Shown one piece after another: positions 1-42,736 of a stretch of DNA of 42,736 nucleotides. The notes below the pieces were generated by a model. The model saw nothing but the letters and a program-made list of their open reading frames with translations. It had not been told where the DNA came from and searched no databases. Position numbers and translations under genes: made by a program. The number at the start of each line of letters is the position of its first letter. Position 1 is the first letter of the stretch. The stretch comes from Vulcanimicrobiota bacterium. GTDB taxonomy: Bacteria; Vulcanimicrobiota; JAJTBE01. The stretch is from positions 1-42,736 of the forward strand of contig JAIORV010000103.1 in the NCBI GenBank assembly GCA_021107945.1, read 5' to 3'.

Positions 1-45
1 TGGATTTCTTTCAATCCACCGGCTCAGCAAACATGCCGGGCGAAC

Positions 46-302
46 AGACAACACCCGATTTTAATCGGGTGGTTAGAAGCCTATAAAACCTACCTCCTCC
101 TCCAATTTAACCGTTTCAACGGTTTCCTTATGAGATAAACCACTGAAGTGGTTAGGACGCTGTAGCGGTGGGGTTTACACTCAATTCACCACAATAAATT
201 GTGGTGTTGTCTTAAACACCTTTAAACTCCTGTTATTACTCTAAAACACTTGAACTAAATTCTATTACTTCTTGACAGATTCACATGTGCGAAATGTGAG
301 TA
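46..302 (-). repeat. Hairpin-array element, copy 1 (inverted)
   Basis: This is the reverse-complement copy of a roughly 260-bp element also present at 14446-14795 and 34950-35212. Read on the minus strand it holds, in order, a small CACAT/ATGTG hairpin, decamer-like GGTGTTTTAA motifs, hairpin D (CACCACAAT/ATTGTGGTG), a conserved linker, hairpin C (AACCAC-TTCA-GTGGTT), hairpin B (AACCGTT/AACGGTT) and hairpin A (ACCCGAT/ATCGGGT). The copy is unbroken but has diverged in the loops and linkers. No reading frame of note lies inside it. Its function is unknown; a MITE, a REP-like array or a structured leader are the options. Confidence 0.85.
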
Positions 303-363
303 ATTATCATTTATGACCAAAAAACACAGTCAAAAGGATTTCCTCGTTTATTGCGAAAATAAC

Positions 364-411
364 AGGTGATTTCAAGTGATTTTAGGTGATTTTAGGTGAT
401 TTTAGAAATCA
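364..411. repeat. 10-bp tandem repeat GGTGATTTTA with closing inverted repeat
   Basis: Four near-identical units of ten bases run from 364 to 403. The first unit begins GTGATTTC and the array is closed by GAAATCAC, its exact reverse complement, so the whole block can fold back. Degenerate versions of the same decamer (GGTGTTTTAA) occur inside all three hairpin-array elements, so this may be an extension of copy 1. The ten-base spacing is close to one helical turn. Confidence 0.7.
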
Positions 412-437
412 CGAAACAAATGCCGGACATATCTTTA

Positions 438-446
438 TGGTATAAT
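438..446 (+). promoter_or_regulatory. Possible extended -10 promoter of the ankyrin gene
   Basis: TGGTATAAT matches an extended -10 box (TGnTATAAT) and lies about 75 bases before the ankyrin start codon. No good -35 hexamer is visible at the right spacing, which is tolerated with an extended -10. This is prediction only. Confidence 0.35.
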
Positions 447-518
447 AAATGTTTCGGCCGTGTTGTTTTGTTATGTTTTTCCCGGGAAAACTATATTAGC
501 TTAAGAGGAGCTTTTTAA

Positions 519-1340
519 ATGAATAATCACAAGGTAGTAATTTCTTTTTTTATTATTTTTTTTCTTATTTCAATTTGTGCTCAGAATGCTTTTGCAAGAG
601 CCGACTCCACTTCAGTGGAATTTATTAATGCAATAAAACTTGGTAATATGGGACAAGTGAAACAGATGTTAAAAAAAGCCCCCTCGCTTGTCAATGCAAG
701 GGGTAGATATAAAAAGACCATCTTTAACAAAACGATAACATTCGAAGCACCGGCTCTTCATTTCGCCATCAGGCAGGGCGATTTGAAAATGGCAAAATAT
801 CTTGTGTCAAAAGGTGCAAATATTGAAGGAAAGAATAATTACGGAACGACATCCCTGCTTGCCTCGCTCACTTTCAAGAAGAAAAACATCGCAAAATATC
901 TCATCAACAAGGGAGCGAATGTCAACGCCCCGGTTTTAAGCGGTGGCTCAAAGGGATGGACTGCGCTTAGAATGGCCGCGAACAACGGATATACCGACAT
1001 TGTGAATCTTCTTATAAAAAAAGGTGCCAAGGTAAACGCGAAAGACGCAAACGGTTTAATGCCTTTACATGGAGCTTCATACTTCGGATATACGGATATT
1101 GTACAAATATTGATTTCCGGGGGAGCGAATGTTAATGCCGTGGATAAGGATGGCAACACCGCCCTTCATGCAGCGGCCGCATCAGGAAAAGTTTCGGTTA
1201 TCAATCTTCTTTTATCCAAAGGCGCAAAGACGAATGTCGAGAACGCCAAGGGAAACACTCCCCTTCGCATAGCTGTTCTTATGAAACATAAGAATGCGGC
1301 GGAAGTTCTTCGAAAAGCAAGCCCCGGGGGAATTAAATAA
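519..1340 (+). CDS. Secreted ankyrin-repeat protein
   Basis: The 273-residue protein begins with a Sec signal peptide (charged MNNHK, hydrophobic core to about residue 22, AQNAFA cleavage site) and is therefore probably periplasmic or secreted. From about residue 35 it is made of ankyrin repeats: G-T-x-L and A-A-x-x-G motifs recur at roughly 33-residue spacing (for example GWTALRMAANNGYTDIVNLL, then GLMPLHGASYFGYTDIV), giving five to six units. Ankyrin arrays are protein-binding scaffolds; the partner cannot be told from sequence. The start is supported by AAGAGGAG at 503-510. The stop overlaps the end of the convergent MBL gene by 8 bp. It is monocistronic. Confidence 0.88.
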   Translation: MNNHKVVISFFIIFFLISICAQNAFARADSTSVEFINAIKLGNMGQVKQMLKKAPSLVNARGRYKKTIFNKTITFEAPALHFAIRQGDLKMAKYLVSKGANIEGKNNYGTTSLLASLTFKKKNIAKYLINKGANVNAPVLSGGSKGWTALRMAANNGYTDIVNLLIKKGAKVNAKDANGLMPLHGASYFGYTDIVQILISGGANVNAVDKDGNTALHAAAASGKVSVINLLLSKGAKTNVENAKGNTPLRIAVLMKHKNAAEVLRKASPGGIK

Positions 1341-2058
1341 GATCTGTAATATTAATGACCCTACCCGCTCCTGATTCTATATATTTGTCTCCAAATGCTT
1401 CACCGAACAGGGTTGTCGCTAATTCACCCGTGCAATGACAGGGAGAGACATATTTTAGATCCATCCCTTTTAATTCAGAGATAACACTTTTAATTTCAAT
1501 ATCGGAGCTTTTCTTCAGATGAAATCCTCCCATTGCCAGGAGGAATTCCTTCTGAAACTGGTTTGTTGCAAACCTGGCGATTAATGTAATGTCGGGGTGG
1601 GCGCAACCGGCAATCAGAACCTGTCCCCCGGGCGTCATCACACAGAGTGACTGTTCATTTACAATACTCCTGATTTCACCGGTCAGGTAAGCATGCTCGC
1701 ATATCTTGACGGGATGTTTTGTTTCTATCAGGTCAGCTCCCGCCAATTTCACCACGCTTTTTACCTCGTTTGAAAAAGACTCCAGCATATAAACGGCAAC
1801 TCCTGAATTGGCAGTGAGAAAGCTATTCAATCCACCGGTATGATCCCAGTGGTCATGTGAAAGTACAACAACATCAATATCCTTTGGATTTATCCCCAAA
1901 CTCCTCATGTTTTCAAGGATGATTTTGCCATCCCCGCCGACATCAAAAAGAATTGTTTTTTCCAGTCCCTTTACCAGGCACGAGAATCCCCATGCGAGTT
2001 TAAGCCCCTTTTTATAAGGACAGTTATCATAAAGAACGGTAATTTCCAGGTTATCCAC
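1333..2058 (-). CDS. MBL-fold metallo-hydrolase
   Basis: This 241-residue protein has the metallo-beta-lactamase fold signature SHDHWDHTGG at residues 67-76, with metal ligands H68, H70, D72 and H73. A second metal-site histidine lies in AGCAHPD and another in the C-terminal SPCHCTGE. The arrangement resembles the COG1237 group annotated as dihydropterin ribofuranosylaminobenzene-phosphate synthase-like hydrolases, but the substrate is not established. There is no signal peptide, so it should be cytoplasmic. The start is GTG, with GGGAG eight bases upstream. It converges with the ankyrin gene and overlaps its stop by 8 bp. The neighbours give no pathway. Confidence 0.85.
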   Translation of the reverse strand: MDNLEITVLYDNCPYKKGLKLAWGFSCLVKGLEKTILFDVGGDGKIILENMRSLGINPKDIDVVVLSHDHWDHTGGLNSFLTANSGVAVYMLESFSNEVKSVVKLAGADLIETKHPVKICEHAYLTGEIRSIVNEQSLCVMTPGGQVLIAGCAHPDITLIARFATNQFQKEFLLAMGGFHLKKSSDIEIKSVISELKGMDLKYVSPCHCTGELATTLFGEAFGDKYIESGAGRVINITDLI

Positions 2059-2156
2059 AGTATCATCTCCCTTGTAGTAACTTCAACAGGACAGATTGAA
2101 TACCTACCTTTTAGAAAATATTCCAAGCTTCTTATGTTTACTTGATTGGATAATCT

Positions 2157-2194
2157 AAAAAAAGATCCCGGAGCTTCCCGGGAATCTTTTTTTT
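2157..2194 (-). terminator. Rho-independent terminator after the glycine-rich protein gene
   Basis: An A-run, a stem of AGAT-CCCGG paired with CCGGG-AATCT (one bulge) and a run of eight T's form a terminator readable on either strand. It lies 45 bp past the stop of the minus-strand gene at 2240-2644 and before the MBL gene, so it separates the two transcripts. Confidence 0.75.
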
Positions 2195-2239
2195 CCATTT
2201 ATATCAAATCTTTTGTTCTATGCAATTAGAAAACAAATC

Positions 2240-2644
2240 TTATTTTCTGAAATTCTTTGCATCAAGCAGAGATCCTGCGTTTTTACCGAATATTCCCGCC
2301 ACCAGTCCAATACCTGCACCCACCAACGCACCGGAGACACCGGTGGTAACAATCAAAGCACTTTTCAGAAATCCACCGATTTTAGTTTTGGGTTTCCTAT
2401 CCGCACCAGTCTTTGTTATGACTGTACCAGCTGTCACTATTCCGAATCCATATGCACCGTTTCCAACTGATGCGCCGATATTCTTGAAATAATCTCCCGC
2501 GCTGTCAATCTTCGGGTTGGGTATCCAGGGCTCAAATTTATCCTTGGGTTGTGCAGACTTCGAATCTGCTTCCGGAGCTTTCCTCTGTTTCATTGAATTA
2601 TTTGCCGCTGTGTTTGCGGTTGAACCCATTTTATCTATGCTCAT
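2240..2644 (-). CDS. Small glycine-rich hydrophobic protein, unknown function
   Basis: I do not recognise this 134-residue protein. The first 50 residues are polar and look disordered (rich in K, S, A, P). Two glycine/alanine-rich hydrophobic stretches follow, at about 57-78 (GNGAYGFGIVTAGTVIT) and about 93-118 (TTGVSGALVGAGIGLVAGIF). They resemble glycine-zipper segments that insert in membranes or self-associate. No cleavable signal peptide is obvious. It is a real gene: GGAGG sits ideally upstream of the ATG, and a strong terminator follows at 2157-2194. It stands alone between two unrelated genes. A glycine-zipper membrane protein or a small pore-forming peptide would both fit. Confidence 0.7.
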   Translation of the reverse strand: MSIDKMGSTANTAANNSMKQRKAPEADSKSAQPKDKFEPWIPNPKIDSAGDYFKNIGASVGNGAYGFGIVTAGTVITKTGADRKPKTKIGGFLKSALIVTTGVSGALVGAGIGLVAGIFGKNAGSLLDAKNFRK

Positions 2645-2821
2645 TTTATTTCCTCCTTGATTTTATTAACAATTGTTTTCTTGCTGACATAATAATAGCT
2701 GATATAATAATAACTGAAAGAAATGTTGAAATCAATACATGAAATGTTAAAGAAATGTAAAAATTCAAAAGGTTTTGAGTTTCAACTTGAATGAGAGAAT
2801 TTCGATTTCTTGACTTACCGG

Positions 2822-2896
2822 TTAACTTCTATAGGAAGAATCCCGACCCAACTGTCTCTGTCTAAAACATGTAGCTACAACTCTTGGTGCTCTCAT
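2822..2896 (-). pseudogene. Possible truncated hicA remnant
   Basis: This 24-codon frame starts with ATG overlapping the TGA stop of the HicB-like gene (ATGA), the usual coupling of hicB-hicA pairs. Its N-terminus, M-R-A-P-R-V, resembles the M-x-x-P-R-V start of HicA toxins, and an RQRQLGRD stretch loosely recalls the RQxGSH core. A stop follows and no HicA sequence continues downstream in any frame I checked. The match is short and could be chance. Confidence 0.25.
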
Positions 2897-3105
2897 ATAG
2901 CCACCTCGGCGATCTCAATCTGTCCCATTTTCACTAAAATCCGGTTTTCCCTGTCAATAGCTCTCAGGTATAATATAATAGCTTCCTTAATATTTGTCAG
3001 TGCCTCAATTTTTGTGTCTCCCTCAGAAATGCAACCCGGCAGGGCGGGGCATGTAACAGTATATCCTCCTTCTTCCGCCGGTTCGAGAGTTACCTTGTAT
3101 ATCAT
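2893..3105 (-). CDS. HicB-family antitoxin-like protein
   Basis: The 70-residue product (M-I-Y-K-V-T-L-E...) has the HicB/UPF0150 core: a strand with EPAEEGGYTVTCPALPGC, then the SEGDTKIEAL turn and a helix, NIKEAIILYL. HicB proteins neutralise the HicA mRNA-cleaving toxin and often repress their own promoter through a C-terminal DNA-binding domain; that domain is absent in this short form. The start chosen is ATG at 3105, with GGAGGTG seven bases upstream; an upstream ATG at 3144 would add 13 unconserved residues. No intact hicA is next to it, only a 24-codon coupled frame, so this may be an orphan antitoxin. Confidence 0.8.
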   Translation of the reverse strand: MIYKVTLEPAEEGGYTVTCPALPGCISEGDTKIEALTNIKEAIILYLRAIDRENRILVKMGQIEIAEVAI

Positions 3106-3204
3106 CCTATTCACCTCCATTTTAATGACTAAAACGGTACGCAATTGTAATCATTCAATCCCCCCTTGTAAGGAGCAGAATCTTTCTGCAAATGAATCGG
3201 AGCG

Positions 3205-3296
3205 GGACGTCCATCCTACATATTTTCAACCTCTCGATTCATAACTCCTACTCATAACATATATAGAGAATCGGGACGGGGACGTTCCTCCTACGG
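3205..3296 (+). repeat. GGA-loop/TCCTAC hairpin modules (two, one degraded)
   Basis: The module at 3273-3294 reads GGGACG-GGGA-CGTTCC followed by TCCTAC; a degraded relative lies at about 3208-3230. This is the same short hairpin seen at 10922, 11010, 11129, 16123, 16319, 16516, 20614, 24866, 32383 and 41166. It occupies the gap between the hicB and DUF1848 genes. Confidence 0.65.
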
Positions 3297-3317
3297 TAAA
3301 ATGAATGAGAAATGGTC

Positions 3318-4214
3318 TCACAGAGACTCGGCGGTTTCATCATGATTGTTGAATCGTATCTTTGCCTTCTCAAAATCCCTCACAGCATAACAGTATTTAC
3401 ATCCATAAATGCAAGTATTATACGCGCCGATATCCGTGCTCTCGATACACCTGCAATTCTTTCTCTGCGACCTGTCTTTCCTGCCCTTTATGCCCGGTCC
3501 GAATAGATCATTCATCAAACCATCGTCAATACATCCCCCCGATTTTATGCCAACTCGGGCAAGATCTTCGCAGCAACTCGTTATTTCTATTCCATATGAA
3601 TCGGCGGTTTCTTTCATATGATTCATGAGATCCGTAAACTCCGAATCATCCTGCAGATCCTCCATAATCCGGTAGTTAATGCCTGCTGATTTTAACTTGA
3701 TGTCGGCTTTTCTGTATGGATCGAATATGCTTACAATAACCTTCCCAGTGTAACCTGAAAGCAGACCTGCGATATATGAGAATCTTTTTTTATGATAATC
3801 AAAACCTGTTTCATCGCTAATTATTATGGGATCATACCTCCACACGACCGATCCCGGCGGGAGGGCTGACGACAACTCCCTGAATGCCCCGATTGAATTT
3901 TCCACGGAAGGGAGTCCGGGTTCGAGGATTTTTGGGTAACCGTTCAATGTAAACAGGAAGTAGAAATGGTAGTTATCTTTTAAATAACGGAAGAATTCCG
4001 TATCTTTCATTAACCGGCGCGGATTTCTCGTCCAGAATACAAAAACATCCACATCGGCAGGCTTCAATGAAATCATTTTTCTATAGGAAGGATTGAAAGG
4101 ATTCACCGTGACACAATGCCCCTGCATGACCCTATTCCTGAACCACGACCAATAATGCGCCGGTATATCCGTGCGGCGACTGACGGAAATTATGCGTGTT
4201 TTTGTTGAATGCAT
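3318..4214 (-). CDS. DUF1848 family protein
   Basis: This 298-residue protein matches the DUF1848 family: N-terminal ISVSRRTDIPA (residues 9-19), VFWTRNP near 60-65 and a C-terminal cysteine cluster. The cluster is C254-x-C256, then C268-x3-C272-x2-C275 (CIYGCKYC), the spacing used by radical SAM enzymes to hold a 4Fe-4S cluster, here at the C-terminus instead of the N-terminus. An iron-sulfur enzyme is likely; its reaction is unknown to me. There is no signal peptide. The start has only a weak AAAGAAAG upstream. It is monocistronic, flanked by repeats on both sides. Confidence 0.82.
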   Translation of the reverse strand: MHSTKTRIISVSRRTDIPAHYWSWFRNRVMQGHCVTVNPFNPSYRKMISLKPADVDVFVFWTRNPRRLMKDTEFFRYLKDNYHFYFLFTLNGYPKILEPGLPSVENSIGAFRELSSALPPGSVVWRYDPIIISDETGFDYHKKRFSYIAGLLSGYTGKVIVSIFDPYRKADIKLKSAGINYRIMEDLQDDSEFTDLMNHMKETADSYGIEITSCCEDLARVGIKSGGCIDDGLMNDLFGPGIKGRKDRSQRKNCRCIESTDIGAYNTCIYGCKYCYAVRDFEKAKIRFNNHDETAESL

Positions 4215-4299
4215 TGATATGCTTATTTATTCTTTCTTTAGTGCCGGCTTCTTCATTGGAAACAAGCCTGGTGATCCGGATTCCAAGATGAAGCCGTTT

Positions 4300-4340
4300 T
4301 ATTAATGGATCCTGAAACAAGTTCAGGATGACGATTTCAA
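4300..4340. repeat. CCTGAA..TTCAGG repeat (degenerate intergenic module)
   Basis: GATCCTGAAACAAGTTCAGG followed by ATGAC resembles the widespread bacterial intergenic repeat that reads 'ILNLFQDP' in one frame. A second, shorter version sits at about 41080-41100 (CATCCTGAACTCGTTTC). The arms CCTGAA and TTCAGG pair. Confidence 0.6.
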
Positions 4341-4422
4341 GCCGTTCTGTCCTGAAAATGCGTAACTCCTGTTCCTGATCACCCGAAAAAATCACAAAGA
4401 CCACCAGGTGGTTTTATAGCGG

Positions 4423-5775
4423 TCAGGAAACCGTTCCTGCATAATTGTCAGAAGCGTTAAATTCATTTGAAACTCTGCGTCCTCTGCGCTCTCTGCGTTG
4501 AAAGATAACCACAAGAATCATTATCCATATTATCATTAATGCAATAAGATGCAGTCCGGATCTCAACAATATCATCTTCAGGCTGTGATATCCAATATCT
4601 CCGGACATTCCGCAGGTAACGGATATAAAGAGATATAGGGCGGGGAGCAGTATGCTCAGGGTGGTTTTCAATTTTCCGGTATTACATTCAAACAAGATGT
4701 ATCTCGCAAGATATGCAAACGGAATGAATAATAGGACATAATGATAAGACCATGTTATGGGAGACACCAGAATTGTTGCGGTTATTAAGAGAGAATATTC
4801 CAGGAAATAATTCTTTTTTTCTTTGTTTTTATAGAGAAAATAAAATGATATGATCACTATTATTATGGAAAACAGTATTGATAAGGAAATTATAATTTTG
4901 GACGCCATCATGGTTGAGATCCCGGTCTTTTCAAAGAAATACGCCAGCTTGGACTGAAATGACAAATTGAGATGGCCCATATTGAGACCCAGGTTTTCCG
5001 GAATCTTCCGGATATAATCAAGATATATACCCGGTTTATATAAAATCAGGATGGGAAGATTCACCGCAAGGATTGCGCCCAAAGAAGCGAGGGATACCTT
5101 CCACCTTCTGCAAACCAGGAAAAACAGTATAACCAGGATTGAAGTGAATTTCAGGCAGAAGATAAGTCCCAGGACAATTCCCGCCGCAACATCCATTTTC
5201 TTCTCCAGAAATAATAGTGATAATGAAAGCAGAAAAAGTATATGAATATTTACCTGCCCATAAAATATATCATCGAGAGTTGGAGAGAAAATATAAATCA
5301 AAGCGACAAACAAAATTGACGCTATAGCTATTTTGGCTTTATCCGGGTTGTCTTTTAAAACAAGATAGGAAAGCATAATCGCAATTAACAATATCAATAA
5401 ATACCTGGATAGAGTCCAGAAATAGACGACAACAGGCAGGGGGATGTAGGTGAGAGGAATCATCATGAAATAGAAGGACGGGGGATATGTGATTTTTCCG
5501 GCGGGATTCTTGTCAATTTCCGCCTGTTTCAGGTATGTAATATTTTCTGCGGAATCATATATATGTGGATTTCCGTTTTTCATCATAGAAGCAATTGCAT
5601 AATAGCATCTGAAATCGACACAATAAGCCTGCGAGTATTCCGGAGCGGTCAGGAATCTGCCTACATTTTTGTATGAATAAATAAGAATGAAATATGCCAA
5701 AACCACCAATAAAAAAATCAATACAAGGGTCTTTGGAAAATTTTTTTTTGATTCTGGCTTTGTGTTTTTTAACAT
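4423..5775 (-). CDS. GT87-like polytopic membrane glycosyltransferase
   Basis: The 450-residue protein has about ten to eleven hydrophobic helices. After the first (about 16-34) comes a short extracytoplasmic loop with the pattern V-D54-F-R-C-Y-Y-A and then GNPHIYD. This fits GT87/DUF2029 polyprenyl-phosphate-mannose-dependent transferases, in which an aspartate of this loop is catalytic. Such enzymes add sugars to glycolipids or envelope glycans on the outer face of the inner membrane. Acceptor and sugar are unknown. The last 25 or so residues (after VVIF) are encoded by an intergenic repeat: the run QRRERRGRRV is the translation of the 'cgcagag' module, so the native C-terminus probably ended earlier. 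The gene stands alone; its ribosome site is weak. Confidence 0.78.
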   Translation of the reverse strand: MLKNTKPESKKNFPKTLVLIFLLVVLAYFILIYSYKNVGRFLTAPEYSQAYCVDFRCYYAIASMMKNGNPHIYDSAENITYLKQAEIDKNPAGKITYPPSFYFMMIPLTYIPLPVVVYFWTLSRYLLILLIAIMLSYLVLKDNPDKAKIAIASILFVALIYIFSPTLDDIFYGQVNIHILFLLSLSLLFLEKKMDVAAGIVLGLIFCLKFTSILVILFFLVCRRWKVSLASLGAILAVNLPILILYKPGIYLDYIRKIPENLGLNMGHLNLSFQSKLAYFFEKTGISTMMASKIIISLSILFSIIIVIISFYFLYKNKEKKNYFLEYSLLITATILVSPITWSYHYVLLFIPFAYLARYILFECNTGKLKTTLSILLPALYLFISVTCGMSGDIGYHSLKMILLRSGLHLIALMIIWIMILVVIFQRRERRGRRVSNEFNASDNYAGTVS

Positions 5776-5846
5776 ATGATCCGGTTATATGCGTTCCATT
5801 TCTCATTGAATTTTAAGTTGTCCGGGAACATGGATGAGTTTTTTTG

Positions 5847-5960
5847 GGCGGGTTTAAAAACCCGCGCTACGTATGGTGACATAATTTTTTGGCGGGTTTA
5901 AAAACCCGCGCTACGTATGGTGACATAATTTTTTGGCGGGTTTAAAAACCCGCGCTACGT
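5847..5960 (+). repeat. 44-bp tandem repeat with GCGGGTTT hairpin, 2.6 copies
   Basis: Units start at 5847, 5891 and 5935 and are identical over their shared length. Each holds a perfect hairpin, GCGGGTTT-AA-AAACCCGC, followed by GCTACG, and units are joined by TATGGTGACATAATTTTTT. The block sits 7 bp beyond the stop of htrA and before GT87, both read leftward, so the hairpins lie in the htrA-GT87 gap and could act as terminators or mRNA 3'-end protectors. Single copies of this module occur at 20540 and 27972. Confidence 0.9.
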
Positions 5961-5967
5961 GATTATC

Positions 5968-7017
5968 CTACTTTGAGCTTCTTTGCGTTACTTTGATTGA
6001 AAGTGTCAAGCACTTTTCTTCGCGCCATACTGTCAATTTTAGTATCTGCCCCGGACTTGAGCTATTGAGGATCCTCTTGAAATCAGCGACCTTCCTGACT
6101 GATTTATCATTAACAATAACAACGATATCACCTTTCCTTAGACCTCCCCTTTTGGCTGGACTTACAGAATAGATATTCGTTATCAGCACGCCGCATTGAA
6201 CGGGAAGCATGTTGTCATCGGCCATCTGTGGAGTTACATCTATTCCGCTAATACCGATCCAGGGCTTGGGCTTATACAGAACCTGTTTCGACAATAATCT
6301 TCCCACGACTTTGAGCGCCCTGTGAATGGGTATTGCAAACCCCAGTCCCTGGGCGGAGTGTCCTCCCCTGCCGGCATAGACAGCGGTGTTTACGCCAATC
6401 ACTTTTCCGCGGGAGTCGATAAGCGCGCCCCCTGATGATCCCGGGTTAATGGCGGCGTCGGTCTGGATCATCTCTCTGTAAACAATGCCTCTTTCACGGA
6501 TATTTCTCTTCACCGCCGATATAATTCCCCGGGATACGGTCCAGTCAAATTTGTACGGATTCCCTATGGCAATTGCCACCTGCCCCACCTTCAGAACTTT
6601 CGAATTTCCCCATTTGGGGACTTTCAACCCGGTTGCGTTTATTCTCACGACGGCAAGGTCTTCCCTGGGAGAACTTCCCACAACTACTGCATGATATTTC
6701 TTGCCGTTGTAGATCGTGACGGTGACGTTTTTTGACCCCTTTACGACGTGATAGTTTGTAAGTATGAAGCCATTGGTTTTTATGATAATTCCCGAACCTG
6801 TCTCGACAAAGTTACTCCCTGAAGATCTCATCCCGGTTGACCTTATATTGACAACCCAGGGTTTTGCCCGTTTGATTGCCTTGATAATCTTTTGCTCCTC
6901 GGTCGGGGGGGCTGCATGTGCTTTTTTATCAACACTCAGTTTGAAAACCGGCAAAATAGTTATTATTATTATTGCTATTATAGCTATACTGTAATTTCTG
7001 ATATATTTAATACACAT
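5968..7017 (-). CDS. HtrA/DegS-like trypsin-type serine protease with one PDZ domain
   Basis: This is a 349-residue S1C protease of envelope quality control. Residues about 8-25 form an N-terminal membrane anchor or uncleaved signal. The protease domain carries the triad H90 (TNYHVV), D120 (PREDLAVV) and S195 (NPGSSGGAL). A single C-terminal PDZ domain (about 250-345, with SPAKRGGLRKGDIV) follows. One PDZ and an anchor is the DegS/HtrA layout, whereas DegP has two PDZ domains. In that family the PDZ domain senses misfolded-protein C-termini. Length is typical. A good sigma-70-type promoter lies at 7058-7086. It is monocistronic, followed by the triple hairpin repeat. Confidence 0.93.
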   Translation of the reverse strand: MCIKYIRNYSIAIIAIIIITILPVFKLSVDKKAHAAPPTEEQKIIKAIKRAKPWVVNIRSTGMRSSGSNFVETGSGIIIKTNGFILTNYHVVKGSKNVTVTIYNGKKYHAVVVGSSPREDLAVVRINATGLKVPKWGNSKVLKVGQVAIAIGNPYKFDWTVSRGIISAVKRNIRERGIVYREMIQTDAAINPGSSGGALIDSRGKVIGVNTAVYAGRGGHSAQGLGFAIPIHRALKVVGRLLSKQVLYKPKPWIGISGIDVTPQMADDNMLPVQCGVLITNIYSVSPAKRGGLRKGDIVVIVNDKSVRKVADFKRILNSSSPGQILKLTVWREEKCLTLSIKVTQRSSK

Positions 7018-7057
7018 ATTATCACGCCCATATTAATTTCGTTTCTCGTACAAATAA

Positions 7058-7086
7058 AGTATAGAACAGTTGAATTCTTATTTCAA
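7058..7086 (-). promoter_or_regulatory. Sigma-70-type promoter of htrA
   Basis: On the minus strand TTGAAA (7086-7081), a 17-base spacer and TATACT (7063-7058) form a near-consensus promoter. It lies 41 bases before the htrA start codon. Both hexamers and the spacing are good; prediction only. Confidence 0.55.
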
Positions 7087-7166
7087 GCCATATTCAAAAA
7101 ATGGCAAAAAACAAACTTTCAACCAATCTGATTCCGGGTATCTATTCACCGCAAAGACCACGGAGT

Positions 7167-7307
7167 TTATAAATTACAGACAATTCTCCTGATACCCTCT
7201 TTGAGTTTCTCAACTACAATGCCGAGCCTATAGTCACAATCCAATTTAACTCCCTTATATTCTGCAGTCAAGGATTTTTCGAAATTGATTCCTCTCAATT
7301 CCTGCTT
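7167..7307 (-). pseudogene. GxxExxY-family protein, internally deleted remnant
   Basis: The frame encodes ...NFEKSLTAEYKGVKLDCDYRL..., the middle of GxxExxY-family proteins. It then jumps directly to KEGIRRIVCNL, the family's C-terminus, with about 55 residues that normally lie between missing and the frame kept. The N-terminal half with the name-giving GxxExxY motif is also gone, replaced upstream by an intergenic repeat ('gcaaagaagcaaag' module at 7305-7352). No useful start site exists. The region is best read as a decayed gene. Confidence 0.6.
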
Positions 7308-7352
7308 TCCACATTTTTCTTTGCGTTCTTTGCTTCTTTGCGGTTTTAATAT
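7305..7352. repeat. 'GCAAAGAAGCAAAG' intergenic module
   Basis: The stretch of CTTTGCGTTC and CTTTGCTTCTTTGCGG is one copy of the commonest intergenic module in the window; related copies are near 7143, 16246, 25482, 38015 and 41240. Here it has replaced the 5' end of the GxxExxY remnant. Confidence 0.7.
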
Positions 7353-7463
7353 TTTCAATAAAAACGGCGCGTATGCCCTCTTCTGATATTGTCGTAATTT
7401 TGGAGGATATTCTTTCCAGTTATATAATAATGTTTCGAAGATTTAAGTTGGAGGTCAAAGCAA

Positions 7464-8192
7464 TTGCATCTACTCAAACACCCCATTATATTAATTGGCA
7501 TTTCAATACTTCTTGGTGTCTGCGGGCAGTTCCTTTTCAAATCGGGTCTTAATAAGATGACAGGCTCAAAACCTATTATACTTGCAGACATAAAGGATTT
7601 CGCCTCTCTTGCCGGGAAGATTGAATCCCCCGGGAATTCGTTTTCACAGTATTTGAAAGAAAATTTATCGCCACAAACCAATGAATTACTCGATAATTAT
7701 GATAACTCCGGTAAACCGTCGGAAGAATTGCAAAAATCACTCATTGACGATTTAAATAAGCTGATTCATGGTTCCTGCATATATGATGAAAAGCGATTTT
7801 CCAATGTAACACTTGAAAGAAGAACGCAAAGACTTTTGGCGAAAAACCCTTCCGGCAAGGAGCTGGTTCAGCTTAATAAGTATCTCCTGGTTGACGCTTA
7901 CAAAGGTGAGCTTTTGCCGGGGAGTATCGAGTTGACCCCGCGAATTGTGCTGATATTTTTCACCCCGTATATTGCGGCCGGTCTTTTTTGTTATGTATTG
8001 AGTACATTCACATGGCTTTCCGGGCTTTCCAGAGTTCCCCTTTCGTTTGCATACCCACTGCTTTCCATGGGTTATCTCATAATATTCACAGTGGGCGTTG
8101 TGTTTCTGGATGAGAAATATACTCATATGAAATTGGTTGCGAACCTGTTGATTATTGCCGGTATATGCCTTTTGTTTTACCGGGAGCAATAA
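7464..8192 (+). CDS. SMR/EamA-like membrane transporter with large insertion
   Basis: The 242-residue product has the four-helix layout of small multidrug-resistance/EamA (ArnE-like) transporters. Helix 1 is at about 6-27, with GVCGQFLFKSGL. Helices 2-4 are at about 161-238, with the family motif RVPLSFAYPLLSMGYLIIF (190-208) and a DE after helix 3. Oddly, 130 hydrophilic residues (about 30-160) separate helices 1 and 2, where the family normally has about 25. The insert resembles nothing I know and could be a soluble domain. The TTG start is fixed by GGAGGT eight bases upstream; no ATG is in frame nearby. The substrate is unknown; lipid-linked sugars or drugs are usual for the family. Confidence 0.75.
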   Translation: MHLLKHPIILIGISILLGVCGQFLFKSGLNKMTGSKPIILADIKDFASLAGKIESPGNSFSQYLKENLSPQTNELLDNYDNSGKPSEELQKSLIDDLNKLIHGSCIYDEKRFSNVTLERRTQRLLAKNPSGKELVQLNKYLLVDAYKGELLPGSIELTPRIVLIFFTPYIAAGLFCYVLSTFTWLSGLSRVPLSFAYPLLSMGYLIIFTVGVVFLDEKYTHMKLVANLLIIAGICLLFYREQ

Positions 8193-8287
8193 TAAAATAA
8201 AATCCCCAAAAAGGGGGAAATGGACTTAAAGGGTAGAATAAGTTAGGTTCATAAGGGACTTTTTTTAATACAAGGAGGTGCAAAATA

Positions 8288-8596
8288 ATGGATGATGGAA
8301 AAGGTGTCGGATTCGTATTCGGTCTCCTGGTGGGGGCTTTAATAGGAGCATCGGTTGCTGTTCTTCTTGCTCCCCAATCTGGCGAAGAAACCAGGGAAAT
8401 CCTTCGTGAAAAAGCCCTTGATGCCCGCCGACGGGCAAAGGAATTTGCCGATGATTTCCGTGATGATGCGGAAGAATGGGTTGAAAAAAGTAAGAGATAC
8501 ATCGATGATACCAAGGATCATATCTTTCAAGCTCATGAAGAAATGGCAGATGCAAAGAAGGAGATGGAGACCCCTCCTACACCCTCTGAAGCATAG
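8288..8596 (+). CDS. YtxH domain-containing protein
   Basis: The 102-residue protein has one N-terminal glycine-rich transmembrane segment (about 6-29, VGFVFGLLVGALIGASVAVLLAP), then the YtxH-type GEETREILREKALDARRRAKEF segment and a long charged helix. YtxH proteins are small membrane-anchored general-stress proteins in Bacillus; their biochemical role is unknown. AAGGAGGTG ten bases upstream supports the ATG. A strong terminator at 8646-8680 makes it monocistronic or the end of a transcript. Confidence 0.85.
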   Translation: MDDGKGVGFVFGLLVGALIGASVAVLLAPQSGEETREILREKALDARRRAKEFADDFRDDAEEWVEKSKRYIDDTKDHIFQAHEEMADAKKEMETPPTPSEA

Positions 8597-8645
8597 AGTA
8601 TAAACACAGACATAGAATACCTGCGACTTTCTTAAAACAAGTTCC

Positions 8646-8680
8646 AAAAAGGAGTGCTCCATGGTATTGCACTCCTTTTT
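8646..8680 (+). terminator. Rho-independent terminator after ytxH-like gene
   Basis: AAAAAGGAGTGC and GCACTCCTTTTT form a perfect 12-bp stem with an 11-base loop, ending in five T's. It follows the YtxH-like gene by 50 bp. It covers a would-be upstream ATG (8661) of the STAS gene, which argues that the true STAS start is further downstream. Confidence 0.85.
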
Positions 8681-8720
8681 GACGGTATTTTTATCTGTAA
8701 GAAAGAAGGGAGGACAGACA

Positions 8721-9068
8721 TTGGATATTAGGATTGATACAAGGGAAACGGGTGATCAGTCTCAGACCGTGGAAGTACACGGAGAGATAGACGTCTACAC
8801 TTCTCCGAAAGTCAAGGAGATAATAACCGAGCTTATAGAAAAGGGAAATAACTACCTTGTTATAAATCTTGAGGGAGTTAGATATATCGACAGCACGGGA
8901 CTGGGCGTATTGATAGGAGCTTTGAAAAAAGTCCGGGAAAAAGACGGGTGCATTAACTTGGTTTGCGATAATCCACAAATCAAGAAAATATTTAATATTA
9001 CCGGACTCGTAAGAATCTTCGGCATATATAAAACCGAAGATGAAGCTCTGAAAAATTTAAAACCATAA
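8721..9068 (+). CDS. STAS-domain anti-sigma factor antagonist (SpoIIAA-like)
   Basis: The 115-residue product is a single STAS domain: strand VEVHGEIDVYTSPKVKEII, then NLEGVRYIDSTGLGVLIGAL, with the phosphorylatable serine at S58 in DSTG. Such proteins are switched by a HPK-like anti-sigma kinase and a PP2C phosphatase, and release a sigma factor or control a partner when unphosphorylated. No kinase or phosphatase lies nearby, so the partner is elsewhere. The TTG at 8721 is chosen because GGGAGG lies seven bases upstream; an ATG at 8661 lies inside a terminator and adds an unconserved tail. It is followed by a terminator at 9228-9251. Confidence 0.85.
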   Translation: MDIRIDTRETGDQSQTVEVHGEIDVYTSPKVKEIITELIEKGNNYLVINLEGVRYIDSTGLGVLIGALKKVREKDGCINLVCDNPQIKKIFNITGLVRIFGIYKTEDEALKNLKP

Positions 9069-9227
9069 TAATACACATTTCTTAATATGGGCTGATCGTG
9101 AATTTGGAACACAGTTCTTTATTTATCGGGGATAAAGGGAAGGTGGAAGTTAGTTATTTCGGTAAATTAACAACTTGCCCGGATAATTCCCGGTTTGCCC
9201 GGATAGGCGTTTTGTTATTTATATTTA

Positions 9228-9251
9228 ACCGGATACTTCCGGATTTTTTTT
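9228..9251 (+). terminator. Rho-independent terminator before fetA
   Basis: CCGGA-TAC-TTCCGG followed by ATTTTTTT forms a short hairpin with a T-tract, 160 bp past the STAS stop and just before the ABC transporter start at 9264. The T-tract and stem are typical though the stem is short. The 195-bp gap otherwise holds only GCCCGGATA-type repeats. Confidence 0.55.
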
Positions 9252-9263
9252 ATAGGGACAAAA

Positions 9264-10037
9264 ATGAAGCAGAAGATAGATTTTCAAAATATTAAACATA
9301 AAAAAACAATGAAAAATTCAGATGGGGAGGATGTTAAAAAAACTGTCCTCGATGAAATTTCATTCACCATAGACGAAGGTGATGTTTTTGCCGTAATGGG
9401 ACCGTCAGGATCCGGAAAAACTTCCCTGCTAAGACTTTTGAATCGACTTGAAGATCCCATGCATGGCAATATTTTGATTGACGGGAAGAACATACTTCAA
9501 TACCCGGTTGTTGAATTGAGAAGAAAAGTGGGACTCGTTTTCCAGATCCCATACATGTTTGAAGGCAGTGTCCTGGATAACCTTCTTTACGGACCGAACC
9601 TGGCAGGGGAAAAACCGGAAGACAAGAAAAAACAGGTAATGGAACTCTTACCCTGGTTTGGCTTCAAAGAAGATATGCTTGGAAGGGATCCCGACAGGCT
9701 GTCCGTGGGAGAAAAACACAGGGTCAATATCCTGCGAACCCTGATGAATGATCCCGACGTGATAATGCTTGACGAGCCTACATCCTCCCTTGACCCCGGA
9801 TCGGCAAGGAATATCCTGGAGCTTGTTAAGGATATAAATCAAAAGAAAAACAAAACTATTGTCCTTGTAACACACATCCCGGAGCACGCACGAATGGTCT
9901 CGAATAAAGCGTTGATTCTCATTGACGGTAAAATCGTAGAAAAAGGAACTGTTGAAGAAGTGTTCGACAACCCGGGAGCTTCAATTGCCAGGAATTTTCT
10001 TGAAGGGAAAACCGACATAGGAAACGGGCAGGAGTAA
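9264..10037 (+). CDS. fetA: ABC transporter ATP-binding protein, FetA-type
   Basis: The 257-residue ATPase has Walker A GPSGSGKT (46-53), Q-loop Q94, a variant signature LSVGEKHRV (146-154), Walker B VIMLDE (166-171), D-loop SLD and H-loop H204. The partner 2 bp downstream is a UPF0014/FetB-type permease. This makes the pair a FetAB-type exporter, implicated in E. coli in iron export and oxidative-stress resistance. The signature has V and K where LSGGQ is canonical, which is common in this subfamily. A run of acidic and lysine residues fills positions 12-27. It is translationally close to the permease, so the two form an operon. Iron specificity is inferred from the partner. Confidence 0.85.
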   Translation: MKQKIDFQNIKHKKTMKNSDGEDVKKTVLDEISFTIDEGDVFAVMGPSGSGKTSLLRLLNRLEDPMHGNILIDGKNILQYPVVELRRKVGLVFQIPYMFEGSVLDNLLYGPNLAGEKPEDKKKQVMELLPWFGFKEDMLGRDPDRLSVGEKHRVNILRTLMNDPDVIMLDEPTSSLDPGSARNILELVKDINQKKNKTIVLVTHIPEHARMVSNKALILIDGKIVEKGTVEEVFDNPGASIARNFLEGKTDIGNGQE

Positions 10038-10039
10038 AA

Positions 10040-10828
10040 TTGGATCATTCTTACATAAAAATCGATAATACCTCACTTTTAACGGCGTTCGCTTTAATGG
10101 CAATTGCCATGTTGATTTCCTATATCGAAAAAACAAAACTCGAGAAAGATTTTTTCGTGGGGGCGCTCAGGTGTTTTGTGCAACTGATGATCGTGGGATA
10201 TATCCTGAAAGCGATATTCGATGCGAATAAATGGTACTGGGTCGCGCTTACGCTCGTTATCATGATATGCGTGGCAGGCTTCGAAGCGATAAGGCGTGAA
10301 AAGAAAAAAGGGAGATATACATTCCCAATTTTCACAGCGGCAATAGCGGCAGGTACTATATCGGTAATGACGATAACTATGGTATTCGTGCTAAAAATCG
10401 AGTCCTGGTATAACCCGCAATATATCATACCGATGATGGGAATGCTAATCGGCAATGCCATGAACGGCGCATCTCTCCTCATAAACAGGCTTCACTCCGA
10501 GATTAAGAGCAACAGGGACAAAATCGAAACAAAGCTTTCGCTGGGAGCGACTCCAAAGATGGCAGTCGGGGATCATGTGAGAGAATCGATTCGAGCTGCA
10601 ATGATACCCGCTATAAATTATCTCATGGTAATAGGACTTGTTACTCTGCCGGGGATGATGACAGGTCAGATAATCGCCGGAGCGGATCCCGCCGACTCCG
10701 TTCGATACCAGGTGGTCATTATGTATATGATAACCGCCTCCACATCCATAACTATATTCATCTCGGCAATTCTTGCATATAAAGGATTTTTCAACAAAAA
10801 TTTACAGTTGAGAGATGAAATGCTATAA
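10040..10828 (+). CDS. fetB: FetB-type ABC transporter permease (UPF0014)
   Basis: The 262-residue integral membrane protein matches the UPF0014/FetB family. It has about seven hydrophobic helices and the family's conserved stretches: MGMLIGNAMNGASLLINRL (about 131-150), then E-x-x-L-S-L-G-A-T near 173 and PGMMTGQIIAGADP near 211. It forms the membrane pore of the FetAB exporter with the ATPase immediately upstream (2-bp gap). TTG is the start, with GGCAGGAG six bases upstream inside the end of fetA. Nothing else follows in the operon; repeats begin a few bases after the stop. Confidence 0.87.
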   Translation: MDHSYIKIDNTSLLTAFALMAIAMLISYIEKTKLEKDFFVGALRCFVQLMIVGYILKAIFDANKWYWVALTLVIMICVAGFEAIRREKKKGRYTFPIFTAAIAAGTISVMTITMVFVLKIESWYNPQYIIPMMGMLIGNAMNGASLLINRLHSEIKSNRDKIETKLSLGATPKMAVGDHVRESIRAAMIPAINYLMVIGLVTLPGMMTGQIIAGADPADSVRYQVVIMYMITASTSITIFISAILAYKGFFNKNLQLRDEML

Positions 10829-11350
10829 ATGGAATTTACCACGAAGACACGGAGGACACGAAGTTTTTTCTCCGTGAACTTCATGCCTTTGCTGTGAAAA
10901 AACCTTGAACTTCCGATTATCGGGACGAGGACGTCCCTCCTACAAACAATACCCATGAATTAACGAATTTATCACGTGGGTGATGCAGGTGTCGGCGCCG
11001 GGTTATAACTGTAGGAGGGGTTTCCTTCCTAACCCCGATTTCCAATGGTTTTCTGATTTCGATAATATCGTCCACCGTTGACCGCCGTTGTTCACCATTG
11101 TTTAATGTCGTTTAATGTTGCATATGTCGCCTTTGGGAAAAGGCTCCTACTTCTGACCTTAATTCAGTGGCATTGCTCCAACGAAATTGAGAGGCGAGAA
11201 GCTGGATCCGACATCCGTTATCCATTCTCTCTGCATAATCTCTGTGTTCTCTGTCATTTGAACTCCGTCTTCCGTTCTCTGACATACGTTATCATTTATT
11301 ATTCATTTTCTTCGTGTTCTTCGTGCCTTCGTGGTGAAAAAACAAATCCG
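10829..11350. repeat. Intergenic mosaic of repeat modules
   Basis: This 522-bp gap has no credible gene. It holds, in order: an inverted 'CACGAAG' module (10841-10899), a GGGACG-AGGA-CGTCCC/TCCTACA hairpin (10922-10944), a reverse-oriented hairpin with stem GGGGTT/AACCCC (11010-11039), a third with stem GCCTTT-GGGA-AAAGGC then TCCTAC (11129-11150), a short run of CGTTGACCGCCGTTGTTCACC-like words, and another CACGAAG module next to the radical SAM gene (11305-11345). Confidence 0.75.
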
Positions 11351-12508
11351 CTATCCCCAATGCCCCGGTATTCTTGTACCGCAATACATACACTTTCCAC
11401 CGCGGATATTATTCTTCAGAACCCGGAAACCAACACGTTGAACGAGCATCTTTTTACAGTTATGACAATATGTGTTGGATCCAACGTGTCCCGGGACATT
11501 GCCTATGTATGCATATTTTATTCCGAGCTTTCTGGCGACTTTCTGAGCTCTTTCAAGGAGTGATACGGGAGTCTGGGGGATGTTCTTCAATTTAAACGAA
11601 GGGTAAAACCTGGAGAAGTGAACCGGTGTAAACACGCCCAGGTTGTCCTTTACCCATTTTGTCATTGTATAAAGCTGTTTTTCGTCGTCGGATTTCGTGG
11701 GGACTACTAATATGGCAACCTCGAGCCATTTTCCCTGTCCCTTTATTATCTTGAGGGTATTTTTCACCGTTTCATATATACGTGGGCGGGGAGAACCTCC
11801 ATACATTTCATCATTGACTCCCTTCAAGCTCACGCAGAAAGCATCGCAATAACGGGTCATTTCCTTCAGGGGTTCCGGGTTGATATAACCGCCTGTGACG
11901 ACACAGCTCTTGATCCCGTTCCGCCTTCCTTCCTTCGCCATATCAAGGCAATATTCGAAGAAGACCGCAGGCTCCGTGAATGTATATGAAAGCGCGCCGC
12001 AACCGTTCTTCTTTGCATACCTGACCGCCTGACGGGGAGTTAAATTATAGCTCTTTATCTGTCGAACCGCTCTCTGTGACATCTCCCAATTCTGACAGGC
12101 GGGGCAGGCAAGGTTGCAACCGGCAGTTCCCAGGGCAAGGGTTTTCATTGACGGGTGGAAATGATACAATGGATTTTTCTCAACGGGATCCAGGTGCATT
12201 GCGCTGGGGTGTCCGTAATTTGTTACATACATCTTACCCTTACTGGCAAAACGTACCCGGCAAATGGAATATCGGCCGTTACTGATGCTCTCCTGGACAG
12301 GACACAAGAGGCATTGAACTTTCCCGTTACTCAGCTTTCTGTAATATGAAGCTTCCTTATATTTACCCGGGGTTGCCCTGCTCACAGCGTCATAATCGTT
12401 TGATGCAAGTGCAGGGACTGCGCCAAGAACGCCCAATCCCATGCCAAGAGTGCATCCCGCGCCTACTGCAAACGCATTTTCAATAAATTCACGGCGGTTC
12501 ATATTCAT
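11351..12508 (-). CDS. AmmeMemoRadiSam system radical SAM enzyme, Tat-exported
   Basis: The 385-residue protein starts with a twin-arginine signal, MNMNRREFIE then a hydrophobic stretch to about residue 36. It is followed by a cysteine pair (C66, C69) and C83, and by the radical SAM motif C131-x3-C135-x2-C138 (CNLACPACQNW). The C-terminal tail carries two further CxxC pairs (CHNC, CMYC) likely to bind zinc or a second cluster. These are the marks of the radical SAM member of the AmmeMemoRadiSam system, whose partners are AMMECR1 and Memo proteins; neither is in this window. Its substrate is unknown. GAGGAAAG sits upstream of the ATG. It lies 37 bp after the S10 peptidase and is likely co-transcribed with it. 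Confidence 0.9.
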   Translation of the reverse strand: MNMNRREFIENAFAVGAGCTLGMGLGVLGAVPALASNDYDAVSRATPGKYKEASYYRKLSNGKVQCLLCPVQESISNGRYSICRVRFASKGKMYVTNYGHPSAMHLDPVEKNPLYHFHPSMKTLALGTAGCNLACPACQNWEMSQRAVRQIKSYNLTPRQAVRYAKKNGCGALSYTFTEPAVFFEYCLDMAKEGRRNGIKSCVVTGGYINPEPLKEMTRYCDAFCVSLKGVNDEMYGGSPRPRIYETVKNTLKIIKGQGKWLEVAILVVPTKSDDEKQLYTMTKWVKDNLGVFTPVHFSRFYPSFKLKNIPQTPVSLLERAQKVARKLGIKYAYIGNVPGHVGSNTYCHNCKKMLVQRVGFRVLKNNIRGGKCMYCGTRIPGHWG

Positions 12509-12545
12509 TGCTCTTTCCTCATTCTATAATATAATAGCAAATATT

Positions 12546-14048
12546 TTATGCTTTTTCATATGACGTATGTTTTCCGACAAATTCCGCCACATCATCCCTG
12601 AGCTTCTTCAGCGAGGAAAGATGATAATACATCATATGCCCGGACTCATAATAAGTGAGACTGATATTATCCCGCAGGGACGGATCCAGTCCCAGATGAC
12701 GCATTGTGTAACAGGCGGAATAATATGGGGTGGCGAGGTCATAGTAGCCGCATCCCACCAGAACCCCCATATATTTATTTTGACACATTTGCTGTCTCAA
12801 TGTTTCTGCCATATTAGGATATCCAAATCCGTTCACGCCCTCTTTTGACCATTTCCATGCCTTGTTTGCTTCCATTGATATGGATGTATATGGAAGCTCG
12901 CTTTTGTATTTGAGCTTTGTCCTGACATAATCATTGATAGCGGTCATAAAGGGTCCCTTGAAGAAACTTGGATCATATTCGGCAGTCTCTCCGGCGGAGT
13001 CGGCGTCAATGCCTTTATACCGGGTGTCAAGTCTTCCTATTGTCCTGTTCTCATCACGCAACAACTCTTTCGAGAAACGATCGTTTCTTATTCGAATGTT
13101 ACTGTTGAGAATATATTTTTTTGAGAGTCCTGTAAATCCGGAGAGCTTTTCTGCTATTTCTTCCTTTTTCTCATCCGAGATGTAATCTCCCTGTGCCAGG
13201 GCAAGAAGATATTCGCTCATTGCCCATTTTTCAACCTTCTGAAGCGTCGTTTGAAGATCCTCCTGGAGATTGGCTGAGAGTTTCTTGTAATACCAGGCGG
13301 TTGCAGTGCATGTCGGTAAAGACAAAACGTATACAATATCATTACCGGGCATCGGGATCATATTCTGAAAATTAAGCGCGCTGGAGAGCAAGATCAGTCC
13401 GTTTAAATCCATGTCGCATGTATCCTGGAGGTAGCCGGAAAGCCCCGCCGCTCTTGTTGTTCCATAGCTTTCTCCCGCAAGAAACTTCGGTGAGGGCCAT
13501 CTTTCGTTTTTTGTTATGTATAGCCTGATGAACTCGCCGACGCATTCAATATCTTCATTCAGTCCCCAGAATTCCTCTGATTTCTGCTCCTTTGCAGGTC
13601 TGCTCAAACCTGTTCCCACGGGGTCAATGAATACAAGGTCGGTAAATTCGAGCCACGTGTATTTGTTATCTTCAAGCTTATGGGGCGGTGGAAAGGGATC
13701 GCCGTTTTCGGTAAGTTTGATGCGTTTGGGTCCCATACATCCGAATTGAACCCATATCGAGGATGCGCCGGGACCTCCGTTAAATGCGAATGTGACGGGT
13801 CTTTTTGATTTATCTTTCACGCCGTCTTTTGTGTAAGCTACGTGGAAAATCTTCGCTTTCAATTTATCTTCTTCGTCCTTTATTTCCATGTAACCCGCTT
13901 TAGCCGTGAATCGAAGTGTTTTTCCTTCAATTTCCATTGCATGTTGAGTTTCCGATATTTTATCCTTGTCTTTTTTCTTTTCTTCTTCCTTTTTTTCTCC
14001 AGATATTTTCTGAGCCTGTGCAAGAAGTTTTACGAGGTTTTTGACCAT
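12546..14048 (-). CDS. S10 serine carboxypeptidase-like protein
   Basis: The 500-residue protein carries the S10 motifs: oxyanion-site NGGPGASS (90-97), nucleophile S194 in AGESYGT, D437 in CGYYDLATPY and H471 in ESGHMMY. The family removes C-terminal residues, usually at acid pH and outside the cytoplasm. Here the first 35 residues have no signal peptide but a lysine/glutamate-rich stretch (GEKKEEEKKKDKDK). This implies cytosolic location, non-classical export or a shifted start; no better upstream start was seen. AAAGGAG lies eight bases before the ATG. It precedes the radical SAM gene by 37 bp. Role unknown. Confidence 0.9.
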   Translation of the reverse strand: MVKNLVKLLAQAQKISGEKKEEEKKKDKDKISETQHAMEIEGKTLRFTAKAGYMEIKDEEDKLKAKIFHVAYTKDGVKDKSKRPVTFAFNGGPGASSIWVQFGCMGPKRIKLTENGDPFPPPHKLEDNKYTWLEFTDLVFIDPVGTGLSRPAKEQKSEEFWGLNEDIECVGEFIRLYITKNERWPSPKFLAGESYGTTRAAGLSGYLQDTCDMDLNGLILLSSALNFQNMIPMPGNDIVYVLSLPTCTATAWYYKKLSANLQEDLQTTLQKVEKWAMSEYLLALAQGDYISDEKKEEIAEKLSGFTGLSKKYILNSNIRIRNDRFSKELLRDENRTIGRLDTRYKGIDADSAGETAEYDPSFFKGPFMTAINDYVRTKLKYKSELPYTSISMEANKAWKWSKEGVNGFGYPNMAETLRQQMCQNKYMGVLVGCGYYDLATPYYSACYTMRHLGLDPSLRDNISLTYYESGHMMYYHLSSLKKLRDDVAEFVGKHTSYEKA

Positions 14049-14168
14049 GCAGGTCTCCTTTCGTTATGCTTTTTATAATTATTTTCTTTCCATTTTTTTC
14101 TAACTCTCCCTGCTTTTATCCTGTATATTGTTTTTTTATTCAACGCAGAGGGTGCAGAGGGTGTTATT

Positions 14169-14228
14169 TGGGTGGCGGGGTGGCGGGGTGGCGGGGTGGC
14201 GGGGTGGCGGGGTGGCGGGGTGGCGGGA
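14169..14228 (+). repeat. 8-bp tandem repeat GGTGGCGG, seven units
   Basis: The core GGTGGCGG recurs seven times without error. The strand has many GGGG runs separated by four bases, so it meets the usual G-quadruplex pattern. It appears to be an expansion of the first half of the adjoining GGCGGGACGCC element. Confidence 0.9.
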
Positions 14229-14280
14229 CGCCATCCCCACCATTATAACAATATTGGTAGCTGTGGCGTCTCGCCGCAGG
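14222..14280. repeat. GGCGGGACGCC imperfect palindrome, copy 1
   Basis: GGCGGGACGCCATCC, a CACCATTATAACAAT core and GGTAGCTGTGGCGTCTCGCC form an imperfect palindrome of about 58 bp. A second copy lies at 34705-34764 with arms GGCGGGACGCCACC and GGTGGC/GGCGTCTCGCC. Both copies lie about 200 bp before a hairpin-array element. Confidence 0.7.
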
Positions 14281-14445
14281 TCAAAAAAAATGAGTTGTAA
14301 AAAATCAACTCTAAGATGAGTGATATTAACGGGAAAATCAACCTGAGGATGAGAAATAAATATTGTATTTTACGACCAATATTTTATAATTACTTCAAAT
14401 GTAATATTGATCTGATTCTGTTGTTGTGGTAAATTTTTATTAAAC

Positions 14446-14795
14446 ACTCACATTTCCCACATGTGAATTTGTTAAGAAGTAATAGAATTTATTTCAGGTG
14501 CTTTAATGTGATTACAGGTGACTATTCAGACCTCTCACTGCAGGATAGGCTTCCAGCTTCCACCCAAACTCCTGGGGTGGTCTGAATAAATACGATAACA
14601 GGTGTTTTAAAGTGTTTAAGACAACACCACAATTCATTGTGGTGAATTGAGTGTAAACCCCACCACTACAGCGTCCTAACTACTTCAGTAGTTTTTCTCG
14701 TCAAGAAACCGTTGAAACGGTTATATTGGGGGTGGGAGGTGAAAGGCAGGTTTTATAGGCTTCTAACCACCCGATTAAAATCGGGTGTTGTCTTA
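14446..14795 (+). repeat. Hairpin-array element, copy 2 (with insertion)
   Basis: This copy has the same order of hairpins as copies 1 and 3 and is in the same orientation as copy 3. Hairpin C reads AACTAC-TTCA-GTAGTT, a paired C-G to T-A change from the other copies. Hairpin A is ACCCGATT/AATCGGGT. It contains a 64-bp insertion (14524-14587) missing from the others. It ends about 150 bp before the MoxR start and holds no gene. Confidence 0.88.
14524..14587. repeat. 64-bp inverted-repeat insertion within copy 2
   Basis: ATTCAGACC (14524-14532) and GGTCTGAAT (14579-14587) are perfect 9-bp inverted ends; CCACCC and GGGTGG form an inner stem. The block is absent from the other two elements, so it looks like a later insertion. 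No target-site duplication is evident. Confidence 0.6.
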
Positions 14796-14944
14796 AAAAC
14801 TCGAAAAGCTCATAAACATTGCAACAATTGATTAACAGGCTATCAATGAAAAAATACAATCGCTTGTTTTGACAAATGGAGTGGCTTAATTAAAAGATGT
14901 CAGGTGTGCGAAATCTAATAAATCTGAAAAATACGGAGCGAACA

Positions 14945-15940
14945 ATGCGAACAATGAATGAAGAGATTAAGGTGTTAAACGAAAAAGCGGAAGATTACTC
15001 GGAATTTCTAAACCGCCTCAAAGACGAGGTCGGGAAAGTCATCGTGGGTCAGGAGGACGCCATAGACAAGCTCATAATCGCGCTTATTGCAAACGGACAC
15101 GTTTTTCTTGAGGGCGTGCCGGGACTCGCCAAGACCCTCATGGTGAAGACAATGTCCGATTGTATCGATTGCAAATTTGTGAGGATCCAGTTCACGCCGG
15201 ATCTTCTCCCGTCCGACATCACAGGCACGAAAATTTACGAGCACAGAAGCACGACATTCAGGACGATTAAGGGTCCCATCTTCTCGAATTTTGTACTTGC
15301 CGACGAAATAAACAGGGCTCCCGCCAAGGTTCAATCAGCTTTACTCGAAGCCATGCAGGAAAGACAGGTGAGCATTCAGGGGGAGACATTCCCGCTGGAG
15401 AGGCCTTTCTTTGTGCTGGCAACGCAGAATCCCATCGAGTCGGAAGGCACATACAAGCTTCCGGAGGCGCAGGTTGACAGGTTCATGTTCAAGCTCCTCA
15501 TTGATTATCCAGGAAAAAATGAGGAGATAATTATAATGAACAGGTTCACGGAGGGAGTGCAAATCTCCGTTTCCCCGGTGATCACAGGCGACAAGCTCGT
15601 GGAGATCCAGAATTTCAACCGGGAGATTTACGCCGACAGGAAGATAAAGGAGTATGTAGCTAACATTGTGGATGCAACAAGATTTCCCGCTAACTATAAT
15701 ATCGAAATGGGAGACTATATCGAATACGGCGCATCCCCAAGGGCGTCCCTCCGGTTAATCCTGGGAGGTAAAGCCAGGGCAATGATGAACGGCAGGGGCT
15801 ATGTCTTGCCGGAGGATATCAAAGCGCTCGCCCATGATGTTCTGAGGCACAGAATAATTCTGACTTATGAAGCTGAAGCTGAGGAAATCACAACTGATCA
15901 GGTGATTGATAACATAGTGAGCAAGATCAAGGTCCCATGA
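14945..15940 (+). CDS. moxR: MoxR-type AAA+ ATPase
   Basis: The 331-residue AAA+ protein has Walker A GVPGLAKT (57-64), Walker B VLADEINRAP and the long MoxR helix segment VQSALLEAMQERQVSIQGE. An arginine-finger and sensor region follow in PEAQVDRFMFKL. MoxR ATPases act as chaperones with DUF58 and VWA-domain partners, encoded just downstream. ATG at 14945 is favoured over ATG at 14897: GGAG is six bases before the former, while the latter has GGAG at about 14 bases. It is separated from DUF58 by 1.1 kb of repeats, which is unusual for this cluster. Its own leader is preceded by hairpin-array copy 2. Confidence 0.92.
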   Translation: MRTMNEEIKVLNEKAEDYSEFLNRLKDEVGKVIVGQEDAIDKLIIALIANGHVFLEGVPGLAKTLMVKTMSDCIDCKFVRIQFTPDLLPSDITGTKIYEHRSTTFRTIKGPIFSNFVLADEINRAPAKVQSALLEAMQERQVSIQGETFPLERPFFVLATQNPIESEGTYKLPEAQVDRFMFKLLIDYPGKNEEIIIMNRFTEGVQISVSPVITGDKLVEIQNFNREIYADRKIKEYVANIVDATRFPANYNIEMGDYIEYGASPRASLRLILGGKARAMMNGRGYVLPEDIKALAHDVLRHRIILTYEAEAEEITTDQVIDNIVSKIKVP

Positions 15941-16100
15941 GGAAATAAGGAATTTTACCGCTGAGGAAATAAGGAAAAAAGGAAAACGGATTATTGAGAA
16001 CGGATGCCGAATGCCGGAGAATGATTTTTAACCACGAAGCCACGGAGAACACGAAGAAAAAAATGGATACCGGATATGTTTTTTTCACCACAGAGGGCAC
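15941..16100. repeat. Intergenic repeats after moxR
   Basis: GAGGAAATAAGGAA words, CGGATGCCGGAGAA words and a 'CACGAAGCCACGGAG' module fill the gap directly after moxR. No gene is visible. Confidence 0.7.
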
Positions 16101-16600
16101 AGAGGAGTCCGGAGGTCAGAACTGTAGGAGGGACGTCCTCGTCCCGATAAACGGATGCCGGATGTCGGAGATGTTTTTTTCACCACGGAGGCACGAAGAA
16201 CACGAAGAAAAATGAAGGCTTACGGATGCCGGAGAAATTATTACACCGCAAAGAAGCAAAGACCACAAAGGATAACTAATGGGTAGAACGGAGACACAGA
16301 GGAGTCCGGAGGTCAGAACTGTAGGAGGGACGTCCTCGTCCCGATAAACGGATGCCGGATGTCGGAGATGTTTTTTTCACCACGGAGGCACGAAGAACAC
16401 GAAGAAAAATGAAGGCTTACGGATGCCGGAGAAATTATTACACCGCAAAGAAGCAAAGACCACAAAGGATAACTAATGGGTAGAACGGAGACACAGAGGA
16501 GTCCGGAGGTCAGAACTGTAGGAGGGACGTCCTCGTCCCGATAAACGGATGCCGGATGTCGGAGATGTTTTTTTCACCACGGAGGCACGAAGAACACGAA
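16101..16600 (+). repeat. 197-bp tandem repeat, about 2.5 copies
   Basis: Units begin at 16101, 16298 and 16495 (period 197) and look identical by eye over full length; the third is partial. Each unit contains a GGGACG-AGGA-CGTCCC/TCCTACA hairpin (read on the minus strand), a CGGATGCCGGATGTCGG run, a 'CACGGAGGCACGAAG' module and a 'GCAAAGAAGCAAAG' module. There is no gene; open frames are repeat artefacts. The near identity suggests a recent duplication. Confidence 0.92.
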
Positions 16601-17072
16601 GAAAAAAACGGATACCGGAGATGTTTTTTTCACCACAGAGGGCACAGAGGACGCAGAGATTACGCAAAGAGAATGAATGTCAGAGGCCAAAGGACGGATT
16701 GCGGGGAGCGAATCCCATTTCTCACCTCTCACTTCTCACCTCCATTTTAAGGGTAGCGGAGGTTTTTAAACCTCCCATTAGATTAACCCCCGGATTTATC
16801 CGGGGGAACAAGAGAAACCCTCCGCCCATTACTACCCAGCCGCTTCAGCGGCTTCCCAATAAGGAATTTCACCGCTGAGGAAATAAGGAAAACGGAATAT
16901 TGAGACTGGATGCCGGAGAATGTTTTTTTTCACCACAGAGGCACGGAGAAAAATGAAGGATGACGGAGGTCGGATTTCAGAGAACGGAATAAGAATTATT
17001 CTTTGTGGTCTTTGCGGTAAAAAAATCCCTCCGTGTCCTCCGTGGCTTCGTGGTAAAAAAAAGGACAAGAAT
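16601..17072. repeat. Hairpin and module array before DUF58
   Basis: This 470-bp stretch has CACGAAG modules, then three hairpins in a row: GGAGGTTT/AAACCTCC (16752-16776, minus), CCCCCGG-ATTTAT-CCGGGGG (16787-16806) and CCGCTTCAGCGG (about 16845). These are followed by GAGGAAATAAGGAA words and a last CTCCGTGGCTTCGTGG module that ends at the DUF58 ribosome site. No gene is visible. Confidence 0.75.
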
Positions 17073-17954
17073 ATGCAAGAACCAAAAGACATACTCAAAA
17101 AAGTGAAAAAGCTCGAGATAACCACGAAACATCTTGTGGAAGGACTAATCACGGGCAGTTATCACTCCATTTTCAAGGGGCAGGGAATCGAATTCTCCGA
17201 CATACGGGAATACTACCCCGGCGACGATGTCAGGGCGATTGACTGGAAAGTTACCGCCAGGCTCAATCATCCATACATCAAGGAATTCATCGAGGAGAGA
17301 GATCTCCGTGTCTATTTCGCATTCGATATGTCTGCGTCCGCCAACTTCGGGAGCAACATATCAAAGCGGAATAAGGCCTTTGAGATAGTTGCAAGTTTGA
17401 TGTTCGCCGCTGTTCAGAATAACGACAACGTCGGGATGTTTATTTTTACCGACAAGGTGGAGACATACATCCCCGCAAGAAAAGGAAGAAAGCACATACT
17501 CAGGCTTCTCAGCAAGCTTGTCTCATTCACTCCCGACTCAGCAAAAACAGACCTGAAATCAAGCTTGATTTATATTTCCAAGGTATTGAAAAGACGAAGC
17601 ATTGTCTTCATCATTTCCGATTTCTTCACGGAAGATTTTTCGAAGCCCCTGAGGATAATGAAAAACAGGCACGATGTAATAGCAGTAAGGATAATTGACG
17701 AGAGAGAGCGACAGATTCCCGATGTGGGACTGATTGAGCTGGAAGACGAGGAGACCGGTGAGCAAATTCTTGTTGACACATCCAGCGAGGATTTCAGAGA
17801 AAAATACAGTTCCCTCGTAAATCAAAAGGATGATGAATTGAAAAAAACTTTCAGGAAAGTGAAAGTTGACCTTGTAAATATAGTAACCGATGAGCCTTAT
17901 GAGGTTCGTCTGAAAAAATTCTTCAAAACAAGATTGATAAAGTTGGTGCGATGA
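17073..17954 (+). CDS. DUF58 domain protein (MoxR partner)
   Basis: The 293-residue product shows the DUF58 signature early: SDIREYYPGDDVRAIDWKVTARL (about 42-64), then a vWA-like fold with VYFAFDMSAS, a degenerate MIDAS. DUF58 proteins work with MoxR ATPases and VWA proteins in envelope or stress functions of the Bat type. Start ATG at 17073 is chosen with AAGGA seven bases upstream. An open frame runs back to 16920, but its extra 51 residues (FFTTEARRK..., PPCPPWLRGKK) are translated intergenic repeat and not native. Its stop overlaps the VWA start (ATGATG), so it is coupled to the VWA gene. Confidence 0.9.
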   Translation: MQEPKDILKKVKKLEITTKHLVEGLITGSYHSIFKGQGIEFSDIREYYPGDDVRAIDWKVTARLNHPYIKEFIEERDLRVYFAFDMSASANFGSNISKRNKAFEIVASLMFAAVQNNDNVGMFIFTDKVETYIPARKGRKHILRLLSKLVSFTPDSAKTDLKSSLIYISKVLKRRSIVFIISDFFTEDFSKPLRIMKNRHDVIAVRIIDERERQIPDVGLIELEDEETGEQILVDTSSEDFREKYSSLVNQKDDELKKTFRKVKVDLVNIVTDEPYEVRLKKFFKTRLIKLVR

Positions 17955-18904
17955 TGTTAAAATTTGAATCGCCGCATATTTTATTATTTCTGCTTTTACT
18001 GCCGGTAATCTATTACTGGCACAGGCGGATCCTGGCGAAAAAGAAAAAAGCGGCAATCAAGTTCAGCAACCTTGCTTTTATAAAGTCGGCGCTGGGCGAC
18101 AGCAAGAAAGCGAAGAGGAGTAATTATCTCTTCTTCCTTGCCCTTCTTGTTATTGCGTTCATGATTATCGGGTTTGCGAATCCGACGATTCCTCTGAACA
18201 AGGTAAAAGAAGGTGTAAATGTTGTTCTTGTGATGGATGTTTCCGGAAGCATGCAGGCAAAGGATTATCAGCCCAACAGGCTGGGCGCGGCAAAAAAAGC
18301 GGCGGAGACATTGATGAAATCTTTAAAAGTAAAAGATAACGCGGGAATAGTTGTTTTTGAAACCGGGGCAACGACGGCCGCTTATTTGAGTCCTTTCAAA
18401 AGAAAAGTCATCGAAAAATTAAAGAACATAATGGCAAAAGAAGGCAGAACCGCAATAGGCGACGGGCTGAGCCTGGGAATAGATATGGCCGCCTCGATTC
18501 CCAATAAGAGAAAGGTCGTAATTCTCTTGAGCGACGGAGTCAACAACGCCGGAGTCATTTCACCCGCCGAGGCGGTGGCGTTCGCAAGGAGTAATCATAT
18601 CCAGGTCTATGCCATTGGAATGGGGTCTGACAGTAAAACCGTATTGGGTTACGACTGGTTCGGAAATCCGCAGTATGCTGAGCTTGACGAAGAAACATTA
18701 AGGCAGATTGCAAAACAGACCGGCGGAAGTTATTTTAAATCGGTGGATAATAACACTCTTGACAGGATTTACAAGAAAATCGGTAAGAATATCAAGAGGG
18801 AGAAGGAGAGAACCAACATCAAAGACTGGTTCTTCTTCGCCGCCCTGTTGACATTTATAGTCTATCTGTACCTGAGATTCGGGGTAAGGAGGGTATTGCA
18901 ATGA
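17951..18904 (+). CDS. VWA-domain membrane protein (BatA/BatB-like)
   Basis: The 317-residue protein has transmembrane helices at about 9-26 and 58-76, a von Willebrand A domain with complete MIDAS D96-V-S98-G-S100-M, and a last helix at about 291-310. This is the BatA/BatB layout: two helices, a periplasmic VWA and a closing helix. It is thought to assemble with MoxR and DUF58 partners at the inner membrane. The start overlaps the DUF58 stop and its own stop overlaps the next start (ATGA), showing tight coupling. The usual second VWA protein and TPR partner (BatC) of Bacteroides operons are absent. Confidence 0.9.
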   Translation: MMLKFESPHILLFLLLLPVIYYWHRRILAKKKKAAIKFSNLAFIKSALGDSKKAKRSNYLFFLALLVIAFMIIGFANPTIPLNKVKEGVNVVLVMDVSGSMQAKDYQPNRLGAAKKAAETLMKSLKVKDNAGIVVFETGATTAAYLSPFKRKVIEKLKNIMAKEGRTAIGDGLSLGIDMAASIPNKRKVVILLSDGVNNAGVISPAEAVAFARSNHIQVYAIGMGSDSKTVLGYDWFGNPQYAELDEETLRQIAKQTGGSYFKSVDNNTLDRIYKKIGKNIKREKERTNIKDWFFFAALLTFIVYLYLRFGVRRVLQ

Positions 18905-20529
18905 AGAAAATACTTGCAGTATTGATCATGATTATATTAACTCAGTCTGCATTTGCATATGCGGGGGATATAACATTCTCCACGGACTCGACGGAGCATT
19001 ATTTCCCGTGCGGCGAGAGTGCAGTTATCACCATAGAGACCGAGAACACTTACGGAAAGACAGTTAACGGGATCCTTGGCTATTCCATAACACAGGATGT
19101 TCACCAAAGCGGGCTTACATTTTCAAGCTCAAATTCAAAATCAACGAATATGAGGATTGGCAACGGCAAAGACGGCGTAAAACTCGATTTCGGCACTTCA
19201 AATACACCCACCACATACAAGATAAAGCTAAGCTTTTTCTATGACGACGATAAAGGCGGGCAGAGATCAGTAACGCTTGACGATATTACAATCCATTTTA
19301 CAAATGATATTCCCAAAAATCCAGCCCCGAAGAAGTCTGCAAAAAGCTCATCAGAGAAGATTAGCGGATCGTCCGGCGGCGGAGGAGGCGGAGGCGGCTC
19401 CTTAACCGACTCTTTTGACAGGATAGATCGCATGGAGCAGGAGATGAACAGGATGTTCCAGCGTAGTCAGAAGCGGATGGATAATATGATGAACAGGACA
19501 TCCCCGCGCCGGAGCATGTCCAAAAGCCCACAGAAGAGAATGCAGAACAACCAGATGCAGCAGGACAGCAACGCCCTGAAGCAGTCCATGGAGAAACAGC
19601 TTGAAGAGCAGAAGAAGATGAAAGAGGATTTTCGTAAAAATATTGCAAAAAACGAGGAATTCCAGAAAAAACATCAGGAGATGACCGATAAGGGCTATAA
19701 ACTTAAGGATGAAAAATACAAGCCTTCTTCAAAAAAGTCGGGAGACTTTGAGATGAATTACAAGAAGGAAAACGGTGACAATGCGAAGCTAAAGGGGAAA
19801 ATGGAAGACGGCGAGATGAAGAAGATGGACTCTTTAACCGCCGAGGACAAAAAGAAAATCGAAAAGAAACTGGGAGAAAATCAGCAGTTCAAGAAATTCG
19901 ATAAAGAGCTGAAAAAACAGGGGTTCAAGAAAAAGGAGACCGGAGTTGAGAAATCAGGGGATAAGACAACTACAGAGACACAATATGAAAAAGAAAACGG
20001 AGAAAAGGCAAAGATAAAGTCGGAGATTGAAAACAACGAGGTCAAAAAAGTTGAGATGGAAAAGGAAAAAGAGGAAGAAAAGCCAAAATCAATCGCCGCC
20101 CTGCTATGGCTTCTCCCATTCCTCCTCATCCTTGCCCTGGTTGCATATCTTCTTTACAAGAAATATTACACAAGAAAACCCGCCCAGGCAAAAGCAGGTG
20201 AAACTTTAATTGCAGAGGAGACAATTGATCCCGTCTCCCACGCAAGAAAGCTCATAGAAGAAGCAAAAGAAGAATACAGCCAGGGACAACAAAAGGACGC
20301 ATACGGAAAAGCAGGCTACGCACTAAGAATTTACCTCCGGTATAAGAACGGCCTCGCGGGCGAGCTTACAAACGACGAGCTGATAAGGTATCTGAAGAAA
20401 TCAGGGAATAACGTGGGAAAAGTAAAAGAATGCTTCGACCTATGCAACCTTGTCGAGTTTGCAAAATATGAGGCCAATGATGACGATTTCAAGAAGATAG
20501 TGGGAATTGCGGAGGGGATGATACGTTAG
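18901..20529 (+). CDS. BatD-like secreted/membrane protein with duplicated Lys-rich domain
   Basis: The 542-residue protein has a Sec signal (1-20), an extracytoplasmic beta-rich domain (22-135), an eight-glycine linker (159-166), a Met/Gln-rich helical region (175-245), a repeated basic domain and one transmembrane helix (398-418). A cytoplasmic helical domain (about 440-542) closes it. The order signal, beta domain, transmembrane helix, cytosolic helical domain and its place after the VWA gene argue for a BatD-type role. Residues 251-309 and 327-385 are copies of one about 59-residue unit (shared pattern ...Y-K-K/E-E-N-G-D/E-x-A-K-L/I-K...). Function is inferred from position. ATGA overlap with the VWA gene. 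Confidence 0.72.
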   Translation: MKKILAVLIMIILTQSAFAYAGDITFSTDSTEHYFPCGESAVITIETENTYGKTVNGILGYSITQDVHQSGLTFSSSNSKSTNMRIGNGKDGVKLDFGTSNTPTTYKIKLSFFYDDDKGGQRSVTLDDITIHFTNDIPKNPAPKKSAKSSSEKISGSSGGGGGGGGSLTDSFDRIDRMEQEMNRMFQRSQKRMDNMMNRTSPRRSMSKSPQKRMQNNQMQQDSNALKQSMEKQLEEQKKMKEDFRKNIAKNEEFQKKHQEMTDKGYKLKDEKYKPSSKKSGDFEMNYKKENGDNAKLKGKMEDGEMKKMDSLTAEDKKKIEKKLGENQQFKKFDKELKKQGFKKKETGVEKSGDKTTTETQYEKENGEKAKIKSEIENNEVKKVEMEKEKEEEKPKSIAALLWLLPFLLILALVAYLLYKKYYTRKPAQAKAGETLIAEETIDPVSHARKLIEEAKEEYSQGQQKDAYGKAGYALRIYLRYKNGLAGELTNDELIRYLKKSGNNVGKVKECFDLCNLVEFAKYEANDDDFKKIVGIAEGMIR

Positions 20530-20790
20530 AGTCGTATTAGCGGGTTTAAAAACCCGCGCTACGTCATGGGAGGACTCCCTTATCCATTCTCCCCTATCCC
20601 CTTTCCCCTTATCGGGATGGGGACATCCCTCCTACAATTTCGTTCTCCGTGTTCTTCGTGGCTTCGTGGTGAAAAATACAATCTAATCATTCTCCAAAAT
20701 CTCCCCTTTGAATCACTAAAGGAAAATGACGCCGTAACACGAAGCGACATGAATCGAAAAATTTCAAATTTGAATTTCACAACCTGATAT
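20530..20790. repeat. Intergenic modules after BatD-like gene
   Basis: The gap carries a GCGGGTTT-AA-AAACCCGC/GCTACG hairpin at 20540-20564 just past the stop, CCCTTATCC-type words, a GGGATG-GGGA-CATCCC/TCCTACA hairpin at 20614-20636, and a CTTCGTGGCTTCGTGG module to 20676. The first hairpin may end the Bat-type transcript, though it has no T-tract. Confidence 0.7.
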
Positions 20791-21897
20791 ATGAAAAAAA
20801 CAGTTTCAACCATTATTACATTACTAATCATCTATCTGCTTTCGCATGGTCTGCATGCAAAAGACGATTTTGTTATTTCGGAAAAGAATATGAAAAAACT
20901 TGATCGAAAAGGCAGGGTCTATCCCGTCAGAGTACTGGAGAGCGGGTGGATGGTTGCGGTTTCTGAGAGAGAAAACGACAGCAGTCGAATTTTGCTGGTA
21001 TCTCCCCGCGGAAGAACAAGGCGGTGGATCAAGACACCCTTTGAAAAGATTGATTATATCGCCTGTAGTGATAATGGAGAAAAGGCAATATTATATACAC
21101 AGAAAAATCTCGAATTCGTTTATGTTGACCTGAAACGAAGAAAGTGTACCGGCATTTTCAAGCTCGAAAATGGAAAGACAGGCTTCGCCCTATACGGCGA
21201 CAAGAGATCCTGGCTTTCATTCAACGGGGATGAGTTATACGCCCGCGGCTATTACTACAACAACGAAGGGCTCTTCACCGTTGACAATATCGTGAGAATT
21301 CACCCCGAGAATATCGGTATAAAGGTTTTTGAGCCTGTAGTTGAAATCCCCCAATTGATCGAAGGAGCGAAACAATTTTATCCCACCGCCACGGATATCG
21401 AAAACATAAATACATCGGGAAAATATCTATTTTATACCGCCGGCGATAAATCCGGAGGAGTCTTCTTTGCGTTGGATCTCAAAGGTTTCCTGATACACAG
21501 GATAGATAGTTTCCGCTCTTTTCATGGAAATGCCCACCATCCGGGTAAAAATTTGCTTGCGTATGCCGCCAAAAGAACATCGGACCCAACGGAGACAGGG
21601 GAGCTTATTTTATATGATCTGAATACCCGTAAAATGCTGAACACATGGAACGGGAGATATTTTCATCCTGTTTTTGATACTAAAAGCGACAAAATCGCCG
21701 TCGGACTTACCGTCCCCATCCTGGAAGGACGCTATATAACCCACATCCCCATCTATTCCGTTTCCCAATCGTCAAAATACGAGAAAACGGAAGACTTTCT
21801 GCCCCGGTATAATCCCATCGACTGGATATTTGTTGATAATGGAAAATATCTATTCCTGGTCACCGGAAAAGAAATATACAAACATAAATTGAAATAG
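20791..21897 (+). CDS. Exported beta-propeller-like protein, unknown function
   Basis: The 368-residue protein has a Sec signal peptide (1-23, ending GLHA-KD). Beyond it lie repeated short strands of the type found in WD40/TolB-like propellers: SENDSSRILLVSP-like, DNGEKAILYT, ASGKYLFYTAGDK, HPGKNLLAYAAK and DTKSDKIAVGL, each an 'x-D-G-x-x-h-h-h' motif at about 40 to 60-residue spacing. No catalytic motif is visible. It stands next to the DegT aminotransferase and another exported protein with similar strand motifs. This suggests a common envelope role, but nothing links it firmly. The ribosome site is weak. I do not recognise a family. Confidence 0.7.
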   Translation: MKKTVSTIITLLIIYLLSHGLHAKDDFVISEKNMKKLDRKGRVYPVRVLESGWMVAVSERENDSSRILLVSPRGRTRRWIKTPFEKIDYIACSDNGEKAILYTQKNLEFVYVDLKRRKCTGIFKLENGKTGFALYGDKRSWLSFNGDELYARGYYYNNEGLFTVDNIVRIHPENIGIKVFEPVVEIPQLIEGAKQFYPTATDIENINTSGKYLFYTAGDKSGGVFFALDLKGFLIHRIDSFRSFHGNAHHPGKNLLAYAAKRTSDPTETGELILYDLNTRKMLNTWNGRYFHPVFDTKSDKIAVGLTVPILEGRYITHIPIYSVSQSSKYEKTEDFLPRYNPIDWIFVDNGKYLFLVTGKEIYKHKLK

Positions 21898-21922
21898 CTG
21901 CTCGACAAAGGAGAATCCTAAA

Positions 21923-23095
21923 ATGAATAATAAACCGGCCCTTATCGGCGGGGAATCGGAATTTCCTCGATCCATACCGTTTGCACGCCCCACATTACCG
22001 CCCTTCGAGGAGTTGGAACAAGGTTTGCGGGATATTGTTGAGTCGGGTATGGTAACAAAGGGGAAGTACCTCAAGGAATATGAGAAGGCAATCAGCGATA
22101 TGCTTGAAACTCCCTATTGCCTCGGCGTTGTTAATTGCACGATGGGACTTTTCATGCTTCTCAAAGCACTGGGAATCAAGGGGGAGGTTATTGTACCCTC
22201 GTTTACATTCATGTCCTCATTCCATGTCATAGAGCTTCTGGGATTGACCCCCGTTTTTGTTGATTGTGAAAAAGATACATTCACAATTGATCCCCAAAAA
22301 GTTGAGGAAGCTATAACGCCTGAAACATCAGCTATAATGGCGGTGAGCATATTTGGAAACCCGCCGGACATAAAGTCCCTGGAAGATATTGCCGGCAGAC
22401 ACAACCTGAAATTCATTATGGACTCTGCACATTCTTTCGGTACTCTATATTATGGCCGCCCCATGGGAAGCTATGGCGATGGCGAAGTTTTCTCCACAAG
22501 TGCTACAAAACTCGTCGCAACGGGCGAGGGCGGAGTTATTTCAACAAAACATAAAGAAATATATGAATTTATCAAAATTTTCAGAGAATATGGAAATACA
22601 GGAGATTATAATTGCGAAGTTGCCGGGATAAACGGAAGGCTCAGTGAATTCCACGCCCTCTTAGGTCTCAAGGCAGTGCCGAAATTAGAAGAAATGGCGC
22701 TGGCGCGAAACCATATCGCAAAAACATACAGGGAAAATCTTACAAATATGCCCGGAATAATCTTTCAGAAAATAAGAGATGGCTGCCGATCCTCATATAA
22801 GGATTTTGCAGTGATAATTGACGACATCCAGTTTGGGTTGAATCGTGATACCTTGGCGACGGCTTTACTCGCCGAGGGAATCCCCACCAGAAAATATTTT
22901 CACCCGCCGGGACACCTTCAGAAAGTCTATAGGAAATATAAGGATCGCTACACTGGCAGGCTTGAGGTAACGGAATACCTGTCGAAGAATTCCCTCATAT
23001 TGCCCGTATATTCCCATATGTCCCCGGACACCGTGAGAAAAATTGTAAACGCAGTTGAAAAAATATATCGCTTCGCTCCTGAGATAAGGAAATAA
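21923..23095 (+). CDS. DegT/DnrJ/EryC1/StrS family PLP-dependent aminotransferase
   Basis: The 390-residue enzyme belongs to the sugar aminotransferase family. The PLP lysine is K196 in STSATKLVATGEGG, the pyridine-nitrogen aspartate is D167 in MDSAHSFG, and the N-terminus has the usual PFARPTLPP start. These enzymes transaminate keto-sugars bound to nucleotides in making amino or deoxyamino sugars for O-antigen or glycans. Here no other sugar-biosynthesis genes are adjacent, so the target sugar is unknown. AAAGGAG lies ten bases before the ATG. It follows the propeller-like gene by 25 bp and may share its transcript. Confidence 0.9.
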   Translation: MNNKPALIGGESEFPRSIPFARPTLPPFEELEQGLRDIVESGMVTKGKYLKEYEKAISDMLETPYCLGVVNCTMGLFMLLKALGIKGEVIVPSFTFMSSFHVIELLGLTPVFVDCEKDTFTIDPQKVEEAITPETSAIMAVSIFGNPPDIKSLEDIAGRHNLKFIMDSAHSFGTLYYGRPMGSYGDGEVFSTSATKLVATGEGGVISTKHKEIYEFIKIFREYGNTGDYNCEVAGINGRLSEFHALLGLKAVPKLEEMALARNHIAKTYRENLTNMPGIIFQKIRDGCRSSYKDFAVIIDDIQFGLNRDTLATALLAEGIPTRKYFHPPGHLQKVYRKYKDRYTGRLEVTEYLSKNSLILPVYSHMSPDTVRKIVNAVEKIYRFAPEIRK

Positions 23096-23286
23096 GGGTT
23101 TTTGCCTCTGAGGAAATGAGGAGAACGGATGGCGGATGGCGGAGGAAGAATCCCTTTTCCCATTTCTCTTTTCCCATTTCCCTTTCACCACGGAGCCACG
23201 GAGAACACGAAGAAAATGAAAGTAAAAAATCTCTGCGCTCTCCGCGTACTCTGCGTTGAAAAATATCTACATAAAGAGCGAAAGAA
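23096..23286. repeat. Intergenic modules between DegT and membrane protein genes
   Basis: GAGGAAATGAGGAGAA words, a CGGATGGCGGATGGCGGAGG run, CCCATTTCCC-type words and CACCACGGAGCCACGGAG/CTCTGCGTTG modules fill the gap. No gene is visible. Confidence 0.65.
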
Positions 23287-24507
23287 TTGAACATCAGGAA
23301 AACAAAATGGCTGTGGCTCATTCTCCCCGTGCTGTTCTTGCTTATTGCGGGGGGAATATATTATTCTTATTCCATTGTGGAGAAAATCGGTTATTATTCC
23401 GATGAGCCATACCCAACAGCGGACGGCAGGGGATTCTTCGTGATGCGGATTCCTGATTCGGACAAGCTCGCCTCGCACCTGCCTCCTGCGGAAATTAAAG
23501 TGGAATTTATTTACTTTCCATCGCTCAATTCCGAAGGGGAGAAAATAGGAACCGTCACCGTGGGCTATGACAATGTTGAATTCTACTTCGGAGTAAAAGG
23601 CGGGAATTTATATTACATAACATCCACGGCACAAAAAGCGACAAAAAGCGGTAGCCTGCAATCTATTTCGGCGTTTCAATTAAAGAGAAAATTCAATATA
23701 ATAAAGTCGGGTGGACAAATGAGGAAAAGCGTTGATATGCCTCCCGGCCAATATGTCCTGAAAAACCCCGTGAATATTCTGCTCATAAAAAACGGGAAAG
23801 AAATCTATAATTATGATCCGTTAACAGATAGCAGGAAACTTCTCTGCAATCTCCCGGAAGAATATGACCCGAAAGCAATAAAAATATTACCGGGCAATAA
23901 TCCTGACAGCTTGATATACCTTATATCATCGGGAGGAGTGGGCATGAATTATTATTACTTCTCGCGAAAAACGGGTAAGACGGTTAATTTAAAGGAGATC
24001 ACCGGAAAACATCAGGTGGGAGCATTTGTACAGTTCGAAACATTTGACGATAGGATTATTAACCTCTTCCCATTTTCAGACACACCCTTGTTTTTCTTCA
24101 CGGATAATATGAAACTTGTGCCGGAGAAGATAGGTACTTCCGTATTCAAACTTTCCCCGGACGGGAGCAGGATTGCGTTTGTCACTTTTCATAAAAAATT
24201 ATTTCTCTACAATTTTAATACAAAGCAATCCAGATTATTGTATAAAGAGAACCGTGCAGATCATATGATTCATAAGTACTTCTGGCTTCCCTCACAGGAT
24301 GAGATCATAGTTCACCTGACAATCCCCACAACAAAGGCATCGGTTACCGCCGACGAGATAATTGCCATTAATCCTGATACCGGGAAAATGAGGGTTGACG
24401 TTAAACCCTGCCCGGCATACAGGTATGGAAAAAGCAAATATCTTCAGTTTGCCAGGAAAATAAGGGATAGAATCAACAAGCTTTTCAAGAAAAAAATCCT
24501 GCCATAA
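23287..24507 (+). CDS. N-terminally anchored propeller-like protein, unknown function
   Basis: The 406-residue protein has a single membrane anchor at about 10-28 with a basic cytosolic start (MNIRKTK). A long extracytoplasmic region follows, with strand motifs such as KILPGNNPDSLIYLISSG and LSPDGSRIAFVTFHKKLFLYN. The latter is a clear TolB/WD40-like blade motif (S-P-D-G-x-x-I-A-F). The C-terminus is basic (IRDRINKLFKKKIL). No catalytic residues are evident. It shares the propeller style with the gene at 20791-21897, on the other side of the DegT gene. The start is TTG, the only in-frame candidate near the 5' end, with a poor ribosome site. Confidence 0.65.
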   Translation: MNIRKTKWLWLILPVLFLLIAGGIYYSYSIVEKIGYYSDEPYPTADGRGFFVMRIPDSDKLASHLPPAEIKVEFIYFPSLNSEGEKIGTVTVGYDNVEFYFGVKGGNLYYITSTAQKATKSGSLQSISAFQLKRKFNIIKSGGQMRKSVDMPPGQYVLKNPVNILLIKNGKEIYNYDPLTDSRKLLCNLPEEYDPKAIKILPGNNPDSLIYLISSGGVGMNYYYFSRKTGKTVNLKEITGKHQVGAFVQFETFDDRIINLFPFSDTPLFFFTDNMKLVPEKIGTSVFKLSPDGSRIAFVTFHKKLFLYNFNTKQSRLLYKENRADHMIHKYFWLPSQDEIIVHLTIPTTKASVTADEIIAINPDTGKMRVDVKPCPAYRYGKSKYLQFARKIRDRINKLFKKKILP

Positions 24508-24590
24508 TAAGATAATAGAGGGTTTGAATTTGTGATGTAGAAATTTGAAAAAGCTTGAAAGAGCGACTATTGTTCAGGGGGGGCAGGTAG

Positions 24591-24944
24591 ATTAAAAAGG
24601 AACGAACCGTATATTATTACCTTGCCCTTTACTCCGGACTTGGCTTCACCATGGTCATTTTCATCGTCCTTTGCATGTTTCTTGGTCTTTACCTGGATGA
24701 CAGGCTGGGAACCGGGCACAACCTCGCTCTCCTCATGACTGTTGTGGGAATGGGCGTGGGCGGATGGTGGACTTATCGACGCATAATAAAAAATACTCTT
24801 GAAGATGAAGAGGACGACGAGAGTAATGAATCCACATCAACTAAGAAAACATTTCCGCTAAAATCGGGGCTGGAAGCCCCTCCTACATTAGATGATCTGA
24901 ATAAGACAGATGGTGAAAATGAAAAATATTCTGAAGAGAAATAG
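24591..24944 (+). CDS. atpZ: AtpZ/AtpI-type small membrane protein of ATP synthase operon
   Basis: The protein has the two-helix hairpin of AtpZ: LALYSGLGFTMVIFIVLCMF then GLYLDDRLGTG, with the conserved D-D-R-L-G-T-G turn, and TVVGMGVGGWWTYRRI. AtpZ/AtpI proteins help assemble the ATP synthase or act as cation channels. Homology begins before the first in-frame ATG (24651). Reading back gives KKERTVYYYLALYSGLGF to an ATT at 24591, just after an in-frame TAG. No ATG, GTG or TTG lies between. GGGGGGG seven bases before the ATT could serve as the ribosome site. I therefore propose an ATT start (117 residues); from ATG it would be 97. Its acidic tail includes a translated repeat (SGLEAPPT). Confidence 0.75.
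   Translation: MKKERTVYYYLALYSGLGFTMVIFIVLCMFLGLYLDDRLGTGHNLALLMTVVGMGVGGWWTYRRIIKNTLEDEEDDESNESTSTKKTFPLKSGLEAPPTLDDLNKTDGENEKYSEEK
24864..24887 (+). repeat. GGA-loop hairpin inside atpZ coding tail
   Basis: GGGGCT-GGA-AGCCCC followed by TCCTACA is the same short hairpin module seen in the intergenic regions, with a different stem. Here it lies inside the atpZ reading frame and codes for S-G-L-E-A-P-P-T. Confidence 0.8.
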
Positions 24945-25269
24945 CATCAACACACTGCTCCTTTTTGCCACAGGGGCGATTCTGATAGCATTATTCGGAA
25001 AAACATCAGACTTGATTGGTTTTGCTACCGGCATTATAGCCGGACTGGCGGCAATCAATCTTAACATTATTTTCTTCGGAAAATTCAAACTCGGGTCTAT
25101 CCCACCCGTGTTTTATGTTGGTTATTTTATGTTGAAGCTTGCAATAATCGGGGTGATTTTTTATATCTCGATGAAGGCGGGCGGATCTCCGGTTTACATC
25201 GCGGCAGGCATAACTTGTGGGATTGTTTCGCAGGTTATTGCGATGCTGCTACCTGCAAAGATTAATTAG
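24910..25269 (+). CDS. atpI: ATP synthase subunit I (AtpI)
   Basis: The 119-residue protein has about four hydrophobic helices (14-31, 33-52, 68-87, 93-115) in the ATP_synt_I layout. Its start overlaps the atpZ end by 35 bp in another frame, a common arrangement for coupled atpZ-atpI. AtpI assists in assembling the c-ring or in cation transport. ATG codons at 24910 and 24919 are both possible; the second gives MKNILKRNS, the first two more residues. Placement directly ahead of atpB is as usual. A 290-bp repeat-filled gap follows. Confidence 0.8.
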   Translation: MVKMKNILKRNSINTLLLFATGAILIALFGKTSDLIGFATGIIAGLAAINLNIIFFGKFKLGSIPPVFYVGYFMLKLAIIGVIFYISMKAGGSPVYIAAGITCGIVSQVIAMLLPAKIN

Positions 25270-25277
25270 CTTTTAAC

Positions 25278-25385
25278 CCGGATGATGCTTTTTAATTCAA
25301 CGCAGAGATCGCGGAGTTCGTAGAGAACTTATTATATCGAGGGTTCCTGTTAATTAATCGCATCAATTTTCAGGCATTCTCCGAT
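25278..25385. repeat. Dispersed ~100-bp inverted repeat (partner at 34769-34868)
   Basis: CCGGATGATGCTTTTTAATT through GGCATTCTCCGAT is matched in reverse complement at 34769-34868, with few changes and one extra 8-10 bp segment (GGAGTTCGTA) here. It contains a 'CAACGCAGAGATCGC' word but is longer than that module. No gene lies in it. Confidence 0.8.
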
Positions 25386-25481
25386 ATAATTTTATACCGG
25401 TGATAAATAGATTATTTTCCCGGCAGAAAGTTACAATACGGTAATTACAAGATTCCAAATGCATTTTTAGAATTTAATAAA

Positions 25482-25539
25482 ACCGCAAAGAAGCAAAGAG
25501 AATTATTTTAATCTTTGTGGACTTTGTGGTCTTTGCGGT
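25482..25539. repeat. Inverted pair of GCAAAG modules before atpB
   Basis: ACCGCAAAGAAGCAAAGAG and CTTTGTGGTCTTTGCGGT are inverted and can form a long imperfect stem. The module ends about 20 bp before the atpB ATG, in the position of the ribosome site, and the atpB site itself is poor. Confidence 0.7.
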
Positions 25540-25560
25540 GAATAAAACGGTGAATAGACC

Positions 25561-26340
25561 ATGGAAGCTATACATTTTGTACGCTACAACTTATATGGAT
25601 ACACGGTAAACGTTGACACCATAATAGTAACCTGGCTCATTATGGCGGTATTTTTTGTTTTTCTTTTAATTCTGAGGACAAAGCTGAATGTTATTCCCGG
25701 CAAAATCCAGGCTCTTATCGAAATGGTAGTCGATTTTTTCGATGAGCAGGCGGACTCGATGGCCGGTCCCGATGGCAGGGAATATGCTCCCATAGTGTTT
25801 TTTATTTTCATTGCAGTTCTTCTTTTTAACTGGATCGGGCTTTTGCCGGGAATGCTCAAAGTGGGGAGAATCCCCATATTCATATCCCCCACGAGGGACA
25901 TAAACACCACAGTGGCGCTGGCGCTATGCACTTTTGTTATATTTAATTATTATGGATTCAAGAAAAAGGGATTGAGGTACTTTCTCAATTTTATACATCC
26001 CGCTCACGAGGTTGCCAGGAGTCTGCCCGTATATATGCTCTGGCTGATGATCCCCCTCACCTTTCTTTTTCTTATTTTGAATATAGTTGAGTTGTGCGCT
26101 CGTGTTCTGTCGCTTTCAATCCGTCTTTTTGGCAATGTCCTGGGCGAGCACATAGTGGGCACGGCCCTGATATTATTCACAACCGTTGTTCTTAAGCTTT
26201 TCGTGGTGGCCGGGATTTTGACATATCTCCTGCCGCTTTTTGTGTTTTTCTTAAGCGTCATTACCGGCGCCGTTCAAGCGTTTATTTTTGCAGTCCTGAC
26301 CCTCACATATATTGCGGGGGCGGTTGCGGAATATGAATAG
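25561..26340 (+). CDS. atpB: ATP synthase F0 subunit a
   Basis: The 259-residue membrane protein is subunit a of the F-type ATP synthase. The essential stator arginine is R188 in LSIRLFGNVLGEH, with N192 and E196 following. Further helices include the terminal segment with Q and E (TGAVQAFIFAVLTLTYI). Subunit a provides the two half-channels facing the c-ring. Start ATG at 25561 lies right behind a repeat module; the ribosome site is weak. It sits 290 bp after atpI and 53 bp before atpE. Length and motifs are normal. Confidence 0.95.
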   Translation: MEAIHFVRYNLYGYTVNVDTIIVTWLIMAVFFVFLLILRTKLNVIPGKIQALIEMVVDFFDEQADSMAGPDGREYAPIVFFIFIAVLLFNWIGLLPGMLKVGRIPIFISPTRDINTTVALALCTFVIFNYYGFKKKGLRYFLNFIHPAHEVARSLPVYMLWLMIPLTFLFLILNIVELCARVLSLSIRLFGNVLGEHIVGTALILFTTVVLKLFVVAGILTYLLPLFVFFLSVITGAVQAFIFAVLTLTYIAGAVAEYE

Positions 26341-26393
26341 TTATATTATGAATAGTTATATCGGACAGATCGAAAGGAGGTCTTATAAGGCCT

Positions 26394-26828
26394 ATGAGAC
26401 ATAAAATTTTGACAGTCGGATTGATCGCCGTCATTTGCTTCATAATACTGTCTTCAACTCCTGTTTTATGCAAATCGGTTGATCGGGGTGTAATCATTAC
26501 CGCCCAGGAAAACGAGGGGCAAGCCGGCGAATCCACAGGGAAAACTCCCGACAGGTCTCCCGAGGCAATGAAGGTGAGAGGTAATCTGCTTATTGTATCG
26601 GCATTGTCCGCTGCACTTGCCATAGGTGTAGCGGCATTCGGCGCGGCGCTTGCCCAGGGGAATGCGCTTGGAAAGGCACTGGAATCCATAGGAAGAAATC
26701 CCGAGTCGCAGAGTAAAATTTTCCCAACACTCGTTCTGGGACTTGCCTTTATAGAATCGCTTGCACTTTATGCACTATTGATATCTCTTGCCCTTGTATT
26801 TTTCAACCCCCTGATCCAGTTGTTATAA
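26394..26828 (+). CDS. atpE: ATP synthase F0 subunit c, with N-terminal signal-like extension
   Basis: The 144-residue protein is about 60 longer than a typical c subunit. Residues 1-26 form a signal-peptide-like helix (ending LCKS), residues 27-60 a polar linker, and residues 62-143 the two c-ring helices. The ion-binding glutamate is E121 in FIESLALY, next to S122, with Q88 in helix 1 and Y126. Q, E, S and Y are four of the positions used by Na+-binding c-rings, but the position of Ilyobacter T67 is L123 and that of V63 is F119, so H+ coupling is equally possible. AAAGGAGG lies 11 bases upstream of the ATG. Confidence 0.92.
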   Translation: MRHKILTVGLIAVICFIILSSTPVLCKSVDRGVIITAQENEGQAGESTGKTPDRSPEAMKVRGNLLIVSALSAALAIGVAAFGAALAQGNALGKALESIGRNPESQSKIFPTLVLGLAFIESLALYALLISLALVFFNPLIQLL

Positions 26829-26860
26829 AATAACAGATTACAGACCGGGAGGAATATGAA

Positions 26861-27352
26861 ATGCTTAAAATAAATGCGACCCTCATCATTCAGATCATAA
26901 ATATTATCGTGTTTTTTGTAATTATAAAGGTTTTTCTCTATAAGCCTCTGATGAATATTATCCGGTCCCGCCAGGACAGGATAATAAAACATCTTGCCGA
27001 TGCCGAGGCTGTTAGAGACGAGTCCGATGAGATGAAGAGAAAATACAAGAAAAAGCTCAAGGAAGTACATGCCGAGGGAGCAAAGATATTGAAAGAATAC
27101 AGCGACGAGGGAAAGCGTATCAAGAACGAGGAGGTTCAGAAGGCGAAGGATGAGGCAAAAAGAATATTGGAGCATACCGAGGTGGAGGTCCGACACCGCC
27201 GGGAAAAGGCGTCAAGAGATCTGAAAAATCAGGTGTCGGATCTGGCGGTAAAAATCTCGATGAGAGTACTCTCCGATTACCTCAATATTGATGAGCAAAA
27301 AGACCTGGCAATGAAACTTGCCGAGAAGGTGAAAATACATTATGAAGGGTGA
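26861..27352 (+). CDS. atpF: ATP synthase F0 subunit b
   Basis: The 163-residue subunit b has a single N-terminal helix (about 5-27, NATLIIQIINIIVFFVIIKVF), the usual NxxLF-like KPLMNIIRSRQDRI junction, then a long charged coiled coil. It forms the peripheral stalk linking subunit a to F1. Start ATG follows GGGAGGAA eight bases upstream. Its end overlaps atpH by 11 bp, so the two are coupled. Length is typical. Confidence 0.93.
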   Translation: MLKINATLIIQIINIIVFFVIIKVFLYKPLMNIIRSRQDRIIKHLADAEAVRDESDEMKRKYKKKLKEVHAEGAKILKEYSDEGKRIKNEEVQKAKDEAKRILEHTEVEVRHRREKASRDLKNQVSDLAVKISMRVLSDYLNIDEQKDLAMKLAEKVKIHYEG

Positions 27353-27899
27353 GTCAATCGCCGAGCATTATTCCCAGGCTTTGCTGGAAATTGCCAAAGA
27401 AAAGGATAAAGTTGATGAGTATTTTGACGAGCTAAGATATGTCAAAGAGAATTTACTTACTTTTAAGCGACTGAACCATATTATCAAAAACCCGGGAGTG
27501 GCGGCACATGTTAAAAAAGAAATTCTCAGGGAACTGTTTGGAGATAGAATAAGCCCCGATGTACTTCATTTCATTTTTCTCATAATTGACAAGAACAGAG
27601 AGTTGTACCTGGAAAAAACAATTGACCGATATATGGAGAAAGTATTTGATTCGAAGAATATCATCCAGGCGGATGTGGTAATGTCAAATTTCCCCCCTCT
27701 GGATTTTGTCGAAAAAATCAGGGAGAAAATTTTCGAAAGCACCGGAAAAAAAGCTGAACTGACACTCAGCAGGGACCCGAATTTAATCGGGGGATTTCAG
27801 ATAATTATTAAGGACAGAATAATTGACTACAGCATAAGGGGACAACTGGAGAAAATCAAACAGGAGTTACACAGTCTCCCTATAACGGATGTCGGATAA
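27342..27899 (+). CDS. atpH: ATP synthase F1 subunit delta
   Basis: The 185-residue protein is subunit delta: an N-terminal helical bundle beginning ESIAEHYSQALLEIAKE, and a C-terminal domain with DPNLIGGFQIIIKDRIIDYSIRGQLEKIKQ, the family's signature end. It connects the peripheral stalk to the tip of F1. It overlaps atpF by 11 bp. A 173-bp repeat-filled gap follows before atpA, unusual since atpH and atpA are generally close. Confidence 0.93.
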   Translation: MKGESIAEHYSQALLEIAKEKDKVDEYFDELRYVKENLLTFKRLNHIIKNPGVAAHVKKEILRELFGDRISPDVLHFIFLIIDKNRELYLEKTIDRYMEKVFDSKNIIQADVVMSNFPPLDFVEKIREKIFESTGKKAELTLSRDPNLIGGFQIIIKDRIIDYSIRGQLEKIKQELHSLPITDVG

Positions 27900-28072
27900 G
27901 GAAAGCAGGATTTTATCTCTAAGGAAATGAGGAAATAAGGAAAGGATAATGGAAGACGGATAACTCCCATTACGTAGCGCGGGTTTTAAAACCCGCCGAT
28001 AATCGGATGGCGTATGCCGGTTCCCGTTTCCCGCTTCTCATTTCCCGCTTCCAAATTAAACGGGAGGTTTCC
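27900..28072. repeat. Repeat block between atpH and atpA
   Basis: The gap contains GAGGAAATAAGGAAA words, a minus-strand GCGGGTTTTAAAACCCGC hairpin with its GCTACGT flank (27972-27997), CGGATGGCG words and CCCGCTTCTCATTTCCC-type words, ending at the atpA ribosome site. An open frame from 28007 into atpA is repeat-derived. Confidence 0.75.
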
Positions 28073-29737
28073 ATGACCATCAATGCCGACGAAATAACGG
28101 AAGTACTAAAAAGGCACATTGAAAATTATTCCGCCACATTTGAGGAAAGTACTTATGGCTCAATCATACAGATTGGGGATAATATCACCAGGATTTACGG
28201 ACTCTCGGACGCACGATCCGGTGAGCTTGTCCAATTCGAGAACGGAACATACGGTATTGTCATGAACCTGGAAGAATATTGCATCGGATGTGTAATCCTG
28301 GGAAGCGACGTCGGTATTCAGGAAGGACAGAGCGTAAAGAGAACAGGTCACATTGCAAAGGTTGCCGTGGGGAAAGAGCTTCTGGGAAGAGCTGTGAATC
28401 CGCTGGGAATCCCCATCGACGGCAAAGGACCCCTGAGGACGGAAAAGTTCCGTCCTGTTGAGTTTCCCGCTCCCCGGGTAGTTGACAGGCAGCCGATAAA
28501 CAGGCCTCTCTATACGGGACTGAAGGCGATAGATTCGCTTGTCCCCATAGGCAGGGGGCAGAGGGAAATGATTATCGGAGACCGTCAGACGGGAAAGACG
28601 GCGATCGCTGTTGACACAATCCTGAACCAGACCCCGGAAGATGTATATTGCATATATGTAGCCATAGGACAGAGAACAAGCTCGGTTGCATCAGTGATTG
28701 AGATTCTCAGAAAGCACGACAGGCTAAAAAACACGACTATTGTCATTGCATCGCCAAATGAGCCCGCAAGTCTTCTATATCTGGCGCCATATGCCGGATG
28801 TGCTATTGCGGAAGAATACATGTACAACGGCGAGGATGCGCTGGTAATTTATGACGACCTGACCAAGCATGCCAACGCATACCGTGAATTGTCACTGCTC
28901 CTCAGGCGTCCTCCGGGAAGGGAAGCTTATCCCGGCGATGTTTTCTACCTTCACAGCAGGCTCCTGGAGCGCTCTGCAAGAATGTCGGATGCGCTGGGCG
29001 GAGGATCCTCAACTGCCTTGCCCATCGTCGAGACCCAGATGGGAGATGTGTCTGCTTATATACCGACAAATATTATTTCTATAACCGACGGGCAAATATA
29101 CCTCGACAGAGATCTTTTCCACAAGGGAATAAGGCCTGCCGTCGACGTGGGACTTTCCGTCTCCAGGGTGGGAGGATCGGCACAGATCCCGGCAATGAAA
29201 AAAGTAGCGGCTCCACTCAGGCTCGATCTGGCACAGTTCAGAGAGCTTGAGGCGTTCATGAAATTTTCCTCGGAAGAGTTGGAAAAGGGATGTCGTGGTA
29301 TGGTGATAAGGGGCAAGAGGATTACCGAAATTTTAAAGCAAAAGCAGTTCAATCCGATCTCCGCTCCCTACCAGATTGCAGTGTTATACCTGGCGTCAAG
29401 GGGGCATATTAACGATGTGCCCCTTGCTCAGATTCAGGTTATGGAAGCTACATTTATAAGCTTCCTCAAAGGTAACTTTCCCCAGTATGAAAACCAGATC
29501 AGGGCGACCGGTAGATTCACTCGCCTGGCCGAGGATATTCTTCTTGACGCGATCCACAAATTCAGGAAAATATACCTTACAGAGCATATCGGACACGAGC
29601 AGATGGAATTAACCCGTGAGGATTCATTTCACGAGAGAATATGGAAGGAAATCGAAGAGGAAGAGCATGAAGCCGAGGAGATGGAGGAGGAGCTTGAAGC
29701 CGACCTGGAAGAGGTAAGGAAATTCATAGGGCAATAG
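28073..29737 (+). CDS. atpA: ATP synthase F1 subunit alpha
   Basis: The alpha subunit of 554 residues carries the P-loop GDRQTGKT (169-176) and the conserved GGGSSTALPIVETQ, LYLD-type and PAVDVGLSVSRVGGSAQ segments near 330-390. The start chosen is ATG at 28073 with GGGAGG six bases upstream; the frame is open to 28007, but those 22 residues are repeat. It is longer than the usual 500-510 residues: after IYLTEHI it ends in an acidic coiled-coil tail (EIEEEEHEAEEMEEELEADL). That C-terminal extension is unusual and its role unknown. It forms the alpha3beta3 head with AtpD. Confidence 0.95.
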   Translation: MTINADEITEVLKRHIENYSATFEESTYGSIIQIGDNITRIYGLSDARSGELVQFENGTYGIVMNLEEYCIGCVILGSDVGIQEGQSVKRTGHIAKVAVGKELLGRAVNPLGIPIDGKGPLRTEKFRPVEFPAPRVVDRQPINRPLYTGLKAIDSLVPIGRGQREMIIGDRQTGKTAIAVDTILNQTPEDVYCIYVAIGQRTSSVASVIEILRKHDRLKNTTIVIASPNEPASLLYLAPYAGCAIAEEYMYNGEDALVIYDDLTKHANAYRELSLLLRRPPGREAYPGDVFYLHSRLLERSARMSDALGGGSSTALPIVETQMGDVSAYIPTNIISITDGQIYLDRDLFHKGIRPAVDVGLSVSRVGGSAQIPAMKKVAAPLRLDLAQFRELEAFMKFSSEELEKGCRGMVIRGKRITEILKQKQFNPISAPYQIAVLYLASRGHINDVPLAQIQVMEATFISFLKGNFPQYENQIRATGRFTRLAEDILLDAIHKFRKIYLTEHIGHEQMELTREDSFHERIWKEIEEEEHEAEEMEEELEADLEEVRKFIGQ

Positions 29738-29775
29738 TAAAACGAACGAAAGCGGTATGGGTCAAGTTAGAATTT

Positions 29776-29845
29776 ACCACGAAGCCACGAAGGACACGGA
29801 GTTTTTAATTTTTGGATTCTTCGCGAACTTCGTGTCTTCGTGGTG
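29776..29845. repeat. Inverted CACGAAG module pair between atpA and atpG
   Basis: ACCACGAAGCCACGAAGG and CTTCGTGTCTTCGTGGT are inverted around an AT-rich centre and can pair as a long stem. This module occupies the atpA-atpG gap inside the ATP synthase operon. Confidence 0.8.
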
Positions 29846-29893
29846 AATATATATTTTTTCGACAGTCTCAAATCAGAAGGATGAGCAATAATC

Positions 29894-30745
29894 ATGCAAC
29901 AGGTAAGGGAGATAAAAAAGCGCATTGCCACAGTCAGTAATATCAGTCATTTGACGAAGGCAATGAAGACTCTTGCAACCGCCAGGGTAGGGAGTGCGAA
30001 GCAGGTTATGAAGAATGCGAGGGTTTACGAGGAGAAAATGTCCGGAGTGGTTCATGATCTGGTTTCACTCGTGCCCCACGCAGGCTCACCTCTCATTACC
30101 AGGCATGATGCAGGAAAATACGCTTTCGTAATTATGACCGCCGACCTGGGATTTTGTGGCACATTTAACCACAATATCATTCATTCGGCAATGGATTTTA
30201 TCGATGTGCACAAACCGGGCGAAGATTTATTCATAATAGCGATGGGAGGCAAGATTCTCTCCCTGTTGAATCGGTGGGGCATTCCGACGGAGCTATCAAT
30301 CCCCCGGTGGAAAACCGATTATGGAACTGCAAGAGTTGTAATTGACCTGTGCACGGATATGTTCCTGTCGGGGAAGGTTGACAGGGTACTGGTACTCTAC
30401 TCGAGACCTGCAATGGGAATGAAAATGCAGGCATATCGCGACACTCTCCTGCCGCTTTCTCCTGAAGAGAAAAAGAAGAAAGACCGAATTGATTATATTG
30501 TTGAGCCTTCGTCCGCAGAGGCGATAAACAACATTCTCCCAGTCTATCTAAGGGCAAAGATGTTCCGGATGATGGCGGAGACACGGGCAGGCGAGCTTTC
30601 TGCGCGGGTGCAATCAATGACCAATGCAAACGAAAACGCCGAGAATCTATTGAGCGAACTGACATTGCAATATTACAGGGCAAGACAGGAGAGCATTACA
30701 AGTGAAATAATAGAAATCACAAGTGCTACGGAAACGATGAAATAA
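29894..30745 (+). CDS. atpG: ATP synthase F1 subunit gamma
   Basis: The 283-residue gamma subunit has the N-terminal helix REIKKRIATVSNISHLTKAMKTLATAR and the C-terminal helix with RMMAETRAGELSARVQSMTNANENAENLL, which together form the rotor shaft. The central Rossmann-like part has MTADLGFCGTFNHN. Length is close to the family norm of about 285-300. A spacing of 18 bp to atpD shows a shared transcript. Upstream, repeats separate it from atpA. Confidence 0.94.
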   Translation: MQQVREIKKRIATVSNISHLTKAMKTLATARVGSAKQVMKNARVYEEKMSGVVHDLVSLVPHAGSPLITRHDAGKYAFVIMTADLGFCGTFNHNIIHSAMDFIDVHKPGEDLFIIAMGGKILSLLNRWGIPTELSIPRWKTDYGTARVVIDLCTDMFLSGKVDRVLVLYSRPAMGMKMQAYRDTLLPLSPEEKKKKDRIDYIVEPSSAEAINNILPVYLRAKMFRMMAETRAGELSARVQSMTNANENAENLLSELTLQYYRARQESITSEIIEITSATETMK

Positions 30746-30760
30746 ATAACAGGGTGATAA

Positions 30761-32227
<1,467 letters not shown>

Positions 32228-32580
32228 TATTCACCGCAGAGATCGCGGAGTCCGCAGAGGGTAACCGGAGAAAAAACATTTGTTCCCCCGGTTAAAACCG
32301 GGGGATAATCTCACGGGAGGTTTAAAAACCTCCGCTACCGGTAAAATTGGAGTCGGGAAATTAGAAGCGAGATCCGTTTATCGGGATGGGGACATCCCTC
32401 CTACAGATTGAGGCGGGAAATGAGAAGCGGGAAGCGGGATCCGTTCTGCGACATCTGCCGTCATTCATTTTCTTCGTGTTCTCCGTGACTTCGTGGTGAA
32501 TAAACAAATATGGCCTACGTTTCCATAATCCGTTTTCCTTATTTCCTCATTTCCTAAGAGGCAAAATCTTTACTTCCTTA
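32228..32580. repeat. Intergenic mosaic after atpD (no atpC)
   Basis: This gap holds a CCGCAGAGATCGCGGAG word, a CCCCCGG-TTAAAA-CCGGGGG hairpin (32285-32304), a GGAGGTTT-AA-AAACCTCC/GCTACC hairpin (32316-32339), a GGGATG-GGGA-CATCCC/TCCTACA hairpin (32383-32405), GAGAAGCGGGAAGCGGG words, a CTTCGTGTTCTCCGTGACTT-type module and TTATTTCCTCATTTCC words. No epsilon-subunit frame is present. Confidence 0.8.
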
Positions 32581-33297
32581 TCACCATTCGAGGCCTTCCA
32601 TCTGGCCGGTTAGCTCTTTGAGTTTCTTCTCGACAATAAGTTTCTTGTTGTCCTTGCGTTTCTTGAGCATTTGCTTCAATTCTTCTATTTTCTTCGACAT
32701 TTCATTCACTTCACGGGCACGGTTTTTACTGCGGATATCGAAGATCTGATTCAATGTCTGGGTCAGCTCGGATTTTATCTCTTTCTTGCGTTTTTCATCT
32801 TTGGATTCCCTGAATTCTTTTGCAAGTTTTATCATCTTGCCGTCAAGTTTCATTTCACTCATGAGCCTGGCGTAAATTTTTGGATCTTTTTTCTTCATCA
32901 TTTCGAGGAAACTCATGTGCCTGATTCCCTCGGAAACAACCCTCAAGTAAAGTTCCGGTCTTGCAAGTTTCAAATCCTGGATTTCCCGGTACTTGTCGGG
33001 ATCATTAATCTTGAGCCATTTCTCAAATTTCTCAATCTGCTCTTTTGTCATCAGGGACATCATTAGAGCCTCTTCCTTTCCCTGTCCTTTCTGTCCGGGA
33101 TGTTGTCTCATCTTACCGGGAGGGCCGCCCCTTTTCCCCGCAGGCCTATCGATTTTGGCGGGCGGAGGTCCCTGTGCGATTGTCAGTGAAATGTCCCGGG
33201 ATGCTTCTTTTGGCGTTAGCTTTGCCAGTGCAACGGCACTCAACAGGATGGCTATGAAAACCACCACTGCCGTAATTATTAAATTTTTCCTTTTCAT
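32581..33297 (-). CDS. Exported Spy-like helical protein downstream of ECF sigma operon
   Basis: The 238-residue protein has an N-terminal membrane anchor or signal (MKRKNLIITAVVVFIAILLSAVALA), then a Pro/Gly/Lys-rich linker (about 45-75). A charged all-helical part follows, with EQIEKFEKWLKINDPDKYREIQ and ends rich in K/E. Position after a sigma and anti-sigma pair, with the Spy/CpxP-like style (exported, helical, no catalytic motif), suggests a periplasmic sensor or chaperone. The family match is not firm. The start is ATG at 33297 with AAAGGA eight bases upstream; ATG codons at 33306 and 33318 are less well placed. It is part of the operon read leftward. Confidence 0.7.
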   Translation of the reverse strand: MKRKNLIITAVVVFIAILLSAVALAKLTPKEASRDISLTIAQGPPPAKIDRPAGKRGGPPGKMRQHPGQKGQGKEEALMMSLMTKEQIEKFEKWLKINDPDKYREIQDLKLARPELYLRVVSEGIRHMSFLEMMKKKDPKIYARLMSEMKLDGKMIKLAKEFRESKDEKRKKEIKSELTQTLNQIFDIRSKNRAREVNEMSKKIEELKQMLKKRKDNKKLIVEKKLKELTGQMEGLEW

Positions 33298-33314
33298 TGA
33301 TATCATCCTTTCTA

Positions 33315-33956
33315 TCAAAATTTCTTAATTTTCTCCTCGATGCTGTCCATTTCCGCTTGAATGGAGGAATACTCCCTGTACTGCCTGCTGTTGGAATATG
33401 GCATATAGTATCCGTCCTGTCCCGGTGTAATTCCTGAGTAGAAGTCCGTCGAGTCGGAGAAGCTGATTTGTGGAAGCCATGCTACGTTTATCTCCCTTTT
33501 CACCTTCTCAATTTCCTTATCGGGGTTGACATCAAGAGCTGAGGATATACTACCTCTGGTTTCCGTTGCCGGGTGTTTTGGAGATTTGCCGGGCTTCACG
33601 GTCATATCACCCAGGTGTGTTAATATCATCATCACGCCAATCAAAAACAGCAATATTGCCGCCGCATACCTCAAGGCTCTTTGGTGGGCATATAGAAAGT
33701 CAAGGAAATAATCCCACAGTTTTTTCTTCCTTTCCCTGTATTTGGCGGCATAATCGAGGATCTTGCCTCTTGCCGACTCTGCAGGCTCCTCCGCCGGGAG
33801 TTTTTCGAGAAGATCACACGCCTGTTTCATCTCGTTGAATTCCTTGCGGCATCCCTCACAGTCGGCAATATGCTCCTCAAGCATCTTCTTATCCCTATCG
33901 GATATTTCGCCGCAGAGATATTTCACGCTAAGTTTTTGAAAATCGGTTGGTTTCAT
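33315..33956 (-). CDS. Zinc-finger anti-sigma factor
   Basis: The 213-residue protein has the zinc-associated anti-sigma motif H29-x3-C33-x2-C36 (HIADCEGC) with C15 before it, then one transmembrane helix (about 94-115) and a C-terminal extracytoplasmic domain of about 95 residues. ZAS proteins hold the sigma factor inactive at the membrane until an envelope or redox signal. The gene starts 16 bp after the sigma gene ends. The outer domain has no family I recognise, so the signal is unknown. Confidence 0.85.
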   Translation of the reverse strand: MKPTDFQKLSVKYLCGEISDRDKKMLEEHIADCEGCRKEFNEMKQACDLLEKLPAEEPAESARGKILDYAAKYRERKKKLWDYFLDFLYAHQRALRYAAAILLFLIGVMMILTHLGDMTVKPGKSPKHPATETRGSISSALDVNPDKEIEKVKREINVAWLPQISFSDSTDFYSGITPGQDGYYMPYSNSRQYREYSSIQAEMDSIEEKIKKF

Positions 33957-33972
33957 ATTATCATCCTCGGCT

Positions 33973-34548
33973 TTATGTTATAAACATGCCCGCAAGCATC
34001 TTTCTCAAATATCGCAGTGCATAGTGCATTCTTCCCAGGGCTGTGTTTAATGGTATCTCCATTGCCTCGGCAATCTCACGAAATTTCATTCCGGAGTAAT
34101 GTTTCATGATAAGAACCTGTTTTTGCTCATCAGGAAGCTTATCAATTGCAGACTTCAGTTTTTCCACAATTTCCCTTTCCACCACTTCCTGCGCCGGATC
34201 TTTTGGCGATATTCCCGGGTTTGCCGCACATGTAGTAATTCTCTTCTCATAATGCTCCATATCGCCGTCTTCCCTGAATCTTCGTTTCCTGAGATTGTCT
34301 ATTGCCAGGTTATGGGCAATCCTGAAGATGTACGATTTGAACTTACCCCGGGGGTGATATCGCTCAAGTTTTTCAATAAGTTTGCAGAATGTATCCTGGA
34401 GGATGTCGTCCGCTTCTTCCCTTGATCCCGTTATTCTCATCAGATAACCGTAGAGAGGTCCCGAATAACGGTCATATAGCACCCCCAGAGCGGATAGATC
34501 GCCTTCTCGATATTTTGCAATAAATTTGTCGTCGTCAAATTTTTCCAT
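33973..34548 (-). CDS. ECF-type RNA polymerase sigma factor
   Basis: The 191-residue sigma factor has region 2 with LYDRYSGPLYGYLMRITGSR, EEADDILQDTFCKLIEKL and FRIAHNLAIDNLRKR. Region 4 has LPDEQKQVLIMKHYSG, then FREIAEAMEIPLNTALGRM and a basic end. Regions 1 and 3 are absent, as in group 4 (ECF) factors. Stress-type control with the adjacent anti-sigma factor is likely. The gene heads the operon sigma, anti-sigma, Spy-like. AGAGAGG lies upstream of the ATG. Confidence 0.92.
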   Translation of the reverse strand: MEKFDDDKFIAKYREGDLSALGVLYDRYSGPLYGYLMRITGSREEADDILQDTFCKLIEKLERYHPRGKFKSYIFRIAHNLAIDNLRKRRFREDGDMEHYEKRITTCAANPGISPKDPAQEVVEREIVEKLKSAIDKLPDEQKQVLIMKHYSGMKFREIAEAMEIPLNTALGRMHYALRYLRKMLAGMFIT

Positions 34549-34574
34549 TCAGACCTCTCTTCTTATGAAACGAA

Positions 34575-34602
34575 TGATCGTGAAAAATATTGTAATGGTT
34601 TC
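34575..34602 (-). promoter_or_regulatory. Possible ECF-type autoregulatory promoter
   Basis: On the minus strand GAAACC (34602-34597), a 16-base spacer and CGATCA (34580-34575) lie 26 bases before the sigma factor start. The pair loosely resembles GAAC-n16-17-CGTC boxes of ECF promoters. Weak; prediction only. Confidence 0.25.
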
Positions 34603-34704
34603 ATGGATATTTTGACATTATGTTCAAAATCTCATTTAAAATTTGTGATTATATTTCAGGTCATTCCATAAGCTGTTTCTAGTTAATTGTGTCTTGTTAT
34701 TAGG

Positions 34705-34764
34705 GCGGCGGGACGCCACCCCCACCATTATAACAATGCCGGTGGCTGCGGCGTCTCGCCACAG
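34705..34764. repeat. GGCGGGACGCC imperfect palindrome, copy 2
   Basis: This is the second copy of the element at 14222-14280: GGCGGGACGCCACC, the CACCATTATAACAAT core and GGTGGCTGCGGCGTCTCGCC. It lacks the 8-bp tandem expansion of the first copy. It abuts the dispersed inverted repeat at 34769. Confidence 0.75.
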
Positions 34765-34768
34765 AAAA

Positions 34769-34868
34769 ATCGGAGAATGCCTGAAAATTGATGCAATTGA
34801 TTAACAGGAACCCTCGATATAATAAGTTCTCTGCGATCTCTGCGTTGAATTAAAAAGCATTATCCGGC
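34769..34868. repeat. Dispersed ~100-bp inverted repeat (partner at 25278-25385)
   Basis: This is the reverse complement of 25278-25385 with few differences, spanning ATCGGAGAATGCC through GCATTATCCGG. It sits between the GGCGGGACGCC palindrome and the third hairpin-array element, in a 730-bp gene-free stretch. Confidence 0.8.
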
Positions 34869-34949
34869 TTAAACCATTCTATATAAGCTGAAAGTCCGAG
34901 ATATGTGGAATTCAATTGACTTTTCCTTTTTTTATCGTTAAAATTTAAG

Positions 34950-35212
34950 TACTCACATTTCGCACATATGAATTTGTTAAGAAATAATATAAATTATTTT
35001 AAGTTGCTTGGGGTAATAATAGGTGTTTTAAGGTGTTTAAGACAACACCACAATTTATTGTGGTGAATTGAGTGTAAACCCCACCACTACAGCGTCCTAA
35101 CCACTTCAGTGGTTTATCTTATCAAGAAACCGTTGAAACGGTTGAATTGGAAGTGAGAGGTAGGTTTTATAGGCTTCTAACCACCAGATTAAAATCTGGT
35201 GCTGTCTTAAAA
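34950..35212 (+). repeat. Hairpin-array element, copy 3
   Basis: This 263-bp copy has hairpin D at 35046-35065 (CACCACAAT/ATTGTGGTG), hairpin C at 35099-35114 (AACCAC-TTCA-GTGGTT), hairpin B at 35128-35143 (AACCGTT/AACGGTT) and hairpin A at 35183-35200 (ACCAGATT/AATCTGGT). Hairpin A has a paired C-to-A and G-to-T change against copies 1 and 2. Linkers are conserved (CCCCACCACTACAGCGTCC, GGTTTTATAGGCTTCTAA). It ends about 70 bp before the E1-like gene. Confidence 0.9.
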
Positions 35213-35281
35213 GCTCGATAAGTTTATAATTAATATGAAATATGATTATAAGGCATGAGAGCAGGAACTGGAGGTTTTGTC

Positions 35282-36037
35282 TTGGAGAAGCTTACGAAAT
35301 CTGACCTGGACAGGTATGATCGGCAGATCATTATCGAAGAAATCGGCAGGCAGGGACAGGAGAAGCTGAAGAATGCCCGGGTTACCATTGTGGGCGCGGG
35401 TGGGCTTGGGTCGTCTGTCTCCATGTACCTGGTTGCGGCAGGAATCGGAGAAATTACAATTATTGACGGTGATTCCGTCAGTCTTTCAAACCTCAACCGC
35501 CAGATTTTACATGGGGAGTCAGCTATCGGGAAAAGTAAGGTTGAATCCGCCATTAGGAGATTGAAAGACATTAATTCTGATATTATCATCAAGGGAATAT
35601 GTGATAAGGTGACAGACGACAATGTACTTGCACTCATGGCTGATTCTATGGCAATAATTGACTGCCTGGACAATTTCCTGACACGATTCATATTAAACAG
35701 GGCTGCGCTTAAATTGGAGATCCCCCTGTTTTTCGGCGCATGTTACGGATTTGAAGGAAGGGTTTCAGTTATTATCCCGGGAAAGACGCCATGCCTTGAA
35801 TGTCTTTTAAAATCAATTCCACCCCCGGAAAAGGTTCCTGTGCTCGGAGCAACTCCCGGAGTAATCGGCGCCATTCAGGCTACCGAGGTTATTAAATATT
35901 TCATCGGGATAAAACCAACACTGGCCGGTAAATTGTTATTATATGACGGGAAAAATAATATGTATGAGACAATTGAAATATCAAGGGATCCGGATTGCCG
36001 GGCATGTGGGACTTCCCACGGAAGGAGAAATGAATGA
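35282..36037 (+). CDS. ThiF/MoeB/HesA-family E1-like adenylyltransferase
   Basis: The 251-residue protein has the E1 ATP-binding motif GAGGLGS (38-44), IDGD (61-64) with the acidic pair that binds ribose/Mg, and SNLNRQIL (69-76). A structural zinc site is formed by two CxxC pairs (PCLEC and DCRAC). Such proteins adenylate the C-terminal glycine of a ubiquitin-like protein (MoaD or ThiS) for sulfur transfer. The MoaD/ThiS-like partner overlaps it by ATGA. TTG at 35282 is chosen with GGAGG eight bases upstream; ATG at 35255 adds nine residues without a ribosome site. No other cofactor genes are near. Confidence 0.9.
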   Translation: MEKLTKSDLDRYDRQIIIEEIGRQGQEKLKNARVTIVGAGGLGSSVSMYLVAAGIGEITIIDGDSVSLSNLNRQILHGESAIGKSKVESAIRRLKDINSDIIIKGICDKVTDDNVLALMADSMAIIDCLDNFLTRFILNRAALKLEIPLFFGACYGFEGRVSVIIPGKTPCLECLLKSIPPPEKVPVLGATPGVIGAIQATEVIKYFIGIKPTLAGKLLLYDGKNNMYETIEISRDPDCRACGTSHGRRNE

Positions 36038-36267
36038 AAATAAAGGTAAAAATTCTCGGAGTTCTCAAAAAACCTGAAGGTAAAAGCATTTTTCAACTGG
36101 AGCTTCCTGACGGTGCAAAACTTACCGATATATATGAAAGACTTAATTATACTAAACTGGAAGCTTCATTTGTTGTGCCCGCCGTGAACGGGAAAGTAAA
36201 AAAACCTTCACATACATTAAGTGAGAACGATGAGGTTCTGCTTTCCATGACGGTCGGCGGAGGATAG
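36034..36267 (+). CDS. MoaD/ThiS-like ubiquitin-fold sulfur carrier
   Basis: The 77-residue protein has the beta-grasp outline of MoaD/ThiS: a first strand KIKVKILGVL, a DGAKLTDIYERL helix, VPAVNGKVKK, and NDEVLLSMTVGGG ending in the required glycine-glycine C-terminus. The tail has three glycines. It should be adenylated at the C-terminus by the E1-like protein just upstream, whose stop it overlaps. Whether it serves molybdopterin, thiamine or another sulfur path is open. Confidence 0.88.
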   Translation: MKIKVKILGVLKKPEGKSIFQLELPDGAKLTDIYERLNYTKLEASFVVPAVNGKVKKPSHTLSENDEVLLSMTVGGG

Positions 36268-36289
36268 ACAATAAAATTCCGGTTCGACG

Positions 36290-37621
36290 TCAGAAAATTA
36301 TATATGGCTTAATTTTCAATGTTTTTTTCAAGAGATGAGCATTAATTACCAATACAACAAGAGTGCCGAATATATTTACAAACACTGCGCCCTTCAAGCC
36401 AAACAGGTATATCAATGCAACAGCCAGGACGATACTGATTAACAATCCGGCTACATTTATTTTCAACATCGTTTTTTCATTTCCCGAATAGCTCAGAAAT
36501 GGGATAACCATCTGCAAGGGGCTCATGATACTTCCGAATACAATCATAATAATTAACAGGTAGTAGTAAGGCACATATTCCGGTCCGAAATGTCCCAGAA
36601 GCTTTTTTCCCCAGAGAATTACTACGATGCAAACAATGAGATTGACGAGTGCTATAAAAGCAAAAGACTTATTATATATCTTCTGAAGTCTTATGTAGTT
36701 TCTTTCCTTTACAAGAGGAGCGACAAACGGGTTAACTACAGCTTTTACAGCCTGTATTATCAAAAAAACACCACTATAAATAACACTCATAGCAGCAAAT
36801 ATACCGACATTATTCTCGTTACCGGGCATTATTTCAAGAGTAATAATCTCTACATTCGTAAGAGTAAAAGTTACAAAAGAAGATAGCATTAACGGAATAG
36901 CAACGGCCCCCCAGTCCTTTATATCAAACAGGGGCTTTTCCCTTAATACGGTATCAGGGACGTAGTGAAAAATAATATACACATCGATTATTACCACAAC
37001 CATCATCGCACAGAATAAACCTATAAATATAAGATGATTTTCCAGGTCGATGTTGGCTCTTACAACGAAAAGAACAAATGCAAATAAAATTATGGGGCTT
37101 ATAACTGCATCAGGTATTCTGGAAATATTTTGCTTGCCTATACACTCAATAATCCTGAGCAACAGAAATGACAACGCCAGAAAAGGAACGAGAAATATCA
37201 TATAACTGACAGGATGATAATTCTTGATAACTGACAATTCTTTGCCCAGAAAAGTCAGGGTATTATATGTGATAAGCCCTGATAAACAAATAATTATTAT
37301 ACTGGTGAGCAAGAGAATTATCAGGTAGTGCTGTATGTACCCCTTGAAAAAATTCCATTTGCTCTCTTTCACATAATTGGGCACAAACCGGGGAATGGCG
37401 TCCCCTCCCCCGAGCAAAGCAAGCGTGGCAAGAATTTGAGCAATCGATATTGCAAATTTGAAGTCGCCATATTCCGCCTGGCTCAGGTTGCGGGCAATTA
37501 ATGAATTAAGAATATAAGTAAAAAGAAAACCTACTATGATTACAGTGAATACAAAAATATATGATTTCACACCACGTTGGGGGTGGAAATTTGCTTTCTT
37601 TTCATTTTTTTCTGTCTGCAT
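36290..37621 (-). CDS. Polysaccharide flippase (MOP/Wzx-type)
   Basis: The 443-residue membrane protein has about twelve to fourteen hydrophobic helices and the MATE/MOP superfamily character of polysaccharide biosynthesis (Wzx, RfbX) flippases. Examples are the first helix after KSYIFVFTVIIVGFLF, then SLIARNLSQAEYGDFKFAISIAQ, the usual A-R-x-L-x-x-x-x-Y-G motif at the loop after TM1. These move undecaprenyl-linked repeat units across the inner membrane. No glycosyltransferase cluster lies beside it, unlike most wzx genes. AAGGAAACGG lies upstream of the ATG. It is convergent with the E1-UbL pair. Confidence 0.85.
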   Translation of the reverse strand: MQTEKNEKKANFHPQRGVKSYIFVFTVIIVGFLFTYILNSLIARNLSQAEYGDFKFAISIAQILATLALLGGGDAIPRFVPNYVKESKWNFFKGYIQHYLIILLLTSIIIICLSGLITYNTLTFLGKELSVIKNYHPVSYMIFLVPFLALSFLLLRIIECIGKQNISRIPDAVISPIILFAFVLFVVRANIDLENHLIFIGLFCAMMVVVIIDVYIIFHYVPDTVLREKPLFDIKDWGAVAIPLMLSSFVTFTLTNVEIITLEIMPGNENNVGIFAAMSVIYSGVFLIIQAVKAVVNPFVAPLVKERNYIRLQKIYNKSFAFIALVNLIVCIVVILWGKKLLGHFGPEYVPYYYLLIIMIVFGSIMSPLQMVIPFLSYSGNEKTMLKINVAGLLISIVLAVALIYLFGLKGAVFVNIFGTLVVLVINAHLLKKTLKIKPYIIF

Positions 37622-38094
37622 CCGTGCCGTTTCCTTCTGTTACCGATGATATGATGCTTGATTATCCGGCATTTGAGGAGAATGTAACATTGTCAAAGCA
37701 TTCAGAATATTTGCCAACAAATCAAGTTCTTGGTATCAATCCCTGCGTGGAATTATATTGCGGGTAATTGGGCGGCACATTTTGCCTGCTTGTGATAATG
37801 CCTTGAGATTGATTTCGTTTAAACCTGAAATCTTCCCTGCCATTTTGGGCATATGGCTTCTTTTTTCTTCTGAAGATAGGACTAAATGCTCACTTTGATT
37901 ATCCTGATTTACTGAAAAAAGCTTAAAAGTGGTAAACTGGAAACTGGAGAAGGGAGATGGGATATGGGATATGTCCCCCCTTCGAACTCAGCGTTAAAAA
38001 AACAATAAGCCCTTTGCGTTCTCCGCGTTCTTTGCGGTAAAAAAACTCCGTGTCCTCCGTGTCCTCTGTGGTAAAAGAAACTCAGGATTCGCTC
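37622..38094. other. Gene-free stretch with a few repeat modules
   Basis: This 473-bp gap has a unique first two thirds with no convincing frame, then GGAAACTGGAGAAGGGAGATG words and a CTTTGCGGTA/CTCCGTGTCCTCTGTGG module (37990-38085). A 38-codon minus-strand frame near 37850-37740 has no good ribosome site and is not supported. Confidence 0.5.
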
Positions 38095-39324
38095 TTAAAA
38101 ATATCTCGTAATTGTCTTCTTTATTACTTCCGCCGCAACATCAACCGAATTTATTTCCACATACTCCCCGGCCTGGTGCTCGTTTCCGCCTACGGGAGGG
38201 ATTACAATTACGGGCATCAACATTGCGAAATAGTTCTCATCTGCGTTTGATTTTCCATAGCATATTTCGGGCTCCATATTCAGAACTTCCCTCACGGCGG
38301 ATTCTGCAGACATAACAAGGTGATTACTTTCATCTATTTTATATGGCTCATTAAATGGAGTCTTTCGAAAATGAAACTTCTTCCTGTCTTCTTCCGATAG
38401 CTTTCTCGGATCTATCAACTTGAAAGACGGAAATGAACCGCTCTTTGTTTTGCCGGAATATTTGCTGTTTTCCCTCGATAATATTTCCTCAATCTGTTTA
38501 TATATTGTTACGGAAGTCTGCGGGATCGAATAAAGAAAATCGAACCATACCATGCATTCCTCAGGAGTCGATAAACCTCCAATTTCCGAGTTAATATATG
38601 TTGTGGAGACATTTCCCGGCGGGAGATCGGGATCATTGCCGGTATCAATTTTCTCAACATCTTCGATCAATTTCAGTGCGTATTTTATGGGATTTACGGC
38701 ATGCTCCGGTGTGGAGGCATGAGCCGCCTTTCCCTTGATCCTGACACCGGCCCTGCATCGTCCATGCCTTCCGAGTAAAAGTTTGCCCAGGCGGGCGGGA
38801 GTCCTGCCGGTTCCCACTTCCGGGACAATACAGGCGACACAATCCTTAACAAAATCCGATTTCAACAGGACATACGCCCCGGCGGAATCGCATTCCTCAT
38901 CAACACCAAATGCGACCTTTATCTTATATCCATGGGGCTTAATATCTTCGACCGCCTTGAGAATTGCCACGATCCCCGCTTTCATGTCATCGGAGCCAAG
39001 CCCGATTAATCTGCCGTCTTTCTCGACAGGCGAGTAAGGATCCAGCCCCATATCGCTCCATGCCTTAACCGGGGGAACCGTGTCCATGTGGGCATAAAGA
39101 AGGATGCTTTTATCGCCGTCTCCCTTTTCTCCCAGGATGTTATAATGAACAAGGTCTTTCATCTGTCCGTCGATCTTTGCGGTTCTTTTCACTTCCTGAC
39201 GATATGCCGAAAACCCCATTTCTTGTAGTTGGTTGAAGAGAAATTCCGATATTTCCTCTTCATGAAAAAATGGGGACGGAATTGAAATCAGCTTTTTTAA
39301 TAGTTTTATTGTATCAATTGTCAC
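38095..39324 (-). CDS. M20-family zinc peptidase/deacylase
   Basis: The 409-residue protein has the M20 (ArgE/DapE/CPG2) motifs: first zinc ligand H79 in LLYAHMDTVPP with catalytic D81, bridging D112 or D113 in GSDDMKAG, general-base E143-E144 in VDEECDSAG, E in VPEVGTG, and the C-terminal histidine in NEHQAGEYV. The family cleaves amide bonds of dipeptides or N-acyl amino acids; the substrate here is unknown. There is no signal peptide. GTG is the start, with GGAGAT eight bases before it. Its start overlaps the last 11 bp of the broken HEPN gene. Confidence 0.9.
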   Translation of the reverse strand: MTIDTIKLLKKLISIPSPFFHEEEISEFLFNQLQEMGFSAYRQEVKRTAKIDGQMKDLVHYNILGEKGDGDKSILLYAHMDTVPPVKAWSDMGLDPYSPVEKDGRLIGLGSDDMKAGIVAILKAVEDIKPHGYKIKVAFGVDEECDSAGAYVLLKSDFVKDCVACIVPEVGTGRTPARLGKLLLGRHGRCRAGVRIKGKAAHASTPEHAVNPIKYALKLIEDVEKIDTGNDPDLPPGNVSTTYINSEIGGLSTPEECMVWFDFLYSIPQTSVTIYKQIEEILSRENSKYSGKTKSGSFPSFKLIDPRKLSEEDRKKFHFRKTPFNEPYKIDESNHLVMSAESAVREVLNMEPEICYGKSNADENYFAMLMPVIVIPPVGGNEHQAGEYVEINSVDVAAEVIKKTITRYF

Positions 39325-39732
39325 TGTCGGTATCTCCGATCTTCTGTTGGATTATTTTTTCCACCTCGTTGATAAATTCTATCATCTTATCATAATAAGC
39401 ATCCACCTGTTCCCTGGTGAATGTCACAAAGTCCTTATAGTCGCCGTCTATTCTTAAATTAAATGTTTTTTCGAAAATACTCTTCCAAGCTCCCTTTCAA
39501 CGATTCCTGTTATTACATAATTTTTATTAAAATATCCAATCAACTTTCCATGCTTCGATGTGGAGAATTCATCGCAAAGACACAATGCAGATGCAATATA
39601 AAACATTCCATAGTATATTCTCGAAATTGCGGCGGAATATTTTTTTACATTGACCAGAGCTTTGACTTCTTCTTTTGCATCCTTCGCCCTCTCTATACGG
39701 TAAAGCACCATTTCCCTTATCTCATTTTTCAC
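39314..39732 (-). pseudogene. HEPN-domain toxin-like gene with a frameshift (paralogue of 40100-40516)
   Basis: The first 85 residues (GTG start, coupled to the MNT gene by GTGA) match the intact paralogue: SRIYYGMFYIASALCLCDEF, then STSKHGKLIGYFNKNYV. Near 39465 the frame is lost at a T-run and A-run and ends in RVFSKKHLI. One base added at the T-run would restore the reading RIDGDYKDFVTFTRE... and the shared end KIIQQKIGDTDSDN at 39314. HEPN proteins of such pairs are RNA-cutting toxins held by the MNT antitoxin. The break could be real or a sequencing or assembly error. Confidence 0.8.
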
Positions 39733-40055
39733 TTGATCCTCACTCCAGTTGCAAAAATATTTTTAACGAGAGGCATCTCCTGGTAAATGGATTTATTTAA
39801 TTGATCTTGTGAGAAAATCTTTATATCAAGTACGAGATCATATTCAATCCCAAAATCAATTAATATGTTCATTATATTTTCTCTAAATTTCCAGTTTTTT
39901 TCTTTACTGAAAATTGTAGCAATATCACAATCGGAATCGGGATTGAATTTTTTTACCTGTGAGCCAAACAGGTATAACTTCTGGAAATCATCGGGGTATT
40001 CTTCCTCAAGTGTTTTCTTCATTTCCAGGAGTGCTTTTCTCAATTTTTTATCCAT
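39729..40055 (-). CDS. MNT-type nucleotidyltransferase (antitoxin-like), pair 1
   Basis: The 108-residue protein is a minimal nucleotidyltransferase with LFGSQVKKFNPDSDCDIATIF, the G-S-x10-D-x-D active-site pattern, and a third acidic strand YDLVLD. In HEPN-MNT pairs it acts as antitoxin, in some cases by AMPylating the HEPN toxin. GGGAGG precedes the ATG and the stop overlaps the HEPN start. Its first 50 residues are nearly identical to those of pair 2 while the rest differs. Confidence 0.85.
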   Translation of the reverse strand: MDKKLRKALLEMKKTLEEEYPDDFQKLYLFGSQVKKFNPDSDCDIATIFSKEKNWKFRENIMNILIDFGIEYDLVLDIKIFSQDQLNKSIYQEMPLVKNIFATGVRIK

Positions 40056-40099
40056 TGGAATGTACCTCCCTGAATCTGCAGTCCCTGAGACTTAAAGTG

Positions 40100-40516
40100 T
40101 CAATTGTCACTGTCGGTATCTCCGATCTTTTGTTGGATAATTTTTTCCACCTCGTTGATAAATATCTTCACAATCTTCAAATACTCAATTACTTCTTTTT
40201 CCTTGAACTCGACAAAATCCCCATAATCCCCCTTTTTCCTCAATTCAAATGAAATGTTAAAGAATTTACCTATTTCTTGATCAATAATCCCGCTCTTTAC
40301 ATAATTCCGATTAAAATATCCAATTAATTGGCCATGTTTTGAGGTGGAAAAATCGTCACATAAGCCAAGGGCGTTTGCAATGTAAAATGCGCTATAATAT
40401 ATTCTATTAATTGCGCCACTGAATTTTTTCACATTAATCAATGCTTCCACTTCAATAACACAATCCTTTGCTTTTTGAATTCGATATTTTATGAGTTCTT
40501 TTCTTGGATCGTTCAT
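40100..40516 (-). CDS. HEPN-domain protein (toxin-like), pair 2
   Basis: The 138-residue all-helical protein is a COG1895-type HEPN: NRIYYSAFYIANALGLCDDF, then STSKHGQLIGYFNRNYVKSGIID and an acidic-basic C-terminal helix. It is the intact counterpart of the broken gene at 39314-39732. HEPN domains in such pairs are likely ribonucleases or RNA binders. It overlaps the MNT gene by ATGA. Confidence 0.87.
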   Translation of the reverse strand: MNDPRKELIKYRIQKAKDCVIEVEALINVKKFSGAINRIYYSAFYIANALGLCDDFSTSKHGQLIGYFNRNYVKSGIIDQEIGKFFNISFELRKKGDYGDFVEFKEKEVIEYLKIVKIFINEVEKIIQQKIGDTDSDN

Positions 40517-40839
40517 TTGATTTCAACTCCTAATTTGAAGATATTATTTACCAAAGGCATTACTTTGTAAATGGGTCTATTTAATTGCTTAACCGAAAAG
40601 ATACAAGTATCGAGAACAAGATCATAAAGAATTCCTACATCAAGAAGCTTGCTCATAATATCATATCTCTTTTTCCAATCCTTGCCTTTTCTAAAAATAA
40701 CAGCAATATCACAATCCGAATCGGGATTGAATTTCTCGACCTGTGATCCAAACAGGTATAACTTCTGGAAATCATCGGGGTATTCTTCTTTAAGTGTTTT
40801 CTTCATTTCCAGGAGTGCTTTTCTCAATTTTTTATCCAT
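40513..40839 (-). CDS. MNT-type nucleotidyltransferase (antitoxin-like), pair 2
   Basis: The 108-residue nucleotidyltransferase has LFGSQVEKFNPDSDCDIAVIF and YDLVLDTCIF, the same active-site residues as pair 1. The ATG at 40839 is preferred over one at 40872: GGGAGGG lies nine bases upstream and the protein then begins MDKKLRKALLEMKK exactly like pair 1. It leads the two-gene operon with the HEPN gene (ATGA overlap). Confidence 0.86.
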   Translation of the reverse strand: MDKKLRKALLEMKKTLKEEYPDDFQKLYLFGSQVEKFNPDSDCDIAVIFRKGKDWKKRYDIMSKLLDVGILYDLVLDTCIFSVKQLNRPIYKVMPLVNNIFKLGVEIK

Positions 40840-41267
40840 TGGAGTATCCCTCCCTGGAATTCCAGTTTCCAAATTCTAATTTCTAATTTCCATTTTACCA
40901 TAGAGTGCATAGAGGATAAAGAGATTCTTTTAGAATCCTCATTTCCTTATTATAGCTTTCATTATCCTTACCGGGAAGACGCTGAAGCGTCTGGAGACGA
41001 GGAGTGAGAGGCGGGAAATGAGAAACGGGTTGTGGGTATTCTTCCTTCTTAGGGCTGTCCAATAAGTTGTAATAGTCATCCTGAACTCGTTTCAAGGTCG
41101 CCAAGGCAAGGTTGTTTCAGTATATTACACCTTTTTCTATAACCTCATCTCCATCATCTGTTTATCGGGACGGGGACGTCCCTCCTACAACTCTGACAAC
41201 CAACCTCCGTTATCCATTTCTTTGCTTATACTCTGTGGTCTTTGCTTCTTTGCGGTGAAAAAAAATA
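40840..41267. repeat. Intergenic mosaic between MNT pair 2 and EndoQ-like genes
   Basis: The gap has CCTCATTTCCTTATTA words, a GACGCTGAAGCGTC hairpin (about 40978-40993, the C-type core), GAGAGGCGGGAAATGAG words, a CATCCTGAACTCG word, a GGGACG-GGGA-CGTCCC/TCCTACA hairpin (41166-41189) and a GTCTTTGCTTCTTTGCGG module up to the EndoQ-like stop. No gene is visible. Confidence 0.72.
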
Positions 41268-42488
41268 TCAAAGGTCAAGACTCAATTGAATATATTGCTT
41301 ATCCCGTTTCTTCACCTTCCCGTGATGACCGCCGCCGCCGGGTTTCATTTTTAGTTTTCCGTTTCTTGCATCTATAAGGTTTCGGGCGATTTCCACGGGG
41401 AGGGCGGATTTGATATCTTTCTCGCTAACGGTATTCAATATCGCCATTTCCGTGCCAAATTTGCTCAGGAGGTATTTTAAAACCCTGTCCGTAATTCCCG
41501 GTACGAACATCAGTGGTATCTGATAACTATAAGGAGGGCGATGCGCAGGATGTCTCGGTTTGTCATAATCACCTATATCTATTATCCTGTCGATTACTCC
41601 GCGCACTATGTCTTTGCCTTTGGCTCCACAATACTCACATTTGAGAACAGGCGGAGTTCCTTCCTGTACCCTGTCACATTTCAAGCAAAATGTGCGGTGG
41701 TAGCGTCCCAGGAATGGATCCATTCCCACATTTTTTACAACTTTTCTGCCCCCCCGCCTGTGAAGCGCCAGAATAAACTCCCTGAACCCGGGCTTTTCCA
41801 TTCTAATGACATTATACTCCCGGGCGATTTTGGGTATGGAGTGGGCATCTGAGTTGGAGAGGAAAGTAATATTTCTCAATTCTTCGAGGTGGTCGGCGAT
41901 ATCGGTGTCGGCGGAGAGCCCGAGTTCAATTGCGATAATGTCCTCCGCCTTTTCACCGAATATCCCGGACAATCTTCTCCCTGCGTTTCCATATAAAGAC
42001 TTGTGAGGTGTGAAAACATGAGCGGGAATAAAAACACCGCCGGTTGCCTGTACAACATTGAAAAGCTCCGATGCTGTGAGTGAAGCTCTCTGTGAAGAAA
42101 GCTCGATGTTTGTAATATGCTTTCTCATTATGTTGGAGAATTCGCTGATGGCTCCAACAGTGGGGAAATACGCTATGTGATGTGAAGTGCCGCCGTTTTT
42201 CTCCGCAGTTTCAACCTCGGAAGCGGGAATTACAGTCAATCTTTCCCTGTGAAGTAAACCTCCGTCGGATAGTTGGTATAATTCGCCTCTTCTTATCATC
42301 GAGCGAATATCCCGGAGAACACCGGGCGAGGCGCAATCGACAATCCCTATCATATCCATTCCCTTGCGGGAGAGCGATTCTTTCACGATTGACTCAAATA
42401 TCAATTTGCGGGAAGCGGTAATCTTGACAGGCTTTCCCTCCGATGTCGCCCCTATATGTATATGCATATCGCAAAAACAGTCTTTCAT
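41268..42488 (-). CDS. Endonuclease Q-like PHP-domain protein
   Basis: The 406-residue protein has a PHP domain with DMHIHIG (metal ligands H9, H11), HHIAYF (103-108), PAHVFTPH (155-162) and FLSNSDAHS (209-217). A zinc-finger-like segment C268-xx-C271...C284-xx-C287 and a C-terminal helix-hairpin-like region ending in a KPGGGGHHGKV motif follow. This order matches endonuclease Q (TIGR00375, YqxK), which nicks DNA 5' of deaminated bases such as deoxyinosine and uracil. I infer a DNA-repair nuclease. It has no signal peptide. The ribosome site before the ATG is poor. Repeats lie on both sides. Confidence 0.85.
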   Translation of the reverse strand: MKDCFCDMHIHIGATSEGKPVKITASRKLIFESIVKESLSRKGMDMIGIVDCASPGVLRDIRSMIRRGELYQLSDGGLLHRERLTVIPASEVETAEKNGGTSHHIAYFPTVGAISEFSNIMRKHITNIELSSQRASLTASELFNVVQATGGVFIPAHVFTPHKSLYGNAGRRLSGIFGEKAEDIIAIELGLSADTDIADHLEELRNITFLSNSDAHSIPKIAREYNVIRMEKPGFREFILALHRRGGRKVVKNVGMDPFLGRYHRTFCLKCDRVQEGTPPVLKCEYCGAKGKDIVRGVIDRIIDIGDYDKPRHPAHRPPYSYQIPLMFVPGITDRVLKYLLSKFGTEMAILNTVSEKDIKSALPVEIARNLIDARNGKLKMKPGGGGHHGKVKKRDKQYIQLSLDL

Positions 42489-42736
42489 AATCAGTTGTTA
42501 TTTTACCACAGAGAACATAGAGATATCAATGTTTTTTCTCCGCCCATCCTCTGTGGACTCTGTGATCTCTGCGGTGAATAGTTACCGGCGATACTTGTAA
42601 ACCTCAGCGATATCCTTATTTCCTTATTTCCTTATTAAACAAACAATTCCGTACTTCCTAATTCCCACTTCCCTCTTCCCTCTTCCCATTTCCCACTTCC
42701 CACTTCCCATTTCCCACTTCCCACTTCCCATTTCCC
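42489..42736. repeat. Terminal intergenic repeats with CCCAYTTCCC microsatellite
   Basis: After two CTCTGTGG-type modules and TTATTTCCTTATTTCC words, a run of about 75 bases at the right edge repeats the words CCCACTTCCC and CCCATTTCCC. The strand is strongly pyrimidine-rich. The repeat may continue beyond the window. Confidence 0.8.

Follow-up and report, generated by a model that had tools for sequence, protein, structure and literature searches.

A four-hairpin array in a Vulcanimicrobiota genome, probably a non-autonomous derivative of a Y1-transposase element

The contig JAIORV010000103.1 of a Vulcanimicrobiota bacterium, 42,736 nucleotides long and analysed here over its whole length (the window), carries at 34950-35212 an ordered array of four hairpins, D, C, B and A, whose stems differ between copies in both arms. 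The locus raises the question of whether such an array folds as RNA or as single-stranded DNA, and of what has multiplied it in the genome. Our analysis indicates, with a probability of about 0.85, that the array descends from a Y1-transposase element, as a REPIN-like, non-autonomous and presumably mobile form that is read as single-stranded DNA.

The hairpin array, its copies and its pairing

The three copies that a reading of the window from sequence alone (the sequence-only reading) had described, at 46-302 (minus), 14446-14795 (plus) and 34950-35212 (plus), were confirmed in position and in their common order D-C-B-A (Table 1). Genome-wide searches covered the assembly to which the window belongs (215 contigs, 5.56 Mb). 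Collecting the copies in it, as that reading had proposed, gave at least 46 BLAST matches to the array (best 40 of 163 candidates scored), several of which are split copies. For hairpin D (CACCAYAATTTATTRTGGTG), with one mismatch allowed, about 103 occurrences were counted, nearly always as exact copies, against 0 for a reversed-pattern control; the hairpins are therefore far more numerous than expected by chance. The array at 34950 is part of a longer element, truncated at its 3′ end directly before a ThiF-family gene at 35255.

Table 1. Positions of the array, of the surrounding element and of inserts in the window
Feature	Copy	Position	Strand	Remark
Left terminal inverted repeat, outer element	3	34952..34971	+	no right end left
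Hairpin D, outer left	3	35046..35065	+	loop TTTA
Hairpin C, inner left	3	35099..35114	+	loop TTCA
Hairpin B, inner right	3	35128..35143	+	loop TGAA
Hairpin A, outer right	3	35182..35201	+	loop TAAA, then CTGTCTTAA
Left terminal inverted repeat, outer element	2	14447..14466	+	
Core array D-C-B-A	2	14617..14795	+	
Right terminal inverted repeat, outer element	2	14900..14919	-	
Left terminal inverted repeat, outer element	1	281..300	-	
Core array D-C-B-A	1	44..214	-	
5′ end of probable group IIC intron, after hairpin A	1	1..45	-	truncated by contig end
Other dispersed repeat, ATTCAGACC...GGTCTGAATA	2	14524..14585, approximate	.	within tandem 20-mer part; by eye

Pairing was assessed in an alignment of 36 arrays made without a pairing filter. 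In this alignment 98.9% of the cells pair, and the value falls to 34-47% when the partners are slid by 1-3 columns. Two-sided changes are found at 5 pairs, compared with a shuffle mean of 1.5, and 0 of 500 shuffles reach 5. The compensatory changes noted earlier in stem C (CCAC/GTGG to CTAC/GTAG) and stem A (CCCGAT/ATCGGG to CCAGAT/ATCTGG) were recovered in the larger set, and the proposal that folding has been under selection stands, since paired changes exceed both the shuffle and the slid controls. A few hairpins are broken in single copies; a GACAA/TTGTC helix linking the array ends D and A shows no covariation in the 36 arrays. The loops of A and D, described earlier as freely variable, are in fact constrained: D and C have TTTA or TTCA and B and A have TAAA or TGAA, with variation confined to one position (TTYA in D and C, TRAA in B and A).

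The layout is mirror-symmetric, such that the reverse complement of A resembles D and that of B resembles C. A single motif, consisting of an inner hairpin (TRAA), a spacer of about 22-66 nt, CACCnnnn TRAA nnnnGGTG and TTGTCTTAA, fits the B-A half as it stands and the D-C half once reverse-complemented. Because this one motif collects both halves, we conclude that the array consists of a single two-hairpin end present twice, in inverted orientation. Each end module comprises two perfect hairpins, with an outer stem of 8 bp and an inner stem of 6-7 bp, and the inversion of the ends is also seen in TTYA, which lies on the top strand in D and C and on the bottom strand in B and A. Among 94 end modules the outer stems include CACCACAA, CACCCGAT, CACCATAA, CACCAGAT, CACCCAAT and CACCCGAC, and the inner stems include AACCAC, AACCGT, AGCCTC, AACCGA, AGACGC and AACTGT; the matching partner arm of these distinct stems is nearly always present, in outer hairpins collected without a pairing filter and inner hairpins collected with one. 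The loops of the 94 modules are nearly fixed, TRAA in one orientation being TTYA on the opposite strand; the inner-loop collecting motif itself required TRAA, and the unbiased loop evidence is that of the hairpins flanking tnpA relatives in other phyla (below).

At their feet (TTAAGACAA... and ...TTGTCTTAA) the hairpins have TTAA-like sequence on both sides, and there is one putative empty site, which might correspond to insertion 3′ of a fixed tetranucleotide without duplication. Many D hairpins (L045, L146-L176) are preceded by runs of a degenerate unit (TTTTTAGAACAACACCGCAATTG...) that resembles half hairpins, as if ends had accumulated in tandem.

Y1 transposase genes between the same hairpins

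The Pfam profile Y1_Tnp (PF01797) identifies 12 genes in the genome, three of which (C30, C83 and C149; 145-155 aa) sit within the hairpins of the array, in the order D-C-[tnpA]-B-A. From D to A this tnpA element measures about 605 bp, and the transposases of C83 and C149 are 85-86% identical to that of C30. The search for a transposase that the sequence-only reading had recommended thus led to IS200/IS605-family Y1 genes between the same four hairpins; the two things on which that reading had made its proposal depend, an excess of paired changes and a transposase link, are both present.

Four other loci (L149, L157, L165 and L171) hold forms of 185-187 bp without a reading frame. Their left 102 bp are 90-93% identical to the C30 element and their right 77-79 bp 80-88% identical, and three of the four still have the AGGAG that preceded the missing start codon. 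To judge from this match, the four short loci are the tnpA element minus its ORF. The tnpA elements do not have the outer terminal inverted repeats (TIRs) of Table 1. Longer arrays with other spacers (about 236-363 bp) exist as well; among the common subtypes, that of the three window copies is the shortest, spanning about 160-182 bp from D to A. Just 3′ of the tnpA elements L045 (C83) and L047 (C149), and on both sides in L047, lies a short coding segment (…RQIDKLLYELYGLTE…) that we take to resemble the C-terminal tail of a DNA methylase. An omega-RNA/tnpB element was also considered; inspection of the tnpA copies showed no adjacent reading frame of tnpB size.

The transposases score 60.8, 59.7 and 82.9 bits with the IS200/IS605 model NF033573, above its NCBIfam cut-off of 55, and 29-32 bits with the RAYT/REP-associated model NF047646, below its NCBIfam cut-off of 80. 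The HxH and Tyr motifs align with those of the ISHp608 transposase. The motifs of TnpA-Y1 subclass 1.2, [DE]H[IV]H, WQ and Y---Q--HH, and its length of ~148 aa are found in C30, C83 and C149 and in at least 20 of 24 relatives, whereas the C73 and C54 proteins depart from the Y motif. On the motifs EH[IV]H, WQ and Y---Q--HH and on length, the transposase is placed in subclass 1.2. This subclass has been described as generally without IS200-type terminal structures, not REP-associated and of low copy number (Quentin et al. 2018, PMC6006769). The published proteins resemble ours in the ~148 aa, the three motifs, the short C-terminal domain and their occurrence in Bacteroidetes; the difference is that they were reported to lack REPs and, in general, terminal structures, whereas here covarying paired hairpins stand at both ends. 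No later work on subclass 1.2 was found in the open-access literature, which is weak evidence.

Relatives of the transposase occur in Bacteroidales, Neomarinimicrobiota, KSB1, Ignavibacteria and Cloacimonadota. Hairpins with a perfect stem of at least 7 bp and a 4-nt loop were counted within 150 bp of the genes of 24 relatives, with 37.6 kb of distal flanks as control. Upstream of tnpA there are 21 TTYA hairpins, 3 TRAA and 2 others, and downstream 17 TRAA, 7 TTYA and 1 other, compared with 1 TTYA, 0 TRAA and 4 others in the control. An upstream TTYA hairpin is present at 17 of the 24 genes, a downstream TRAA hairpin at 15, and both at 12. Between phyla, loop and orientation are kept while the stem sequences differ. 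In one Bacteroidales genome a looser D-type pattern matches 16 times, mostly at the identical hairpin D, and one Neomarinimicrobiota genome contains a four-hairpin array, D(TTTA)-C(TTCA)-B(TAAA)-A(TAAA) (L214), that has no transposase motif in its vicinity. A search of public genomes for an exact 21-mer from the array gave no match outside the source genome, and among 98 genomes of the phylum the core is present in the source genome and in none of its 97 relatives.

These data bear directly on the choice between RNA and single-stranded DNA that the sequence-only reading had offered. If the array were a structured non-coding RNA or leader, RNA folding would account for the covarying stems, and the copy at 34950 does lie just upstream of the ThiF-family gene. 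However, the gene neighbours of the three window copies are mutually unrelated (ankyrin repeat, MoxR-type ATPase, ThiF), the proposed Rfam search for a known RNA family returned no match to the array, tnpA lies between these same hairpins, which form inverted ends in a mirror-symmetric layout, and outer TIRs and target duplications (below) mark mobile DNA. The RNA option gains nothing from the analysis and we regard it as very unlikely; the single-stranded DNA option (REP/MITE ends) is strongly supported by the Y1 tnpA between the same hairpins.

Relation to known systems and proposed mechanism

The statement that no named family has this layout holds only in part, since the layout is REPIN-like. 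As in the REPINs/BIMEs that accompany RAYT, e.g. in Pseudomonas fluorescens SBW25 (PMC3116915), inverted palindromic ends enclose a variable spacer in many copies (one motif fits both halves), compensatory changes occur, and a related Y1 transposase gene is flanked by the same palindromes. In contrast to those systems, the array has two hairpins per end, is nested in a DDE-type MITE, lacks a GTAG/GTGG foot, its feet being TTAAGACAA and TTGTCTTAA, and goes with a transposase that falls below the NCBIfam RAYT cut-off and is thus not a RAYT/TnpA-REP. With neither the GTAG foot nor a RAYT, the array is therefore not filed as a REPIN. A parallel for the loop comes from Marinomonas, where experiments with TnpA-REP Mb show that a TTTA loop must keep its T, T and A, whereas its third position may vary and part of the stem positions can be replaced (PMC8266576). 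The Marinomonas REP shares with our hairpins the perfect stem, the TTTA loop and the same loop rule, seen here from covariation, and differs in its GTAG foot, its 5-bp stem, its single hairpin and a RAYT of another group.

IS200/IS605 elements (ISHp608/IS608, ISDra2) and their non-autonomous derivatives resemble the present element in their small HUH/Y1 TnpA, of which the genome holds a cognate, in hairpins near both ends and in the lack of a long TIR on the core. Here, by contrast, the ends are doubled, have perfect stems and are inverted by loop orientation (left TTYA, right TRAA) rather than lying in direct orientation on the same strand; the protein belongs to subclass 1.2 rather than 1.1, and no tnpB is seen beside tnpA. 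Because the ends are inverted, the IS608 mechanism is not directly transferable and the strand logic must differ.

We propose that a parent D-C-[tnpA]-B-A, of which three copies survive, would have lost its tnpA ORF and so given rise to the array. The HUH/Y1 TnpA would bind the single-stranded hairpins through stem shape and the TTNA loop, which would explain why pairing is conserved while stem sequence drifts. It would then cleave near the TTAA-like feet and mobilise in trans any DNA between two such ends, tnpA-less arrays included. More broadly, it seems likely that subclass 1.2 Y1 transposases form a cross-phylum class of mobile elements with one or two perfect hairpins per end, inverted, with fixed TTYA and free but paired stems, that leave behind transposase-less four-hairpin arrays and link IS200/IS605 to RAYT/REPIN. 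The assignment of an end structure to an orphan transposase subclass is the new part, and it provides this class of single-strand-DNA transposases with a testable substrate and a simple rule: pairing needed, stem sequence free, TTYA fixed, ends inverted.

The outer element and an intron-like insert

Most copies of the window subtype lie within a larger element whose ends, CTCACATTTCGCACATGTGA / CTTAGATTTCGCACACCTGA, are inverted repeats. The 20-bp outer TIR has about 105 matches genome-wide (control 0), and an exact 5-bp target duplication is present in 15 of 19 two-ended copies, where shuffling predicts 5.0 and 0 of 5000 shuffles reach 15; no other duplication length fits. TIRs and a fixed 5-bp duplication are the signature of a cut-and-paste (DDE-type) MITE, and the recent amplification of the window subtype was therefore probably driven by a DDE enzyme. 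Since the outer element alone explains this recent spread, TnpA may no longer act on the window subtype. A DDE_Tnp_1 search of the assembly, which is broken at repeats, found no DDE_Tnp_1 gene with the outer TIRs as an autonomous partner.

The TIRs, their 5-bp duplications and their roughly one hundred matches would also suit a simpler account, in which the array is no more than the interior of a common DDE-type MITE, with incidental hairpins and without a Y1 transposase having taken part at any time. This account fits the recent spread, but it is insufficient for the origin: ~45 D hairpins stand outside outer elements, arrays flank or descend from tnpA elements without outer TIRs, and the stems co-vary. 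We consider it unlikely. The feature is rather a Y1 derivative without transposase that lies within a second mobile element and has received a third, intron-like insertion, and most copies would have spread, after the loss of tnpA, as passengers of the outer element. One outer element (L202, C33 end; L191, C153 start) has a different inverted-repeat insert (TCGAGTAGGGTAAGGTCATAG…) at the core's position, flanked by TTAA, which suggests the former existence of a core-less outer element. A single genome displays a presumed series, from the tnpA element through the ORF-deleted element to an array carried by another element, the path along which an origin of REPIN-like families from IS200-like ancestors has been proposed.

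Several outer elements (L053, L059, L066, L068 and L153) stop a short way past hairpin C, around TATCTCATC, as though at a recurrent deletion point. On the 5′ side of hairpin D, up to the left TIR, a 20-bp unit, TTTTAAGGTGATAACAGGTG, is repeated in tandem one to five times, for example at 14505-14604 of the window. The dispersed repeat listed last in Table 1 also lies within the 5′ portion of the outer element at L030 and L033.

The sequence GTTCGCCCGGCATGTTTGCTGAGCC has nine exact copies, all at contig ends. Seven lie inside an array of this kind (C18, C46 twice, C49, C50, C88 and C138), six of them directly after hairpin A ...TTGTCT and the one at the C46 start after an inverted hairpin D ...TTGTCT. 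The C110 copy follows an A hairpin of another spacer type, and the C116 copy follows a classical terminator ending TTTTTTTATCT. Group IIC introns insert after terminator hairpins and attC sites (PMC4424553), and by this analogy the insert is probably a group IIC intron, whose ribozyme domain V would end just before TTAAAAACTCG. It is like that class in its insertion directly 3′ of hairpins, a terminator included; unlike that class, only its first ~45 nt are assembled here, to which Rfam intron models gave no significant match, and no reverse transcriptase (RVT_1) domain is found in the genome assembly.

The preference of group IIC introns for terminators and attC sites could also be taken to mean that the hairpins themselves serve as transcription terminators or as attC-like sites of integrons, and are not the ends of a transposon. 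We regard this as extremely unlikely, as no T-run was found 3′ of the hairpins and they form ordered, inverted sets that flank tnpA. Our reading is that transposon-end hairpins are the probable landing sites of the group IIC-like intron, which, with other insertion sequences, would have landed in or beside the hairpins after the array had spread. An insertion with inverted ends CCATTC… lies inside hairpin A of an outer element (L026, C4 start; L186, C133 start), with an apparent 8-bp duplication, ATTAAAAT.
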